A stretch of DNA of 64,000 nucleotides, from the NCBI RefSeq assembly GCF_009647605.1, contig NZ_WJIF01000003.1:1-64000 (forward strand), written 5' to 3'. Position numbers and translations under genes: made by a program. The notes under the pieces are model-generated. The model had not been told where the DNA came from, did not search any database, and saw nothing but the letters and a program-made list of their open reading frames with translations. This stretch comes from Agromyces agglutinans (GTDB lineage Bacteria; Actinomycetota; Actinomycetes; Actinomycetales; Microbacteriaceae). Every line of letters starts with the position of its first letter. Within the stretch, counting starts at the first letter, position 1. Shown piece after piece: positions 1-64,000 of this stretch.

Positions 1-585
1 CGGCGCGGGCGCGCTTGCCGCGGCCGGCGCGGGCGCGGGCGCGGGCGCAGGTACGGGCTCGGGTGCGGGCACCGCGACCGGCAGGTCGATCGGCCGGGTC
101 GGGGGGTTGCTTCGAGGACGGGTCGATGCCGCGCGCGGCATCGCGATCGCGATCTGGCTGGTTCGCACGACCCCGCGCTGCATGGGCAGTCGCGGCGTGC
201 CCGGTGCGACGGGGTCCCCGACGACCGCGAGTCGCAGCCCGCCGAAGCCGGCCGCCTCGCCGACGACCCAGGCGCCGCCGCCCGGGCCCGAGAATCGGGT
301 GGAGGACGTCCCGTCGAGCACGACCTCGACCGAACCGCGCGCGCCGACGTGCACGACGCGCGCCGCGTCGTCGATCACCTCGACGATGCCGCAGTCGGCC
401 GGTCCGCCCTCGAGGGCGAGCAGGTCCAGCACGTCGGCCAGTTCCGACGAGTCCTCCTGCAGGAGTGCGTACAGCTCGCCCGCGAACTCGGCGCCGGTCT
501 CATGACCGAAGAGGGTGACGAAGCGGCCCGTGACGATCGCGAACCCGGGCTGCATTCCGTCGACGGCGGGGGCGTACTCGAACAC
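1..585 (-). CDS. N-terminal part of an unrecognised protein with a Pro/Ala-rich tail (cut by window edge)
   Basis: 195 codons are visible, reading off the left edge. The GTG at 583-585 is the only usable start after an in-frame TAG at 595-597. Residues 1 to about 120 look like a compact folded domain (GFAIVTGRFVTLF near the start). From about residue 150 the chain turns Arg/Pro/Ala-rich, with a Pro-Ala run encoded by GCGCCC repeats at bases 1-60. I do not recognise the family. An actinobacterial FHA-type protein with a disordered linker is one possibility, but no FHA motif is visible in the part present. Coding strand and start are fairly safe; function is open. Confidence 0.55.
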   Translation of the reverse strand, partial: MFEYAPAVDGMQPGFAIVTGRFVTLFGHETGAEFAGELYALLQEDSSELADVLDLLALEGGPADCGIVEVIDDAARVVHVGARGSVEVVLDGTSSTRFSGPGGGAWVVGEAAGFGGLRLAVVGDPVAPGTPRLPMQRGVVRTSQIAIAMPRAASTRPRSNPPTRPIDLPVAVPAPEPVPAPAPAPAPAAASAPAP

Positions 586-638
586 CCGTCGACTCTAGCC
601 GAGCCGATGCCGGAGGCGGTGCGACCGGCGATCGGCGC

Positions 639-1223
639 TCACAGCGCGCGCTCGTAGACGTAGTCGTCCTCCCAGCGCTCCCCCACGAGGAAGCGCTTGG
701 TGCCGACTCGCTCGAAGCCGTGCTTGCCGTAGAAGCGCTGCGCGCGCAGGTTCTCCTGGTTGACCCCGAGCCAGATGCCGGCCGGTGCGCCGTCGGCGCG
801 CGCCCGAGCAGCGTCGAGCGATGCGGCCATCAATGTCGACGACACCCCCGAACCGTGCACGCCGGGCAGCGCGTAGCACTTCGACAGCTCGACCGTCGGG
901 CGCAGGCGGATCGCGGCCGCGACATCCGCGTCGTGCGGTTCGCCGAACACGAGCATCGTGTAGCCGACGAGCCGTGCGGCGCCGGCGCCGCGGGCCACGA
1001 GCACGAGTCGGGACGGGTCGGCGACGTACCCCTTGAACCGCTCGGCGGAGAGGTGCTCGGCGACGAACGCGTCCATGGCCGCGCGCGTGGTGTGCGGCGG
1101 GCACGCGAGCGGGAAGGTCTCGGCGGCGAGCACGGCTAGCGCCGCGGCATCCGTCTCGGTCGCCGGCCGCACCGGGACGGCGGTCGCCGTGCGCGCTTCG
1201 GGCCGGCTCATGGAATCGGGCAT
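639..1223 (-). CDS. GNAT family N-acetyltransferase
   Basis: About 194 residues. It probably transfers an acetyl group from acetyl-CoA to an unknown amine. The acetyl-CoA loop is visible as GVHGSGVSSTLM, followed by the family's NQENLRAQRFYGKHGF segment (motif B, an Asn and a Tyr in the usual places). The ATG at 1223 is chosen because GGAAGA lies about 9 bases upstream; a second ATG at 1211 lacks a ribosome site. It is divergent from the HerA-like gene, with 61 bases between starts. The C-terminal end YVYERAL is typical of YhbS/RimI-like members. The substrate cannot be read from sequence. Confidence 0.85.
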   Translation of the reverse strand: MPDSMSRPEARTATAVPVRPATETDAAALAVLAAETFPLACPPHTTRAAMDAFVAEHLSAERFKGYVADPSRLVLVARGAGAARLVGYTMLVFGEPHDADVAAAIRLRPTVELSKCYALPGVHGSGVSSTLMAASLDAARARADGAPAGIWLGVNQENLRAQRFYGKHGFERVGTKRFLVGERWEDDYVYERAL

Positions 1224-1284
1224 GCGACGGATTCTTCCAGACACGCACGTTCCCCTCGGCACCGGCGGATGCGAGGATCGGGAC

Positions 1285-2661
1285 ATGGTCATCCCTCGGG
1301 GTGTCGTCGCCCGCAGCGACGACGGCAGGTCGTTCACGGTCGCGGATGCCTCGGGCGTGCGGCTCGACGCCGGATCCCTCGTCGTGCTTGCCGATGAGGG
1401 TTCGCGTCAGCTCGCGATCGTCGAGGAGCGCACCGGCCTCACGCCGCCCACCCTGAGCGGGCGCCTCCTCGGCGAACTCGGCGACGACAGCCTCGACACC
1501 CACGCGAGTCATCCGTTCGAATCGGCGACGCTCGCCGGCGTCGATCACGGCACCATGGAGGTGCTGCATCGCACGACGGGCGCGCTGCTCGAGATCGGCG
1601 TGAACCTGACCGCGCCGCAGGGGCCCGCGCGCCTGCTGCCCACTCGTTTCAATCGACACACCTTCTGGTGCGGGCAGAGCGGATCCGGCAAGACCTACGC
1701 GCTCGGCGTCGTGCTCGAGCAGCTGATCGCGCACACGGCGCTGCCCGTGGTCGTGTTCGATCCGAACTCGGACTTCGTGCGCCTCGGCGAGCTCGCCCCG
1801 GGCGCGGAGGGCGCCACCGCCGACGCGCTCGCGGAACGGGACATCCGGGTGCTGCGGCCGAAGGACCCCGCGTCGCCGCTGCGCGCGAAGTTCCTCGATC
1901 TGCCCCTGCCGTCCAAGGCCGCGGTGCTGCGCCTCGACCCGGTGGCCGATCGCGACGAGTACAACACCCTCCTCCACTTCGACGAGGCGATCACGGGCTA
2001 CCACGTGCTCGATGAGGTGCTGCCCGCCCTCAACGCGCTGAGCGACGACGGGCCCCACCCCCTCGCGGCGAGGATCGAGAACCTCGGCCTGCTCGAGTGG
2101 GAGGTCTGGGCAGGCGACGACCGTTCGGTCACCGACGTGGTCGCCGAGCGTCCCGATGCGACGGTGCTCGACCTCGGCGGCTTCTCGACGCCCGAGCAGC
2201 AGCTCGTCGTGGCACTCGCCCTGCTCGACGACCTCTGGGCCCGGCGCGAGGAGCGGCGCCCGGTGCTGCTCGTCATCGACGAGGCGCACAACCTGTGCTC
2301 ACCGCTGCTCGACTCCCCCATCGCGGTGGCGGTGCGTGAACGGATCGTGCAGATCGCGGCAGAGGGCCGCAAGTTCGGGCTGTGGCTGCTGTTGTCGACC
2401 CAGCGACCGTCGAAGGTGCATCCCGGCATCATCAGCCAGTGCGACAACCTCGCGCTCATGAAGATGACCTCTCCGCTGGACCTGGCCGAGCTCGGCACCT
2501 GGTTCGGGTACGCCCCGCAGGCGCTGCTCGAGCGATCGCCGTGGTTCCGGCAGGGCGAGGCGCTGTTCGCCGGGGGCTTCGTGCCGACGGCATCGTTGGT
2601 CAAGGTGAATGCCCGCCTCACGCCCGAGGGCGGCAGCGACGTGCGCGTGCCGCTGCGCTGA
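1285..2661 (+). CDS. HerA-like (DUF87/DUF853) ATP-binding protein
   Basis: 458 residues. A P-loop ATPase of the HerA/FtsK group, which in other lineages forms hexamers that move along DNA. Walker A is GQSGSGKT (about residue 132), Walker B is VLLVIDEAH (about residue 330), and the sensor-like segment LLLSTQRPSKVHPGI follows. The N-terminal about 100 residues form a small beta-rich HAS-barrel-like part. The ATG at 1285 has GAGGA 7 bases upstream. No NurA nuclease or other defence partner lies beside it: the neighbours are a GNAT gene (divergent) and aceB (convergent, separated by a strong hairpin). Its role is therefore unknown; bacterial orphans of this type are common in actinobacteria. Confidence 0.85.
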   Translation: MVIPRGVVARSDDGRSFTVADASGVRLDAGSLVVLADEGSRQLAIVEERTGLTPPTLSGRLLGELGDDSLDTHASHPFESATLAGVDHGTMEVLHRTTGALLEIGVNLTAPQGPARLLPTRFNRHTFWCGQSGSGKTYALGVVLEQLIAHTALPVVVFDPNSDFVRLGELAPGAEGATADALAERDIRVLRPKDPASPLRAKFLDLPLPSKAAVLRLDPVADRDEYNTLLHFDEAITGYHVLDEVLPALNALSDDGPHPLAARIENLGLLEWEVWAGDDRSVTDVVAERPDATVLDLGGFSTPEQQLVVALALLDDLWARREERRPVLLVIDEAHNLCSPLLDSPIAVAVRERIVQIAAEGRKFGLWLLLSTQRPSKVHPGIISQCDNLALMKMTSPLDLAELGTWFGYAPQALLERSPWFRQGEALFAGGFVPTASLVKVNARLTPEGGSDVRVPLR

Positions 2662-2706
2662 GCAGCGCCCACCGTTCCCCCCTTCGCCTCGCCGATCGCG
2701 CGCCGA

Positions 2707-2739
2707 GGAGCGGATGCCCCGGGGCGGGGCATCCGCTCC
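2707..2739. terminator. bidirectional hairpin between convergent herA-like gene and aceB
   Basis: A perfect 14-bp stem (2707-2720 with 2726-2739) closes a 5-base loop. It sits between two converging stop codons. Its arms contain the iterated word GGATGCC/GGCATCC. No T-tract follows, as is usual in G+C-rich actinobacteria. Confidence 0.75.
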
Positions 2740-2756
2740 ACGCGTGCGCTGCGCGA

Positions 2757-4442
<1,686 letters not shown>

Positions 4443-4489
4443 GGTCTTCTCCTTCGCTGCTTCGGCGGTCGCGCGGGCCGCCGGTCGCG

Positions 4490-5836
<1,347 letters not shown>

Positions 5837-5880
5837 CGTCGTGCTCCTCGTGTCGTCGTGCCCGTGGTCGTTCGGGGCTT

Positions 5881-5967
5881 GCAGGACCAGCCTGCGGGCG
5901 CCGCGAGGGGTACGGACGACGATCGAGGGGGTGAACTTCGGGCGTTCTTCTGCGCGCCGGAAGTTCA
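5881..5967 (-). promoter_or_regulatory. candidate aceA operator region with inverted repeats
   Basis: TGAACTTC at 5932-5939 is matched by GAAGTTCA at 5960-5967, centred about 115 bases upstream of the aceA start. A smaller repeat GCAGG-5-CCTGC lies at 5881-5895, about 50 bases upstream. Both fall in the 144-base gap between the WYL gene stop and aceA. The position suits control of the glyoxylate genes, but I cannot assign a regulator; the long repeat could instead be a weak terminator for the WYL gene. Confidence 0.35.
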
Positions 5968-5980
5968 GGGGCGCTCGGGG

Positions 5981-7060
5981 TCAGCCGGCGTCCGGAACGC
6001 CGTACCGGTCGGCGAGCGCGGCGCCGGCCGCGGCGAGGGCAGCGCGCAGCGAGGCGGGCTCGACGACCTCGGCGACGTCGGCCCAGGCGGCGAGGCGTCT
6101 CGCCAGGACGGCCTCGGTCGGTGCCGATGCGCGGAGCCGGATGCGGCGGTCGCCGGGTTCCCCCGCGTCATCGGCCGTGTCCGCGCCGTCACCGCGACCC
6201 GCGCTGCCCGCGGCGTCCGCACCGCCCACGTCGCCGGGCGCTGCACCCAGGAGCTCGGTGTCGCCGATCCAGCCGCGGACCTCGGCGACTGCTTCGGGCG
6301 CGACGAGCACCACGGCGCTCGCCCGATGCCGTGTGCGGTCGACGGCCAGGGCGACCTCGGCCCAGGCGTCGTCGAGGGAGAACCCGGCGGGAGCCTCGAA
6401 GGTCTCGTCGAGCACGTCGAGGTCGTCCATGCGGTCGAGCCGGTAGGTGCGCCACGCGTCGGCGCCCGCCTCGTGCGGGGTCGCGAGCAGGTACCACGTC
6501 CCGGTGTGATCGACGAGGCCGAGCGGGTGGACGACGCGCTCGCGCGGCTCCCGGCCCCACGCGGTGTACCGGAATCGCACGACGCGGCGGTCGACCACCG
6601 CGCGCTGCAGGCGCCCGGCGGCCGTTCGCACCGTCTCGGTGCGGGCGATCGCTCCCCCGGACGCATCCGCGGCCGTGTCCCACCCGCCGGCCCGGACGAT
6701 GACGGCCTCCGCCGCGGCTTCCGCGTCGGCGCGGAACGTGGCGGGCAGCGCGCGGAGGATCTTCCGCAACGCCGACTTGGCGTCGTCGGAATCGCCTGCC
6801 CGCGGGCCCAGCAGCAGGAACAGCGCACGCGCCTCCGCGGCGGTGAATCCGCTGAGATCGGTGCGCCCCCCGCCGAGCAGCGACCACCCGCCGCCACGAC
6901 CGGGCTGCGGATAGACCGGCACCCCGGCCGACGAGAGCGCCTCGAGGTCGCGACGCGCGGTCGCGACCGAGATCTCGAGCTCGTCGGCGAGCTGGGCGGC
7001 GGTCACCCGGCCGCGGGCCTGCATGAGCAGGAGGGTGGCGACGAGACGGTCTGCGCGCAT
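5981..7060 (-). CDS. WYL-domain transcriptional regulator (YafY type)
   Basis: 359 residues. The N-terminal HTH_11 winged helix (about residues 1-60) contains LADELEISVATARRDLEAL, and the WYL ligand-sensing domain follows (WYLLATPHEAGADAWRTYRLDRM, about residues 190-215). The C-terminal WCX-like part is interrupted by a Gly/Ala/Asp-rich stretch. The ATG at 7060 has AGGAG about 10 bases upstream; longer in-frame extensions would run into the divergent promoter. It is divergent from the VOC gene at 7173, a common pairing for WYL regulators, so control of that gene is likely. Confidence 0.88.
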   Translation of the reverse strand: MRADRLVATLLLMQARGRVTAAQLADELEISVATARRDLEALSSAGVPVYPQPGRGGGWSLLGGGRTDLSGFTAAEARALFLLLGPRAGDSDDAKSALRKILRALPATFRADAEAAAEAVIVRAGGWDTAADASGGAIARTETVRTAAGRLQRAVVDRRVVRFRYTAWGREPRERVVHPLGLVDHTGTWYLLATPHEAGADAWRTYRLDRMDDLDVLDETFEAPAGFSLDDAWAEVALAVDRTRHRASAVVLVAPEAVAEVRGWIGDTELLGAAPGDVGGADAAGSAGRGDGADTADDAGEPGDRRIRLRASAPTEAVLARRLAAWADVAEVVEPASLRAALAAAGAALADRYGVPDAG

Positions 7061-7172
7061 CTTCCGATTCTCCTCGGAAAAGTGGTCAGAAGGTGAGCAC
7101 TTCTGCGTTCGACCATGGATGTATCGAGCGGCACCGGTCGCTCGGCACACCGGAAGCCACGAGGAGACACCC

Positions 7173-7613
7173 ATGCTGCGAGGCATCGCCACCGTCAACG
7201 TCTACGTCGAGGACCCGGCCGCCACGGCCGCCTGGTACGCGCAGGTGCTCGGGTTCGACCCGTACTTCCATCGCGAAGGCCCCGACGGGCGCACCGCGTA
7301 CGTCGAGTTCCGCGTGGGCGACCTGGAACAGGAACTCGGCTTCATCGACCGCCGCTACGCGCCCGCAGGACTCTCGGCACCCGGCGAGGGCGAGGTCGCC
7401 GCCGGCCCGCTCATCCACTGGCACGTCGACGACCTGGAGGGCACGCTCGCCCGCCTCGTCGAACTCGGCGCGACGCCCCTGCTGCCGATCACCGAGCACG
7501 GGCCGGGCTTCATCACCGCATCGGTCGTCGACCCGTTCGGCACGACGCTCGGCATCATGACGAACGTGCACTACCTCGAGCAGGTCGGCGAGCGCAGCGC
7601 GGTCGGCGACTGA
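7173..7613 (+). CDS. VOC (glyoxalase/bleomycin-resistance) superfamily protein
   Basis: 146 residues. One paired beta-alpha-beta-beta-beta fold: first half VNVYVEDPAATAAWYAQVLGF, second half LIHWHVDDLEGTLARLVELGA, ending with DPFGTTLGIM. This layout fits a small metal-dependent lyase/dioxygenase or antibiotic-binding protein; the substrate is unknown. The ATG at 7173 has AGGAG at ideal spacing. The divergent WYL regulator is its probable controller. Confidence 0.85.
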   Translation: MLRGIATVNVYVEDPAATAAWYAQVLGFDPYFHREGPDGRTAYVEFRVGDLEQELGFIDRRYAPAGLSAPGEGEVAAGPLIHWHVDDLEGTLARLVELGATPLLPITEHGPGFITASVVDPFGTTLGIMTNVHYLEQVGERSAVGD

Positions 7614-7633
7614 ACCGCGTCGCCGGCACGCAG

Positions 7634-7664
7634 AAGGGGCGTGCGCCGAAGCGCACGCCCCCTT
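7634..7664. terminator. bidirectional hairpin terminator
   Basis: An 11-bp perfect stem (7636-7646 with 7651-7661) closes a CGAA tetraloop, extended by AA/TT pairs past one extra C. It lies between the convergent VOC and lipoprotein stops, so it can serve both. Confidence 0.8.
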
Positions 7665-7678
7665 CGGGAACGGATGTC

Positions 7679-8170
7679 TCAGGCGCTGCAGATGGTGCCG
7701 AGCTCGGTGATGCTCGTCTGCAGGCCGGCGACCTGGTCGCCCATGGCCGAGAGGTCGGCGTTCGCCGGGTCGACCACGACGCCGCCGAGGTAGACGACGT
7801 ACGCCTCGAGCGAGCCGGCAACGCCGTCGGCGGCCGCCTTCACCTCGGGGTTCTCGACCGCGGCGGCCGCCTCGGTCACGCTGGCCGACGCGCCCTTCAG
7901 CGCCTCGAGTGCGGCGGCCGGGTCGCTCGTGTCGACCGAGCTGAGCTGGGCGACCTCGGCGAGGCTCGTCTGGATGCCCTCGCAGGCCTCCTGCACGGTC
8001 TGGCCGCCGGCCGACGACGACTCCGAGGCGTCGGGCGTCTCGCTCGGCTTCGCCTCGGTCGTCGTCGAGCTGGTCTTGTCGGCCTGCGCGTCGCCGCCGG
8101 CCGTGCAGCCGCCGAGCAGCAGGGCCAGCGCGGCCAGCGAGGCGGCGGCGATCTGTCGAGTGGCAGTCAT
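7679..8170 (-). CDS. small secreted lipoprotein, function unknown
   Basis: 163 residues. A type II signal peptide is clear: hydrophobic stretch IAAASLAALALLLGGC, with the lipobox Cys at about residue 22. A Ser/Thr-rich linker (TSSTTTEAKPSET) follows, then an Ala-rich, mainly helical domain of about 120 residues with two further Cys (VQEACEG, GTICSA) that could pair outside the cell. The ATG at 8170 has AAGGGG upstream. Hypothetical lipoproteins of this form are widespread in Microbacteriaceae. It could be read through from the operon ending at 8254, whose last gene stops 83 bases before it. Confidence 0.8.
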   Translation of the reverse strand: MTATRQIAAASLAALALLLGGCTAGGDAQADKTSSTTTEAKPSETPDASESSSAGGQTVQEACEGIQTSLAEVAQLSSVDTSDPAAALEALKGASASVTEAAAAVENPEVKAAADGVAGSLEAYVVYLGGVVVDPANADLSAMGDQVAGLQTSITELGTICSA

Positions 8171-8253
8171 GTGGTGTTTCCCCTTCGGTTCGCGGGCCGA
8201 ACCGACCCCCGGGACATCCAATCAGGAGACGGGTCACGCCCCAAATGGGCAGG

Positions 8254-9561
8254 TCAGGGGTCGACGCTCATCGGGCTGGAGCCGCGTCGCCGGGACGCCG
8301 CCTTCCAGCTGAAGTCGACGATGACGGCGAGCACGAGGATGCCCGCGAGAGCGAGGGCAGTGGCCGGCTCTTCGAGCAGGGTCGTCGTGCAGAAGACGAC
8401 GAACGTCCCCAGTGTCGCAACCAGACCCACGACGAGCACGATCGCGTTGGCGCCCGTCACTCGGAAGAGCCGGAGATGCGCCACGGAGACCGCGGAGAAG
8501 ACGAGGAGTGCGACCGCGCTGCCGATCGACGCGATGTTGTTCAGATCGAATCCGAGCACGAACACGGCGGCCAGCACCGCCATGACGATCAGGCCGACCG
8601 GGAACGGTCCGACCGCGCGGCCGAAGACGGGCGGGAACTGGCCGACGGATGCCAGGTGGCGGGACATCCCGATCGACGGGTACAGGCCGGCGTTGACCGC
8701 GCCGGTGGTCGAGAACAGCGCGGTGATCACCATCAGCACGTATCCGGCCTCGCCGAGCGTCGGTTTGGCCGCCTCGGCGAGGGCGGTCGTGCCGTATTCC
8801 ACGACCTGATCTGCGGTGAGCGTCCCGAACACCCCGAGTGACACGGCGACGTAGATCGTGGTCGCCACGGCGAGCGCGAGGTAGATCGCGATCGGCAGTT
8901 CGCGGGCCGGATGCGCGAGATCCTTCGCGGTGAACGTGATGACGCCGAACCCGAGGAAGGCGAAGAAGGTCAGGGCGACGCTCGCGATCACGTCCGGGAC
9001 CGGGGGATAGCCGGACGGTGCGAGCAGCGCCGGATCGAGGGCCGCGATCGTGACCACCGCGAAGACGACCAGGATCGCCAGCACGATGATCACGATGACC
9101 GACTGCACGCGGGCCACGGCGTTCGCCCCGACCGTGTTCAGGGCCGACATCACCGCGATCAAGGCGATCGCCAGGACCTTCGCCCACGTGGCGTCCCCTC
9201 CTGCGACGACGGCGCTGGCGTAGCCGCCGAACGATGTGGCGATCATCGCGACGACGATGGAGCCGGCGACGAAGAAGAGCCACGACCCGATGCCGGCCAC
9301 GTGCCCCTCGCCGAACCCGCGTGAGAGGAAGGTCAGGATGCCGCCGCCCGACGGATACGTCGCACCGAGCTTCGCGAACGAGTAGCCCTGCAGCGCGGCG
9401 ATGGCCCCGGCGATCAGGAACGACACCCACACCGCCGAACCGGCGACCGCGCCCGCGGCGCCGAGGAGCGCGAAGATGCCGGCGCCGACCATCGAGCCGA
9501 CGCCGATGAACGTCGCCTGCATGACGGTCATGCGCTGAGCGGGGGCCGGCTCACCGCTCAT
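8254..9561 (-). CDS. APC family amino acid permease
   Basis: 435 residues with about 12 hydrophobic segments. The first helix carries the family's GVGSMVGAGIFALLG substrate-binding kink. A proton-coupled uptake role for an amino acid or amine is likely; specificity is unknown. It is the last gene of a run on the minus strand (DcuA/B-like carrier, M20 peptidase, this permease), 43 bases after the peptidase stop, suggesting joint use of peptides or their products. Confidence 0.9.
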   Translation of the reverse strand: MSGEPAPAQRMTVMQATFIGVGSMVGAGIFALLGAAGAVAGSAVWVSFLIAGAIAALQGYSFAKLGATYPSGGGILTFLSRGFGEGHVAGIGSWLFFVAGSIVVAMIATSFGGYASAVVAGGDATWAKVLAIALIAVMSALNTVGANAVARVQSVIVIIVLAILVVFAVVTIAALDPALLAPSGYPPVPDVIASVALTFFAFLGFGVITFTAKDLAHPARELPIAIYLALAVATTIYVAVSLGVFGTLTADQVVEYGTTALAEAAKPTLGEAGYVLMVITALFSTTGAVNAGLYPSIGMSRHLASVGQFPPVFGRAVGPFPVGLIVMAVLAAVFVLGFDLNNIASIGSAVALLVFSAVSVAHLRLFRVTGANAIVLVVGLVATLGTFVVFCTTTLLEEPATALALAGILVLAVIVDFSWKAASRRRGSSPMSVDP

Positions 9562-9604
9562 CAGCTGATGCCTCGGTTCCCGGCAGCATGCCGGCCCGGT
9601 TCGG

Positions 9605-10954
9605 TCACCGCGCTGCGAGCCCGCGGATGAACAGTGTCTGCGCGGCGATCATGCGTTCGATCTCGCTCGGATCCACCGACTCGTCGGAGGCATGGATGCG
9701 CGCCTGCGCCGTGTCCTCGACACCCCAGAGGATGATCGCCGCGTCCGGCGAGACCTTCTGGAGCGACGCCACGAGCGGGATCGACGCGCCGCTGCCGATC
9801 GACTCGACCTCGGCCGCATACGCCTCGCGAAGGGCGTCCACCGCGGCGACGACCGCTGGATGCGACTCGTCGACCCGGAACGGCTGCCCCGTCTTCACCC
9901 TCGCGACCTCGACCTCGCAGTTCCATGGACGCTGCGACCGGAGGTGCGACATCAGGGCTTCGAGCTGCTCCTCGGCGTCGACGCCGGGCACGATGCGCAT
10001 CGAGAGCTTGGCGGTCACCTGGGGCAGGAGCACGTTGGAGGCCTCCGCGGTGTTCGGCAGGTCCATGCCGAGCACCGTCACCGAGGGCTTCGCCCAGATC
10101 CGATCCGACAACGAGCCGGTGCCGAGGTAGTCCACGCCGGGCAGGATGGCGGATCCGCCTCGATAGACGTCCTCGTCCATCGCCGCGCCGTCCCATGTCC
10201 CGACGGGCACGCCGGGGATGACCGTATCGCCGTGCTCGTCGTGGAGGGAGTCGAGGATGCGGATCATCGCGGTCATCGCGTCGGGCGCCGCGCCGCCGAA
10301 CTGCCCCGAATGGACGGGACTGGCGAGCGTTCGCACGGTGATCGTGCACGCGACATCGCCTCGCAACGCCGTCGTCAGGCCGGGGCTGCCGACCTGCTGC
10401 GGGCCGATGTCGCCGATCACGTAGGCGTCGGCCGCGAATCGCTCGGGGTTCGCCTCGACGAACGCCTCGAGATGCGAGATCGTCTCCTCCTCGCCCTCGA
10501 CCAGCAGCTTCACCCGGCACGGCCGGTCGGGACCCAGCAACTTGAGCGTGCCGTAGTGGATCACGAGGCCCGACTTGTCGTCGGCCGCCCCTCGACCGTA
10601 GATGCGGCCGTCCTCCTTCGTGACCGGTTCGAAGGGCGCCGTCGTCCAGCCCTGGCTTTCCGGCGCCGGCTGCACGTCGTAGTGCGCGTAGAGCAGCACG
10701 GTCGGGGACCCCTCTGGCCCGGGCAGGTCGGCGTACACGCACGGATAGCCGTCGGGCACATCGAGGAGTTCCACGCCCGTGGCGCCGGCGGCCTCGAACA
10801 GCTCCACGACCGCGCGACCCATGCGATGCACGGGCTCGGGGTCGAACCCCGGGAACGCCACCGAGGGGATGCGCACCAGCGCCTCGAGTCGCTCGATCAC
10901 GTCGGGCATCAGCGCAGCGGCATCGCTGCGGATCGTGGACGCGGCATCGAACAT
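9605..10954 (-). CDS. M20 family metallopeptidase (dipeptidase-like)
   Basis: 449 residues. A cytoplasmic two-zinc hydrolase of the carnosinase/dipeptidase branch. Metal ligands and catalytic residues are readable in order: His in LLYAHYDVQP, Asp in GRGAADDKSG, the Glu pair in VEGEEE, Asp in YVIGDIGPQ and the late His in IHASDESVDPSE. The lid domain (about residues 190-300) includes HSGQFGGAAPDAM. It lies 31 bases after the DcuA/B-like gene and 43 before the permease, so it probably cleaves a peptide or N-acyl amino acid brought in by one of these carriers. Confidence 0.92.
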   Translation of the reverse strand: MFDAASTIRSDAAALMPDVIERLEALVRIPSVAFPGFDPEPVHRMGRAVVELFEAAGATGVELLDVPDGYPCVYADLPGPEGSPTVLLYAHYDVQPAPESQGWTTAPFEPVTKEDGRIYGRGAADDKSGLVIHYGTLKLLGPDRPCRVKLLVEGEEETISHLEAFVEANPERFAADAYVIGDIGPQQVGSPGLTTALRGDVACTITVRTLASPVHSGQFGGAAPDAMTAMIRILDSLHDEHGDTVIPGVPVGTWDGAAMDEDVYRGGSAILPGVDYLGTGSLSDRIWAKPSVTVLGMDLPNTAEASNVLLPQVTAKLSMRIVPGVDAEEQLEALMSHLRSQRPWNCEVEVARVKTGQPFRVDESHPAVVAAVDALREAYAAEVESIGSGASIPLVASLQKVSPDAAIILWGVEDTAQARIHASDESVDPSEIERMIAAQTLFIRGLAAR

Positions 10955-10985
10955 GGTTCCTCCTTCGTCGGGCGTCGACTCCCGC

Positions 10986-12416
10986 TCAGACGGGGATGAC
11001 GAGCTGGATGAGCAGCCCCGCGAGCACGACGGCGACCCACGAGACGAGCATCGGAATGGTGAACGAGTGCCAGACCGGCACCTGGGTCAGCTTCGTCGAG
11101 CCGGTCAGATCGGTCTCGACCGCCGCGATCTGCGATCCGTTCGCCGGGAAGAGCCAGACGCCGATCAGCGACGGCCACATCGCGGTGATGATGCCCGGTG
11201 CCAGTCCCGCGGCGAGCGCGATCGGAATCATCGTGTTCGTCGTCGCCGACTGACTGGTCGTGAGACCGCACACGAGGAAGAGGGCGACCGCGAGCAGCAG
11301 CGGATTCGCCTCGATCATCGCGCCGAGCGGCTCGATGATGGTCTCCTCGTTCGCCGCGATGAACGTGTCGGCCATCCAGGCGATGCCGAACAGGGCGACG
11401 GCGGCGACGAAACCGGCCTTCAGCAAGGGCTGTTCGACGACCACCGCGGGCTTCACCCTGCGAACCAGGATGATCACGAGTGCCACGGTGAACATGATCA
11501 TCTCGATGATCGTCGACATGCCGATCGGGACGACTTCGCCTTCCTCATCGGGGAACGCGGGACGCAGCCCTGGGAAGAGGCCGAGCACGACGATCAGCAG
11601 CGTGCCCGCGACGAAGATCCAGGCCGACACGGCACCGCCGGGCGGAACGGGGTGCTCGATCCGGGTCGGCGCCGCGTTGCCCGCGCCCGTCGCGACCCCA
11701 CCACCGCCGACGGGAGCGCCTGGGGCCGGTGCGCCGACCTTCTCGGCGTACCGGGCTCGGAGCGCTGCCGGCACCTGCACCGTTCCCGCCTCCACGCGCT
11801 TGAGGAACTCGGGGTCGTCGACGAGCTCCTTGCCGACGCGCTGCTGCACGAGGCTCGTCACGAGGCACGCGACGATCGCGGCCGGGATCGTGATCGCCAG
11901 GATCTGCGGCAACCCGAAGCCGGTGCCGTCCATCAGCACGAGATAGGCGGCCATCGCGGCGGAGACCGGGCTGGCCGTGATGCCGAGGCCCGACGTCACG
12001 GTGGAGGAGGCGAGGGCGCGCTCTGGTCGCTGGCCGTTGCGATACGCCGTCTCGTAGATCACCGGAATCAGTGCGAAGAAGATGTTCGACGTACCCGAGA
12101 GCACGGTGAAGACGAACGCCACGAGCGGCGCCACGTAGGTCAGCCGCTTCGGATTGGCCTGGATGATCTTCGACGCGATCGCGACGAGGTAGTCGATGCC
12201 CCCCGCCGCCTGCATCGCCGAGGACGCCGTGATCACGGCGATGATGATGAAGAACGCGTCGACAGGCACCGAACCGGGTGGAAGCTGGAACACGAAGACG
12301 AGGATCGCCGTGCCGAGGACCCCCCAGAGGCCGAGGCCGAGCCCCCCGGTGCGGACGCCCATGACGATCGCGCCGATGACCACGCAGGCTTGCAGGATGA
12401 CGAGCAGGATATCCAT
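10986..12416 (-). CDS. DcuA/DcuB-type C4-dicarboxylate carrier
   Basis: 476 residues, about 11 membrane segments. It aligns by eye with E. coli DcuB over most of its length: ILVFVFQLPPGSVPVDAFFIIIAVITASSAMQAAGG, then SGTSNIFFALIPVIYETAYRNGQRPERALASS and the C-terminal NSQSATT-like segment. Dcu carriers exchange fumarate, succinate or aspartate. A cytoplasmic loop with a Gly/Ala/Pro-rich insertion lies at about residues 220-255. First gene of the operon leading to the M20 peptidase and APC permease. In a probably aerobic actinobacterium, uptake of aspartate-like substrates seems more likely than fumarate respiration. Confidence 0.85.
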   Translation of the reverse strand: MDILLVILQACVVIGAIVMGVRTGGLGLGLWGVLGTAILVFVFQLPPGSVPVDAFFIIIAVITASSAMQAAGGIDYLVAIASKIIQANPKRLTYVAPLVAFVFTVLSGTSNIFFALIPVIYETAYRNGQRPERALASSTVTSGLGITASPVSAAMAAYLVLMDGTGFGLPQILAITIPAAIVACLVTSLVQQRVGKELVDDPEFLKRVEAGTVQVPAALRARYAEKVGAPAPGAPVGGGGVATGAGNAAPTRIEHPVPPGGAVSAWIFVAGTLLIVVLGLFPGLRPAFPDEEGEVVPIGMSTIIEMIMFTVALVIILVRRVKPAVVVEQPLLKAGFVAAVALFGIAWMADTFIAANEETIIEPLGAMIEANPLLLAVALFLVCGLTTSQSATTNTMIPIALAAGLAPGIITAMWPSLIGVWLFPANGSQIAAVETDLTGSTKLTQVPVWHSFTIPMLVSWVAVVLAGLLIQLVIPV

Positions 12417-12517
12417 CTTCGGACGACCCCTCTGGACGGGTGCACACTCCCCCGATGCACCGCTGGCTGCAGCGTACCGCCGTGCGGCTGCGCACGTCCA
12501 TCCTCTATTTCAGATGG

Positions 12518-12568
12518 CTTGCAGTTCTCGATATCTTGTAGTTCTATATACCTTGCAGTGCTAGGTAT
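12518..12568. promoter_or_regulatory. three tandem 17-bp repeats with a 21-bp palindrome: candidate PadR operator/promoter
   Basis: Units at 12518-12534, 12535-12551 and 12552-12568 each begin CTTGYAGT and end in an A/T-rich TAT/TAC. The last unit plus three bases forms a 21-bp palindrome (12548-12568) with 9 of 10 pairs matching. This is one of the most A/T-rich stretches in the window and contains TTGTAG and TATATA promoter-like hexamers. It lies 33-83 bases upstream of the padR start and 102 bases upstream of the divergent carrier, so PadR could bind it to control both. Confidence 0.55.
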
Positions 12569-12600
12569 GACCAGAGCTCCTCACCTTCGATGGAGGCATC

Positions 12601-12966
12601 ATGCGCATCGGCAAAGACCTCGTCGCGGCCGCCGCGACCCCGGTCGTCCTCGGCATCCTCGCCGACGGCGAGTCCTACGGGTACGCGATCCTGCAGCGCA
12701 TCGCCGACCTCTCGGGCGGCGAGCTGCAGTGGAGCGACGGCATGCTCTACCCGCTCCTGCACCGACTCGAGCGGCTCGGGCAGGTCGAGTCCGAGTGGCG
12801 CCAGTCCGACGCCGGGCGCCCGCGCAAGCACTACCGCCTGAGCGCCGCGGGCGCAGCGGCACTCGCCGAACAGCGCCGGCAGTGGACCGTCGTGGGCGAC
12901 GTGCTCGGCAAGGTCTGGCCGCACGACGGCGGCCCCCGCGCGAACCTCGCCCTCGGGATGGCCTGA
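12601..12966 (+). CDS. PadR family transcriptional regulator
   Basis: 121 residues. A winged-helix repressor: TPVVLGILADGESYGYAILQRI and GMLYPLLHRLERLGQVESEW are the family's recognition region, followed by GRPRKHYRLSAAG in the wing. The ATG at 12601 has GGAGG 4-5 bases upstream. The next gene starts 4 bases after its stop, forming the usual PadR plus membrane-protein pair. Tandem repeats just upstream suggest autoregulation. Confidence 0.92.
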   Translation: MRIGKDLVAAAATPVVLGILADGESYGYAILQRIADLSGGELQWSDGMLYPLLHRLERLGQVESEWRQSDAGRPRKHYRLSAAGAAALAEQRRQWTVVGDVLGKVWPHDGGPRANLALGMA

Positions 12967-12970
12967 CGCG

Positions 12971-14431
12971 ATGGCGACCGAGCAACCCGGCGCCGAGGCA
13001 TCCGGCACCGACGTCACCGGCACCCACGCGAACGGCATCGACACGACCGGCATCGACGCCCTCGTCGCGTCGTGGCGCACCTGGATCGAGCAGCGCGACG
13101 CGATCGCGCCGGCCGACGTCGACGAGCTCGAGGGCCACCTCCGCGACCAGGTCGACGACCTGCTCGGCCGCGGCCTCTCCGACGACGAGGCATTCCTCGT
13201 CGCGGTCAAGCGCCTCGGCCGCGTCGACGACCTCGCCCGTGAATACGCCCGCGAGCACTCCGAGCGGCTGTGGAAGCAACTGGTGCTCGGCGACGGCTCC
13301 CCCAGCGGCGCCGCGGTCGGCAGCGGCGCGGGAACGGGTCGCCGCCGCGCCGCAGGACTCGCGGTCGCGCTGGGGCTCGGCGTGGCCGCCGGTCTCGCCG
13401 TCAAGCTGCCCGAGCTCTTCGGCGTCGATGCGCCCCGCGACCTCTCCTTCTACCTGCGCAACGCGGCCCTGCTCGTGCTGCCGTTCCTCGCCGCGTACTT
13501 CGCGTGGCGCCGGCGCCTCGACGCGGTGCCGATCGCGGTGGTCGCCGGCGGCTTCGCGGTGTTCGCGATCGCCCTGAACGCGTACCCGTTCGACCCCGAC
13601 GTCTCGAGCCTCGCGGCGACCGAGCTGCTGGCGGCGATCCACTCGATCGTCGCGCTGTGGCTGATCGTCGGCGTCGCGTACACGGGCGGCGACTGGCGGC
13701 GCGACGCATCGCGTATGGACTTCGTCAGGTTCAGCGGCGAGTGGTTCGTCTACTACCTGCTGCTCGCCCTCGGCGGCGGGGCGCTCTCGGCGCTGACCAT
13801 CGGGGTGTTCGCGTCGATCGGCGTCGATGTCTCCTGGTTCGTGTTCGAGTGGGTGCTGCCCTGCGGCGCCGCCGGTGCGGTGCTCGTCGCCGCCTGGCTC
13901 GTCGAGGCGAAGCAGCGGGTCATCGAGAACATCGCGCCGGTGCTCACCAAGGTGTTCACACCGCTGATGACGGCGATGATGCTCGCGCTCATCGTCGCGG
14001 CCCTCGTGCAGTGGAACCTCGTCGACGTCAGCCGCGACCTCCTGATCGCGTTCGATGTCGTGCTCGTCGTGGTCGTGGCCCTGCTCGTGTACTCCATCTC
14101 GGCGCGCGACCCGCTGCAGGCGCCCGGCTGGTTCGACCGGTTGCAGGTGCTCATGCTCGCCAGTGCGCTCGTCGTCGACGTGATCGTGCTCATCGCGATG
14201 CTCGGCCGCACCGGCGAATTCGGCTTCAGCCCGAACAAGACCGCCTCGCTGGGGCTCAACCTGATCCTCGCGGCGAACCTCGTCTGGGCCCTGCGCCTGC
14301 AGGTCGGTTTCGTGCGCGGCCGACTGCCGTTCGCCGCGGTCGAGCGCTGGCAGACCGCGTACCTGCCGGTGTACCTCGCCTGGGCGGCGTTCGTGGCGCT
14401 CGCGTTCCCGCCGTTGTTCGGCTTCGCCTGA
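12971..14431 (+). CDS. membrane protein with N-terminal permease-prefix domain
   Basis: 486 residues. The N-terminus is low-complexity Gly/Thr (about 1-30), then a soluble helical domain of about 75 residues (ELEGHLRDQVDDLLGRGLSDDEAFLVAVKRLGRVDDLAREYAREH) resembling the permease-prefix/HAAS domain found next to PadR regulators. About 10-11 hydrophobic segments follow (RRAAGLAVALGLGVAAGLAVKL onward). No enzyme motif was seen. It is translationally close to padR (4-base gap), so the pair probably forms a regulated membrane-stress or export unit; the actual activity is unknown. Confidence 0.82.
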   Translation: MATEQPGAEASGTDVTGTHANGIDTTGIDALVASWRTWIEQRDAIAPADVDELEGHLRDQVDDLLGRGLSDDEAFLVAVKRLGRVDDLAREYAREHSERLWKQLVLGDGSPSGAAVGSGAGTGRRRAAGLAVALGLGVAAGLAVKLPELFGVDAPRDLSFYLRNAALLVLPFLAAYFAWRRRLDAVPIAVVAGGFAVFAIALNAYPFDPDVSSLAATELLAAIHSIVALWLIVGVAYTGGDWRRDASRMDFVRFSGEWFVYYLLLALGGGALSALTIGVFASIGVDVSWFVFEWVLPCGAAGAVLVAAWLVEAKQRVIENIAPVLTKVFTPLMTAMMLALIVAALVQWNLVDVSRDLLIAFDVVLVVVVALLVYSISARDPLQAPGWFDRLQVLMLASALVVDVIVLIAMLGRTGEFGFSPNKTASLGLNLILAANLVWALRLQVGFVRGRLPFAAVERWQTAYLPVYLAWAAFVALAFPPLFGFA

Positions 14432-14519
14432 GCTCAGCTCGCGATCGGATTCGAGCCGCTCCCCCGTCCGCCGGCGCCTCACCAATTCCCCCGCTCGCCG
14501 CCTCCCTGACTCCCTCCCC

Positions 14520-14576
14520 CGAACGGACGCCAGCTGCGCCGATCGGGGACCCGCCGCCACGACTGGCGTCCGTTCG
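14520..14576. repeat. hairpin element, family 1, copy 1
   Basis: CGAACGGACGCCAG (14520-14533) and its perfect reverse complement (14563-14576) flank a 29-base loop. It lies between the stop of the membrane-protein gene and the stop of the DUF559 gene, so it may also act as a terminator. A second copy with the same arms and a different loop lies on the other side of the DUF559 gene at 15607-15667. Confidence 0.85.
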
Positions 14577-14596
14577 TTGCGGCGCGTGCAGGGCGG

Positions 14597-15484
14597 TCAC
14601 GCCCGGGCGGCCTCGAAGGCACGACCGACCGCGGCGAGCACCTCCCGATCGGACATCCGGCCCGAGAGCCGCACGACGATCCATCCCGCCGCGGCCAGCG
14701 AGTTGTACCGGTCGAGGTCCCGGGCCCACTGGGTGGCATCCGTACGGTGGTGGTCGCCCTCATACTCGAGCAGCACGCGCTCCGCCCGGAACACGAGGTC
14801 GCCGCGGAACACCCGACCGTTCGCGAGGCGGATCCGGCCGTTCGGCTCCGGCTCACGGTACCCGGCCCGCGTGACCAGCAGACGCAGTCTCGTCTCGCGC
14901 GGGGAGTACACATCGGCACGGATGAGCCCGCGAGCCGCGCGGAGGTCGCGCGCTCCCCGCCGCCACGCGTGCGCGAGGACCGCGGCGTCGATCTCCTCGA
15001 TGGCGGCCAGCCGGTACGGAAGCCCGATGAGTCGGTCACCCGCGGCGACGAGGTCGTCGATTCCGACCAGTCCGCAGAGCCCGATCCAAGCCGCGATCGG
15101 GCCGACGACCCTCACGCCGTTGATCGACCGCGTCTCGACCGGCCGCTCGGTGGTGTGACCGACCACCCGATCGCTCCTCGGCGCTCGTCCGCCGTCGAGC
15201 GCGACGACGTGCAGGCGGGTATCACGAGCGAGACTCGCGGGGAGCGGCAGCCCCCAGATCGAGGCGGCTGTCGGCCCGGCGAATGCCTGCGAGACCGGCA
15301 TACCCCGCGCGTAGGCGCGGGCGAGTTCCAGCGTCGACGGCGGCGTCGACCGAGGCATCCGGATGCCTCGGAACGGAGCGACGAGGTCGGGTGCCCGCAG
15401 TCGATGCGGTGGCACCCCGAGACCGAGTGCCTCGGCGACGGCGAATGGGCGACCGGTGATCGAATGGGGCAGTCTCGTCGGCAT
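14597..15484 (-). CDS. DUF559 restriction-endonuclease-like protein
   Basis: 295 residues from ATG 15484. The N-terminal half (about 1-190) looks like the helical part annotated as AbiEi-type antitoxin domain in related proteins (QAFAGPTAASIWGLPLP). The C-terminal about 100 residues carry the Vsr-like DUF559 core: FRGDLVF with Asp229, LLEYEGDHHRTD with Glu240/Glu242/Asp244, then RDLDRYNSLAAAGWIVVRLS. These residues fit a PD-(D/E)XK nuclease centre. No clear ribosome site precedes the start, and a GTG about 11 codons upstream is possible. A copy of the same hairpin element lies on each side. No toxin partner is adjacent, so the AbiEi label should not be taken as function. Confidence 0.8.
   Translation of the reverse strand: MPTRLPHSITGRPFAVAEALGLGVPPHRLRAPDLVAPFRGIRMPRSTPPSTLELARAYARGMPVSQAFAGPTAASIWGLPLPASLARDTRLHVVALDGGRAPRSDRVVGHTTERPVETRSINGVRVVGPIAAWIGLCGLVGIDDLVAAGDRLIGLPYRLAAIEEIDAAVLAHAWRRGARDLRAARGLIRADVYSPRETRLRLLVTRAGYREPEPNGRIRLANGRVFRGDLVFRAERVLLEYEGDHHRTDATQWARDLDRYNSLAAAGWIVVRLSGRMSDREVLAAVGRAFEAARA
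15350..15371. repeat. perfect 22-bp palindrome made of the iterated word
   Basis: The word GGCATCC is followed directly by its reverse complement GGATGCC, with CCGA/TCGG continuing the symmetry on both sides. It lies inside the DUF559 coding sequence near codon 40 and could bind a dimeric protein. Confidence 0.7.
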
Positions 15485-15800
15485 CGACGCAGCATCGCTC
15501 AGCCGCAAGCCCACCGCGCCCGGGGTGCTCTGGTGACCGGGCGCGCATGCCCGATCGAACCCTGTGCAGGAGTGCTCGCTCACCCTGACATCCGGGCCGC
15601 TCCGACCGCGAACGGACGCCAGACGCGCCTCGGAAGGCCATTCGCATGCATCTGGGGTCCGTTCGCGAGGGAATAACCGGGCGCATTTCGGCGCGACCCG
15701 ATCGTTCGAGACACGAACATGGGCAGCCATGCGCGGCTGCCAGAGAATTTTCGGGGTTCTTCCGTTTGCGGCATCCGTCGCACCGTGTGAGCATCGAGGC
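15485..15800. other. 316-base intergenic region between DUF559 gene and ramB-like gene
   Basis: Divergent spacer. It contains hairpin copy 2 (15607-15667), an A/T-richer segment AGAGAATTTTCGGGG near 15742-15756 that may be part of the ramB-like promoter, and TTCCGTTTGCGG near 15761. No open frame in it has a credible start or family match. Confidence 0.6.
15607..15667. repeat. hairpin element, family 1, copy 2
   Basis: A 17-base arm starting CGCGAACGGACGCCAG (15607-15623) pairs with 15651-15667 with a single mismatch, around a 27-base loop. The arms match copy 1 (14520-14576) but the loop sequence does not, so the arms are what is conserved. Confidence 0.85.
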
Positions 15801-17309
15801 ATGGTCACCGCCGATCGATCCGGCCCCGCATCCCTCGCGGCGGCGCTCGCCGCGTCCGCCGACGAGACGGATGCCTCGGCCACGGTCGACGCGCTCACCC
15901 TCGGCCGGCGCATCCGCGACCGGCGCACCGCGCGCGGCATGACGCTCGGCGAGCTCGCGCAGGCGATCGACCGGGCGCCGAGCCAGGTCAGCGCAATCGA
16001 GAACGGCAAGCGCGAGCCGCGGCTGTCGATGCTGCGCACCATCGCGCTGGCGCTCGGCACCACGGTCGACGAACTGCTGCGACCGGATGCCCCGTCGGAG
16101 CGCGCCGCCCTCGAGATCGCGGTCGAACGCGCGCAGCGCGGACCGGTGTTCCAGGCGCTCGGGCTCGAGCCGTTCCGCGTGGCGAAGTCCATGAGCGACC
16201 AGACGCTCGCGACGATCCTCGCGCTGCACCACGAGATCGACCGCCTGCACCGCGAACGCGCGGCGACGCCCGAGGAGGCGCGGCGGGCCAACGCCGAGCT
16301 GCGCGCCGACATGCGGGCGCGCGACAACTTCGAGCCCGAGCTCGAGCGGCAGGCGGCAGCCCTCCTCGAGGCCGTCGGGTACGCGGGCGGCCCGGTCTCG
16401 CACCAGGTGGTCGCCGACCTCGCCGCCCATCTCGGGTTCTCGCTGCACTACGTCTCCGACCTGCCGCACTCGACCCGGTCGGTGACCGACAAGCGCCACG
16501 GTCGCATCTACCTGCCGACCGCCCAGTCCCCCTCGCGCGATTCGCGCTCGCCGATCCTGCAGGCGCTCGCCTCGCAGGTGCTGGGCCACGAGGAGCCGGC
16601 GAACTACGGCGACTTCCTGCGACAGCGCATCGAGACGAACTACCTCACCGCCGCGATCCTGCTCCCCGAGCAGGCCGCCGTGCGCTACCTGACCGAGGCG
16701 AAGAACCTGCGCCGCATCTCGATGGAGGAGCTCCGCGACCACTTCGCGGTCTCGTACGAGACCGCCGCGCACCGGTTCACGAACCTCGCGACCGCACGGC
16801 TCGGCATCCCCGTGCACTTCGTGAAGGTGCACGAGTCGGGCACGATCATCAAGGCGTACGAGAACGACCGGGTGAAGTTCCCCGCCGACGCACTGGGCGC
16901 CGTCGAGGGCACGACGATGTGCCGCAACTGGACGGCCCGCACGGTCTTCGACGTCGAGGACCGCTTCAGCCCCTGGTACCAGTACACCGACACGCCCTCG
17001 GGCACGTTCTGGTGCACCTCCCGCATCGAGAAGGCCAAGGAGGGCGAGTACTCGGTGTCGGTCGGCGTGCCGTTCGAGCACGTGAAGTGGTTCCGCGGGC
17101 GCGAGACACCGCATCGTGCGGTTTCACGCTGCCCCGATCCGTCGTGCTGCCAGGCGCCAGCCGGGCTGGCCGAGAAATGGGCGGATGCCTCGTGGCCGGC
17201 CGCTCGCACCCCCACGAGCCTGCTCGCGGCACTGCCGACGGGCACGTTCCCGGGCGTCGACCAGACCGAGGTGTTCCAGTTCCTCGAGGCGCACGCGCCG
17301 GTCGGGTGA
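15801..17309 (+). CDS. ramB: RamB-like short-chain fatty acid/acetate regulator (XRE plus IrrE-like domain)
   Basis: 502 residues. An XRE helix-turn-helix (about 34-92, GMTLGELAQAIDRAPSQVSAIENGKREPRLSML) is followed by a long linker and the IrrE/DUF955-like domain, then the DUF2083 C-terminal region with Cys-rich CPDPSCCQAPAG. The expected HExxH is replaced by LGHEEPANYGDFLRQRIETNYLTAA, as in RamB proteins. In Corynebacterium RamB represses aceA, aceB and acetate-activation genes, so the aceBA operon at 2757-5836 is a likely target here. It starts at ATG 15801 with GAGG close upstream. Its stop is 3 bases from a convergent gene. Confidence 0.88.
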   Translation: MVTADRSGPASLAAALAASADETDASATVDALTLGRRIRDRRTARGMTLGELAQAIDRAPSQVSAIENGKREPRLSMLRTIALALGTTVDELLRPDAPSERAALEIAVERAQRGPVFQALGLEPFRVAKSMSDQTLATILALHHEIDRLHRERAATPEEARRANAELRADMRARDNFEPELERQAAALLEAVGYAGGPVSHQVVADLAAHLGFSLHYVSDLPHSTRSVTDKRHGRIYLPTAQSPSRDSRSPILQALASQVLGHEEPANYGDFLRQRIETNYLTAAILLPEQAAVRYLTEAKNLRRISMEELRDHFAVSYETAAHRFTNLATARLGIPVHFVKVHESGTIIKAYENDRVKFPADALGAVEGTTMCRNWTARTVFDVEDRFSPWYQYTDTPSGTFWCTSRIEKAKEGEYSVSVGVPFEHVKWFRGRETPHRAVSRCPDPSCCQAPAGLAEKWADASWPAARTPTSLLAALPTGTFPGVDQTEVFQFLEAHAPVG

Positions 17310-17312
17310 ACC

Positions 17313-17720
17313 TCAGCGCCCGACGGCGCGGCGCATCTCGGCTCCGTGGACCGTGAGGGCGTAGATCACGAGGATGTTCAAGGCGATGACGATCATCGCC
17401 CACCACGGCTGCGCCGGCAGCATGAAGACGTGACCGACGGCACTCACGATCGCGAGGATGATGGCGACGACCCTCGCCCAGGTCGCGCCGGCGAACAGGG
17501 CGAATGCGACGAGCGCCAGCGCGGCGCCGCTGATCAGGTGCCACCATCCCCAGCCGGCGACATCGAACATGAAGAGCGATCCTCCGGTGATGAAATACGC
17601 GCTGTCGGGGCCGATCACCGCGATCAAGCCGTAGATGAGGTCGAACAGTCCCGCGGTCAGGAGGACGCATCCCGCGAACCAGCCCCAGCCGACCCATCCG
17701 GTCGTTTCGGTGTCACTCAT
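17313..17720 (-). CDS. DUF7144-type small membrane protein
   Basis: 135 residues, four hydrophobic segments (GWGWFAGCVLLTAGLFDLIYGLIAVIG; WWHLISGAALALVAFALFAG; ARVVAIILAIVSAVGHVFML; WAMIVIALNILVIYALTVHG). The WGWFAG and DLIYG pattern is typical of this actinobacterial family of unknown function. The ATG at 17720 is preceded by a G-rich ribosome site (GGGGTGGGG). Divergent from the GntR gene, whose operators lie between them. Confidence 0.85.
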   Translation of the reverse strand: MSDTETTGWVGWGWFAGCVLLTAGLFDLIYGLIAVIGPDSAYFITGGSLFMFDVAGWGWWHLISGAALALVAFALFAGATWARVVAIILAIVSAVGHVFMLPAQPWWAMIVIALNILVIYALTVHGAEMRRAVGR

Positions 17721-17849
17721 GGTCCCCACCCCTTCGGTCGGGCGACCGGCGTCGGACCGAGCGCCGACGTCTACCTCGCCTCGGCCGCAGGGTATCGGGA
17801 GCCCGAACCCGCCGCATCGTCCGGGGGCAGGCGGTTTCCAAATCGAGAC

Positions 17850-17880
17850 ATTGCATGCAATATTGTTTATTGCATGCAAT
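17850..17880 (+). promoter_or_regulatory. twin palindromic operators upstream of gntR
   Basis: The perfect 12-bp palindrome ATTGCATGCAAT occurs at 17850-17861 and again at 17869-17880, 19 bases apart, so two dimers could bind almost on the same DNA face. TTGCAT (17851-17856) and TGCAAT (17875-17880) are 18 bases apart and may be the -35 and -10 elements. The next gene starts 10 bases further on, suggesting a leaderless or near-leaderless transcript that bound GntR would block. Confidence 0.7.
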
Positions 17881-17889
17881 ACTGGTGGA

Positions 17890-18531
17890 GTGACCATCTC
17901 CGACAGCCTCCGCGAACTCGTCGTCACCGGGGCACTCGACGGCGCTGACCGGCTGAGCGAGAGCGCCATCGCCGCGCGCCTGGGCGTCAGCCGAACCCCG
18001 GTGCGCGAGGCCCTGCAGCGGCTCGAATCCGAGGGCCTGGTCTTCGCGCAGGGCCGCGGCGTGCGCATCCGCCGCCGGTCGCCGGCCGAACTGCGCGACG
18101 TCTACGAGGCGCGCGCGGCGCTCGACGGCTTCGCCGCGGCGCGGCTCGCCGAACGCCAACGGGCGGGCCGGCTCGCACCGGCCACGCTCGCCGAGCTCGA
18201 CGAACTCGCCGAGCAGACGGATGCCGCGACCCGCTCCGGTGACCTCGCCGTCGCGACCGCGCGCAACCGTCGGTTCCACGAGCGGATCGCCGAGCTGGCC
18301 GGCAACCCGGTCATCACCCTCGCCCTCCGCCGCTATTGGGACCAGATCCAGGTCTCCACGCGGGCCGAGCTGGCCGCGCCCGCACGCGTCCGCGCCGTGC
18401 AGGACGAGCACGCCGGGCTGCTCGCCGCGATCCGTTCCGGCGAACCCGAGCGCGCCGCCACGCTGGCGCAGGCCCACGCCCTTGCCACCGCCGCCATCAC
18501 CACGACCACCGCCCCCGAGGAGCACGCATGA
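17890..18531 (+). CDS. GntR family regulator, FadR/FCD type
   Basis: 213 residues from GTG 17890. N-terminal winged helix (about 1-65: LSESAIAARLGVSRTPVREALQRLESEGLV) and an FCD effector domain with metal-ligand-like residues (EARAALDGFAAARL, ARNRRFHERIAELAGNPVI). Few bases separate the promoter-like palindrome from the GTG, so translation may be leaderless. The ATG of the OsmC gene overlaps its stop (ATGA). It probably represses itself and osmC in response to a small organic acid, which cannot be identified from sequence. Confidence 0.88.
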   Translation: MTISDSLRELVVTGALDGADRLSESAIAARLGVSRTPVREALQRLESEGLVFAQGRGVRIRRRSPAELRDVYEARAALDGFAAARLAERQRAGRLAPATLAELDELAEQTDAATRSGDLAVATARNRRFHERIAELAGNPVITLALRRYWDQIQVSTRAELAAPARVRAVQDEHAGLLAAIRSGEPERAATLAQAHALATAAITTTTAPEEHA

Positions 18532-19007
18532 CCCGCGAACACCACTACGCCATCGACCTGACCTGGACCGGCGACGACGGCGAGGGCACGCGCACCTATC
18601 GCGGCTACCGCCGCGACCACGTGCTCTCGGCGCCCGGCCTGCCGGAGATCCCCGGCTCCTCGGATCCCTCCTTCCGCGGCGATCCCGCGCGATGGAACCC
18701 CGAGCAACTGCTCGTGGCATCCATCGCCCAGTGCCACCTGCTCTGGTACCTGCACCTCGCCTCCACGGCGGGCGTGGTCGTCACGGCGTACGAGGATTCG
18801 CCCACCGGCACCATGGTCGAGGGAGCCGACGGCTCGGGCAGCTTCCGCGAGGTCACCCTGCGCCCGCGAGTCACCATCACGGCCGACAGCGATCCCGAAG
18901 CGGCGGCCGCAGCGCACGAGCGGGTCGGCGCGTTCTGCTTCATCGCGCGGTCGGTGAACTTCCCCGTGCGCCACGAACCGGTCATCGTCGTGGAGGCGGC
19001 GGGCTGA
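18528..19007 (+). CDS. OsmC family peroxiredoxin-like protein
   Basis: 159 residues. Reduces organic hydroperoxides with two Cys, both present: SIAQCHLLWYLHL and GAFCFIARSVNFPV. The N-terminal part (TWTGDDGEGTRTYRGYRRDHVLSAPG) and FRGDPARWNPEQLL match the YhfA/OsmC branch. Its ATG overlaps the gntR stop and has GAGGAG upstream, so it is co-translated with the regulator. Confidence 0.9.
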   Translation: MTREHHYAIDLTWTGDDGEGTRTYRGYRRDHVLSAPGLPEIPGSSDPSFRGDPARWNPEQLLVASIAQCHLLWYLHLASTAGVVVTAYEDSPTGTMVEGADGSGSFREVTLRPRVTITADSDPEAAAAAHERVGAFCFIARSVNFPVRHEPVIVVEAAG

Positions 19008-19145
19008 GGCGACGCGACGAGTTCGACCACCGACCGCGCCGGACGACCCGTCCGACCGGGGCATCCGTTCACGACGGCCCGAAGCTGGCGCGCCGCGACC
19101 GTCGCGGGGAGGATGGGAAGTACCAACCGCATCGGAGTGATCCCC

Positions 19146-20594
19146 GTGGGAACCACCGTCTTCGAACGACGCCGCCCGCCCGCCGCGGTCGTCGAGCATT
19201 CGCTCGCCGACACCCGCGAATCCGTCTTCTGGATCGACGACCTTCCGCAGGCCGCCCGCCCCGACCGGCCCCGTCTGAAGGGCCGGCTCATCGCCGACCT
19301 CGTCGTGATCGGCGGCGGGTACACCGGACTGTGGACGGCGCTGCTCGCAAAGGAGCGCAACCCCGACTCGCACGTCGTGCTCGTCGAGGCCAAGCGCATC
19401 GGCTGGGCGGCATCGGGCCGCAACGGCGGCTTCTGCGAGGCGAGCCTCACGCACGGCGACGAGAACGGCCTCGCGCGCTGGCCCGGCGAGATGCCGCTGC
19501 TCAAGCGCCTCGGACTCGAGAACCTCGACGCGATCGAGGCGGCGGAGTCGCGGTACGGCATGGACTTCCAGTTCGAGCGCACCGGGCAGCTCGCGCCCGC
19601 GATCGAGGAGCACCAGGTCGAGTGGCTGCGCGAGGCGGCCGACGAGGCGGCCGCGCACGGCGAGGAGGGCGTCGTCTTCCTGGACGCAGCCGAGGTGCAG
19701 GCCGCCGTGCATTCCCCCACCTACCTGGCCGGACTCTGGGAGCAGCGCACCAACGGCATGCTGCATCCCGCCCTGCTCGCGGCCGAACTGGCGCGCGTCG
19801 CGCAGGAGCGCGGCGTCGAGATCTTCGAGCACTCCCCCGTGCGCCGCATCGAGACGCCGGGCTCGACGGGTGCGGTCGAGGTCTTCACCGACCACGGGCG
19901 CGTCGACGCCCAGCACGCGGTGCTCGCGACGAACGTGTTCCCGTCGCTCCTGAAGCGCAACCGCCTGATGACGGTGCCCGTGTACGACTACGTGCTGATG
20001 ACCGAGCCGCTGAGTGACGACCAGTTGACATCGATCGGCTGGCGCGATCGCCAGGGCATCGGCGACCTCGCCAACCAGTTCCACTACTACCGGCTCTCGA
20101 AGGACAACCGGATCCTGTTCGGCGGCTACGACGCGATCTACCACTACGGCCGGCGCGTCCGGGAGTCGTACGAGCACCGGCCCGAGTCGTGGCAGCGGCT
20201 CGCGAGCCACTTCTTCACCACGTTCCCGCAGCTCGACGGCCTGCGTTTCAGCCACCAGTGGGCGGGCGCGATCGACACGAGCACGCAGTTCACCGCGTTC
20301 TTCGGCACCGCGCGCGACCACCGCGTGGCCTACGCCGCCGGCTTCACGGGCCTCGGCGTCGGCTCGACCCGGTTCGCCGCGGAGGTCATGCTCGACCTGC
20401 TCGAGCGCCGCGACAACGAGCGCACGCGGCTCGAGATGGTGCGCAAGCGCCCGCTGCCGTTCCCGCCCGAGCCGGCCGCCGCGATCGGCATCAATGCCAC
20501 GCGCTGGTCGCTCGACCGCGCCGACCACAACCGCGGCCGGCGCAACTTGCTACTGAAGACGCTCGACGCGCTCGGCCTGGGGTTCGACTCGTGA
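19146..20594 (+). CDS. FAD-dependent oxidoreductase (DAO family)
   Basis: 482 residues from GTG 19146, chosen because GGAG lies 8 bases upstream; an ATG at 19113 has its Shine-Dalgarno fused to the start. N-terminal FAD site DLVVIGGGYTGLWTALLAKE with the acidic end VLVEAKRIGWAASGRNGGFC, typical of the puuB/YurR-like amino-group oxidases. The C-terminal FTGLGVGSTRFAAEVMLDLL closes the FAD domain. It likely oxidises an amine or secondary amino acid to the imino compound with H2O2 release. The cupin gene overlaps its stop by 4 bases. Confidence 0.88.
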   Translation: MGTTVFERRRPPAAVVEHSLADTRESVFWIDDLPQAARPDRPRLKGRLIADLVVIGGGYTGLWTALLAKERNPDSHVVLVEAKRIGWAASGRNGGFCEASLTHGDENGLARWPGEMPLLKRLGLENLDAIEAAESRYGMDFQFERTGQLAPAIEEHQVEWLREAADEAAAHGEEGVVFLDAAEVQAAVHSPTYLAGLWEQRTNGMLHPALLAAELARVAQERGVEIFEHSPVRRIETPGSTGAVEVFTDHGRVDAQHAVLATNVFPSLLKRNRLMTVPVYDYVLMTEPLSDDQLTSIGWRDRQGIGDLANQFHYYRLSKDNRILFGGYDAIYHYGRRVRESYEHRPESWQRLASHFFTTFPQLDGLRFSHQWAGAIDTSTQFTAFFGTARDHRVAYAAGFTGLGVGSTRFAAEVMLDLLERRDNERTRLEMVRKRPLPFPPEPAAAIGINATRWSLDRADHNRGRRNLLLKTLDALGLGFDS

Positions 20595-21031
20595 GCGGCG
20601 AGACGACCGTGCGGCTCGCCGCCGCCACTACGACGGATGCCTCGAGCCTCCCGCTCCCGCACGAACCGGTCGCACCCGACCAGGTCGTCGCCGGTTCACC
20701 GACCACCGGTCACGCCGTGCTCGACGAGATCGCCGGCGACGCGAGTGCCGGCGACGCGAGTGTCGGCGACGCGAGTGTCGGCGAGGCGATCGCCGGCGAG
20801 GCGGCATCCGGCCGCACCGTCGGCGTGTGGGAGATGAGCGTCGGCGCGATGCGCGACGTCGAGGCCGACGAGATCTTCGTGGTGCTCGCGGGCGACGCGA
20901 CGGTGGCATTCGAGCAGCCGGCGCTCGACCCGATCGAACTGCGGCCCGGCTCGGTGGTGCGACTCACGGCCGGCATGCAGACGACCTGGACCGTGCGCGA
21001 GACGCTCCGCAAGATCTACATCGCGCCGTAG
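20591..21031 (+). CDS. cupin-domain protein with N-terminal tandem repeats
   Basis: 146 residues from GTG 20591, overlapping the oxidoreductase stop (GTGA). The C-terminal about 80 residues form a cupin barrel (VGVWEMSVGAMRDVEADEIFVVLAGDATV; RPGSVVRLTAGMQTTW) of the type often paired with puuB-like oxidases. Residues 49-73 are five imperfect pentapeptides GDAS(A/V)/GEA, encoded by 15-bp repeats. Convergent with the HxlR gene, 9 bases between stops. Confidence 0.8.
   Translation: MSGETTVRLAAATTTDASSLPLPHEPVAPDQVVAGSPTTGHAVLDEIAGDASAGDASVGDASVGEAIAGEAASGRTVGVWEMSVGAMRDVEADEIFVVLAGDATVAFEQPALDPIELRPGSVVRLTAGMQTTWTVRETLRKIYIAP
20735..20809 (+). repeat. five in-frame 15-bp tandem repeats
   Basis: Units of 15 bases starting GGCGACGCGAGTG at 20735, 20750 and 20765, then two diverged units at 20780 and 20795. 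They encode the Gly-Asp-Ala-Ser run near the N-terminus of the cupin protein. Copy number may vary between strains. Confidence 0.85.
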
Positions 21032-21040
21032 CGGCGAGGC

Positions 21041-21790
21041 CTACGCGACCGACGCCGTCACGCCCGCTTCGCGCGAGTCGCCCACCGGCCCGATGGGCTC
21101 GATCCGGAAGGTCCGCGCGAAGCGCTTGACGAACGAGGCCCGGCCCGAGAGCACGGTCACCCCACTGGAATCCCCGACCGCGGCCCCATCGCCGACCCCG
21201 GCGAGCAGGTCGCGGAACGCCCGGGGCTCGGCCATCAGCTCGAGGATCGCCTCGGGCGGGTCGACGGATGCCACGGCCCGCGCCGGCTGGGGCAGCGCCC
21301 CGGGCCCGACCGGCACGATGTCGAGCGTCGTGCCGACCACGGTCGCCGAAACCGAGGTGCCGCCGACGTGCAGCACGTACTCGGTGGGCGGCAGCGCGGC
21401 CGCGGCATCCGGTCGGAAGGCGGCTCGCAGCGTCACGGCCAGGGCGTCGGCGGTGATGATCTCGCCCTCGGCGGGCTCGCCGAGGCCCGAGAAGCCCCAG
21501 CGTTCCAGCGCGAGCACGACCGGTTCGAGGGCGCGCCCCGTGGCCGTGAGCTCGTACCCGCCGCGCACCGTGGGCACACGGCGCAGGATGCCGGCCTCCT
21601 GCAACTCCTTCAGACGATCGCTCAGGATGTTCGTCGGGATGCGCGGGAGGCCGGCCTTCAGGTCGCTGTAGCGGCGCGCGCCGCCGAGCAGGTCGCGGAC
21701 GATGAGCAGGGCCCACCGTTCGCCGACCCGCTCGACCGCGCGCGCGACGCCGCTGTACTGGCCGAGGCCCCGAGCGGCGCGAGTGGCCAT
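21041..21790 (-). CDS. HxlR-type winged-helix regulator with C-terminal SCP2-like domain
   Basis: 249 residues, about twice the length of a simple HxlR protein. The winged helix occupies residues 15-105 (VGERWALLIVRDLLGGARRYSDLKAGLPRIPTNILSDRLKELQEAGILRR). The remaining about 140 residues resemble the SCP2-like domain found in this branch. It lies 13 bases after the VOC gene on the same strand, so it is probably the second gene of a VOC-hxlR operon and controls it through boxes near 22306-22343. Confidence 0.87.
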   Translation of the reverse strand: MATRAARGLGQYSGVARAVERVGERWALLIVRDLLGGARRYSDLKAGLPRIPTNILSDRLKELQEAGILRRVPTVRGGYELTATGRALEPVVLALERWGFSGLGEPAEGEIITADALAVTLRAAFRPDAAAALPPTEYVLHVGGTSVSATVVGTTLDIVPVGPGALPQPARAVASVDPPEAILELMAEPRAFRDLLAGVGDGAAVGDSSGVTVLSGRASFVKRFARTFRIEPIGPVGDSREAGVTASVA

Positions 21791-21803
21791 CTCGGGCCGG
21801 CCG

Positions 21804-22256
21804 TCAGGCCGACGCCGAGCCGGCGCCCTGCTCGGCCAGGTACGCCTCGGGGCCCTGCTCGGCGGCGGCCGGCTCCATGTACAGGAAGGAGAGGTTGTTG
21901 CCGTCGGGGTCGTCGAGGTCGCGCGAGTACATGAACCCGAGGTCCTGCGGGTCGCGCGGCTCGGTGCCGCCGGCCGCGAGCCCCTTGGCGAGGATGTCGT
22001 CGACGTCCTCCCGCGAGTCGCGCGTGATCGCGAGCGAGACCTGCGCGTGGGTCTTCGGGTCGACGACCTGCTTGTCGGTGAAGGTCGCGAAGTACTCGCG
22101 CGTCAGCACCATGAAGTAGAGGTGCTCGTCGATTACGACGCACGCCGCGTTCTCGTCGGTGAACTGCGGGTTGATGCTCCAGCCGAGCGCCTCGTAGAAC
22201 GCCTTGGCCCGCTCGAGGTCGGTGGTGGTCAGGTTGACGAAGATGCTGCTGGACAT
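21804..22256 (-). CDS. VOC superfamily protein
   Basis: 150 residues from ATG 22256 with GGAGA upstream. Typical glyoxalase-like halves: IFVNLTTTDLERAKAFYEALGW and the late SRDLDDPDGNNLSFLYMEP. The segment HLYFMVLTREYFATFT resembles the lactoylglutathione lyase-like proteins controlled by HxlR regulators in actinobacteria. First gene of the pair with the HxlR regulator. Confidence 0.88.
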   Translation of the reverse strand: MSSSIFVNLTTTDLERAKAFYEALGWSINPQFTDENAACVVIDEHLYFMVLTREYFATFTDKQVVDPKTHAQVSLAITRDSREDVDDILAKGLAAGGTEPRDPQDLGFMYSRDLDDPDGNNLSFLYMEPAAAEQGPEAYLAEQGAGSASA

Positions 22257-22305
22257 GATGTCTCCGGTCTCATGGATGGTGGTGGTTCCGGGTTGCAGCA
22301 CCCAG

Positions 22306-22343
22306 CTTGCTCTTTGCAAGTGAACTTGTCAATAGCAAGTGAA
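22306..22343 (-). promoter_or_regulatory. promoter and repeated boxes upstream of VOC-hxlR
   Basis: The direct repeat GCAAGTGAA occurs at 22316-22324 and 22335-22343 (19-base period). Inverted CTTGC/GCAAG pairs lie at 22306-22320, and ACTTG-7-CAAGT at 22324-22340. On the minus strand a consensus -35 TTGACA falls at 22332-22327, inside the boxes; no convincing -10 was seen. The arrangement fits binding of the HxlR protein over its own promoter. Confidence 0.55.
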
Positions 22344-22352
22344 ATGGATGCC

Positions 22353-22787
22353 TCAGCCGGCGAACCTCTCCGCCGCCGCGGCCGCGCACGCGGCATCCTC
22401 GTCGGCGCTCGCACCGCTCACCCCGACACCCGCGGCCACCACGCCGTCGACGGCGAGCGGGAGCCCTCCCGCGAAGACGACGTACCGTCCGCCGCCGTTC
22501 GCGTGCAGGCCCGCGAGCGGTCCGCCCGGAACCGCGAGCGGTCCGAGGTCGCCCGTGGCGGCGCGGTGGGCCACCGCGGTGAACGCCTTGTCGACCGCGA
22601 GCGTCGGCCCGGCGATCTCGGCGCCGTCCATCCGGGCGAAGGCGACGAGGTGACCGCCGGCGTCGACCACGGCGATGCTGACCGCGACGCCCAGCGATTC
22701 GGCGTGGGCGCGGGCCGCCCCGACCAGCTCGACCGCGAGGTCGAGCGGGATCGAGGCGGCCGCGCGCAGCTCAGCGGCGTCCGGCAT
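22353..22787 (-). CDS. GlcG/HbpS-like (PF03928) protein
   Basis: 144 residues from ATG 22787. The fold is recognised by LAVELVGAARAHAESLGVAVSIAVVDAGGHLVAFARMDGA and PLAVDGVVAAGVGVSGASADEDAACAAAA. Members bind haem or corrinoids, or accompany glycolate and diol catabolism; no specific ligand residue is decisive here. Its start lies within the last codons of the upstream permease gene (17-base overlap in another frame), so it is translationally coupled to it. Confidence 0.82.
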   Translation of the reverse strand: MPDAAELRAAASIPLDLAVELVGAARAHAESLGVAVSIAVVDAGGHLVAFARMDGAEIAGPTLAVDKAFTAVAHRAATGDLGPLAVPGGPLAGLHANGGGRYVVFAGGLPLAVDGVVAAGVGVSGASADEDAACAAAAAERFAG

Positions 22788-24303
22788 CCGCGTCGGTCCG
22801 GCCGGCAGCATCCGCGTCGCTCGACGCATCCGCGTGGCCCGTGGCATCCGCGTGGCCCGTGGCATCCGCATCGCCCGAGGCATCCGCATCGACCGCTTCC
22901 GCGGCGTCGCCCGTCGCGAGCACCGCGCCCGCGCGGGCGAGCACATCGGGCCGGCGGCGGCCCATGACGATCGCCACGACCGTCATCACGGCGATGAACG
23001 CGAGGATCAGGTACGGGAAGAACGCCAGCGGCGCCGCGGGCACGGGGTACACCTGGCCGTAGATCGGGATCGCGAGCAATGCGATGCCGAGCACCGGGAG
23101 CACGACGTGCCGCCAGACGCGCCGCTCGCCCCGGCCTGCGCCGCCGAAGTGCCGCATGACCGCGAGGTTCGTCAGGATGTAGACCGGGATGATCGCGAGC
23201 GTGAGGATCGAACCGAGGTACACGTAGGCGTTGAACGGCCCCGAAAGCAGGCCCACGCCGAACGTGAACACCACGGCGATCACGGCCTGCAGCCAGATCG
23301 CGTTCGTCGGCGTGGCGTGCACGGGGTGGATGCGTCCGAGCCCGCGCGGCAGCATGCCCTCGCGGCCCATCGCGAACAGGATGCGCACGACGCCGTTGTT
23401 CGCGTTCATCGTCACCGCGAAGATGCTCGAGATGCCGGCCAGGCCGATGAGCAGGTCGAGCCAGGGCGCGTAGGTGCGGGCCAGGGTGTTGAACGGCGCC
23501 GAGTTGCCGGCGAGGTCGCCGGCGCCGGCGATGCCGAACCCGATCATCTCGCTGTACGTGCAGAAGACGTAGATCGCACCGACGAGCAGCAGCGAGTAGA
23601 GGATGCCGCGCGGCACGTTGCGACGGGGCTCCTTGACCTCCTCGCCCAGGGTGGTCGCGGCCTCGAAGCCGACGAACGAGAGGATGCCGAAGGTCATGCC
23701 GAGCGCGAGTCCCGAGATCCCGGTGGGCGACGAGGTCGGCGAGAACGGCTCGAGCGTGAGCCCGTCGGCGCCGCCCTGCGCGAGCACGATCGCGCTCAGC
23801 AGCACGATCACGCCGACCTCGACGCAGAACAGGATCGCGGCCGTGCGCAGCGACCCGGCGATGCCGCGCAGCGACAGCACGAGCATGAGCGCGGTGAACA
23901 CCGCCGAGATGATCGTCCAGTGGATGGTCACGCCGTACCCGGCGAGCACGTCCTGCGTGTAGACGCCGATCAGCGCGAGCTCAGCGGGAACCAGCAGCGC
24001 ATAGGCGATGAACATGAGCCCGCCCGTGACGAACCCGGTGCGCGGCCCGATGCCGCGCGAGACGTACGTGTAGAACGAGCCGGCGCTCGGGAACACGCGC
24101 GCCATCTCCATGACGCTGCTCGCGACGACGAGCATGACCACGAGCGCGATCACGAAGACGAGCGGCATCGCCGCACCGGCACTCCCGGCGACCACCTGCG
24201 GGTTGAAGTAGACCGACACCGCCGGGCCCATCAGGGCGGCGGACATGATGACCGCGCCGCCGAGTCCGACCGCGTTGCTGCGCAGCGCGCTGCGTTCTGC
24301 CAT
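22771..24303 (-). CDS. APC family amino acid/amine permease with repetitive C-terminal tail
   Basis: 510 residues, about 12 membrane segments (first: AVGLGGAVIMSAALMGPAVSVYFNPQ). The GFEAATTLGEEVKEPRRNVPRG segment is characteristic of the amino acid/polyamine branch. The last about 45 residues are a cytoplasmic Asp/Ala/Gly/His tail, built from six-residue units such as ATGHAD and encoded by 18-bp repeats. It probably imports the substrate of the neighbouring PucR, MmsA and transaminase genes. Overlaps the HbpS-like gene. Confidence 0.9.
   Translation of the reverse strand: MAERSALRSNAVGLGGAVIMSAALMGPAVSVYFNPQVVAGSAGAAMPLVFVIALVVMLVVASSVMEMARVFPSAGSFYTYVSRGIGPRTGFVTGGLMFIAYALLVPAELALIGVYTQDVLAGYGVTIHWTIISAVFTALMLVLSLRGIAGSLRTAAILFCVEVGVIVLLSAIVLAQGGADGLTLEPFSPTSSPTGISGLALGMTFGILSFVGFEAATTLGEEVKEPRRNVPRGILYSLLLVGAIYVFCTYSEMIGFGIAGAGDLAGNSAPFNTLARTYAPWLDLLIGLAGISSIFAVTMNANNGVVRILFAMGREGMLPRGLGRIHPVHATPTNAIWLQAVIAVVFTFGVGLLSGPFNAYVYLGSILTLAIIPVYILTNLAVMRHFGGAGRGERRVWRHVVLPVLGIALLAIPIYGQVYPVPAAPLAFFPYLILAFIAVMTVVAIVMGRRRPDVLARAGAVLATGDAAEAVDADASGDADATGHADATGHADASSDADAAGRTDADAGRR
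22808..22897 (-). repeat. five 18-bp tandem repeats in the permease C-terminus
   Basis: Units start GCATCCGC at 22808, 22826, 22844, 22862 and 22880. The second and third are identical, the others differ at a few bases. Each unit contains the iterated word GGCATCC or a near match, and the array keeps the reading frame (six codons per unit). There are no spacers, so it is not a CRISPR. Confidence 0.9.
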
Positions 24304-24454
24304 GAGGCTCCTGTCTGAGAATCGAGGTGGACCAGACGCTAGGGCTGCGCGATCGGACGTGTCCAGACGCCATCGGGCATCGCGGCGCAGGTCCGAACAC
24401 TCCGCCCGGAGCCGGCGCCGCTTCCGGCCGATCTGCGTGCCCGGCGGGCGACGG

Positions 24455-26158
24455 TCAGCGGGCCATGCTGCGGCGCACGAGCAGCGCCAGGTGCAGCGCG
24501 GTCTGCGTCTCGCCGTCGTCGAGGTCGACGCCCAGCAGCTCCTCGATGAGCGCGAGCCGCTGGTAGAACACCGAGCGCGAGAGGTGCGACGCGGATGCCG
24601 CGGCCGTACGGTTGCCCGGATGCGCGAGCATCGCGGCGAGCACGTCGAGCAGGTCGCCGCCCCGGCCGAGGTCGTACTCGATCAGCGGCGCGAGCATCCG
24701 CTCGCCGTGCTCCAGCAGCCGGTGGTCGTCGCGCAGCGTCGCGACGAGGCGCACGAGCGGGCGGTCCTCGGCGCGGCGCAGCGACGGTCCGCGCGCGCCG
24801 AGCGAACGGCCGGCGCGCGGCGCGGGTCCGCGGGCGAGGTCGACGGCCTCGTGCAGCGAGGCGAGGCCCTCCTCGAGTCCGGCCGCGGCCGAGCCGACCG
24901 AGAGCACGAGGCGCTCGGCCGCCGCGGCGTCTGCCGCGAGCGCGCGGGCGAACCCGAGGGCCACGGTGTCGTCGAACCGGCGCGACGGGGGCAGGGCGAG
25001 CAGCATCGCCGCCGCGGGTGCGGCGACCCGGGCCCCGGTGCCGTCGGGTGTCGAGCCGAGCACGACGCGTCCGCCCAGCTCGCGCGCCGCGGCATCCGCT
25101 CGCTCGACGGTGACCGCCGCGCCCGCCGCGACGAGCCCGTACAGGCGCATGCCGTCGACCGGCAGGCCCGCCGCCTCGAACCGGGCCGACGCGCCGGCGA
25201 GGCCGGCGAACCGGCCCGCCAGCAGCCCGTCGACGAGGCGTCGCCGGCCGATCCTCGCCCACTCGTCGGCGTCGCCGTCGGCCAGCCGACCCAGCGCGAG
25301 CGCGATCGCGCCCTGCTCCAGCACGCTCGCGCGCCCGGCCGGGTGCGGCGGACCGGGCAGCGCGATCAGGTGCCCCCAGCGGATGCCCCGCGCCTCAACC
25401 GGCACGATCAGCCAGTCGTCGGCATCGGCGACGGACTGGCCGCTCGCCCGGCGCGCGTCGTCGTCGCGGTGAGCCGCACGCGACCGCGCCTCCCAGCCGG
25501 TGAACAGGGCCTCGTCGTCGGCGAGCGGCACCTCGGCCGCGACGACCTCGTGCGCGAGGTTCTCGAGCACGACGGACGCCCCGAGCGTCTGCGCGAGCTG
25601 GTGCACGACGAAGTCGGCAGGCGATCCGCGCAGCGCGAGCGCCATGAACCGCTCGCGCACCTCGTCGCGGGCGCGCAGCGCCGCGGTCTGCTCCGAGATG
25701 ATGCGGCTGTGCACGGCCTCGGTGAGGGCGACGAACTTCACCTCGCGGTGCAGGGCCACGAGCGCCAGCCCGTGCTCGCGCGCCGCGTCGGCCACGACCG
25801 CCGGAACGTAGCGGTAGTGCACGCCGAGCTCGAGCACGAGGCCCGCGAGGCCCGCTTCGACGAGGCCGGCCACGAACGCGCGCAGCTCGTCGGGCGCCTC
25901 GGGCCAGCCCGAGCCGGTCGACAGCAGCAGCTCCCCGCCGTTCAGCAGCCGCGCGACGCCCGCACTGTCGGAGGCGTGCGCCCAGCGCACCCTCGCGCCG
26001 AGCGCGTCGCCCGCGTCGTCGCCGACGAGCACCTCGGGCACGCCGTCGACGACCGCCTGCAGGGTGAGGATCTCGCGGACCGTGGGGAGCCCCTGGTCGG
26101 CTGACGGGTCGGGCGGACGATCCGTCCTGATCCTCGCCGCTTCGCGACGATCTGCCAT
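24455..26158 (-). CDS. PucR family transcriptional regulator
   Basis: 567 residues. N-terminal purine-catabolism (PucR) sensor domain (LPTVREILTLQAVVDGVPEVLVGDD, about 25-150). A long middle region follows, then the C-terminal PucR HTH (HPGNRTAAASASHLSRSVFYQRLALIEELLGVDLDDGE, about 510-555). Such regulators activate nitrogen-compound catabolism. It is divergent from mmsA with 102 bases between starts and upstream of the permease on its own strand, so it is the probable controller of the whole 22.3-30.4 kb island. Confidence 0.9.
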   Translation of the reverse strand: MADRREAARIRTDRPPDPSADQGLPTVREILTLQAVVDGVPEVLVGDDAGDALGARVRWAHASDSAGVARLLNGGELLLSTGSGWPEAPDELRAFVAGLVEAGLAGLVLELGVHYRYVPAVVADAAREHGLALVALHREVKFVALTEAVHSRIISEQTAALRARDEVRERFMALALRGSPADFVVHQLAQTLGASVVLENLAHEVVAAEVPLADDEALFTGWEARSRAAHRDDDARRASGQSVADADDWLIVPVEARGIRWGHLIALPGPPHPAGRASVLEQGAIALALGRLADGDADEWARIGRRRLVDGLLAGRFAGLAGASARFEAAGLPVDGMRLYGLVAAGAAVTVERADAAARELGGRVVLGSTPDGTGARVAAPAAAMLLALPPSRRFDDTVALGFARALAADAAAAERLVLSVGSAAAGLEEGLASLHEAVDLARGPAPRAGRSLGARGPSLRRAEDRPLVRLVATLRDDHRLLEHGERMLAPLIEYDLGRGGDLLDVLAAMLAHPGNRTAAASASHLSRSVFYQRLALIEELLGVDLDDGETQTALHLALLVRRSMAR

Positions 26159-26260
26159 CGTTGGGCCCTTTCCTGCTCTGCGACACTGAGGATCGTCAGC
26201 CTAGACGACGCTCGGTCGATGTGTCCGATCGGCGCCGACCACCGCACGCGAAGGAACACC

Positions 26261-27748
26261 ATGAGCCTCATCCGCCACCATGTCGACGGCCGCGAGACCG
26301 GCGACGCCGAGCGCACCGGTCCCGTCTTCAACCCCGCGACGGGCGAGCGGGCGCACGAGGTCGCGTTCGCGTCGACCGCCGAGGTCGACGCCGCGATCGC
26401 CGCGGCGAAGGCGGCCCTGCCGGGCTGGCGGGCGACCGGATTGGTCAAGCGCGCCGACGTGTTCTTCCGCCTCCGTCAGCTGCTCGTCGAGCGTCAAGAC
26501 GACCTCGCTGCCATCATCACGAGCCAGCACGGCAAGGTGCTCGCCGACGCCAAGGGCGAGATCAGCCGCGGCATCGAGAACGTCGAATTCGCGGCCGGGC
26601 TCGTGCACCTGCTGAAGGGCGAGCACGCCGAGCAGGTCGCGCGCGGCGTCGACGTGCACTCGGTCAAGCAGCCGGTCGGCGTCGTCGGCGCGATCACGCC
26701 GTTCAACTTCCCGGTCATGGTGCCGCTGTGGATGATCTCCTCGGCCATCGCCTGCGGCAACACGGTCGTGCTGAAGCCCAGCGAGAAGGACCCGAGCGCA
26801 TCGGTCTTCCTCGCTCGGCTGTTCGAGGAGGCGGGCCTGCCCGCCGGCGTCCTCAACGTCGTGCACGGCGACAAGGTCGCGGTCGACGCGATCCTCGACT
26901 CCCCCGACGTCAAGGCCGTCAGCTTCGTCGGATCGACCCCGATCGCGAAGTCGATCTACGAGCGCGCCTCGGCCGCCGGCAAGCGCGTCCAGGCGCTCGG
27001 CGGCGCCAAGAACCACATGGTGGTCATGCCCGACGCCGACCTCGACTCGGCGGCCGACGCCGCCGTCTCGGCCGCGTACGGCTCCGCGGGCGAGCGCTGC
27101 ATGGCCGTGTCGGTGCTCGTCGCCGTCGGCGACGAGGTCGCCGACGCGATCGTCGAGAAGGTCGCGTCGCGCATGGCGAAGCTGCAGATCGGCGACGGCA
27201 CGGATGCCTCGAGCGAGATGGGCCCGCTCATCACGCGCGAGCACCGCGACAAGGTCGCCTCGTACGTCACGGGCGCCGCCGCCGAGGGCGCGACGGTCGT
27301 CGTCGACGGCACGCAGGCCGAATTCGAGGGCGACGGGTTCTTCATCGGCACGTCGCTGGTCGACCACGTGCGGCCCGGCATGAAGGTCTACGAGGACGAG
27401 ATCTTCGGGCCAGTGCTCTCGGTCGTGCGCGTCGGCACCTACGACGAGGCCGTCGAGCTCATCAACGCGAACCGCTTCGCGAACGGCGTCGCGCTGTTCA
27501 CGCGCGACGGTCGCACGGCGCGCCAGTTCGAGTTCGACATCGAGGTCGGCATGGTCGGCGTCAACGTGCCGATCCCCGTGCCGATCGGCGCGTTCTCGTT
27601 CGGCGGATGGAAGAACTCGCTCTTCGGCGACTCGCACATCTACGGCCCCGAGTCGATCCACTTCTACACGCGCTCGAAGGTCGTCACCACGCGCTGGCCC
27701 GACCCCTCCGAGTCGCAGGTCAACCTCGGCTTCCCGAGCAACCACTGA
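26261..27748 (+). CDS. mmsA: CoA-acylating methylmalonate-semialdehyde dehydrogenase
   Basis: 495 residues. Converts (methyl)malonate semialdehyde to propionyl- or acetyl-CoA with NAD and CoA, ending valine or beta-alanine breakdown. Motifs: TPFNFPVMVPLWM (about 146-158), GGAKNH and the catalytic Cys280 in GSAGERCMAVSV. The Cys-Met-Ala context is that of the CoA-dependent subgroup. The ATG at 26261 has AAGGA 5-6 bases upstream; an earlier ATG at 26219 lacks one. The omega-transaminase starts 12 bases after its stop, so transamination followed by CoA acylation is the likely route. Confidence 0.93.
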   Translation: MSLIRHHVDGRETGDAERTGPVFNPATGERAHEVAFASTAEVDAAIAAAKAALPGWRATGLVKRADVFFRLRQLLVERQDDLAAIITSQHGKVLADAKGEISRGIENVEFAAGLVHLLKGEHAEQVARGVDVHSVKQPVGVVGAITPFNFPVMVPLWMISSAIACGNTVVLKPSEKDPSASVFLARLFEEAGLPAGVLNVVHGDKVAVDAILDSPDVKAVSFVGSTPIAKSIYERASAAGKRVQALGGAKNHMVVMPDADLDSAADAAVSAAYGSAGERCMAVSVLVAVGDEVADAIVEKVASRMAKLQIGDGTDASSEMGPLITREHRDKVASYVTGAAAEGATVVVDGTQAEFEGDGFFIGTSLVDHVRPGMKVYEDEIFGPVLSVVRVGTYDEAVELINANRFANGVALFTRDGRTARQFEFDIEVGMVGVNVPIPVPIGAFSFGGWKNSLFGDSHIYGPESIHFYTRSKVVTTRWPDPSESQVNLGFPSNH

Positions 27749-27760
27749 CGGAGCATCCGC

Positions 27761-29119
27761 ATGACCCTCACCCTTCCCGACCTCGCGGCCGACGCGCAGG
27801 TGCGCGCCGACGACCGCGCGCACGTCTTCCACTCGTGGAGCGCGCAGGCGCTCATCGATCCCCTGCCCGTCGCCTCGGGCGAGGGGTCGACCTTCCGCGA
27901 CTACGCCGGCAACGCGTACCTCGACTTCTCGAGCCAGCTCGTGAACCTCAACCTCGGCCACCAGCACCCCGACCTCGTCGCGGCGATCCAGCGCCAGGCC
28001 GGGCGCCTCGCGACGATCCAGCCCTCGATGGCCTCCGACGTGCGCGGCGAGCTCGCCCGCCGCATCGCCGAGGTCGCGCCGGGCGACCTCGACAAGGTGT
28101 TCTTCACCAACGGCGGCGCCGACGCCAACGAGTACGCCGTGCGCATGGCGCGCGCGGTCACCGGGCGCCGCAAGGTGCTCTCGATGTACCGCAGCTACCA
28201 CGGCGGCACCGCGACCGCGATCTCGCTCACGGGCGACCCGCGGCGCTGGCCGAACGAGCCGAGCGACGGCAGCGTCGCGCACTTCTTCGGGCCCTACCCG
28301 TACCGGTCGTCGTTCCACGCCGACTCCCCCGAGCAGGAGACCGAGCGCTCGCTCGCCCACCTCGAGCAGGTGATCGTGCTCGAGGGGGCGTCGACGATCG
28401 CCGCGATCATCATCGAGACGATCGTCGGCACCAACGGCGTGCTCGTGCCCCCGCCCGGGTACCTCGCGGGCGTGCGGACGCTGGCCGACAAGTACGGCAT
28501 CGTCTACATCGCCGACGAGGTCATGGTCGGCTTCGGCCGGGTCGGCGAGTGGTTCGCGGTGAACCACTTCGACGTCGTTCCCGATCTCATCACCTTCGCG
28601 AAGGGCGTCAACTCGGGCTACGTGCCGCTCGGCGGCGTGGTCATCTCGCAGCGCATCGCCGAGTACTTCGACACCGTCGCGTTCGCGGGTGGACTCACGT
28701 ACTCGGGGCATCCGCTCGCCTGCGCCGCCGGCGTCGCGACGTTCGAGGTGTTCGAACGCGACGGCATCCTGGAGCGCGTGCGCGACCTCGGCGCGCGCGT
28801 CGTCGAGCCGCGGCTGCGCGAGATCGCCGCGGTGCACCCGTCGGTCGGCGAGGTGCGGGGGCTCGGCCTGTTCTGGGCGATCGAGCTCGTGAAGGATCCG
28901 GCGACGCGCGAACCGCTCGTGCCGTTCAACGCGTCGGGGGCGGATGCCACGCCCGTGGCCGAGGTCGCCGCCGCGTGCAAGCGCGCCGGGGTCTGGCCGT
29001 TCACGCACTTCAACCGCCTGCATGTCGCGCCGCCGCTGATCATCTCCGAGGACGAGCTGCGCCGCGGCCTCGACGTCATCGACGAGGCGCTCTCCCTGGC
29101 CGACGCCCGCGTGGGCTGA
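27761..29119 (+). CDS. class III (omega) aminotransferase
   Basis: 452 residues. PLP enzyme of the beta-alanine/4-aminobutyrate:pyruvate type: FTNGGADANEYAVRMAR (cofactor phosphate), IADEVMVGFGRVGEW, and Lys281 in LITFAKGVNSGYVPLGG as Schiff base residue. Moves a terminal amino group from an omega-amino acid to pyruvate or a keto acid, giving a semialdehyde. Its position right behind mmsA suggests that semialdehyde is malonate or methylmalonate semialdehyde. Confidence 0.92.
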   Translation: MTLTLPDLAADAQVRADDRAHVFHSWSAQALIDPLPVASGEGSTFRDYAGNAYLDFSSQLVNLNLGHQHPDLVAAIQRQAGRLATIQPSMASDVRGELARRIAEVAPGDLDKVFFTNGGADANEYAVRMARAVTGRRKVLSMYRSYHGGTATAISLTGDPRRWPNEPSDGSVAHFFGPYPYRSSFHADSPEQETERSLAHLEQVIVLEGASTIAAIIIETIVGTNGVLVPPPGYLAGVRTLADKYGIVYIADEVMVGFGRVGEWFAVNHFDVVPDLITFAKGVNSGYVPLGGVVISQRIAEYFDTVAFAGGLTYSGHPLACAAGVATFEVFERDGILERVRDLGARVVEPRLREIAAVHPSVGEVRGLGLFWAIELVKDPATREPLVPFNASGADATPVAEVAAACKRAGVWPFTHFNRLHVAPPLIISEDELRRGLDVIDEALSLADARVG

Positions 29120-29174
29120 CCGGAGCCGCCGCCGGCAGCCTGCAGCTCCTGCGCGCCTCCTTCGGGGGTCGCGT

Positions 29175-29213
29175 CGCGGATGCCGCCCGCGAGTAGCATG
29201 GGCGGCATCCGCG
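29175..29213. terminator. hairpin after the omega-transaminase gene
   Basis: A perfect 14-bp stem (29175-29188 with 29200-29213) closes an 11-base loop. The arms contain GGATGCC and GGCATCC. It lies 56 bases past the transaminase stop and before the next start, so it may separate two transcripts. Confidence 0.6.
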
Positions 29214-29255
29214 GGCGGCCGGATGCCTCGGCGCCCGCCCCTCGGGGGAGGCGCC

Positions 29256-30446
29256 ATGGACGGCAGGCCCACATCGCATCGAGTCGACACGGTCGCGCGT
29301 GCGACGCCGTTCCAGCGGCTCTACGAGTTCTACCGACTCTCGGGCTACGAACGCCGGCGGCACGAGCCGGGCGTGCTCGACTTCACCTTCGGCGATCCGC
29401 ACGAGCCGCCGTCGGAGGCCTACGTCGAGGCGCTCCGTGAGGCCACCGTGCCGCAGCACGAGCTCTGGTTCGCGTACAACTTCGGCGACGCGAAGGCCAT
29501 CGACGCGGCGACCGAGTCGCTCCGAAGGCACGTCGGCATGCCCTTCGAGCCGGCCGACGTGCACCTGACGACCGGCGGCTTCGCCGCGATCTCGACCGCG
29601 CTGAAGATCGTCGGCGACCCGGGCGACGAGGTGCTCTACAGCCTGCCGCCCTGGTTCCTCTACGAGGGGCTGATCCTCGAGGCCGGCCTCGTGCCCGTGA
29701 AGGTCTCGATCGATCGCGACACGTTCGACCTCGACCTCGACGCGATCGCCGCGGCGATCACGCCGCGCACGAGGATCGTCATCGTCAACAGCCCCAACAA
29801 CCCGACGGGCCGCATCTATCCGCCCGAGACGCTCGAACGCCTCGCCGCCGTGCTCGAGGACGCCTCGCAGCGCAACGGCCGCCGCATCCACCTCGTCTCC
29901 GATGAGGCGTACAACCGCATCGTCTACGACGGTGCGCACTTCCGCAGCCCCACGGAGTTCTATCCGTGGAGCTTCCTCGCGTACAGCTACGGCAAGACGC
30001 TCCTCTCCCCCGGCGAGCGCATCGGCTACCTCGCCGTGCCGCCCACGATGCCCGACCGCGAGGAGCTGCGGGCGGCGATCGAGGCGATCCAGATCACGGG
30101 CGGATGGCTCTTCCCCAACGCCTCCATGCAGTACGCGCTGCCGAAGCTCGAGACCCTGGCCTTCGACATCCCCCTCTACCAGCGCAAGCGCGACGTGATG
30201 GTCGCCGCGCTGCGCGAGATCGGCTACCGCGTCAGCGTGCCGGAGGGCACGTTCTACCTCTTCCCCGAGGCGCCCGGCGGCGACGACGCCGCCTTCGCGC
30301 AGGCGCTCGACCGCGAGGGCGTGCTCGTGCTCCCGGGCACGATGTTCGAGACGCCCGGCTTCTTCCGCATCTGCCTGACCGCGACCATGGCCACGATCGA
30401 GGAGAGCCTGCCGCGCTTCGCGGCCGCGTTCGACCGCGTCGGCTGA
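29256..30446 (+). CDS. pyridoxal-phosphate aminotransferase, class I/II
   Basis: 396 residues from ATG 29256 (GGAGG about 5 bases upstream; an ATG at 29223 lacks one). PLP fold type I: NSPNNPTGRIYPPETLERL, VSDEAYNRIVYDG, SYGKTLLSPGERIGYLAV with the Schiff-base Lys, and the C-terminal FFRICLTATMATIEE. It probably acts on an aromatic or branched amino acid; substrate not determinable. Same strand as the omega-transaminase but separated by a hairpin. Confidence 0.9.
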   Translation: MDGRPTSHRVDTVARATPFQRLYEFYRLSGYERRRHEPGVLDFTFGDPHEPPSEAYVEALREATVPQHELWFAYNFGDAKAIDAATESLRRHVGMPFEPADVHLTTGGFAAISTALKIVGDPGDEVLYSLPPWFLYEGLILEAGLVPVKVSIDRDTFDLDLDAIAAAITPRTRIVIVNSPNNPTGRIYPPETLERLAAVLEDASQRNGRRIHLVSDEAYNRIVYDGAHFRSPTEFYPWSFLAYSYGKTLLSPGERIGYLAVPPTMPDREELRAAIEAIQITGGWLFPNASMQYALPKLETLAFDIPLYQRKRDVMVAALREIGYRVSVPEGTFYLFPEAPGGDDAAFAQALDREGVLVLPGTMFETPGFFRICLTATMATIEESLPRFAAAFDRVG

Positions 30447-30505
30447 CAGCCCGCACCGGGTACCGCTTCCGAAGCACGCGCACCCACCCGGGTTAGCCTG
30501 AACGC

Positions 30506-32032
30506 ATGGACTCCCAGGGCGCCGGCGGCCTTCCGGGCGGCGTGCCGCGTCGCGGCTTCCTCGCCGCGGCCGTCGCGGGCGTCGCGACGGTGGTGCTCGC
30601 GAGCTGCACGGGGCCCGAGCCCACACCGAGCCCGACCGCGTCGCGCACGCCGAGCGCGACCCCGACGCCCACGCCCGAGCCGACGCTGCCGCCGGGTGTG
30701 CCGGCCCCCACCGCGATGCGGCGGTCCAAATGGGGCACCGACCCGTTCGCCCGTGGCGCGTTCAGCTTCGACGCCATCGGCACGACGCCCGAGCTGAGGC
30801 AGCAGCTCGCGAGACCGATCGGCGATCGGGTGTGGTTCGCCGGCGAGGCCTGCTCGGCCGAGGCGCCCGGCACCCTGCGCGGCGCGCTCGCGACGGGCCT
30901 CGCGGCCGCGCAGGACGTCGCACGCACCGCCGAGGACGGCGAGCGCATCGCGGTGATCGGCGCGGGCCTCGCCGGACTCGCCGCAGCGAACCAGCTCGTC
31001 GACCGCGGGTTCGAGGTCGTGGTGATCGAGGCGCGCGACCGCGTCGGGGGGCGCATCCACTCGGTCGCCGACGAGGCGCTCACGGGTGATGCCGACGGCA
31101 CGGTCGAGCTCGGCGCACTGCTGGTCGGCGAGGATGCCCCCGCCGTCGCCGACCTCCTCGCCGAGGCCTCCGTCGACACCCGACCGGTCGCGCCGCCGGC
31201 CGATGCGCGCACCGCCGACGGCACCTGGGCGCCGATCCAGCCGGTCGGCTTCGAGGCGATCGCGGCCGCCCGGGCCTGGGCCGAGGCCTGGCCCTACGAC
31301 GTCGGTCTCGACGCCGCGCTCGCCGGCAGCGGCGCCGGCGCCCTGTCGACCGAACCTGACACCGAGGGCGTGCCCGGCCCGTCGCCGGCCGACTGGCTCG
31401 CCTACACGCTCGCGAGCGATGTCGAGCCGTCGACCGGCGCGTCGCCGCGGCTCATGTCGGCGCGCCAGGCCCAGCCGACCTCGGCCTGGCAGCCGGCGAG
31501 CCTCGTCCGAGGGCGCCTGGCCGACGTGATCGACGAGCTCGCGGCATCCGTCGACGTCGCCGTCTCGAACGTCGTCACGCGCATCGCATACGACGACCGG
31601 CGCGTGAGCCTGCGCATGGACTCGGGGGAGTCGCTGCGCGTCGACCGGGTCATCGTGACGGCGCCGCTGGGCGTCCTCCAGACCGACACGATCCGCTTCT
31701 CGCCGCGGCTGCCGCGCGCGCACCAGCACGCCATCTCGGTGCTCGGCATGGGTCGCCTCGATCTCGTCTGGCTGCGGTTCGACGACGCGTTCTGGCGGTC
31801 GGATGCCGCTCCCGGCGATCCTCGACGCGACGTGCTCACCGTCGTCGGCGAGACGACGACGGTCGGCGCCTGGATCGACGCAGGAGGCTCCGGCGACCAG
31901 GCGCTGCTGGTCGGGATCATCGCGGCCGAGCAGGCTCGGCGACTCGAGGAACTCGACGACGGCGCGTTCCTCGACGAGGTGCTCGCGAGCCTCGCGCCGT
32001 TCGCCGCCGCCGCGCCCACAGACGCCGGTTGA
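30506..32032 (+). CDS. Tat-exported flavin amine oxidase lipoprotein with permuted domain order
   Basis: 508 residues. The N-terminus has twin Arg (R15, R16) before a hydrophobic stretch ending in the lipobox LASC (Cys34), then a Ser/Thr/Pro linker (35-70). Residues 73-140 match the usual C-terminal end of LSD1/polyamine-oxidase-like enzymes: KWGTDPFARGAFSF and VWFAGEACSAEAPGTLRGALATG. The usual N-terminal FAD site comes after it: RIAVIGAGLAGLAAANQL, VVIEARDRVGGRI (147-184). The protein then stops where the W..DPF segment would normally come. It therefore looks circularly permuted. It presumably oxidises an amine outside the membrane. Its last 116 bases overlap the convergent Pr6Pr gene. Confidence 0.85.
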   Translation: MDSQGAGGLPGGVPRRGFLAAAVAGVATVVLASCTGPEPTPSPTASRTPSATPTPTPEPTLPPGVPAPTAMRRSKWGTDPFARGAFSFDAIGTTPELRQQLARPIGDRVWFAGEACSAEAPGTLRGALATGLAAAQDVARTAEDGERIAVIGAGLAGLAAANQLVDRGFEVVVIEARDRVGGRIHSVADEALTGDADGTVELGALLVGEDAPAVADLLAEASVDTRPVAPPADARTADGTWAPIQPVGFEAIAAARAWAEAWPYDVGLDAALAGSGAGALSTEPDTEGVPGPSPADWLAYTLASDVEPSTGASPRLMSARQAQPTSAWQPASLVRGRLADVIDELAASVDVAVSNVVTRIAYDDRRVSLRMDSGESLRVDRVIVTAPLGVLQTDTIRFSPRLPRAHQHAISVLGMGRLDLVWLRFDDAFWRSDAAPGDPRRDVLTVVGETTTVGAWIDAGGSGDQALLVGIIAAEQARRLEELDDGAFLDEVLASLAPFAAAAPTDAG

Positions 32033-32651
32033 TCGCGACGAGCCCGGCGGTGATCGCGACGAAGATCACCAGGCACAGCAGGCAGTAGAGCAGCACCCCG
32101 GTCCAGCCCCCGACCTGCGTCTCGTCGAGGAAGAAGTACGGGAACCAGCCGATGTCCTGCCCGCGCGCGAGCGTGTAGCCCAGCCAGATCGTCGGGTAGA
32201 CGAGCACCCACCCGACCGTCGACCACGGCACGCGCGGGTTCACGGCCATGATGCTGTCGGTCGTCCACGCAACGAGCGCGAGCGCCGGCACCACGAAGTG
32301 CAGCAGCGTGTCCGACCACGGCACCTCGATGCGGTAGTCGCGCGTCGACGCCTGGCTCACGATGAGCCCGAACACCACGCCCGACACGAGCACGTAGACG
32401 GTGACCATCGTGCGCAGGATGCCGAGCCATGCCGGATCCCGGGGAGCCGACAGCGCGAACACAGCGGCGATCAGCAGCGTGATCACCGCGAGGAACGCCG
32501 ACTGGATCGTGAAGTAACTGAAGAAGTTCGCGGTCGCGAAGAAGCGGAAACCGAGCACGTACTGGAAGTTGCCGATGATCGCCACGATCTCGAGCAGCGC
32601 GACCGCGAGGCGGAATCCTCCCAGGAACCGGCGCGCGGACCGCGGGGACAT
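31917..32651 (-). CDS. Pr6Pr family membrane protein
   Basis: 244 residues, six hydrophobic segments (FRLAVALLEIVAIIGNFQYVLG onward). The segments FSYFTIQSAFLAVITLLIAA, DTLLHFVVPALALVAW and PYFFLDETQVGGW fit this family of unknown function. ATG 32651 with GTGGAGG upstream. The last 35-40 residues are an Arg-rich tail that overlaps the 3' end of the amine oxidase gene on the other strand by 116 bases. The family is usually shorter, so the tail is probably read into neighbouring sequence. Confidence 0.85.
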   Translation of the reverse strand: MSPRSARRFLGGFRLAVALLEIVAIIGNFQYVLGFRFFATANFFSYFTIQSAFLAVITLLIAAVFALSAPRDPAWLGILRTMVTVYVLVSGVVFGLIVSQASTRDYRIEVPWSDTLLHFVVPALALVAWTTDSIMAVNPRVPWSTVGWVLVYPTIWLGYTLARGQDIGWFPYFFLDETQVGGWTGVLLYCLLCLVIFVAITAGLVAINRRLWARRRRTARGSRAPRRGTRRRRVPRVAEPARPR

Positions 32652-32742
32652 GCCTCCACGGTACGCGGCAGGCGGCGCCGCGCGAGCCGGGCGCGCGCGA
32701 GCGCGACCCCCGACCGTGCTCCTCGAACGGATGGGAGTCGCG

Positions 32743-33609
32743 CTACTCGAACGGATGGAGGAGGCGATCGAGGAACCGCCGGGTGCGCTCCTCGCGCGGC
32801 GCCGTGAACAGCGTCGCGGGCGCCCCGCGTTCGACGATGACGCCTCCGTCGAGGAACACGACCTCGTCGGCGACCTGGCGCGCGAAGGCGAGCTCATGGG
32901 TGACGATCACCATCGTCCAGCCTTCGTCGGCGAGCTCCTTGATGACGCGCAGCACCTCGCCGACGAGTTCGGGGTCGAGCGCGCTCGTCGGCTCGTCGAA
33001 GAGCAGCAGGTCGGGCTCGAGCGCGAGCGCCCGCACGATGCCCACGCGCTGCTGCTGGCCTCCCGACAGCTCGAACGGGTACGCGTCGCGCTTCTCGGCG
33101 AGTCCGACCCGGGCGAGCAAAGCCTCGGCATGCGCGGTCGCATCGGCACGCGGCATCCGCCGCACCTGCACCGGACCCTCGATCACGTTCTGCAGCACCG
33201 TCATGTGCGGGAACAGGTTGTGGTGCTGGAACACCATCGCCGAGCGGTCCCGCAGCGCATAGCGCGCTGCCTTCGGCAGCGGGCGCTGGGCGGCGAAGTC
33301 GATGCGCGGCCCGCCGACGATCTCGAGTTCGCCGGCGTCGGGCGTCTCGAGGCCGTTCAGCGACCGCAGCACCGTGGTCTTGCCCGAGCCGCTCGGGCCG
33401 ATGAGCGCCACGACCTCGCCGCGGCGCACCTCGAGGTCGACCCCGCGCAGCACCTCGTTGCCGCCGAACGTCTTGCGGATGCCACGGGCGCGCACGAGCA
33501 CCGAGTCGTCGGGCGCGGACTGCGGCGCGAGCGCGTCGCCGGATGCGCCGAGCGCGTCGCCGGATGCCTCGGGCACGGCGTCGCCGGATGCTTCGTCAGG
33601 CTGCGACAT
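32743..33609 (-). CDS. polar amino acid ABC importer, ATPase
   Basis: 288 residues. Walker A GPSGSGKT at 71-78, Q-loop [14 protein letters not shown], signature LSGGQQQR and Walker [17 protein letters not shown]: the GlnQ/TcyN pattern. Residues 7-28 are a repeat-like tail (EASGDA units) encoded by GCGTCGCCGGATGC repeats. It overlaps the permease stop by 14 bases. Third gene of the binding-protein, permease, ATPase order. Confidence 0.93.
33533..33591 (-). repeat. three short repeats at the start of the ABC ATPase gene
   Basis: GCGTCGCCGGATGC occurs at 33533, 33554 and 33578 (21- and 24-base steps). They encode Ala-Ser-Gly-Asp-Ala repeats near the protein's N-terminus and each carries GGATGC, a near match to the iterated word. 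Confidence 0.75.
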
Positions 33610-34261
33610 ATCGGTCGAGCCTCCTCTCGATGCGGTTCTGCCCGGCCGACAGCGCGAGGCAGAACACCCAGTAGACGAGCGCCGCCTCGAGGTAGAGCAG
33701 CATGAACTCCTGGCTGAAGGCGGCGATCTGCTCGGACACGCGGAACAGCTCGGTCACGAGGATGAGCGATGCGAGCGACGTGTCTTTCACGAGCGAGATG
33801 AACGTGTTCGACAGCGGCGGCACCGACACGCGCGCGGCCTGCGGCAGGATGATGCGCCGGAGCGTCCGCCCGCTCGACATACCGATCGTGTACCCGGCCT
33901 CCCACTGGCCCTTCGGCACCGAGAGGATGGCCGCTCGAATGACCTCGGCGGCGTACCCGCCGACGTTCAGCGAGAACGCGATGATCGCGCTCGGCCACGG
34001 GTCGAGCACGACGCCGACCGCGGGCATGCCGTAGAAGATCACGAAGAGCTGCACGAGCAGAGGCGTGCCGCGGATCACCGAGATGTAGAACCGGGCGATG
34101 CCCGAGAGCACCCGATTCTTCGAGATCCGCGCCAGCGCGACGCCGAGCGCGATCACCAGGCCGATCACGAACGAGGCCAGGGCGAGCGGGATGGTCCCGC
34201 TCAGCCCGCCCCACACGATCGGCCAGAGCGAATCGAGGAACAGCTGCAAGCCGTCGTTCAC
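33596..34261 (-). CDS. polar amino acid ABC importer, permease
   Basis: 221 residues, about 5 membrane segments. HisM/GlnP-type: [23 protein letters not shown] near the middle and the ATPase-contact loop [32 protein letters not shown]. Starts 39 bases after the binding-protein stop and overlaps the ATPase start, consistent with a single operon. Confidence 0.93.
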
Positions 34262-34300
34262 GCGAGGCCTCCCTCCGCAGGCTTCCGCCGCGGAGTCACC

Positions 34301-35122
34301 CTACTCGGAGACGTCGGCGCCGAAGTACTTGTCACCGAGTCCGGCGAGCACGCCCTCGGCGCGCAACTCCTCGAGCGCGGCATCGATCGCGTCGACGAGC
34401 GCCTGCTTGTCCTTCGCCGCGGCGAACGCACTCAGCGACGGGTCATCCGTCTCGACGGCGACCTCGATCGGCGCGTCGGGCGTCGACTTCAGGTAGTCGA
34501 GGAAGGTGAGCTCGTCGTTGATCGTGGCGTCGACGCGACCCTGCTCGAGCAGCGCGACGGCCTGCGCCCAGCCCTCGACGGCCTCGACGTTCGCGCCCGC
34601 CTCCTGGGCGAGCTCGTACCAGTTGCTCGTCAGCGACTGCGCGGTGGTCTTGCCGGCGAGGTCGTCGAAGCTCGAGATCGACGAGTCGCCCTCATTGACG
34701 ACGATGACGCCGGGCGAGACGGTGTACGGCTCGCTCAGCAGGTACTTCTCCTCGCGCTCGGGGTTGATCGACACCTGGTTCGCGATGACGTCGAAGCGGC
34801 CCGCGTCGAGGCCCGCGAAGATCGCGTCCCACTGCGTCTCCTGGAACTCGATGTCGAGGCCGAGCTTCTCGGCGACCGCCTCGGCGATCTCGACGTCGTA
34901 GCCGACCAGGTCGCCCGAGCCCTCGTCGTGGTAGCTGAACGGACGGTACGTGCCCTCGGTCGCCACCGTCAGCGTGCCGGCCGAGACGAGCCCGTACTCG
35001 TCACCCGATGCGGATGCCCCGGCCCCGTCGGAACCCGTCGAGCCCGACGAGCAGGCGGCGAGGGCGATGGCGGTCAGGGCTGCGGCGGCGAGACCGATGG
35101 CGGTACGGCGGGCACGGATCAT
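34301..35122 (-). CDS. amino acid ABC importer, substrate-binding lipoprotein
   Basis: 273 residues from ATG 35122 (AGGAG upstream). The lipoprotein signal ends LTAIALAACSSG (Cys about residue 21). The mature part is a type 3 solute-binding protein: GTLTVATEGTYRPFSYHDEGSGDLVGYDVEIAEAVAEKLG and VDATINDELTFLDYLK. The TcyA/FliY-like sequence suggests cystine or another polar amino acid. First gene of the importer operon. Confidence 0.92.
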   Translation of the reverse strand: MIRARRTAIGLAAAALTAIALAACSSGSTGSDGAGASASGDEYGLVSAGTLTVATEGTYRPFSYHDEGSGDLVGYDVEIAEAVAEKLGLDIEFQETQWDAIFAGLDAGRFDVIANQVSINPEREEKYLLSEPYTVSPGVIVVNEGDSSISSFDDLAGKTTAQSLTSNWYELAQEAGANVEAVEGWAQAVALLEQGRVDATINDELTFLDYLKSTPDAPIEVAVETDDPSLSAFAAAKDKQALVDAIDAALEELRAEGVLAGLGDKYFGADVSE

Positions 35123-35414
35123 GGAACGGCTCCTTCGTGGGGATTCTGGGATGCCCGATGGGCATCGATGCGCGCCCGGGGACCGTTTCAGTCCAGCACG
35201 GGCGCACCCGGGATCCCAACCCGATGACGCCGTGTGGCATTCCCCGATCGTTCCCCCGATTCGCCGCCTGCGCCGTATTCCTCGCGCGGAATACCGGTTC
35301 GCGGGCCGGTTCCGCAACCCCTCGCTCCGGATCTCGCGCACTCACTAGCGTGACGGAGGTCGCGGGATCCCTCCCGCGTCGCGGTGCCCCCCTCACCACA
35401 CGGAAGGCAGTGTC

Positions 35415-35741
35415 ATGATCACCCTGTCCTGGCTCCTCCTCATCGGCCTCATCGGCGGCGTGCTCGCCCTCGTCGACGGCATCTGGCGACTCCGCGCCCG
35501 CGGCGGCTCGACGATCGTCGGCGTCATCGAGGTGATCGTCGCCGCGCTGTTCATCCTGTCGTTCTTCGTCCCGATCCCGTGGGGCGGGCTCGTGCTCGCC
35601 GTCGCGACGCTGATCGCGCTCGTCGTCGCCCTCTTCGCCGGCGGTCGCACCGGTCGCGGCCTCACGATCGCGGCGCTCGTCGTCATCGGCATCTGGATCA
35701 TCCTCGTCAACCACTGGATCGTGATCCCCGGCATCAACTGA
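35415..35741 (+). CDS. small hydrophobic membrane protein, unknown function
   Basis: 108 residues, about four hydrophobic segments filling nearly the whole chain (SWLLLIGLIGGVLALVDGIW; IVGVIEVIVAALFILSFF; WGGLVLAVATLIALVVALFAG; LTIAALVVIGIWIILVNHW). ATG 35415 with GGAAGG about 8 bases upstream. The 292-base spacer to the divergent binding-protein gene contains both promoters. No known family is evident to me. Confidence 0.8.
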   Translation: MITLSWLLLIGLIGGVLALVDGIWRLRARGGSTIVGVIEVIVAALFILSFFVPIPWGGLVLAVATLIALVVALFAGGRTGRGLTIAALVVIGIWIILVNHWIVIPGIN

Positions 35742-35748
35742 CACCGCC

Positions 35749-35775
35749 GGTCGAGTGGCGAAGCGTATCGAGACC
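35749..35775. repeat. dispersed Microbacteriaceae-type repeat, copy 1
   Basis: Begins GGTCGAGTGGCG and ends GTATCGAGACC. The same ends occur at 41359-41391. Its inner half is also the left arm of the hairpin at 35760-35798. Confidence 0.8.
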
Positions 35776-35798
35776 CCGCACGGGCCTCGATGCGCTTC
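35760..35798. terminator. hairpin between converging genes, built on the dispersed repeat
   Basis: GAAGCGTATCGAG (35760-35772) pairs with 35786-35798 (one G-T pair) around a 13-base loop, between the small membrane protein and the acyl-CoA dehydrogenase stops. Confidence 0.7.
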
Positions 35799-35811
35799 GC
35801 GTCGCCCGCCC

Positions 35812-37023
35812 TCAGAACGCGCTGAGCCCGGTGAGCTCCCGGCCGATCACGAGCTGGTGGATCTCGTCGGTGCCCTCGTACGTGCGCACCGACTCCAGGT
35901 TCGCGGCGTGCCGCATCACCGGCCACGCATTGGTGATGCCGTCGCCGGCGAGGATGCTCCGGGACTGGTGCGCGATCTCGAGCGCCTCGCGCACGCTGTT
36001 CAGCTTGCCCACCGAGATCTGGGCGGCGGTGAGCGCGCCGCGCTCCTTCAGCCGGCCGAGGTGCAGGGCCAGCAGCACGCCCTTCTCGACCTCGAGGAAC
36101 ATGTCGGCGAGCTTGGCCTGCGTGAGCTGGTTGGCGCCGATCGGTCGGCCGAACACCTCGCGCGCGACCGATCGCTCGAGGGCCGCCTCGAGGCACGACC
36201 GCGCGGCGCCCATCGCGCCCCACACGATGCCGTAGCGCGCCTCGTTGAGGCATCCGAACGGGCCTGACAAGCCGGATGCCCCGGGCAGCAGCGCGTCGTC
36301 GCCCACTCGGACGCCCGCGAGTTCGATGTCGCACTGCACCGACGCGCGCATCGAGAGCTTGCCGTCGATCGGGGTCGCGGTGAACCCCGGCGTCGAGGTG
36401 GGTACGAGGAACCCGCGCACGGCGCGGGCGCCCGCGCCATACGCGTTCGAGCCGTCGGGGCCGCTCGCGTCCTCGACCCGGGCCCAGACGACCGCGACGT
36501 CGGCGAGCGACGCGAGGCCGATCCAGCGCTTCGCGCCGTCGAGCACCCAGCCGTCGCCGTCGCGGCGGGCGACCGTCGTCATCGCGGCGGGATCGCTCCC
36601 GCCCTGCGGTTCGGTCAGGGCGAAGCATCCGATCAGGTCGCCGGCGGCCATGCCGGGAAGCCAGCGCTGCTTCTGCTCCTCGGAGCCGTACGTGTGGATC
36701 GCGCTCATCGCGAGCGATCCCTGCACCGACACGAAGGTGCGCCAGCCCGAGTCGGCCGCCTCGAGCTCGAGGCAGACGAGCCCGTAGGCGACCGCGCCGG
36801 CTCCGGCGCAACCGTAGCCGCTCAGGTGCATGCCGAGGAATCCGGCGGCGCCGAGTTCGGGCACCAGCTCACGGCGGAAGTGCGCCGCCTCGAAGTCCGC
36901 CTCGATCACGGGCAGGATGCGCTCCTGCGCGAACGCGCGCGCCAGCTGCTGCCAGTCGCGCTCGTCGTCGGTGAGCAGGGCGTCGAGGTCGAAGACGGCG
37001 TCGATGCGGGGTGCTGCGGTCAT
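35812..37023 (-). CDS. acyl-CoA dehydrogenase, glutaryl-CoA dehydrogenase-like
   Basis: 403 residues. FAD enzyme: FALTEPQGGSDPAAM and WIGLASLADVAVVWARV form the flavin pocket. The catalytic Glu is in RTYEGTDEIHQLVIGRELTG near the C-terminus, the position used by glutaryl-CoA dehydrogenases. N-terminal DDERDWQQLARAFAQERILPVI also matches that group. Its ATG overlaps the CoA-transferase stop (ATGA), so the pair is coupled: activation of a dicarboxylic acid to the CoA ester followed by dehydrogenation is the likely scheme. Confidence 0.9.
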   Translation of the reverse strand: MTAAPRIDAVFDLDALLTDDERDWQQLARAFAQERILPVIEADFEAAHFRRELVPELGAAGFLGMHLSGYGCAGAGAVAYGLVCLELEAADSGWRTFVSVQGSLAMSAIHTYGSEEQKQRWLPGMAAGDLIGCFALTEPQGGSDPAAMTTVARRDGDGWVLDGAKRWIGLASLADVAVVWARVEDASGPDGSNAYGAGARAVRGFLVPTSTPGFTATPIDGKLSMRASVQCDIELAGVRVGDDALLPGASGLSGPFGCLNEARYGIVWGAMGAARSCLEAALERSVAREVFGRPIGANQLTQAKLADMFLEVEKGVLLALHLGRLKERGALTAAQISVGKLNSVREALEIAHQSRSILAGDGITNAWPVMRHAANLESVRTYEGTDEIHQLVIGRELTGLSAF

Positions 37024-38159
37024 CGGGGTTCCTTCCTGGCTTCGCGCCAGTCGGCGCCGTGGTGTTCGTCGAGCGCGGGCGGCGGGGTTCGGTGCTCGGC
37101 CGGGGTCGCGGAGAGTCCGATGGGGTCGGCGATCGAGCGGCGCCCGCCGAGGTCGACGACGGGGTCCAGGCCGAGCGACTCGGCGAACGCGATCGCCTCG
37201 GCCACGTCGTTCACGAGCCCGGCGGGCACGCCGGCGTCGGCGAACGCCTCGACCCAGTCGGCGGCCGCGCCGACAGCGAGCGCCGCCTCGAGCGCCTCCG
37301 TCAGGGCGTCGCGATTCGCGACGCGCGCCTCGTTGCCGGCGAACCGCGGGTCGTCGCCGAGGTCGGGCCGGCCGATCAACCGCGCGAGGGAGCGGAACTG
37401 CCGGTCATTGCCGACGGCGAGCACGAGATCGCGATCGGCGGCGCGGAACACCGCGTACGGCGCGATCGACGGATGCCGGTTGCCGAGCCGTCGCGGCGAG
37501 GCACCGGTCGCGAGCGTCGAGCCCGCCTGGTTCGTGAGGGCCGCGAGCAGCCCGTGCAGGAGGTTCACCTCGACGTGCTGGCCGCGACCGCTCCGGTCGC
37601 GCTCGCGCAGCGCGAGCAGGATGCCGGCGACCGCGTTCTGCCCGGTGATCACGTCGACGAGGGCGACCCCCGCCTTCACCGGCCCGCCCGACGGGTCGCC
37701 CGTGATCGACATGAGCCCGCCGACGGCCTGCACGAGCAGGTCGTAGCCGGCGAGCCCGGCGCCCCCGGCGGTGCCGAATCCGGTGATCGAGCAGTACACG
37801 ACCCGGGGGTTGACCGCGGCGACGTCGTCGTAGGCGAGGCCGAACCGCTCCATCACGCCCGGTCGGAAGTTCTCGACGACGACGTCGGCCGTCCGGACGA
37901 GGCGGCGCGCCTCGGCGAGGCCCGACTCGGTCGCGAGGTCGAGCGCGACCGAGCGCTTGTTGCGGTTCACGCTCGCGAAGTACGTCGCGTCGCCCGCGGC
38001 GTCGACGGGCGGCCGCCAGGCCCGGGTGTCGTCGCCTCCGGGCGGCTCGACCTTGATGACGTCGGCGCCGAAGTCGGCGAGGGTCATGGTCGCGTAGGGG
38101 CCGGCGAGCACGCGCGAGAAGTCGGCCACGCGCACGCCGTCGAGCACGCTGCGCCCCAT
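37020..38159 (-). CDS. CaiB/BaiF family CoA transferase
   Basis: 379 residues from ATG 38159 (GAGGAGGG upstream). Family III CoA transferase: LDGVRVADFSRVLAGPYATMTLADFGADVIKVEPPGGDDTR at the N-terminus, with the catalytic Asp expected in the NRNKRSVALDLATESG region, then GYDLLVQAVGGLMSITG. It moves CoA between carboxylic acids, here probably to the substrate of the coupled dehydrogenase. Divergent from the succinate-semialdehyde dehydrogenase gene. Confidence 0.92.
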   Translation of the reverse strand: MGRSVLDGVRVADFSRVLAGPYATMTLADFGADVIKVEPPGGDDTRAWRPPVDAAGDATYFASVNRNKRSVALDLATESGLAEARRLVRTADVVVENFRPGVMERFGLAYDDVAAVNPRVVYCSITGFGTAGGAGLAGYDLLVQAVGGLMSITGDPSGGPVKAGVALVDVITGQNAVAGILLALRERDRSGRGQHVEVNLLHGLLAALTNQAGSTLATGASPRRLGNRHPSIAPYAVFRAADRDLVLAVGNDRQFRSLARLIGRPDLGDDPRFAGNEARVANRDALTEALEAALAVGAAADWVEAFADAGVPAGLVNDVAEAIAFAESLGLDPVVDLGGRRSIADPIGLSATPAEHRTPPPALDEHHGADWREARKEPR

Positions 38160-38358
38160 GCACCCTCCTCGGCTCGATCGCGGCCCACGATACCGACGGC
38201 TCCAGCCGACGCCGGTGTACATCCCGTCGAATCCGGCGCGTCCTCGCGACATCCCGTCCGTTCTCGCGCGCGCCGTCGCGACGTAGGCTGGGGGCCAGGT
38301 GTGCACCGTCGTCACCGCCGGTCGACGAGTTCCCGTGCACCGTCCGAGAAGGAGCGCA

Positions 38359-39723
38359 ATGAGCTACGCCGTGGTCAATCCGGCTACCGGAGAGACGATC
38401 AAGACCTTCCCCACGATCACCGAAGCCGAACTCGGTGCGGCGATCGCGGCGGCCGACGAGGCGCACCGCACGTGGTCCAAGTCGACGACGGTCGCCGAGC
38501 GCGCCGCCCTCGTCCGCCGCGTCGGCGAACTCCACGTCGAGCGTCGCCAGGAGCTCGCCGAGATCATCGTGCGCGAGATGGGCAAGCCCATCGAGCAGGC
38601 GCTCGGCGAGGCCGACTTCGCCGGGGCGATCTACGAGTACTACGCCGATCACGCCGAGGACTTCCTGAAGGACGAGCCGATCACGCTGCTCGACGGCGAG
38701 GGTTCGGCGGTCATCCGCCGCTCGGCGCTGGGCGTGCTCCTCGGCATCATGCCGTGGAACTTCCCGTACTACCAGGTCGCCCGCTTCGCCGGCCCGAACC
38801 TGATCATCGGCAACACGATCATCCTCAAGCACGCCGAGCAGTGCCCCGAGTCGGCCGCGGCGATCGAGCGGATCTTCCTCGACGCGGGCTTCCCCGAGGG
38901 CGCCTACGTCAACGTGTACGCGTCGCACGAGCAGATCGAGACCGTGATCGCCGACCCGCGCGTGCAGGGCGTCTCGCTCACGGGATCGGAGCGTGCGGGC
39001 TCAGCGGTCGCCGCGATCGCGGGCAAGCACCTGAAGAAGGTCGTGCTCGAGCTCGGCGGCTCCGACCCCTTCATCCTGCTGTCGACCGACGACCTCGACG
39101 CCACCGTGCAGAACGCCGTCGATGCACGCCTCGACAACAACGGCCAGTCCTGCAACGCGGCCAAGCGGTTCATCGTCGCCGACGAGCTCTACGACCCGTT
39201 CCTCGAGAAGTTCACGGCGAAGCTCGCCGAGGTCGAGACGGGCGACCCGACCGCCGCCGAGACCGCGCTCGGGCCGCTGTCGTCGCTGAAGGCCGCCGAG
39301 GGTCTCGACGAGCAGGTCAAGCGCGCCGTCGAGCACGGGGCGAAGCTCGTGCACGGCGGCGGTCGCGACGGCGCCTTCTTCCAGACGACCGTGCTGACGG
39401 AGGTCACGTCCGACAATCCCGCCTCGAAGGAGGAGTTCTTCGGGCCGGTCGCGCAGGTGTACCGCGCGAAGGACGAAGCCGACGCGGTGCGCATCGCGAA
39501 CGACATCCCCTTCGGCCTCGGCTCGTACGTCTACACGACCGATCGCGAGCAGGCGCTGCGCGTCGCCGACGGCATCGAGGCCGGCATGGTCTTCGTCAAC
39601 GTCGTGCTCGCCGACGGCGCCGAGCTGCCCTTCGGCGGCGTCAAGCGCTCGGGCTCGGGCCGCGAGCTCGGCCGCTTCGGCGCCGACGAGTTCGTCAACA
39701 AGAAGCTGATCCGCATCGGCTGA
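38359..39723 (+). CDS. gabD: NAD(P)-dependent succinate-semialdehyde dehydrogenase
   Basis: 454 residues from ATG 38359 (AAGGAG 4-5 bases upstream). Oxidises succinate semialdehyde to succinate. MPWNFPYYQVARF, catalytic Glu231 (VVLELGGSDPF) and Cys265 (NNGQSCNAAKRF) are in place; the Gln-Ser-Cys-Asn-Ala context and 454-residue length fit the GabD1 group rather than betaine-aldehyde dehydrogenases. It may belong with a 4-aminobutyrate or polyamine route, but no dedicated transaminase is adjacent. Followed by a strong hairpin. Confidence 0.88.
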   Translation: MSYAVVNPATGETIKTFPTITEAELGAAIAAADEAHRTWSKSTTVAERAALVRRVGELHVERRQELAEIIVREMGKPIEQALGEADFAGAIYEYYADHAEDFLKDEPITLLDGEGSAVIRRSALGVLLGIMPWNFPYYQVARFAGPNLIIGNTIILKHAEQCPESAAAIERIFLDAGFPEGAYVNVYASHEQIETVIADPRVQGVSLTGSERAGSAVAAIAGKHLKKVVLELGGSDPFILLSTDDLDATVQNAVDARLDNNGQSCNAAKRFIVADELYDPFLEKFTAKLAEVETGDPTAAETALGPLSSLKAAEGLDEQVKRAVEHGAKLVHGGGRDGAFFQTTVLTEVTSDNPASKEEFFGPVAQVYRAKDEADAVRIANDIPFGLGSYVYTTDREQALRVADGIEAGMVFVNVVLADGAELPFGGVKRSGSGRELGRFGADEFVNKKLIRIG

Positions 39724-39743
39724 CGCACGCAGAACCCGCGACC

Positions 39744-39774
39744 GAGCGGATGCCCCGGCGGGGGGCATCCGCTC
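39744..39774 (+). terminator. hairpin terminator after gabD
   Basis: A perfect 13-bp stem (39744-39756 with 39762-39774) closes a 5-base loop, 20 bases past the gabD stop and before the convergent small gene. Arms contain GGATGCC/GGCATCC. Probably works in both directions. Confidence 0.8.
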
Positions 39775-39799
39775 GTTGCATCTCACCCGCCCGACCGCG

Positions 39800-40030
39800 T
39801 CAGGGCGACCACTCGAGGCCGTGCCCGGCCGCTGCTCTCGGATCCGACCGGACCTCGTCGCGGGTCTGCCGCCGGTGATCGGCGACGAGCAGCCACGCGA
39901 TCACCGCCCCGAGCGCCGTGCAGTACGCCGCGAGGCCCCAGGCGCCAAGAGACGACAACCAGAGGTCGACGGCGAGGACCGCGACCGTCACCCCGATGAC
40001 GGCGCCGACCACCTTCGCTCGTTCGCTCAT
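39800..40030 (-). CDS. small membrane protein
   Basis: 76 residues, two hydrophobic segments (VVGAVIGVTVAVLAVDLWL and YCTALGAVIAWLLVADH) with an Arg-rich cytoplasmic end. ATG 40030; no strong ribosome site. The starts of this gene and acyP are divergent, 62 bases apart. Function unknown; the reading frame shows normal codon bias and membrane topology, which supports it being real. Confidence 0.6.
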   Translation of the reverse strand: MSERAKVVGAVIGVTVAVLAVDLWLSSLGAWGLAAYCTALGAVIAWLLVADHRRQTRDEVRSDPRAAAGHGLEWSP

Positions 40031-40092
40031 GTCACGGATGCTACGCCGACCCGCCCATGGCGGGCATCCCACCCGCGGGATATCCTCGCGGC

Positions 40093-40377
40093 ATGCGGCG
40101 GGTTCGGGTGGTGGTGCACGGTGAGGTGCAGGGCGTCGGCTACCGCTATGCCACGCGGCGCCAAGCGCGGCGGCGCGACCTGTCGGGCTGGGTGCGCAAC
40201 CTTCCCGACGGCTCGGTCGAGGCCGAGATCGAGGGCGACGACGAGATGGTCGAGTCGATGCTCGGATGGCTCGCGGCGGGGCCGCCCGAGGCCGAGGTCG
40301 TGACCGTGACGGCGCACGAGCTCGAGGCGACCCGCGAACCCGGCTCCGAGGCATCCGACTTCCGCATCACGCACTGA
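40093..40377 (+). CDS. acyP: acylphosphatase
   Basis: 94 residues. Hydrolyses acyl phosphates such as acetyl phosphate. Catalytic Arg in HGEVQGVGYR (about residue 19) and Asn in LSGWVRNLPDGSVEAEIEG (about residue 37) are present, and the length is typical. It starts at ATG 40093; the ribosome site is weak. Single gene between the small membrane gene and the rplA terminator. Confidence 0.92.
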   Translation: MRRVRVVVHGEVQGVGYRYATRRQARRRDLSGWVRNLPDGSVEAEIEGDDEMVESMLGWLAAGPPEAEVVTVTAHELEATREPGSEASDFRITH

Positions 40378-40487
40378 CCCCCCGCCCGCGCGCCGCCGCG
40401 CCGTCGCCACGCCGCCACGCCGCCGTGCGACTTCCTCGCCCCGGTGCGACGAGGATCCCGCACGGATGCGAGCAACTCGCACCAGCG

Positions 40488-40540
40488 GCATCCGCACCGG
40501 AGGCATCCGCACAGAGGCATCCGCACCGGAGGCATCCGGG
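40488..40540. repeat. four short direct repeats of the iterated word
   Basis: Units beginning GCATCCGCAC at 40488, 40503 and 40517, and a partial one at 40532 (15-, 14- and 15-base steps), each preceded by G so that GGCATCC recurs. They lie in the 215-base non-coding gap between acyP and rplA, just outside the rplA terminator. The rest of the gap shows nothing recognisable. Confidence 0.85.
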
Positions 40541-40548
40541 TTGACGAC

Positions 40549-40576
40549 GAAGGGCCCGCCAACCGGCGGGCCCTTC
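40549..40576 (-). terminator. rplK-rplA operon terminator
   Basis: A perfect 12-bp stem (40549-40560 with 40565-40576) closes a 4-base loop, 17 bases past the rplA stop. No T-tract. Confidence 0.8.
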
Positions 40577-40592
40577 GTGACGAGTGCGGGAC

Positions 40593-41282
40593 TCAGAGTG
40601 CGTTGACGTCCAGCGGGATGCCGGGGCCGAACGTGGTCGACACGGCGCCCTTCTGCACGTAGCGGCCCTTCGAGCTCGACGGCTTGAGGCGCAGGACCTC
40701 GTCGAGCGCGGCGCGCAGGTTCTCGTTGAGCTGGTCGAGGGAGAACGAGGCCTTGCCGACGACGAAGTGCACGTTGGCGTGCTTGTCGACGCGGAACTCG
40801 ATCTTGCCGCCCTTGATCTCCTCGACGGCCTTGGCCGGGTTCGGGGTCACGGTGCCGGTCTTCGGGTTCGGCATGAGGCCGCGCGGGCCCAGCACCTTGC
40901 CGAGACGGCCGACCTGGCCCATGAGCTCGGGGGTGGCGACCGCCGCGTCGAACGCGGTGTAGCCGCCGGCGACCTTCTCGATGAGCTCGGCGCCGCCGAC
41001 CTCGTCAGCGCCCGCCGCGATCGCAGCCTCGGCCGCAGGGCCGGTCGCGAACACGATGACGCGGGCGGTCTTGCCCGTGCCGTGCGGGAGGATGACGGTG
41101 CCGCGCACCATCTGGTCGGCCTTGCGGGGGTCGACGCCGAGCTTCAGCGCGACCTCGACGGTCGAGTCGAACTTCGCCGAGCCGGTCTCCTTGGCGATGG
41201 CGACCGCCTCGGTGGGTGCGTAGTACTTGCCGGCCTCGATCTTCTCGGCCGCGGCCCGGTAGGCCTTGGACTTCTGTGCCAT
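40593..41282 (-). CDS. rplA: 50S ribosomal protein L1
   Basis: 229 residues. Binds 23S rRNA at the mobile L1 stalk next to the E site and in many bacteria represses its own operon. Recognisable: [53 protein letters not shown] and [27 protein letters not shown] 41282 has AGGAGA upstream. It lies 125 bases after rplK; the spacer holds a copy of the dispersed repeat. Confidence 0.98.
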
Positions 41283-41358
41283 GTTGGTTCTCCTAGCGAG
41301 AGTGTGGTCATCGCGCCTGGCGGGCGCTGCCACGAATGAGAGTTCTGTGCTTTCCGGC

Positions 41359-41391
41359 GGTCGAGTCGGCGCGCAGCGCGGTATCGAGACC
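41359..41391. repeat. dispersed Microbacteriaceae-type repeat, copy 2, between rplK and rplA
   Basis: GGTCGAGTCGGC at one end and GTATCGAGACC at the other, matching the ends of 35749-35775 with a longer middle. It sits in the only spacer of the L11-L1 operon, so it is transcribed with the message. Confidence 0.75.
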
Positions 41392-41407
41392 TCCGGACGG
41401 ACCGGCC

Positions 41408-41836
41408 TTATTCGACCGTGATGCCCATCGAGCGAGCGGTGCCCGCGATGATCTTCGACGCGGCGTCGAGGTCGTTCGCGTTGAGGTCGGCCATCTTCTG
41501 CTCGGCGATCGCGCGGACCTGGTCGGGCGAGATCTTGCCGACCTTGGTGGTGTGCGGGACGCCCGAGCCCTTGGCGACGCCGGCGGCCTTCTTGATGAGC
41601 TCGGCAGCGGGCGGGGTCTTGAGGACGAAGGTGAACGAACGGTCTTCGTAGACGGTGATCTCGACGGGGATCACGTTGCCGCGCTGCGACTCGGTCGCCG
41701 CGTTGTAGGCCTTGCAGAACTCCATGATGTTCACGCCGTGCTGACCCAGCGCCGGACCGATGGGCGGTGCGGGGTTGGCGGCGCCGGCGTTGATCTGAAG
41801 TTTGATCAGACCAGTGACCTTCTTCTTCGGTGCCAT
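41408..41836 (-). CDS. rplK: 50S ribosomal protein L11
   Basis: 142 residues, the normal length. Binds the GTPase-associated centre of 23S rRNA and is needed for factor binding and the stringent response. N-terminal [39 protein letters not shown] is the conserved proline-rich switch. ATG 41836 has an AGAGAGA purine run upstream. First gene of the L11-L1 operon; separated from nusG by a hairpin. Confidence 0.98.
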
Positions 41837-41950
41837 GATTTCTCTCTTTCTGTTCGAACGCCCGGGAACCGGGCACTCTCCCGCACGCCCGGCGGTTCCG
41901 GGATGCGGTGGTCTTGGGGAGGTCGCACGCGCGCGGCGGGCAACCGGTCA

Positions 41951-41956
41951 ATGATA
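41951..41956 (-). promoter_or_regulatory. candidate -10 element for rplK-rplA
   Basis: Minus-strand TATCAT at 41956-41951, about 115 bases upstream of the rplK start and just past the nusG terminator. A short palindrome GGAGGA-A-TCCTCC (41959-41971) lies immediately upstream; no clear -35 is visible. Confidence 0.35.
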
Positions 41957-41987
41957 GCGGAGGAATCCTCCGAGCGTGCTGGGCGAT

Positions 41988-42019
41988 CGGATGCCTCGGA
42001 CCGTGGCCCGGGGCATCCG
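41988..42019 (-). terminator. secE-nusG terminator
   Basis: CGGATGCC (41988-41995) pairs with GGCATCCG (42012-42019), 8 bases past the nusG stop. The arms are the iterated word. Confidence 0.65.
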
Positions 42020-42026
42020 TCGCTCG

Positions 42027-42956
42027 CTACAGCTTGGTGACCTGGTCGAAGCTGAGCTCGACCGGCGTCTCGCGCTCGAAGAGCGAGACGAGCACGGTGA
42101 GCTTGCCGCTCTCGGGCTTGATCTCGTTGATCGTGCCGGGCAGGCCCGCGAACGAGCCGTCCTTGATCGTGATGGTCTCGCCGATCTCGAAGTCGATCTC
42201 GGCGGGGATGACGCGGGCGGCGCCGGGAGCGGCGGTCGCCTTCGCGCCCTTCGCGACCGGGGCCTCCTTGGGCTCGACGAGGCTCTTCAGCATGCCGAAG
42301 GCCTCCTCGAAGCGCAGCGGCGTCGGGTTGTGGGCGTTGCCGACGAAGCCGGTGACGCCGGGCGTGTGGCGGATGACCGACCAGCTGTCTTCATTGAGCT
42401 CCATGCGCACGAGCACGTAGCCCGGGATGCGCACGCGCGTGACCATCTTGCGCTGGCCGTTCTTGATCTCGACGACGTCTTCCATCGGCACTTCGACCTG
42501 GTAGATGTAGTCGGCCATCGCCATCGACTCGCGGCGCTGCTCGATGTTCGCCTTCACGCGGCGCTCGAAGCCCGCGTAGGAGTGGATGACGTACCACTTG
42601 CCCGGGAGGAAGCGCAGCTCGGCGCGGAACTCCTCGTACGGGTCGTGCTCGTGCTCCGCGTCCTCCTCCTCGACGGCCTCTGCGGCAGCCTCGGCCTCGT
42701 CGGCGGAGTCGATCTCGAGGGCGTCGTCGACGACCGCGTCGGCCTCGGGGTCGGCGGCCTCGGCGATCGCGTCGAGCACGGCGTCGAGGTCGACGTCGTT
42801 GCCCTCGTCGTCGACGACGTGCACGGCGCGGTGCTCGGCAGCCTCGACGGATGCCTCGTCGTGCTCGAGCGACGAGCCCTCCTGGGCCTCGTCGTCTTCC
42901 GACGACTGCTCGGCCGCGGTCGCCCAGTCGACGTCGTCGCGCTCGTACTTCGTCAC
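42027..42956 (-). CDS. nusG: transcription termination/antitermination factor NusG
   Basis: 309 residues. The C-terminal part is standard: NGN domain ([21 protein letters not shown], about 131-250) and KOW domain ([21 protein letters not shown] at the end). The first about 125 residues are a strongly acidic, Ala/Glu/Asp-rich, presumably disordered extension, as seen in many actinobacterial NusG proteins. It couples RNA polymerase to ribosomes and Rho. 70 bases downstream of secE on the same strand. Confidence 0.97.
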
Positions 42957-43026
42957 TTCGTTGATCCTTCTCTCTCGCCGGATCGGAACCCCGATCCGGG
43001 CTTCCGCTTCGGCGCCGAGGGCCCGA

Positions 43027-43302
43027 TCAGACGCCCGGCTGTCCGAAGACGTACAGCACCAGCAGGCCGGCCAGTTGGTCGAGCCCCCACACGATCGCCA
43101 TCATGATGACGACGAACACGAGCACCACGACCGTGAAGCTGAACAGCTCCTTGCGGGTCGGGGTGACGACCTTCTTCAGTTCGGCGAAGACCTGTCGCAT
43201 GAACAGGGCGATCCGGGAGAACGGGTTGCGCTTCGCCGCGCGCTCGCGCTTGGCGTTGGCGACGACGTCCTCGCTGGGTTCGTCGATGACTTTCCGGGCC
43301 AC
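43027..43302 (-). CDS. secE: preprotein translocase subunit SecE
   Basis: 91 residues from GTG 43302, preferred because AAGGGA lies about 7 bases upstream; an ATG at 43332 lies between secE and tRNA-Trp without such a site. One C-terminal membrane helix ([32 protein letters not shown]) preceded by the conserved amphipathic [17 protein letters not shown]. Stabilises SecY in the translocon. Between tRNA-Trp and nusG. Confidence 0.96.
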
Positions 43303-43342
43303 TCGTATTCCCTTTCGTGGGCCGGCATTCACTGCCGGCTCG

Positions 43343-43415
43343 CAGGGCGGACAGGACTCGAACCTGCAACCTGCGGTTTTGGAGACCGCTGCTCTACCAA
43401 TTGAGCCACCGCCCT
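43343..43415 (-). tRNA. trpT: tRNA-Trp (CCA anticodon)
   Basis: The 73-base cloverleaf closes fully on the minus strand: 7-bp acceptor AGGGCGG/CCGCCCT, 4-bp D stem, anticodon loop CTCCAAA (CCA), 5-bp T stem with TTCGAGT loop, and discriminator G. CCA is not encoded. Upstream of secE, a typical actinobacterial position. Confidence 0.98.
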
Positions 43416-43620
43416 TCAGGAGCGTGTGCTCCTGACGGTCGCTGCCCGGCCTCGCGCTTCCTGCCGGTTGAAGGCATGGAGGAGCTTGGTCGGCGTCGCA
43501 ACCTGAGCAAGTCTAGGCGACGGATGCCGCGCCGCCAAACCACGCGCGCCCGGCGCCTCCCGGCGCCGTAGATTGGGGCCGGGGCGGGGCATCCGTCACG
43601 TCGCCCGCGAGGAGGACCGC

Positions 43621-45138
43621 ATGCGAATCGACCGCGCCGCCCGCCGCACGGCCGAGCCGAGGGGCAGCGTCGACGTCGTCGGCGAGCACTCGCAGTTCCG
43701 GCTCGACCTCGAGCGCGTGCGCTTCTCTCCGTACTTCTCGCGGCTGTCGGCCGTCACGCAGGTGATCGCGCAGCCGGGCGCGGGCCCCCTGATCCACAAC
43801 CGGCTCACGCACTCGATCAAGGTCACGGCGGTCGCGCGGGCGATCGCGGTGGCCTTTCCGGATGCCTCGCCGGCGGCCCGCGCCGTGGCCGCCGAACACG
43901 GCTGCGACGCCGTCGTCGTGCAGGCCGCGGCGAGCGCGCACGACCTCGGGCACCCGCCGTTCGGGCACCTCGGCGAACGCGTGCTCGACCGCCTGGCGCG
44001 CGAGACGCTGGGGCTCGCCGACGGGTTCGAGGGCAATGCGCAGACGTATCGCATCATCGCGACGCTCGACGTCACCGAGTCCGCCCCGCACGGCCTGAAC
44101 CTGACCGCGGCGGTGCGGTCGGGAGTCGCGAAGTACCCGTGGACCCGGTTCGTCGACCCGCGCACGCTCGGCGACGGGCGGCTGCCCCGCGGCATGCGCC
44201 GACTCTCGGGCGGCGTCGAGGTGGCGAAGTTCTCGGCGTACGACCTCGACGCGGCCGACCTCGCCGAGGCACGACAGGGGCTGCCGGCCCTGGCGCAGTC
44301 GCTCGAGTGCTCGATCATGGACCTCGCCGACGACATCGCCTACTCGATCCACGACGTCGACGACTTCTACCGTGCCGGGCTGCTGAGCCAGGGCGCGGTC
44401 GCGCGCGAGTTCCGCGGCTGGCTCGAGCGCACCGCCGAGCTGCGCGATCTCGACGACGCCGCGCTCGCGGCGCGCAGCGCGCCGCCCGGCGCGGCGCTCG
44501 AGGGGCTGCGTCGCAAGATCGCGCGCAGCGACCCGTGGATCGCCGACGCGGATGCCTTCGCCGAGGCGGTCGACGTGGTCGCCGACGATCTCGTCGACGG
44601 CCTGCTGGCCTCGCCGTTCGACGGCTCGATCGCGTCGGAGCGGGCGCTCTCGTCGTTCACGAACCGCTGGATCGACCACCTGCAGAACTCGGTCGTGCCG
44701 GCGCCGGCCGATGAGCCGCGCACGGGACTCGTGACCCTCGACCGGCTCGCGTGGCACCAGGTCGAGGTGCTGAAGTTCGTGCACCGGCACTTCATCCTCG
44801 ACCGTGCCGACATCGCCATGTACCAGCGCGGGCTCAGCCGCGTGCTGACCCGGGCCGTGAAGGGCCTCACGGCGTGGGTGACCGACGACGTCGACCGCTA
44901 CCGCGTGCCCGAGCGGCTGCGCGAGCTCGTCGAGCTCGCCACGGAGGGCTACGCCAAGGTGCGCGCGGCGCGCCCCGAGGGCGTCCCGGTGCCAGAGGCC
45001 GGCGATGTCGCGAGGCTCGGCGTCGGAAGGGGCGTCGTCGACTACATCGCCTCGCTCTCCGACGACCAGGCGCTCGCCGTCTCGGAGGCGATCGACGGCC
45101 GGCCCGACCGGCTCTGGGACATCGGCCAGAGCCTGTAG
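43621..45138 (+). CDS. dgt: deoxyguanosinetriphosphate triphosphohydrolase-like HD protein
   Basis: 505 residues from ATG 43621 (GAGGAGG upstream). Hydrolyses dNTPs to deoxynucleoside and triphosphate. HD metal site: His64 in NRLTHSIKV, His107-Asp108 in SAHDLGHPPFGHLGERVLD, and the last Asp in MDLADDIAYSIHDVDDFYRAG. TQVIAQPGAGPLIHNRLTHS is a family hallmark. Divergent from tRNA-Trp. Confidence 0.93.
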   Translation: MRIDRAARRTAEPRGSVDVVGEHSQFRLDLERVRFSPYFSRLSAVTQVIAQPGAGPLIHNRLTHSIKVTAVARAIAVAFPDASPAARAVAAEHGCDAVVVQAAASAHDLGHPPFGHLGERVLDRLARETLGLADGFEGNAQTYRIIATLDVTESAPHGLNLTAAVRSGVAKYPWTRFVDPRTLGDGRLPRGMRRLSGGVEVAKFSAYDLDAADLAEARQGLPALAQSLECSIMDLADDIAYSIHDVDDFYRAGLLSQGAVAREFRGWLERTAELRDLDDAALAARSAPPGAALEGLRRKIARSDPWIADADAFAEAVDVVADDLVDGLLASPFDGSIASERALSSFTNRWIDHLQNSVVPAPADEPRTGLVTLDRLAWHQVEVLKFVHRHFILDRADIAMYQRGLSRVLTRAVKGLTAWVTDDVDRYRVPERLRELVELATEGYAKVRAARPEGVPVPEAGDVARLGVGRGVVDYIASLSDDQALAVSEAIDGRPDRLWDIGQSL

Positions 45139-45250
45139 CGGCCCCTCCCCTCCCGTGTACCCCGAACGGGGGCATCCGTTCACCGAGCCGCCCCTTGCCG
45201 GAAGCCCGCACGTCACGGTGATTCAGCCCGCGGTCGGTTGGCTCGGGCGC

Positions 45251-47524
45251 ATGACCGGAATCCTGAAACGACGCGCGACACCGCGCACCCTCGCCGTGAT
45301 CGCCGCCGCCGCCACGGCGGCCGTGCTCCTCGTGCCGAATGCCGCCATGGCCGCGGACGGCGAGGGCGAACGCGGCCGCGGCGGCCACTCGCACGGCCGC
45401 GACGCGACCGTGCCCACGCTCGTCGCCCGGGCGACGCTGTCGGCCGACCACCTCGAGGAGGGCCCGGCGTCGGGCGCCCTCGCGAGCCCCGCGAACGGCC
45501 GCACGGGCCCGTGGCCGGGCCAGGTGATCCCCGGCTTCTCGGCGATGATCGACAACGGCGACGGCACGTTCTGGGCGCAGCCCGACAACGGGTTCGGCTC
45601 GAAGGGCAACTCGGCCGACTTCCTGCTCCGCAACTACCTGGTCCGCCCCGCCTGGCAGACCGCCGACGGCGGCGACGGGTCGATCGGCGTCGAGCGCTTC
45701 ATCTCGTACAACGACCGCAACCGGGTGCTCGAGTTCCCGATCGTCAACGACGCGACCGAGGATCGCCTGCTGACGGGTGCCGACTTCGATATCGAGTCGG
45801 TGGTGCGCGCCGACGACGGCACGTTCTGGGTGGGCGAGGAGTTCGGCCCGTTCCTGCTCCACTTCGACGCGGAGGGCACGCTGCTCGAGCAGCCCTACTC
45901 CCTCGACGGGCTGAAGTCCCCGCAGAACCCGTACCTGCAGCCGGGCGAGACGCCGCGGGTGCGCGCGAGCCGGGGCTTCGAGGCGATGGCCTCCAACGGC
46001 CGCTACCTCTACCCGATCATCGAGGGCTCCTACGCCGACGAGACCGACCTGCGCCGCCGCGAGGTGCACGAGTTCGACCTCCGCACGACGTCGTACACCG
46101 GCCGCACCTGGAGGTACGAGGCCGACCAGGACGCGAACGTGCTCGGCGACGCCTTCATGACCGGCAGAGACTCGATGCTCATCGTCGAGCGCGACGACTT
46201 CGAGGGCGACCAGGCCGTCACCAAGCGGGTCTACTCCGTCGACCTCGGCCGCACCGACGACCAGGGCCGCCTCGAGAAGTCGCTCGTGCTCGACGCGCTC
46301 CGCATCGACAACCCCGACGGCATCGGGGCGGGCGACGGCTACGGGACGGGCGAGGTCTTCTCGCTGCCCGTGCAGTCGTTCGAGACGGTCGTACTGCTGC
46401 GCGACGGGCGCCTCCTGATCGGCAACGACAACAACTACCCGGGCAACGACGCTCGCATCACGGGCACGCCCGACGACACGGAGTTCGACGTCGTCGAACT
46501 GGTGAAGACCCGCGTCGAGCGGTCGGATGTCACGGTCATCGGCCACCGCGGTGCGAGCGGCTACCGTCCCGAGCACACGCTCGCCGCCTACGAGCAGGCG
46601 ATCATCCAGTGCGCCGACTACATCGAGCCCGATGTCGTCTCCACGAAGGACGGCGTGCTCGTCGCGCGGCACGAGAACGAGATCAGCGGCACGACGGATG
46701 TCTCGAACCGGCCGGAGTTCGCCGACCGGCGCGCCACGAAGGTCATCGACGGCGTGAGCGTCACCGGCTGGTTCACCGAGGACTTCACGCTCGCCGAGCT
46801 GAAGGCGCTCCGGGCGACGGAGCGCCTGCCGCTGACCCGCCCGGCCAACACCGCGTTCGACGGGCTCTACCAGGTGCCCACGCTCGACGAGGTGATGGAC
46901 CTGGCCCGCCACTCGGTCAGCTGCGACGGCCGCCAGGTCGGCGTGTACCCCGAGACGAAGCATCCGACCTACTTCGACGGCATCGGGCTCTCGCTCGAGG
47001 AGCCGCTCGTGGCCGCGCTCCAGCAGAACGGGCTCGACCGGCGCGACGCGCCCGTCATCGTGCAGAGCTTCGAGGTCGGCAACCTGAAGGAACTGAGCCG
47101 TCTGACGCGCGTCGACCTCGCCCAGCTGGTCAGCGCGTCGGGCCGGCCCTACGACTTCACCGTCGCGGGCGACTCGCGCACGTACGCCGACCTCGTCACC
47201 CCGCGCGGCCTGCGCGAGATCGCCCGCTACGCCGACGGCGTCGGCCTCGAGAAGTCCGTCATGATCCCTCGCACGACGGCCGGCAACCTCGGCGCGCCGA
47301 CGCCCGTCATCCGCGACGCGCACCGCGCCGGGCTGACCGTGCACGGCTGGACGTTCCGGCTCGAGAACGTGTTCCTGCCGCTCGAGTTCCGTTCGAGCGC
47401 CGACCCGAACGCGCCGGGCGACCTCGCCGGCGAGATCGCCGTGTTCCTCGAGGCAGGCATGGACGGCATCTTCAGCGACCACCCGGATGTCGCGGCCACG
47501 GTCGAGGCGCCCGTCGAGGGCTGA
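45251..47524 (+). CDS. secreted fusion of phytase-like esterase domain and glycerophosphodiester phosphodiesterase
   Basis: 757 residues. Signal peptide (RRATPRTLAVIAAAATAAVLLVPNAAMA, cleavage after about residue 33). Residues about 50-420 resemble the esterase-like activity of phytase domain (FSAMIDNGDGTFWAQPDNGFGSKGNSADF; FDIESVVRADDGTFWVGEEFGPFLLHFD). A GDPD barrel follows from about 425 (VTVIGHRGASGYRPEHTLAAYEQAI; ADYIEPDVVSTKDGVLVARHE; IFSDHPDV at the end). It likely releases phosphate from extracellular phosphodiesters. The start at ATG 45251 is set by the signal peptide; no strong ribosome site is visible. Confidence 0.88.
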   Translation: MTGILKRRATPRTLAVIAAAATAAVLLVPNAAMAADGEGERGRGGHSHGRDATVPTLVARATLSADHLEEGPASGALASPANGRTGPWPGQVIPGFSAMIDNGDGTFWAQPDNGFGSKGNSADFLLRNYLVRPAWQTADGGDGSIGVERFISYNDRNRVLEFPIVNDATEDRLLTGADFDIESVVRADDGTFWVGEEFGPFLLHFDAEGTLLEQPYSLDGLKSPQNPYLQPGETPRVRASRGFEAMASNGRYLYPIIEGSYADETDLRRREVHEFDLRTTSYTGRTWRYEADQDANVLGDAFMTGRDSMLIVERDDFEGDQAVTKRVYSVDLGRTDDQGRLEKSLVLDALRIDNPDGIGAGDGYGTGEVFSLPVQSFETVVLLRDGRLLIGNDNNYPGNDARITGTPDDTEFDVVELVKTRVERSDVTVIGHRGASGYRPEHTLAAYEQAIIQCADYIEPDVVSTKDGVLVARHENEISGTTDVSNRPEFADRRATKVIDGVSVTGWFTEDFTLAELKALRATERLPLTRPANTAFDGLYQVPTLDEVMDLARHSVSCDGRQVGVYPETKHPTYFDGIGLSLEEPLVAALQQNGLDRRDAPVIVQSFEVGNLKELSRLTRVDLAQLVSASGRPYDFTVAGDSRTYADLVTPRGLREIARYADGVGLEKSVMIPRTTAGNLGAPTPVIRDAHRAGLTVHGWTFRLENVFLPLEFRSSADPNAPGDLAGEIAVFLEAGMDGIFSDHPDVAATVEAPVEG

Positions 47525-47550
47525 CGGGCCGACCGGACGAGTGAACCGAC

Positions 47551-47582
47551 CGGATGCCGCGGGCGCCTGCCCGCGGCATCCG
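47551..47582 (+). terminator. hairpin after the phytase/GDPD gene
   Basis: A perfect 14-bp stem (47551-47564 with 47569-47582) closes a GCCT tetraloop, 27 bases past the stop. Arms begin with GGATGCC and end with GGCATCC. Confidence 0.8.
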
Positions 47583-47654
47583 TCGCGTCAGCGCGCCCGC
47601 GCCGACGTCGGATCCGCTCGCGAGGATTCCGCGCCCGCTCGATAGGATCCGAGG

Positions 47655-48881
47655 GTGACCGAGAAGCCGCGCCTGTCCGCCCGTATCGCCGCCATCGCCG
47701 AGTCCGCGACCCTGAAGGTCGACGCCAAGGCGAAGGCCCTGCAGGCCGAGGGCCGGCCCGTCATCTCCTATGCGGCCGGCGAGCCCGACTTCGCGACGCC
47801 CGAGCACATCGTCGAGGCGGCCCTCGCGGCCGTGCGCGACCCCAAGAACCACCGCTACACGCCCGCGGCGGGCCTGCCCGACCTGCGCGAGGCGATCGCG
47901 GCGAAGACGGCGCGCGACTCGGGGCTCGAGGCATCCGCATCGCAGGTGGTCGTCACGAACGGCGGCAAGCAGGCCGTCTACCAGGCGTTCCAGACCCTGC
48001 TCGACGACGGCGACGAGGTGCTCGTGCCGACGCCGTACTGGACCACGTACCCCGAGGCGATCAAGCTCGCCGGCGGTCGGCAGGTCGACGTGTTCGCCGG
48101 CGCCGACCAGGGCTACCTCGTCACGGTCGACCAGCTCGAGGCGGCGCGCACCGAGCGCACGAAGGCGCTGCTGTTCGTCTCGCCGTCGAACCCGACGGGC
48201 GCCGTGTACTCGCCCGAGCAGGTGCGCGAGATCGGCGAGTGGGCGCTCGAGCACGGCATCTTCGTCGTGGCCGACGAGATCTACCAGAACCTCACCTACG
48301 GTCCCATCGACGGCGACGCGGATGCCCCCGCGCCCCGGGCCGTCTCCATCGTCGAGGCCGTGCCGGCGCTCGCCGAGCAGGCGATCCTCGTGAACGGGGT
48401 CGCGAAGACGTACGCGATGACCGGCTGGCGGCTCGGCTGGATGGTCGGTCCCGCCGACCTCATGAAGGGCGCCGCCAACCTCCAGTCGCACCTCACGTCG
48501 AACGTCTCGAACATCTCGCAGCGCGCCGCGCTCGCGGCCCTCACCGGCCCGCAGGAGCCGGTCGAGCAGATGCGCCGCGCGTTCGACCGCCGCCGGCGCA
48601 CGATCGTCGCCGAGCTGTCGAAGATCGACGGCTTCACGGTTCCCGTGCCCGAGGGCGCGTTCTACGTCTACCCCGACATGACCGGGCTGCTCGGCCGCGA
48701 ATGGGGCGGCGTGACGCCGAGCTCGTCGCTCGAGCTCGCCGACCTGATCCTCGACCAGGCCGAGGTCGCGGCCGTGCCGGGCGAGGCGTTCGGGCCCTCG
48801 GGCTACCTGCGCTTCAGCTACGCGCTCGGCGACGAGGCGCTGCTCGAGGGCGTGCAGCGGCTGCAGCGACTGTTCGGCTGA
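47655..48881 (+). CDS. aspC: aspartate aminotransferase (class Ib)
   Basis: 408 residues from GTG 47655. PLP enzyme: [59 protein letters not shown] and Lys in [17 protein letters not shown]. Transfers the amino group between aspartate and 2-oxoglutarate. This gene commonly lies near tRNA-Trp-secE and murB in related genomes; here it is separated from both. Followed by a long hairpin. Confidence 0.93.
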
Positions 48882-48931
48882 CCAGCTGACCGGCGGTTCT
48901 CCCGGCTGAGCCGGGCTCGGCGCCCCGGGCA

Positions 48932-48984
48932 CACGGAACGGCCGCCGGATCGGGGGAGCGATCCGACGGCCGTCGTGTTCCGTG
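48932..48984. terminator. long imperfect hairpin between aspC and csbD
   Basis: Nested paired blocks: CACGGAA/TTCCGTG (48932-48938, 48978-48984), CGGCCG/CGGCCG (48939-48944, 48967-48972) and CGGATCG/CGATCCG (48946-48952, 48959-48965), with small bulges. Between convergent genes. Confidence 0.8.
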
Positions 48985-49005
48985 CGCGGGCTGGCCCGCT
49001 GACGG

Positions 49006-49179
49006 TCAGTGCTTGAAGGCGTCCTTGACGTCCTCGCCGGCGTTCTTCAGGTCGGACTTGGCCTGGTCGACCTTGCCCTCCGCCTCGAGACCTTCGTCGT
49101 CGGTGACCTTTCCCCAGGCCTCCTTCGCCTTGCCCTTGATGTCATCGCCCGTCGCATCGGCGCGCTCGTCGGCACCCAT
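49006..49179 (-). CDS. CsbD family stress-response protein
   Basis: 57 residues from ATG 49179, preceded by AAGGAGA at ideal spacing. Small, highly charged, helical: DDIKGKAKEAWGKVTDDEGLEAEGKVDQAK is the family core. CsbD-like proteins are abundant in general stress but of unknown mechanism. A 7-bp hairpin (49196-49213) just upstream may be a 5' leader structure or the end of the preceding gene's transcript. Confidence 0.92.
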   Translation of the reverse strand: MGADERADATGDDIKGKAKEAWGKVTDDEGLEAEGKVDQAKSDLKNAGEDVKDAFKH

Positions 49180-49195
49180 CTCGATCTCCTTCCCG

Positions 49196-49213
49196 GGCGG
49201 GGGAAGCCCCGCC
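49196..49213 (-). terminator. small hairpin upstream of csbD
   Basis: GGCGGGG-4-CCCCGCC between the glycosidase-like gene stop and the csbD start. Either a weak terminator or a leader structure. Confidence 0.45.
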
Positions 49214-49300
49214 TCGCTTCCGGCGGGATCACCGCCTGACACCCAGTGAACGCGAGGCGGCCCGCAGACGACAGGGGCTTGCCGATCGCCGGTCGAGGCG

Positions 49301-52300
49301 CTAGCGCCCCGCGGATGTCTCGGATGCGGCGGTCCCGTCGGCGGCGCGGCCGGGGCGGGCGGCGCGCCGCCACGGAATGGCGAGCAGCACGCCCGCCACC
49401 GCGACGGCCGCACCCATGGCCGCCACCCACCAGGCCGTGTCTGCCGGGATGTCGAGGTACACGGTGATGCCGAGGATGCGCGAGAGTCCCCACGGCAGCA
49501 GCGACATCTGGTCATTCCACTCCGTCACCGCGGCTTCGAGGCCGACGAGGCCGATGAGTGCGCCCGCGGCGGCGAGCACGGTGCCGACGGCGGTGACGAC
49601 GGCGCCGAGCGCCCGGCGCCCGCCGACAGCTCCGGCGAGCGCCCAGGCCACCGCGACCAGCACCCAGCCGAACGCCGCGAACGCGACCGTCACGTAGAGC
49701 GAGCGGGCGACCGGGTCGGTCCAGAATCCGAACCAGTAGCCGCCAGGCCCGGAGGGCACGAGCGCGACGAGCAGTAGCGCGACGCGCAGGGTCGCGGCGC
49801 CGCCGATCGCGGCGAGCACCGGCCAGGCCGGACGCCGACCGAGCAGCCGGAGCACGAGGAGCACGACGAGCACGAAGACGAGCCACGAGCCGAGCGTCAC
49901 CGCGAGGTGCGCGGGTGCGAGGAACCAGGTCTGGATGCCGCGGCTCGCCGCCAGCAGCACCGCGGGCACGGCCAGGAGCAGGGCCCGGTCGAGCGCGCCG
50001 AGCGCGGCGGTCGCCTCGGCGGCCCGCCACGGTCGGGTCCCGGCGACCCAGAGCGCGCGTGCCGCGCGGGCGCCGGGCCACGCAGCGAGGCGCGCGAAGC
50101 GACTCCGGCCGGCGAGGACCCCGTACGCGACCCACGCCACGAGCAGCACCAGCAGGATGCGGGCGGCCCACGCCATCGGCAGGTCCCGCTCGGCGCGCTC
50201 GACGCCGATGCGCGCGGCGGTGAGGTTGTAGGCCGGGTGGTACGGGTCGCCGGCGTAGGCCGCCTCGTGGGCGGCGGCGGATGCCTCGAACGCGCGGCGG
50301 GCGGCATCCCACTGTTCGTGGGCGACCGGATCGAGCGTGTCGTGCCACTGCGCCTGGCGCAGGAACATCTCGCGATAGTCGCCGAGCATGGCGAACGTCG
50401 ACGCCTGGTAGTCCAAGGTCGCGAGGAACTCGTCGCGCAGCGAGGCATCCCGCCAGGTCGAGGCATCCGTCGCGGCGATGCGCTCGTGCATGCCCTCGAC
50501 GGCGGCGAGTGCGCGCTCGCCGCCCGCGATCGCCTCGTCGAGGTCATCGCGGCTCACGTCGTAGATGACGTCGAGCACCGCGCTGTCGCCGGTGAGGATG
50601 TCCCACTCGAAGATCCACATCATGGGGGGCGGTTCGAGGCCGATCGCGAACACGCGGCGGTCTGCGAAGGGGCCGATGTAGAGGCCATCGGTGATCGCGG
50701 TGCGCGAGTCGGACATCGCCTCGCCGATCGCGCGGACCGTTGCCGGGTCATCCGAGAACCAGCGCCGCGCCCAGTCGGCGGTGATCGCGGCGGGGTCGGT
50801 CTCGGGGTCGCGGGCCAGGCGCACGGCGAGCTCGGTGTTGAGCTCGTAGAGCTGCCAGAAGCCGGCCTTCAGTTCGAGCGCGAGTGGGCCCGCACGCCAC
50901 GGCCCGCCGTCCTGCGTCCAGGTCCAGATGCCCTCAACCCGCGGATTCGCGGCAAGGAAGCGCTGCAGCGCACCCCGGTACTGCTCGCCGAGGTCGTTGG
51001 GGAAGGCGCCGAAGTTCTCGAACTCGCGGCGGCTCTGGAACTCGACGATGCGGCGCTGCTCGCCGACCTCGAGCGTGTCGTTGAACGGCAGGTGGCTGTA
51101 GAAGTCGCCGAGCGTGTACTTGGTCGAGACGACCAGCTTCTCCGAGTCGATGCCGTCGAGCACCGCGTGGTACGAGTCGACGTTGGTGTGCATGTCGCCG
51201 ACCGCCCCGACGCCGACGCTCCAGCTGCGGAAGATCACCTCGCGGTCGGCGCGCTCGGCCTGGTCGGTCAGCGCGGTGAGCATCGCCCGGACCGCATCGA
51301 CCGTGGTCACCCCCAACTCGGAGTAGTAGTCCCAGCCCGGGAGGTCGTAGACGCGGCCCGCCTCGCCGATGCGCACGAGCACCCCGTCGACGTAGGGCAT
51401 CTGGGCGTACAGCTCGTCGAGGCCGGCGGCGTAGACGCTCCAGAACGCGGGATCCTCGGTCGCGAGCGAGCCGAATCGCTCGGTCAGGTACTCCTCGAGC
51501 GGCGTGGTCAGGGTCAGCATATCCGTGCGGAAGTAGACGTCGAGCCCCAGTTCGTGCGCCTGCTCCCACATCGGTCCGAACGCCTCGCGCATCGCGAGTG
51601 CCCGGGCGACGTGCTCGTCGTCGGCGTCGTAGACCTCGTGGCCGTCGCCCACGCGGTCGAACGTGAGGTACTCGATGAAGCCCGGGATCGCGATCGCCGT
51701 GTACCCCTCGGCGAGGACGTGCCGCAGGTACGCATCGAAGTCGGCGCGCGCGACCTCGAGCGCGGCCTCGTCGATGTACGGCGCCCCGGGAAGGATCACG
51801 TCGGCGAACGCCTTCGAATGGTGCGAGTAGTCGTCGCCCGCGGCCCACGCGGTCTCGTCGACGCTCACGCCGACCGCGCCGAGGTCGACCATGCGGAATC
51901 CGAGCCGCGAGGTCACGGTCTCGCCCAGTCGCTCGCTCACCGACCGCCGGTCGCGCACGGCCGCGGCGATGTCGTAGACGCCGCGGACGGCGCCGGCCTC
52001 CGCGTCGGCGACGATGCGGAGGGATGCGGCGTCGCCCTCCAGTCGGTACGTCTCGTCGGCTGGTGCGTCCTGGCCGGCGGCGTCTGCCCGGTCTGCGGAC
52101 GTGCCGTCCGCCGCTCCCCCGCCGACGACGACCTGGAGCGATACCGCGCCCGACGTGGCGACCGCATCGCCGACCGCGTCGCGGAGTTCACCCACCGCGA
52201 GGTCGAGCCGTGGAGACGCCGGCGCGTCGATCGAGGTGAACTCGGGCGGGGCGACCGCCGGCGATTCGGGCGCGGCGGTCGGGTGCTCGAGCGGAACGTC

Positions 52301-52420
52301 GGCCGCCTCGCTCCGGATGCCGAGCTCGTCTCCGACGACGAACGCGACGCCCGCGCCCAGCGCGAGCAGGGCCGTGAGCGCGATGCCGACGGTCACCGAT
52401 CGTCGGGTTCGCGTCATCAC
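49301..52420 (-). CDS. membrane-anchored glycoside hydrolase-like protein with C-terminal multi-pass domain
   Basis: 1039 residues. N-terminal hydrophobic anchor or signal (SVTVGIALTALLALGAGVAFVVG, about 8-30). Residues about 65-165 resemble the zincin-like N-domain of GH20/GH67 enzymes (AAAVRDRRSVSERLGETV...RLGFRMVDLGAVG). A (beta/alpha)8-like region follows to about 560 (YLRHVLAEGYTAIAIPGFIEYL; VDGVLVRIGEAGRVYD; RVEGIWTWTQDGGPW). From about 735 there are about 7 membrane segments. The exact family and catalytic acids are not certain. It is a single long gene followed by csbD. Confidence 0.7.
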   Translation of the reverse strand: MMTRTRRSVTVGIALTALLALGAGVAFVVGDELGIRSEAADVPLEHPTAAPESPAVAPPEFTSIDAPASPRLDLAVGELRDAVGDAVATSGAVSLQVVVGGGAADGTSADRADAAGQDAPADETYRLEGDAASLRIVADAEAGAVRGVYDIAAAVRDRRSVSERLGETVTSRLGFRMVDLGAVGVSVDETAWAAGDDYSHHSKAFADVILPGAPYIDEAALEVARADFDAYLRHVLAEGYTAIAIPGFIEYLTFDRVGDGHEVYDADDEHVARALAMREAFGPMWEQAHELGLDVYFRTDMLTLTTPLEEYLTERFGSLATEDPAFWSVYAAGLDELYAQMPYVDGVLVRIGEAGRVYDLPGWDYYSELGVTTVDAVRAMLTALTDQAERADREVIFRSWSVGVGAVGDMHTNVDSYHAVLDGIDSEKLVVSTKYTLGDFYSHLPFNDTLEVGEQRRIVEFQSRREFENFGAFPNDLGEQYRGALQRFLAANPRVEGIWTWTQDGGPWRAGPLALELKAGFWQLYELNTELAVRLARDPETDPAAITADWARRWFSDDPATVRAIGEAMSDSRTAITDGLYIGPFADRRVFAIGLEPPPMMWIFEWDILTGDSAVLDVIYDVSRDDLDEAIAGGERALAAVEGMHERIAATDASTWRDASLRDEFLATLDYQASTFAMLGDYREMFLRQAQWHDTLDPVAHEQWDAARRAFEASAAAHEAAYAGDPYHPAYNLTAARIGVERAERDLPMAWAARILLVLLVAWVAYGVLAGRSRFARLAAWPGARAARALWVAGTRPWRAAEATAALGALDRALLLAVPAVLLAASRGIQTWFLAPAHLAVTLGSWLVFVLVVLLVLRLLGRRPAWPVLAAIGGAATLRVALLLVALVPSGPGGYWFGFWTDPVARSLYVTVAFAAFGWVLVAVAWALAGAVGGRRALGAVVTAVGTVLAAAGALIGLVGLEAAVTEWNDQMSLLPWGLSRILGITVYLDIPADTAWWVAAMGAAVAVAGVLLAIPWRRAARPGRAADGTAASETSAGR

Positions 52421-52547
52421 GCGGGCGAGCGTAGCAAGAGTGGGTCAGATGTCCCAGTGGCGTTGTCGAACCGTGATCGGACGGGGCCCGCCGAGCTGGG
52501 GCCGCCGCGCCGCGGCCCGGCCGCGTCGCTCGGCGCGACCGGCCGGG

Positions 52548-53447
52548 TCACCCTCGCAGCGCGCTACGCGCCTCGGCGACCACCTCGTCGGCGATCGCCT
52601 CGAGCAGCGGTGAGCGCAGGTTCCACTGCTGCCAGTGCAGCGGCACGTCGATGGGCGGGCCGCCGAGCGCGACCAGCTCGCCCGAGGCGAGCTCATCCGT
52701 CGACTGGAACCCGGGCAGGAGCCCCCATCCCAGCCCGAGCTTGATCGCGACGGCGAAGTCGTTCGACGCGGGCACGTAGTGGCGCGGCGGCGCCGAGGCA
52801 TCCGCACCGACGAATCGCAGGTAGCCGGTCTGCAGGTCGTCGCGGCGGTCGAACTCGACGACGGGCGCGCGCGACAGCGCCGCGGGCGTCGCGCCCCCGC
52901 CGAACCAGCGCTCGGCGAACGCCGGCGTCGCGACGGCGCGGTAGCGCATGACGCCGAGCGGGCGTGCGACGCAGCCGGCGACGGGCGTCGCCTGCGAGGT
53001 CACCGCGGCCATCACGGTGCCCGACTCGAGCAGTTCGGCGGTGAAGTCCTGGTCGTCGCGGTGCAGGTCGAACACGACGGGATGCCGCGCCGAGAGCCGT
53101 GCCAGCGCCGGAAGGATCCACGTGCCGAGGGTGTCGGCGTTGACGGCGAGCGGGATCGACGTCGGGCGCCCGCGGTCGCCGCCGGCCGCGTCGAGGCCGA
53201 ACTCGGCGAGCGCATCGTGCTCGAGCAGGGCGAGCTGGCGCGCGAGGCGCACGATGACCGCGCCGGCCTCGGTGGGCCGCACGGGCTTGGATCGGACGAG
53301 CAGCACGCGGCCGAGCTGCTGCTCGAGCCCCTTGACCCGCTGCGACACGGCCGAAGGCGTGACCTGCAGGCGACGGGATGCCGCGTCGAAGGTGCCCTCG
53401 TCGACGACGACGGCGAGGGTGCGCGCGAGTTCGAGCGGTATCTCCAT
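52548..53447 (-). CDS. lysG: ArgP/LysG-type LysR regulator
   Basis: 299 residues. The LysR HTH spans residues 1-60 (ELARTLAVVVDEGTFDAASRRLQVTPSAVSQRVKGLEQQLGRVLLVR) and the type 2 effector domain follows. The HTH and the 299-residue length fit the ArgP/IciA/LysG branch, which senses Lys/Arg and activates an exporter. It is divergent from the LysE exporter with 71 bases between starts, the classic arrangement. Confidence 0.9.
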   Translation of the reverse strand: MEIPLELARTLAVVVDEGTFDAASRRLQVTPSAVSQRVKGLEQQLGRVLLVRSKPVRPTEAGAVIVRLARQLALLEHDALAEFGLDAAGGDRGRPTSIPLAVNADTLGTWILPALARLSARHPVVFDLHRDDQDFTAELLESGTVMAAVTSQATPVAGCVARPLGVMRYRAVATPAFAERWFGGGATPAALSRAPVVEFDRRDDLQTGYLRFVGADASAPPRHYVPASNDFAVAIKLGLGWGLLPGFQSTDELASGELVALGGPPIDVPLHWQQWNLRSPLLEAIADEVVAEARSALRG

Positions 53448-53455
53448 CTGAAGTC

Positions 53456-53518
53456 ATGCTAATGGTGGTGCAGAATCCTGAACTGGATTGCAGCGAGGTG
53501 GGCGCTTACCGTCGAAGC
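53456..53518 (+). promoter_or_regulatory. lysG-lysE divergent control region, probable leaderless lysE promoter
   Basis: The inverted repeat AATCC-6-GGATT (53474-53478, 53485-53489) suits a LysR-type operator. A TACCGT -10-like hexamer at 53507-53512 leaves 6 bases before the GTG of lysE at 53519, so the transcript would start at or near the start codon. No Shine-Dalgarno is placed for that GTG. Confidence 0.5.
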
Positions 53519-54325
53519 GTGGATCTCGCTGCCCTCTTCGCCGGCCTCGGCCTCGGCCTCTCGCTCATCGTCGCCATCGGCGCCCAGAACCTCTTCGTGC
53601 TGCGACAGGGCATCCGGCGCGAGCACGTGTTCGCGGTCGCGGCCATCTGCGCCGTGAGCGACCTGACCCTGATCATCGTCGGGGTCTCGGGCATCGGCGC
53701 GATCCTCATCGCGGTGCCGTGGCTCGTCGAGGCGATCCGCTGGGCGGGCGCGGCGTTCCTCGTCGTCTACGGGCTGCTCGCGGCGAAGCGCGCGTGGAAG
53801 CCGAGCGGCGAGGCGCTCGCGGTCGAGCAGGACGTCGACGAGGCATCCGTGCTCGCGAACACCGCACCCGCCGCCTCCGCCGCCATCCACGCCCGCGCCG
53901 AATCCGCGATTCAGGAAGAATCTCCGACACGCCGCGGGCCGGGGTCCGACACGCCGGAGCATCGAGGTGAGGTTCCTGAATCACGAACTGGCGCCGGCTC
54001 TGACACGGCCCGCCCGGCGGGCGTTGCAGGACGGACCTCGCTGCGGGCGGCGATCCTCACCTGCCTCGCCCTCACCTGGCTGAACCCGCACGTGTACCTC
54101 GACACCGTGTTCCTGCTGGGCTCGGTCGCGAACACCCACGGCGACGACCGCTGGGTCTTCGCCCTCGGCGCGAGCCTCGCGAGCATCATCTGGTTCTTCG
54201 GCCTCGCCTACGGCGCGCGCGGGCTCGGCCGCTGGCTCTCGGGGCCTCGCGCCTGGCGCATCCTCGATGCGATCATCGCCGTCGTGATGGTCGCGCTCGG
54301 CGTCTCCCTGGTGCTGCCGCACTGA
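53519..54325 (+). CDS. lysE: LysE/ArgO family amino acid exporter with a long loop insertion
   Basis: 268 residues from GTG 53519. Six membrane segments: FAGLGLGLSLIVAIGAQNLFVLRQGIRREHV, then after the central loop LRAAILTCLALTWLNPHVYLDTVFLLGSVA, and RAWRILDAIIAVVMVALGVSLVL last. It exports lysine or arginine. The central cytoplasmic loop is enlarged to about 70 residues; 25 of them (about 131-155) are encoded by the family 2 hairpin element at 53908-53982, which keeps the frame. The upstream ATG at 53456 would place the operator inside the gene and is less likely. Confidence 0.88.
   Translation: MDLAALFAGLGLGLSLIVAIGAQNLFVLRQGIRREHVFAVAAICAVSDLTLIIVGVSGIGAILIAVPWLVEAIRWAGAAFLVVYGLLAAKRAWKPSGEALAVEQDVDEASVLANTAPAASAAIHARAESAIQEESPTRRGPGSDTPEHRGEVPESRTGAGSDTARPAGVAGRTSLRAAILTCLALTWLNPHVYLDTVFLLGSVANTHGDDRWVFALGASLASIIWFFGLAYGARGLGRWLSGPRAWRILDAIIAVVMVALGVSLVLPH
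53908..53982 (+). repeat. hairpin element, family 2, copy 1 (inside lysE)
   Basis: 75 bases bounded by GATTCAGGAA (53908-53917) and TTCCTGAATC (53973-53982). The interior has two direct copies of CCGACACGCC. The related element at 56659-56739 shares the ATTCAGG...CCTGAAT ends and the GACACGCC motif. Length is a multiple of three. Confidence 0.75.
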
Positions 54326-54452
54326 GTCGGCGGCCCGCGGTGCGCGGTGCGCGTCGCGGCCGAATCTCGGAACGAATTCCGGCCGACCTGTCGATTCCCC
54401 CTCCCCTCGTTCGTCGCACCTGCGTAGCGTGACCGAGAGAGAGGAATCCACC

Positions 54453-55277
54453 ATGCAGTACGCCTTGTTCTACGCCGAGGGAGTCGACGCCCTTCCCTAT
54501 GTGCCCGCCGACGACAACGTCGGCGACTGGGTCGACGACATCGAGGCCCGCGGCATCTCCGAGTACGGAGAGCGCCTGCGCCCCGAGCAGGATGCCACCA
54601 CCGTGCGCGTCCGCGGCGGCGAGGTGCTCGTGACCGACGGCCCGTTCACCGAGTCGAAGGAGTCGATCGGCGGGTTCGACATCATCGACGTGCGCGACCT
54701 CGACGAGGCGATCGAGGTCGCGTCGAAGCATCCGGTCGCCGCATTCGGGAGGGTCGAGGTCCGTCCGTTCATGCAGTGGCACGATGCCGAGCCCGGCGCC
54801 CGGATCGTCCCCGACGGCTTCGCCGAAGAGCCCGAGCCCGGCCGACGCCGCTACCTCATGCTCGTCGTCTCCGACCCGGCGGGCGAGCGCGATGAGTCGG
54901 GCGACGACGACCCCGAGGCGTGGGTCGCCGAGATGGACGCCCGTGGCGCACGCCTGTTCGGCGACGTGCTGCACCCGCCGGCCGACGCGACCATGGTGCG
55001 CCGACGCCGCGGCGAGGTGCTCGTCTCCGACGGGCCGTTCTCCGAGGCCAAGGAGTGGATCGCCGGCTTCGACCTGCTCGAGGTGCGCGACCTCGCCGAG
55101 GCGATCGAGGTCGCGGCGAAGCATCCGATGGCCCGCGGCGGCACGATCGAGCTGCGCCCGCTGTGGCCCTTCGACGAGCACGAGGACCACGTCGAGCGGG
55201 CCGAGCGCGAAGCGGCCGACCGCGACCGACGGCTGGAGCCGGCGGCTGCCGACGCGCTCGCGGGGGCGGCGCTCTGA
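54453..55277 (+). CDS. double YCII (DGPF) domain protein
   Basis: 274 residues from ATG 54453 (GAGAGGAA upstream). Two tandem YCII domains: the first has VTDGPFTESKESIGGFDIIDVRDLDEAIEVASKHP (about 62-96), the second VSDGPFSEAKEWIAGFDLLEVRDLAEAIEVAAKHP (about 191-225). DGPF proteins are the conserved partners of ECF42 sigma factors, one of which follows immediately. Function unclear; single-domain forms are commoner, so this is a fused duplicate. Confidence 0.9.
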   Translation: MQYALFYAEGVDALPYVPADDNVGDWVDDIEARGISEYGERLRPEQDATTVRVRGGEVLVTDGPFTESKESIGGFDIIDVRDLDEAIEVASKHPVAAFGRVEVRPFMQWHDAEPGARIVPDGFAEEPEPGRRRYLMLVVSDPAGERDESGDDDPEAWVAEMDARGARLFGDVLHPPADATMVRRRRGEVLVSDGPFSEAKEWIAGFDLLEVRDLAEAIEVAAKHPMARGGTIELRPLWPFDEHEDHVERAEREAADRDRRLEPAAADALAGAAL

Positions 55278-55306
55278 CCGACGACGAAGCGACGGGTGCG
55301 GGCGGC

Positions 55307-56626
55307 GTGCCGCTCGCACCCGAGGTCGCCGACGCGCTCCGCGACGCGTACCGCGCCGAGTGGGCGCGGGTCGTCGCGACCCTCATCCGCGTCACGGGCG
55401 ACTGGGATGTCGCGGAGGAGGCCGCCGCGGGCGCCTTCGAGCGCGCCGCACTGACCTGGCCCCGCGACGGCATCCCGCGCAATGCGGGGGCCTGGCTGAC
55501 CACCGCGGCCCGCAATCTCGCCCTCGACCGGCTGCGACGTCGAGGCGTCGAGGCCGAGAAGGTGAAGGAGTGGCTGATGGACGAGCGGTTGGAGGGACGA
55601 GCCGACGGACCGCCCGATCCGGCCGAGGTCGCCGCATCCGGCGGTCTCGCCGGGCCCGCCGGGGTTGCCGGGGCTGCCGGGTCGGCCGGCGGCGAGCCCG
55701 CCTGGGATGACCGGTTGCGCCTCGTGTTCACGTGCGCGCACCCCGCCCTGCCGATGGAGGCGCGGGTCGCGCTGACCCTGCGCACCGTCGGCGGCCTCGA
55801 CACGGTGGAGATCGCACGCGCGTTCCACGTGCCCGCGGCGACGATGGCCCAGCGCATCGTGCGGGCCAAGCGCAAGATACGCAACGCGGGCATCCCCTAC
55901 CGGGTGCCCGCGGCCGACCAACTGCCCGAACGCCTCGGCGGCGTGCTCGCCGTGCTCTACCTCGTGGCCAACGAGGGATACCTCGCGTCGCACGGCGACG
56001 ACCTGCAGCGGCTCGACCTCGCCGCCGAGGCGATCCGGCTCACGCGGCTCCTCGTCGCGCTCGTCCCGGATGCCGCGGAGGCGCGAGCCCTGCTGGCCCT
56101 CCTGCTGCTGCAGCACGCGCGGTCGGCGGCGCGAGTCGACGCGGACGGCGACCTCGTGCCGCTCGGCGAGCAGGACCGCACGGCGTGGGATGCCGCCGAG
56201 ATCCGCGAGGGGCTGGCGCTCGTCGACGGATTCCGCGGCGACCCGCCGGGCACGTACGGGCTGCAGGCCGAGATCCAGGCCGTGCACGCGCGCGCCGCGA
56301 CCGAGGCCGACACGGACTGGCGGGCCATCGCCGACCGCTACACCCGGCTCGCGCAGTTCGCCGACTCGCCGTTCGTCGAGCTCAACCGGGCGATCGCCGA
56401 CGGCATGGCGCACGGCCCGCGCCAGGGACTCGTCGAGTTGGCGGGGCTCGAGGCATCCGGCAGGCTCGCCGGATATCACCTGCTGCCGGCGGCGCAGGCG
56501 GAGTTCCTGCGCCGGGCCGGGCAGCCGGATGCCGCGGCCGAGCGGTATCGCGAGGCGCTCGCCCTGGCGCGCACGGCGCCCGAACGGCGCTTCCTCGAAC
56601 GGCGGCTGGCCGAACTCGGGCGCTGA
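55307..56626 (+). CDS. ECF sigma factor, ECF42 group, with C-terminal TPR-like extension
   Basis: 439 residues from GTG 55307; a CTG at 55274 overlapping the YCII stop would give the start LTDDEA that many relatives have (as MTDDE), so the exact start is uncertain. Sigma2 about 15-85 (AYRAEWARVVATLIRVTGDWDVAEEAAAGAFERAALTWPRDGIPRNAGAWLTTAARNLALDRLRRR) and sigma4 about 150-205 (TLRTVGGLDTVEIARAFHVPAATMAQRIVRAKRKIR). The about 220-residue C-terminal part (VLYLVANEGYLASHG onward) is the helical/TPR-like extension of ECF42. Regulates the YCII gene in known examples. Confidence 0.9.
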   Translation: MPLAPEVADALRDAYRAEWARVVATLIRVTGDWDVAEEAAAGAFERAALTWPRDGIPRNAGAWLTTAARNLALDRLRRRGVEAEKVKEWLMDERLEGRADGPPDPAEVAASGGLAGPAGVAGAAGSAGGEPAWDDRLRLVFTCAHPALPMEARVALTLRTVGGLDTVEIARAFHVPAATMAQRIVRAKRKIRNAGIPYRVPAADQLPERLGGVLAVLYLVANEGYLASHGDDLQRLDLAAEAIRLTRLLVALVPDAAEARALLALLLLQHARSAARVDADGDLVPLGEQDRTAWDAAEIREGLALVDGFRGDPPGTYGLQAEIQAVHARAATEADTDWRAIADRYTRLAQFADSPFVELNRAIADGMAHGPRQGLVELAGLEASGRLAGYHLLPAAQAEFLRRAGQPDAAAERYREALALARTAPERRFLERRLAELGR

Positions 56627-56658
56627 CGCGGGCGCGAGGCATCCCCCCACCCCCGCTT

Positions 56659-56739
56659 CGCAATTCAGGTGCGGAGCCGTGTCGCGGGCAGGCCTGCCGC
56701 ATGCAAGGGCCGACACGCCGCGCGCACACCTGAATCGCG
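56659..56739. repeat. hairpin element, family 2, copy 2 (intergenic)
   Basis: CGCAATTCAGGTG at the left (56659-56671) matches CACCTGAATCGCG at the right (56727-56739) as an inverted repeat with one mismatch. The interior carries CCGACACGCCGCG and a partly inverted CCGTGTCGCGG. Related to the copy inside lysE. It lies in the 204-base gap between the sigma factor and the ABC ATPase; nothing else is seen there. Confidence 0.75.
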
Positions 56740-56830
56740 AGCCGGGGCCGGGGCATCCCCCGGTCGGTGGATGCGCGAACCAACCGGTCGACGGCTGGCG
56801 GCGAACGCGCGAGCGCGGGAGGCTCGTCGC

Positions 56831-57805
56831 ATGCACCAGACAGACTCCGAACCCGCCATCCGCATCCGCGGCCTCCGCAAGACCTACGGCTCGCAAGCCG
56901 CCGTCGACGGCGTCGACCTCGACATCGCCCGCGGCGAGACGTTCGCCCTGCTCGGCCCGAACGGCGCCGGCAAGTCGACCACCGTCGAGATCCTCGAGGG
57001 CTATCGGTCGCGCACCGGCGGCGAGGCATCCGTGCTCGGCGTCGACCCGGCCCACGGCGGCCTCGACTGGAAGTCGCGGCTCGGTATCGTGCTGCAGTCG
57101 ACCGGTGAGTCCGGCGCGTTCACGGTGCGCGAGCAGCTGCGGCACTTCGCGGGCTTCTACCCGAACCCGCGCGACGTCGAGGAGGTGATCGCCGCCGTCG
57201 GACTCGAGGCGAAGGCGTCCACCCGCATCGCCAAGCTCTCGGGCGGGCAGCGGCGACGCGTCGACGTCGCCCTCGGCATCGTCGGGCGCCCGGAGCTCCT
57301 CTTCCTCGACGAGCCGACCACGGGCTTCGACCCTGAGGCTCGCCGCGACTTCTGGCAGCTCGTGCGCACCCTGAAGGCCGAGGGCACGACCATCCTGCTC
57401 ACCACCCACTACCTCGACGAGGCCGCGCAGCTCGGTGACCGCGCCGGCGTGATCGTCGGCGGCCGGCTCGTCGACGTCGGCCGCGTGCACGAACTCGGCG
57501 GCGCCGCTGCGCGCGTGCCGATCGTCCGCTGGCGCGGAGCCGACGGTCTCGTGCACGAGCAGCGCACCGACGAACCCGCGCGGCTCGTCGCCTCCCTCGT
57601 CGCCGACCTCGGTGGCGAGCCCGCCGAGCTCGAGGTCATCCGGCCGAGCCTCGAGGACATCTACCTCGACCTCGTGCGCTCGCACGCCGGCACGGAGCAC
57701 GCCGGCACGGAGCACGCCGGCACGGAGCACGCCGGCACGCACTCGGTCGGCGCGACCGGCCCCACCATCGACCCCACCACCGACGCCCAGGAGGCCCTCG
57801 CATGA
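56831..57805 (+). CDS. ABC exporter ATPase (DrrA-like)
   Basis: 324 residues from ATG 56831 (GGGAGG about 8 bases upstream). Walker A GPNGAGKS at 42-49, signature LSGGQRRRVDVALG, Walker B LLFLDEPTTGFD, and the DrrA-type C-terminal extension (DEAAQLGDRAGVIVGGRLVDVG). The last residues are HAGTE repeats. It overlaps the permease start by 4 bases, so the two form one exporter; drug or lipid export is the usual role of this type. Confidence 0.92.
   Translation: MHQTDSEPAIRIRGLRKTYGSQAAVDGVDLDIARGETFALLGPNGAGKSTTVEILEGYRSRTGGEASVLGVDPAHGGLDWKSRLGIVLQSTGESGAFTVREQLRHFAGFYPNPRDVEEVIAAVGLEAKASTRIAKLSGGQRRRVDVALGIVGRPELLFLDEPTTGFDPEARRDFWQLVRTLKAEGTTILLTTHYLDEAAQLGDRAGVIVGGRLVDVGRVHELGGAAARVPIVRWRGADGLVHEQRTDEPARLVASLVADLGGEPAELEVIRPSLEDIYLDLVRSHAGTEHAGTEHAGTEHAGTHSVGATGPTIDPTTDAQEALA
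57683..57742 (+). repeat. four 15-bp in-frame repeats at the ABC ATPase C-terminus
   Basis: CACGCCGGCACGGAG at 57683, 57698 and 57713, and a variant at 57728. Encodes His-Ala-Gly-Thr-Glu repeats. Confidence 0.9.
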
Positions 57806-58617
57806 GCACATCCGTCATCGCCCTCGGAACCTCGCGCGTCGGCTACGAGACCAAGGGCTACTTCCGCTCACTCGACGCGGTGTTCTTCACGTTCCTCTTC
57901 CCGGTGATCATGCTGGCCATCTTCACCGCGGCCTTCAGCGGGACGGGCGACATCGTTCCCGCGCCGGGCGCCGAAGGCGTGAGCTTCGGCCGGTACTTCC
58001 TGCCCGGCATGCTCGCGGCCGGCCTCCTGCTGTCCGGCGTGCAGAACCTCGCGGTCGACATCGCCACCGAGAAGGGCGACGGCACGCTCAAGCGCCTGGG
58101 CGGCACGCCACTGTCGCCGGTCTCGTACTTCCTCGGGAAGATGGGGCAGGTCTTCGTGACCGGCACGCTGCAGGCCGCACTGCTGCTCGTCGTCGCGTCG
58201 GTCGCGTTCGGCATCGAGTTGCCCACCGACCCCGGATCCTGGCTCACGTTCGCGTGGGTGTTCGTGCTCGGCATCACGACCTCGGCCCTGCTCGGCATCG
58301 CGCTCTCGGCGCTGCCGCGCAGCGGCAAGTCGGCGACGGCCGTCGTGATCCCGATCGTGCTCGTGCTGCAGTTCATCTCGGGCGTCTACCTGCAGTTCAG
58401 CCAACTGCCCGAGTGGATGCAGAACGTCGCGAGCCTGTTCCCGCTCAAGTGGATGGCGCAGGGCATGCGCGCGGCGCTGCTGCCCGAGGACTTCGCGGCG
58501 CTCGAGCAGAACGGCACGTGGGATCTCGGCTGGGTCGCGATCTGGCTGGTCGTGTGGCTCGTCGTCGGCCTCGTGATCAGCCGGCTCACGTTCCGCTGGA
58601 TCCGGCGCGACGCGTGA
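57802..58617 (+). CDS. ABC-2 type exporter permease
   Basis: 271 residues, about 6 membrane segments (VFFTFLFPVIMLAIFTAAFSG onward). The GTLKRLGGTPLSPVSYFLGKM segment is the hallmark that contacts the ATPase. Starts at an ATGA overlap with the ATPase. The two-component genes follow 79 bases later, suggesting signal-controlled export. A small 6-bp hairpin lies at 58657-58672. Confidence 0.92.
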   Translation: MSTSVIALGTSRVGYETKGYFRSLDAVFFTFLFPVIMLAIFTAAFSGTGDIVPAPGAEGVSFGRYFLPGMLAAGLLLSGVQNLAVDIATEKGDGTLKRLGGTPLSPVSYFLGKMGQVFVTGTLQAALLLVVASVAFGIELPTDPGSWLTFAWVFVLGITTSALLGIALSALPRSGKSATAVVIPIVLVLQFISGVYLQFSQLPEWMQNVASLFPLKWMAQGMRAALLPEDFAALEQNGTWDLGWVAIWLVVWLVVGLVISRLTFRWIRRDA

Positions 58618-58696
58618 CGGATGCCTCGCGCCGCTCCGGCTGCTCGCGACGCGCGGGCGGCCGGACGGCCGCACCGTCGCGTGAGAGCATGACGAC

Positions 58697-59917
58697 ATGG
58701 TGAACCGTCGCTGGTGGGACGTGGTCGCCCTGGCGGTCGTCGCCGTGACGGTGCTGTTCAGCGTGCTGCAGCCGCCGTACGCCGCCGCGGAGACCGGGTC
58801 CTGGGCGATGGCCGGCGTCTTCCTGATCGTCTACGTCGCGTACCTGCGTGGTCGCCTCGGCCTCGAGGACCCGCGTCACCATGTGGCGATCACGGCCGTG
58901 CTGGCCGTCATCATCGCTGTGGGGATCGGGTTCGATGCGCAGTTCGCGAACATGCTGGCGTTCGCCTACCCCTACGTGTGGATCACGGCAGCGAGCACAC
59001 GGCAGGCGATCTGGGGGAACATCGCGATCGCGGGAGCCGTCCTCGTCGGCACGATCGTGTTCTTCGGCTGGAGCGATCTCGGCGCCGCCCTCGGCATCTC
59101 CGCCATCTCGCTCGGGTTCAGCCTCGCCCTGGGCCTCTGGATCAGCCACATCGCCGGCATCGGCGAGGAGAACGCCCGTCTCCTCGCCGAATTGCGGGCC
59201 ACGCAGGGCGAACTCGCCGCGATGCACCGCGACGCCGGCGCCCTCCAGGAGCGGGGCCGCTTGGCCCGCGAGATCCACGACACCATCGCGCAGAGCCTCA
59301 CCGGGCTCGTGATGGTCGCCCAGCGCGCAGGCAACCGGCTCGCGCCGGCCGTAGGAGAACCGGATGCCGCCGACCTCGTGGCCGCGCGTGTCGACGTGGA
59401 GCTCATCGAGGAGATGGCGCGTGACGCGTTGACCGAGGCACGCGGACTCGTCGCGGCGTTCACGCCGGTCGCGATGGAGACGAACCTGGCCGACGCGCTC
59501 GGTCGGTTGGCCGCGACGTTCGAGCGCGAGACCGGCGTGCAGGTCGACGTGCGGGCGGATGCCTCGGGCCTCGGTCGTGAACTCGAGGTCGTGCTCCTGC
59601 GCAGCGCGCAGGAGGGGCTCGCGAACGTGCGCAAGCACGCAGGCGCTGCGCACGCCTGGATCCGGGTCGAGGCCGACGCCGCCGGCAGGAACGGCGCGAG
59701 CGGCGCGAGCCGCGACCTGGTGCGCCTCGTCGTGCGCGACGACGGTACGGGGCCGCGCGAGGCCGCCGGCGCTCGGGGCGGGTTCGGGCTCGCGGGCATC
59801 CGCGATCGGGTCGCGCTGGTGGGCGGGCGCGTCGCCTTCGGTGCAGCCCCGGGCGGCGGCGCCGTGCTCGAGGTCGAGGTGCCGGTCGAACCACACGCGG
59901 AAGGAGCTACAGAATGA
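58697..59917 (+). CDS. NarL-type sensor histidine kinase
   Basis: 406 residues. N-terminal about 150 residues hold about five membrane helices with no extracellular domain, as in the DesK/LiaS-like group that senses the membrane. HisKA_3 dimerisation domain with His194 in LAREIHDTIAQSLTGLVM, then the HATPase_c: VLLRSAQEGLANVRKHAGA, LVVRDDGTGPREAAGARGGFGLAGIRDRV. Its stop overlaps the response-regulator start (ATGA). Confidence 0.93.
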   Translation: MVNRRWWDVVALAVVAVTVLFSVLQPPYAAAETGSWAMAGVFLIVYVAYLRGRLGLEDPRHHVAITAVLAVIIAVGIGFDAQFANMLAFAYPYVWITAASTRQAIWGNIAIAGAVLVGTIVFFGWSDLGAALGISAISLGFSLALGLWISHIAGIGEENARLLAELRATQGELAAMHRDAGALQERGRLAREIHDTIAQSLTGLVMVAQRAGNRLAPAVGEPDAADLVAARVDVELIEEMARDALTEARGLVAAFTPVAMETNLADALGRLAATFERETGVQVDVRADASGLGRELEVVLLRSAQEGLANVRKHAGAAHAWIRVEADAAGRNGASGASRDLVRLVVRDDGTGPREAAGARGGFGLAGIRDRVALVGGRVAFGAAPGGGAVLEVEVPVEPHAEGATE

Positions 59918-60549
59918 CCCAGCCGAACCCGATCCGCATCGTGGTCGCCGACGACCATCCCATCGTGCGCGCCGGCATCGTCGGCCTCCTCGAGACGGCC
60001 GGCGACATCGAGGTCGTCGGCGAGGCCGCCGACGGCGAGCAGGCGGTGGCGCTGGCGGCATCCGCTCGCCCGGACCTCGTGCTCATGGATCTGCGGATGC
60101 CGGTGCTGGGCGGCGCCGCGGCGACCGAGCGCATCGTCGCCGCGGGCGGCACGCGCGTGCTCGTGCTGACGACCTACGACACCGATGACGACCTGCTGCC
60201 GGCGATCGAGGCCGGAGCGAGCGGATACCTGCTGAAGGCGGCGCCGCAGGACGAGATCCTCGCGGGCGTACGGGCGGTCGCCGCGGGCGAGACCGTGCTC
60301 GCGCCGTCGATCGCGGCGAAGCTGGTGCGCCGGGTGCGGAACGAGGCATCCGCCCCGCCCTCGCTGTCGCCGCGTGAACTCGAGGTGCTGCGCCACGTCG
60401 CCGACGGGCGTTCGAACCCCGAGATCGCCCGCGCGCTGCACCTCGGCGAGGCGACGGTGAAGACGCACCTCGGCCACGTGTTCGAGAAGCTCGGCGTGAA
60501 CGATCGCACCCGCGCGGTGACCCGGGCGATGGAGCTGCGGCTGCTCTGA
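59914..60549 (+). CDS. NarL/LuxR-type response regulator
   Basis: 211 residues. Receiver domain with acidic pair VVADDHP, phospho-acceptor Asp59 (LVLMDLRMP), T/K positions VLVLTTYD and GYLLKAAP, then a LuxR HTH (LSPRELEVLRHVADGRSNPEIARALHLGEATVKTHLGHVFEKL). Partner of the coupled kinase; the adjacent exporter operon is the obvious target. Confidence 0.95.
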   Translation: MTQPNPIRIVVADDHPIVRAGIVGLLETAGDIEVVGEAADGEQAVALAASARPDLVLMDLRMPVLGGAAATERIVAAGGTRVLVLTTYDTDDDLLPAIEAGASGYLLKAAPQDEILAGVRAVAAGETVLAPSIAAKLVRRVRNEASAPPSLSPRELEVLRHVADGRSNPEIARALHLGEATVKTHLGHVFEKLGVNDRTRAVTRAMELRLL

Positions 60550-60576
60550 TCCACGCCACGGTCGTACGCTGGGCGC

Positions 60577-62190
60577 GTGGGGTCCGGAATCCGCACGGCG
60601 ATCCAGCGCACCCGGCTGCTGCCCGGCTGGGTGCGGCGGGCCGACGCCCGTGCGGCGAGCGCGGTGAACCGGCGCAGGACGCATCCGGTCGCCGACCGGT
60701 TCTGGTCGACCGTGACCGGCTTCGCCGACCGGGGCATCCTGTGGTGGACGCTGGCGGGCGTGCTCGCGGTCACCGGCCGCCGCCGCGCCGCCGCCCGCGG
60801 GCTCGCGTCGCTCCTCGCGGCGAGCGCGATCGCGAACCTCATCGCCAAGCGCCTGTTCGGCGGCGACCGGCCGATCCTCGAGGAGGTCCCGATCCGCCGC
60901 CGACTGCCGAAGCGCCCCACGACACCGGCGTTCCCCTCGGGCCACTCTGCGAGCGCGGGGGCGTTCGCGGTCGGCGTCGCCATCGAGGACCCGCGGCTCG
61001 GCGCGGCGATCGCGCCGCTCTCGCTCGGCGTCGGGTACTCGAGGCTGCACGTCGGCGCGCACTGGCTCTCGGATGTCGCGGGCGGACTCGCCCTCGGTGC
61101 GGCGGTCGCCGGGCTCGGGGCCTTCGTGGGCCGACGCGGGCGGAGCGGGCGGCACGGCGCGGACCGCGACGCGCGCGCCGGCGCACCCGCGCCGAGCGGT
61201 GAGGACCGTCCGCTGCCGGCTTCGGCCGATGGCGCCGGCGTCTTCGTGATCGCGAACCCCACGTCGGGCACCGCGGTCGTGCGGGCCGACCCGCTGAGGT
61301 CCGTCCGCCGCCGCCTGCCTCTGGCCGAGGTGCACGTGCTCGGCGATGACGAGGAGCCGTCGCGGGTCGCGCGCCGCGTGCTCGAGCGGCCCGAACCGCC
61401 GCGCATCCTCGGCGTCTGCGGCGGCGACGGCACCGTGGCCGCCGTCGCACACGTCGCCCGCGAGGCCGGCGTGCCCCTGCTCGTCGTGCCGGGCGGCACG
61501 TTCAACCACTTCGCCCGCACGGCGGGCGCGGCATCCGCCGACCTCGCCGTCGACGCCCTGCAGCGCGGTGAGGGCGTGCGCGTCGACGTCGGCGAGCTGC
61601 GCTTCGGCGACCAGCCGGCGATCACCGTGCTGAACACCGCGTCGGTCGGGGTCTACCCCGACTTCGTCACCGTGCGCGAGCAGCTGGAGCCGCGTCTCGG
61701 CAAGTGGCCGGCCGCGATCGTCGCCGCCGCGCGGGTGCTGCGCCGCTCCGACCCGGTGCGCGTCGAGATCGACGGGCGGCCCGTCGCGGTCTGGACGCTC
61801 TTCGTCGGCATCGGGCCGAACGATCCGGGCACGGCCGCTCCCCTGCAGCGCCGCCGACTCGACGTCGGCGTGCTCGACGTGCGCGTGCTGCGCGCCGGGT
61901 CGCGCACCCGCGCGGTCGGCTCGCTCGCCTTCGGCCGCCGCACGAGTGCGGTGCTGCGGCGGCTGCGCGTGCTGCCCGACCGCCTCGAGTCGATGCAGGC
62001 CCGGGAGCTCGAGGTCGTCGTGCACCCGCGGCACGGACAACCGCCGGGCTTCGCGCACGACGGAGAGGTCGCCGTCGAGGCGCCCGCCGTCGCCGATGCC
62101 CGGTCACCGGAGCCGGGGTATCGCACGCGCATCCGGATCGTGCCCGCCGCGCTGGACGTCTACCGCCCGGCGTCGCCGTCGGTCGAATAG
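60577..62190 (+). CDS. PAP2 phosphatase fused to diacylglycerol kinase-like domain
   Basis: 537 residues from GTG 60577. The N-terminal PAP2 domain has all three motifs: KRLFGGDRP, PSGHSASAGAFAVG and SRLHVGAHWLSDVAGG (about 90-180). The C-terminal domain is of the DAGK/lipid-kinase type: FVIANPTSGTA, GVCGGDGTVAAVAHVAREAGVPLLVVPGGTFNHFARTAG. Such fusions may dephosphorylate a lipid and phosphorylate another at the membrane. 28 bases after the response regulator on the same strand. Confidence 0.9.
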   Translation: MGSGIRTAIQRTRLLPGWVRRADARAASAVNRRRTHPVADRFWSTVTGFADRGILWWTLAGVLAVTGRRRAAARGLASLLAASAIANLIAKRLFGGDRPILEEVPIRRRLPKRPTTPAFPSGHSASAGAFAVGVAIEDPRLGAAIAPLSLGVGYSRLHVGAHWLSDVAGGLALGAAVAGLGAFVGRRGRSGRHGADRDARAGAPAPSGEDRPLPASADGAGVFVIANPTSGTAVVRADPLRSVRRRLPLAEVHVLGDDEEPSRVARRVLERPEPPRILGVCGGDGTVAAVAHVAREAGVPLLVVPGGTFNHFARTAGAASADLAVDALQRGEGVRVDVGELRFGDQPAITVLNTASVGVYPDFVTVREQLEPRLGKWPAAIVAAARVLRRSDPVRVEIDGRPVAVWTLFVGIGPNDPGTAAPLQRRRLDVGVLDVRVLRAGSRTRAVGSLAFGRRTSAVLRRLRVLPDRLESMQARELEVVVHPRHGQPPGFAHDGEVAVEAPAVADARSPEPGYRTRIRIVPAALDVYRPASPSVE

Positions 62191-62219
62191 CGACCCACCC
62201 CGCCGGGGTGGCGCCGACG

Positions 62220-63413
62220 CTACAGCTCGACGCCGACGAACACCGGTTCGGGGTGCAGCACGATGCCGAACTCGGCCTGCACGCGCCCCTGCACGAACCG
62301 CGCGAGCTGCGCGATCTCCTCGGCACTCGCGCCGCCGCGGTTCGTCAGGGCGAGCGTGTGCTTCGACGAGATCGCGGCGCGCGACCCGGGCAGCGCGAAC
62401 CCGCGCCGCACGCCCGCGTGCTCGATGAGCCACGCGGCCGAGAGCTTCACGAGCGGCTCGGCGGGCGGGGCATCCGTCATCTGGTGAGCGGATGCCTCGA
62501 CCGACGCCTGGTGGGCGAGGAACGCATCGAGCGGGCTCTGGCTCGTGAGGTCGCTGAGCGGCACCACCTCGTCGGGCGCGTCGGGCTCGACGTACCAGCG
62601 CGGGGCGTCGGCGGGCAGCGTGCGCGCGATGCGCTCGGTGACGATCGGGTTGGTGAAGAACGAGCCCGCGCTGACCGAGTCGGCGTCGGCGGGGTCGAGC
62701 ACCATGCCCTTCGAGCGTCGCAGCGCCAGCACGGCCTCGCGGACGCTCGCGATCGAGACCCGGTCGCCGAGCTGCACGCCGAGCGCGTCGGCGAGCTGCC
62801 GATAGGCGATCGGCTGGCCGAGCGCCTCGCCGAGGACGGCGCGTTCGCTCGCGGTGTCGTGCAGTTCGAGCTCCACGGAGACGACGATGCCGGGCAGTCC
62901 GCGCTTGAGCACCGACGTGCGGTAGCCGAGTTCGAGCTCTTCCGCCGCCATGCGCCGCGGTTCGTCGGCGAACTCGTCGAGGAACTCGACGGCGACGAGG
63001 GTCGCCTCGAGCTCCTGGCCGTAGGCGCCGATGTTCTGCACGGGCGCCGCGCCGACCGAGCCCGGGATGCCCGACAGCGCCTCGATCCCCGAGTAGCCGT
63101 GCTCGACGGTCCAGGCGACGAGGTCGTCCCAGTTCTCGCCGGCCTGCACGCGCAGGCGCACGGTGCCCTCGGCACCGCCGCCGCTCGGCAGCACCTCGAT
63201 GCCGCGCGTCGCGATGCGGACCACGGTGCCCTCGAAGCCCTCGTCGCCGACGAGCAGGTTGGAGCCGCCGCCGAGCGCCAGCCACGATTCGCCGTCGCGC
63301 CAGGCCGCGGTCGCGAGGTCGACGAGGTCGCGCTGCGTGGTCGCGGTCGCGAGGCGGCCGATCGGCCCGCCCACGCGCAGCGTCGTGAGGTCGGAGAAGC
63401 GCAGGTCGCCCAT
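62220..63413 (-). CDS. murB: UDP-N-acetylmuramate dehydrogenase
   Basis: 397 residues. FAD/NADPH enzyme reducing UDP-GlcNAc-enolpyruvate to UDP-MurNAc for peptidoglycan. FAD-binding ATAAWRDGESWLALGGGSNLLVGDEGFEGTVVRIA, GIEALSGIPGSVGAAPVQNIGAYGQELEATLVAVE, and the late Ser in GSFFTNPIV mark the family. Its ATG overlaps the MaoC stop by one base (TGATG). Confidence 0.95.
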   Translation of the reverse strand: MGDLRFSDLTTLRVGGPIGRLATATTQRDLVDLATAAWRDGESWLALGGGSNLLVGDEGFEGTVVRIATRGIEVLPSGGGAEGTVRLRVQAGENWDDLVAWTVEHGYSGIEALSGIPGSVGAAPVQNIGAYGQELEATLVAVEFLDEFADEPRRMAAEELELGYRTSVLKRGLPGIVVSVELELHDTASERAVLGEALGQPIAYRQLADALGVQLGDRVSIASVREAVLALRRSKGMVLDPADADSVSAGSFFTNPIVTERIARTLPADAPRWYVEPDAPDEVVPLSDLTSQSPLDAFLAHQASVEASAHQMTDAPPAEPLVKLSAAWLIEHAGVRRGFALPGSRAAISSKHTLALTNRGGASAEEIAQLARFVQGRVQAEFGIVLHPEPVFVGVEL

Positions 63414-63862
63414 CAGAGCTGCACGCGCACCTGGGCCTTGCCGAGCACGGTCTCTTCACCGACCTTGACGGTGAGATCGACCCGCGCGATGCGCGCCTCG
63501 GCGTCGAGCTGGCCGATCTTCGCGATGACGGTGACGACCGCGCCGAGCTCGGGGTCGACGAGCACGGGGCGGGTGAACCGGGTCTGGTAGTCGACGACGC
63601 GCCCCGGATCGACCGCCCAGTCGACGACCGGCTGCACCGCGAAGCCCATGGTGAGCATGCCGTGCGCGAGCACGCCGGGAAGGCCGACGGCCTTCGCGAC
63701 GTCGTCGCGGTAGTGGATGGGGTTGAAGTCGCCGGATGCCCCCGCATAGCGCACGAGGGAGTCACGGCTGACCGCGAAGACGCGCTCGTCGACGAGGTCG
63801 CCGACCGTGAGTGCGTCGAAGTCGGGTGCGGATGCCGCGGGCCGGGCGGTCTCGGTCGTCAT
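63413..63862 (-). CDS. MaoC family dehydratase (HadB-like)
   Basis: 149 residues. Hot-dog fold (R)-hydratase: YAGASGDFNPIHYRDDVAKAVGLPGVLAHGMLTMGF contains the catalytic Asp and His (D-x4-H). Located right before murB with the second dehydratase-like gene upstream, the arrangement known for HadA/HadB-like pairs in actinobacteria. Probably dehydrates 3-hydroxyacyl thioesters. Confidence 0.92.
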   Translation of the reverse strand: MTTETARPAASAPDFDALTVGDLVDERVFAVSRDSLVRYAGASGDFNPIHYRDDVAKAVGLPGVLAHGMLTMGFAVQPVVDWAVDPGRVVDYQTRFTRPVLVDPELGAVVTVIAKIGQLDAEARIARVDLTVKVGEETVLGKAQVRVQL

Positions 63863-64000
63863 CAGTCTTCTCCTCGCACGACGAGGGCGGAGGTGGCCGT
63901 CACGACGTGCTCGCCCGAGGCATCCGTGATCGCGGTCTCGGCGGTGACGATCGAGTGGCCGCCGAGCGTCTTGACGCTCGCGACCGTCAGCTGCGCGGTG
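63862..64000 (-). CDS. FAS1-like/MaoC N-terminal dehydratase, C-terminal end only (cut by window edge)
   Basis: The last about 45 residues are visible, reading in from the right edge and ending at TGA 63864-63862, which overlaps the next start. The visible part contains LGGHSIVTAETAITDASG, followed by the end SALVVRGED; this matches the C-terminus of HadA-like (UPF0336) proteins. Partner subunit of the following MaoC protein by position. Confidence 0.75.
   Translation of the reverse strand, partial: TAQLTVASVKTLGGHSIVTAETAITDASGEHVVTATSALVVRGED

Follow-up and report, generated by a model that had tools for sequence, protein, structure and literature searches.

Palindromes with matching arms flank genes for a predicted Vsr-like nuclease in Agromyces agglutinans and other actinobacteria

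Introduction

The closest described counterparts of the locus that we report here are the REP sequences and the RAYT enzymes that accompany them. RAYT genes are reported to carry repeats on both sides, co-evolve with them, evolve faster than their neighbors, and have cognate copies dispersed in the genome (PMC2817692). The enzymes belong to the HUH/Y1 tyrosine transposases of the IS200/IS605 group; REPs measure 20–40 bp, and a GTAG or CGTC tag marks one end of most (PMC3733652). The AbiEi family of proteins also bears on this locus, and its members are reported to bind inverted repeats (PMC7319586).

We studied 64,000 nucleotides of Agromyces agglutinans DNA (assembly GCF_009647605.1, contig NZ_WJIF01000003.1, positions 1 to 64,000), hereafter called the window. 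An initial annotation, made from the sequence alone, pointed to one nuclease-like gene lying between two hairpins. Our search of the open full-text literature found nothing that links DUF559, MTES_1575, or AbiEi-like nucleases with dispersed palindromes; subscription papers and preprints were outside its scope and earlier publication is possible.

Results

Two palindromes with the same arms flank a gene in the window

The initial annotation had described the same arms as perfect or near-perfect inverted repeats on both sides of one gene, with loops that are free to differ, and both points are borne out. The two palindromes, HP1 and HP2 (Table 1), have the arm sequence CGAACGGACGCCAG with no mismatch in HP1 and one mismatch in the 14-nt core of HP2. 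Each has a core of 57 nt and the two 29-nt middles are unrelated to each other. HP2 can be extended to 20-nt arms that are 90% complementary. HP1 ends 20 nt past the stop codon of the nuclease gene, and the core of HP2 begins 124 nt ahead of its start codon.

Table 1. Coordinates of the nuclease gene, its neighbors, and the palindromes; positions without a contig prefix are those of the window
Feature	Coordinates	Strand	Remarks
PadR-type regulator, left neighbor	12601-12966	+	left border of the G201 empty site
Membrane protein by sequence, no Pfam match, left neighbor	12971-14431	+	left border of the G201 empty site
HP1 palindrome, 3' of nuclease gene	14520..14576	.	14-nt perfect arms (14520-14533/14563-14576), 29-nt middle
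Nuclease gene, 295 aa	14597..15484	-	predicted AbiEi-antitoxin-like residues 1-189 and predicted Vsr/I-Bth0305I-like nuclease residues 192-295
HP2 palindrome, 5' of nuclease gene	15607..15667	.	core 15609-15665, arms of HP1 (15609-15622/15652-15665)
HTH regulator, weak IrrE-like match, right neighbor	15801..17309	+	right border of the G201 empty site
Solo palindrome	C12:220650-220706		between two codirectional genes
Solo palindrome	C3:25375-25431		between convergent genes
Solo palindrome	C20:442072-442128		between convergent genes

Folding of both palindromes was better than in all 200 of 200 dinucleotide-preserving shuffles (z –3.70 for HP1 and –5.10 for HP2), and the eight palindromes that were folded were stable. 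A scan of eight palindrome-bearing loci against Rfam gave no family match. At this high G+C content, simulation gives about five hairpins of such kind per 64 kb. Among 300 first-order Markov simulations of the window, two contained a pair of hairpins with a common 12-nt arm; the real window contains one such pair. A stricter pair test that does not tolerate shifts gave 0 of 100 simulations, but it missed the real HP1/HP2 pair too.

The gene encodes a predicted Vsr-like nuclease

We modeled the protein with AlphaFold2 from an alignment of 55 homologs taken from the window and the fetched loci (pLDDT 95.1). In the model, residues 194–295 align with I-Bth0305I (3r3p; Z 12.5, 93 residues aligned, rmsd 2.6) in a VIA-align comparison. 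The nuclease part also matches 3hrl (Z 11.6) and Vsr (1cw0; Z 9.3), with two mitoribosomal proteins (Z 9.5) ranking between these. Residues 1–189 have a modest match to the AbiEi antitoxin 6y8q (Z 8.3, 176 residues aligned, rmsd 6.0), and their match to Rv2827c (1zel; Z 7.0) is under the telling level of the tool. Foldseek alone gave no match at E < 0.001, and the fold assignment is based on the second look with VIA-align. The model thus predicts a Vsr-like or I-Bth0305I-like fold with conserved acidic residues and a histidine, preceded by an N-terminal part with a predicted AbiEi-like antitoxin fold. An 'EDxHD' motif belongs to enzymes of the Vsr/I-Bth0305I type, and the order E197, D229, E240, H246, D256 resembles it. 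In the 55-row alignment D229, E240, H246, and D256 are invariant, and S194, E197, and R201 are conserved in at least 90% of rows. A larger set, where the numbering is 16 higher, comprised 106 sequences: of 110 found, five with unusual lengths were left out, and the window protein was included. In it, conservation reaches 98% or more at every one of the site residues S, E, R, D, E, H, D, and R.

At E 0.01 the 55 members match six Pfam families, led by MTES_1575 in 41 members and DUF559 in 34, and no Y1 transposase is among the six. The window protein itself scores 20 bits against MTES_1575, where the cut-off is 38.2, and therefore the DUF559/Vsr reading rests on its relatives and the predicted structure. 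Hence, of the DUF559 nuclease with a Vsr-like core that had been suggested from the sequence, the core agrees with the predicted fold and the DUF559 label holds by way of relatives, but the window protein stays under the MTES_1575 cut-off. One PADLOC AbiEi model matches 24 of the 55 relatives (best E 1.2e-12) and the window protein matches none; the Pfam AbiEi models match two of the 55 members each.

Homologs at E 1e-10 were found in 144 of the 197 class genomes searched and in 78 of 90 genera. One record with a match was found in the phage collection and three in the plasmid collection. Broken or stop-containing copies of the nuclease gene were seen in G172 (C14:397749-398765), where the fragments adjoin a palindrome matched by the wider search model R2, and also in G157, G169, G195, G196, and G205.

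Palindromes are associated with homologous genes

To see how the palindromes are placed elsewhere, we used the best 80 homologs of named genomes, kept from 252 confirmed. A de novo hairpin scan in which no arm was given found 42 hairpins upstream and 34 downstream within 500 bp of these genes; every other 500-bp bin had 0–10, and 6 hairpins were inside genes. Palindromes with the same arm on both sides (14 of 18 outer pairs, arms agreeing at 12/14 or more) were found at 29 of the 80 genes. Of 1,381 sham positions, which were taken from the same loci and are not independent because they overlap one another, 4 had such a pair. With arms agreeing at 11/14, the result was 29/80 versus 36/1,381. 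Hairpins with 15 of 18 pairs were found at 21/80 genes versus 0/1,381 (12/14) or 1/1,381 (11/14) sham positions, and an earlier version of the test (11/14) gave 18/80 versus 1/1,233. At looser settings hairpins were on both sides of 131 of the 1,381 sham positions, and at the stricter setting no hairpin was on either side at 22 of the 80 loci. Matched arms on both sides were also present at 20 of 31 loci in the genus of the window, with the window gene and its paralog counted (11/14, no sham set). Class-wide they were present at 17 of 29 loci, 14 of 26 outside the genus, at the same setting and also with no sham set; for this, 30 loci were fetched and one short locus was dropped, and three loci, including that of the window gene, are from the same genus. 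Thus, measured against sham controls, hairpins cluster at these genes across genera, a pattern that the initial annotation had advised looking for. We are highly confident that these nuclease genes are linked with palindromes that share arms.

The arm sequences are lineage-specific. Arm similarity followed protein similarity (Mantel r 0.41; 0.42 for the N-terminal part and 0.31 for the nuclease), with 0 of 2,000 permutations reaching each value, in a test that used 45 loci chosen for matched arms and that still includes shared ancestry. Below about 55% protein identity, arm similarity was down to the level of the most distant pairs (mean 0.68–0.70). A tblastn search of the window protein against loci L014–L054 found homologs in own-genome loci only, which at first resembled a lack of association; we dismissed this because both the arms and the nucleases that go with them are different in other lineages.

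Three further features were seen at these loci. Tandem arrays of palindromes with 73–74-nt spacing lie beside the nuclease gene in Arthrobacter/Paenarthrobacter (L068, L075, L081, L089) and Rathayibacter (L057, L092) and recall BIME arrays. In several families a GATCATG stretch is shared by palindromes that otherwise differ; it lies close to their start and is present on one or both sides of the gene (L287–L291, L295, L296, L300, L303, L305). In two Agromyces loci (L118, L120) large nested palindromes made of TTGCCCGACTTTCATGAAAGTCGGGCAA adjoin the nuclease gene, and two more hairpins of other sequence lie upstream.

Neighboring genes and an empty site

The HTH regulator to the right of the unit has orthologs that are 79–94% identical in 56 of the 59 other genomes of the genus, and we examined 29 relatives' loci at this gene. 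One of these, in G201, has an empty site. This genome keeps the order PadR (91% identical), membrane protein (75%), HTH regulator (90%), and the regulator is preceded by a gap of 128 nt (1,369 nt in the window) that has neither a nuclease gene nor such a palindrome in it. No half-site was recognized there by eye. Another 27 of the 29 loci are uninformative because the membrane-protein gene is absent from the 1.5 kb upstream. In G187 the two neighbors known from the window enclose a nuclease that is 49% identical and lies between two palindromes sharing other arms; about 2.3 kb of further DNA precedes this unit, and the membrane protein, of which part is present, is 80% and the regulator 90% identical. 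At one locus, therefore, both palindromes differ along with the nuclease gene.

Among the 16 closest homologs of the same genus (E ≤ 1.8e-72), 13 are on the same contig as the regulator ortholog and no more than 25 kb from it. Thus, the nuclease gene is mainly vertically inherited, and because of this and the G187 version between the same neighbors, the empty site in G201 may have arisen by loss. The initial annotation had proposed that the whole 1.15-kb unit could be mobile and had advised looking for empty sites. One such site exists, which speaks for the proposal, whereas the stability beside one regulator and the G187 version in place speak against it. In our searches we found neither an arm that was widespread with no link to these genes nor a complete lack of empty sites, either of which had been named as fatal to the idea. 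The dispersed palindromes described below are better candidates for a spreading element than the 1.15-kb unit.

Solo palindromes in Agromyces

A search of the 3.9-Mb genome with model R1, built on five of its own copies, gave only five strong places at 71–77 bits, with the next at 24 bits. These are HP1 (73.3 bits), HP2 (72.9 bits), both of which are among the sequences used to build R1, and three solo copies (Table 1). All five have a geometry of 14+29+14. The solo copies are at least 13 kb from either nuclease homolog, the closest being the paralog at about 13.6 kb from the C12 copy. This paralog is 51% identical to the window nuclease and is bracketed by two palindromes with different arms, CGAGTGTCCAGTT, of which there is one more solo copy.

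No compensatory changes were found within the five own palindromes alone. Covariation was strong across 18 R2 rows, which are genus-wide and include relatives, and is favored toward paired stems because most of these rows were found by a structure model. R2 has matches in 57 of 60 genomes of the genus, a count made with no shuffled control by a model that favors one arm type. It also calls short G+C-rich hairpins in the window (39740–39778, 47544–47588, and others), which we set aside as not of this family, and therefore part of these genus-wide matches may be ordinary hairpins. G189 has 57 R2 strand-hits, yet no nuclease homolog at E 1e-5, and no nuclease was found in nine of its loci, eight chosen for their palindromes and one for the HTH gene (L372–L379, L383); as it stands, this is a counter-example. 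The G189 palindromes are of the CGA[AG]CGGTCGC type, and G188 has the same arm type together with a nuclease.

HP4 is a solo palindrome in the gap that separates livF from a binding-protein gene convergent with it. We compared this gap in the 28 relatives that have both genes; their binding protein is 88–94% identical in 13 and 57–65% identical in 15 (one further locus had no binding protein). An R1 match at E < 0.01 was found in one of them, with other arms. By eye, the gap (L252–L279, L281; 29 same-genus loci) holds differing palindromes in several species and looks like a hot spot.

Dispersed copies in Curtobacterium and relatives

Through the loci we reached 17 genomes (14 Curtobacterium, two Rathayibacter, one Plantibacter). 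The Curtobacterium-type arm occurs in 16 of these with 0–53 forward and 0–53 reverse matches per genome, and the 14 Curtobacterium genomes have 2–53 forward copies each. As a control, the reversed pattern gave 0–1 and 0–2 matches in the 17 genomes. In 60 stretches around arm matches from three genomes, 63 of 64 palindromes have an arm spacing of 29 nt. Pairwise identity among 62 of these palindromes is 86% for the arms and, with each pair of loops taken in its better orientation, 46% for the 11-nt loops. Within the 18-nt arm core we counted 36 mirrored changes, 23 of them at one position, compared with a mean of 11.0 when the right arms were shuffled (0 of 1,000 shuffles reached 36). The same core has 85 one-sided and 12 unlike changes, and thus symmetry is above chance but not strict, with pairing partly kept.

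Placement relative to genes, by a simple G+C-based gene caller, was convergent for 27 of the 62 palindromes, tandem for 12, and divergent for 3; 6 overlapped a called ORF and 14 were unplaced. In three within-genome pairs the loops agree at 10 or more of their 11 letters; column shuffling gave 0.48 such pairs on average, and 5 of 500 shuffles reached three. Two of these, L313/L315 and L340/L342, have shared loops and unrelated flanks, as copying would give. The third, L316/L318, is part of a longer duplicated stretch. By eye, no target-site duplication was noticed in the palindrome flanks.

Discussion

Toward one explanation we lean, as probable though far from secure: that these loci form a large actinobacterial family of cognate pairs, each with an AbiEi-like/Vsr-fold nuclease and flanking and scattered palindromes of about 45–70 nt, and that the palindromes are mobilized as follows. 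The AbiEi-like N-terminal part would bind the palindrome arms as a dimer, and the Vsr-like domain would nick the palindrome or its extruded or single-stranded hairpin. The nick would start copying of palindromes to new, mostly intergenic sites. The palindromes would then be miniature elements that are non-autonomous, with the gene, retained between two copies, as their resident helper. A dimer bound to two half-sites would suit the fixed geometry and free loop, and so would an extruded hairpin. Here the nuclease would be the natural cutter and the AbiEi-like part the natural reader of the arms, because relatives are reported to bind inverted repeats (PMC7319586). The data show two-sided flanking by palindromes of one arm type, separate arm families for the gene lineages, scattered solo copies of fixed geometry, an excess of mirrored arm changes over shuffling, conserved site residues, and presence or absence at matching sites. 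Binding, cutting, copying, and the direction of cause are what we infer, and mobilization of palindromes by the nuclease is our favored but unproven mechanism. PD-(D/E)XK nucleases are not known to transpose alone. Also counted against the mechanism are the palindrome-rich G189 with no detectable nuclease, the many one-sided arm changes, the mainly vertical inheritance of the gene, the single empty site among 29 loci, the 22 of 80 loci with no hairpin at the stricter setting, the loss of arm likeness below about 55% protein identity, and the fact that no target duplication was noticed by eye. Moreover, the loops are mostly unrelated, which is unlike fresh copies and would count against copying; judged from sequence, the case for copying is thin and consists of the two within-genome pairs whose loops match while their flanks are unrelated.

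The palindromes could instead be operators or marker sites of the AbiEi-like protein, with the flanking copies serving autoregulation and the solo copies forming an immobile regulon or chromosome-organizing set. AbiEi antitoxins are reported to bind inverted repeats in promoters and to autoregulate (PMC7319586), one palindrome is upstream of the gene, and both the PADLOC matches (24/55) and the alignment of the predicted N-terminal part with 6y8q and 1zel fit with this. However, the second copy is downstream of the gene, solo copies are mostly between convergent genes (27/62, versus 3 divergent) rather than at promoters, the arms vary between lineages, and a nuclease domain with conserved site residues is left unexplained, so that we regard this reading as unlikely, if worth keeping in mind. 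We think it less probable still that the nuclease cuts related chromosome sequence while the palindrome marks or protects resident sites, the unit being spread or kept by cut-and-repair. The homing endonuclease I-Bth0305I is the best structural match (Z 12.5) and G201 offers one empty site in an orthologous interval, but that site has no half-site recognizable by eye, the gene is rarely at new places in close relatives (13/16 stay within 25 kb of the same neighbor), and many solo palindromes have no gene.

The likelihood that the palindromes are terminators or mRNA-stabilizing hairpins that lie beside these genes by accident is small. Many solo copies are at the 3' ends of genes and the eight folded palindromes are stable, as this would predict; yet hairpins are upstream as well as downstream (42 versus 34), the same arms are on both sides and at dispersed sites with a fixed spacing, the eight loci scanned have no Rfam match, and the middles in the window family are 29 nt long. 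Chance in a genome of 70% G+C accounts for some hairpins, given about five per 64 kb in simulation and hairpins on both sides of 131/1,381 sham positions at looser settings. Nonetheless, matched arms are rare at sham positions and reversed patterns gave 0–2 matches in 17 genomes; these controls refute composition as the explanation and leave it almost no probability.

Compared with described systems, the pairs proposed here are most like REP/REPIN sequences with RAYTs ('REPtrons'), in which a fast-evolving enzyme gene has palindromes on both sides and dispersed intergenic copies (PMC2817692, PMC3733652). The same sources describe enzyme lineages with their own repeat, palindromes maintained through paired changes, and repeats in genomes that have no enzyme gene. 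The traits reported for RAYTs, co-evolution with the repeat and faster change than the neighbors among them, largely recur here. The likeness in logic to REP/RAYT pairs suggested by the initial annotation is therefore apt with regard to two-sided flanking, an own repeat per lineage, and dispersed copies. A gene flanked by two repeats with dispersed copies is seen here too, but not everywhere (29/80, 20/31, 17/29). By contrast with HUH/Y1 enzymes, the protein here has a predicted Vsr-like fold and AbiEi-like part, and it is not a member of the REP/RAYT group because it is not an HUH transposase. The palindromes also differ in being symmetric, about 45–70 nt long, and with no such tag noticed: by reading, no GTAG or CGTC tag is common to the five symmetric 57-nt palindromes of A. 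agglutinans and none was noticed at the ends of the Curtobacterium copies.

The N-terminal part resembles AbiE type IV toxin-antitoxin systems in that residues 1–189 of the model align with AbiEi 6y8q and Rv2827c 1zel. Unlike in AbiE, the part here is fused to a nuclease, and the repeats flank the gene on either side and are scattered elsewhere too. The AbiEii toxin (DUF1814 nucleotidyltransferase) is absent from the three neighboring proteins scanned in the window, and for this reason the locus is not an AbiE operon. With Vsr and I-Bth0305I the protein shares the predicted nuclease fold (3r3p, 3hrl, 1cw0); the link to dispersed palindromes sets it apart, and no intron or intein host was seen at the window locus. 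MITEs are small non-coding repeats that share sequence with a gene-bearing unit, the parental insertion sequence, and in this the palindromes are alike. They differ in that the whole repeat is one palindrome, the gene lies between complete repeats rather than terminal halves, and no target-site duplication was noticed by eye.

It is possible, although we hold this with some doubt, that Actinomycetes have a second, independently evolved REP/RAYT-like class of mobile DNA, in which an AbiEi-like/Vsr-type nuclease specific for its own palindrome disperses it; this would imply that a Vsr-type nick, rather than tyrosine or DDE chemistry, begins the transposition or copying reaction. The nuclease family is very common in actinobacteria (144/197 genomes), and the name alone is no ground for calling these genes toxin-antitoxin or defense genes. 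If each gene has a cognate dispersed palindrome, then its function would be directly testable in binding and cleavage assays with a ready substrate and mismatched controls. If the mechanism is true, the known routes for the spread of short palindromes in bacteria would gain one that is driven by a nuclease. The arrangement of palindromes and nuclease genes in many actinobacteria may be an unrecognized kind of mobile DNA and looks like an independent counterpart of REP/RAYT.
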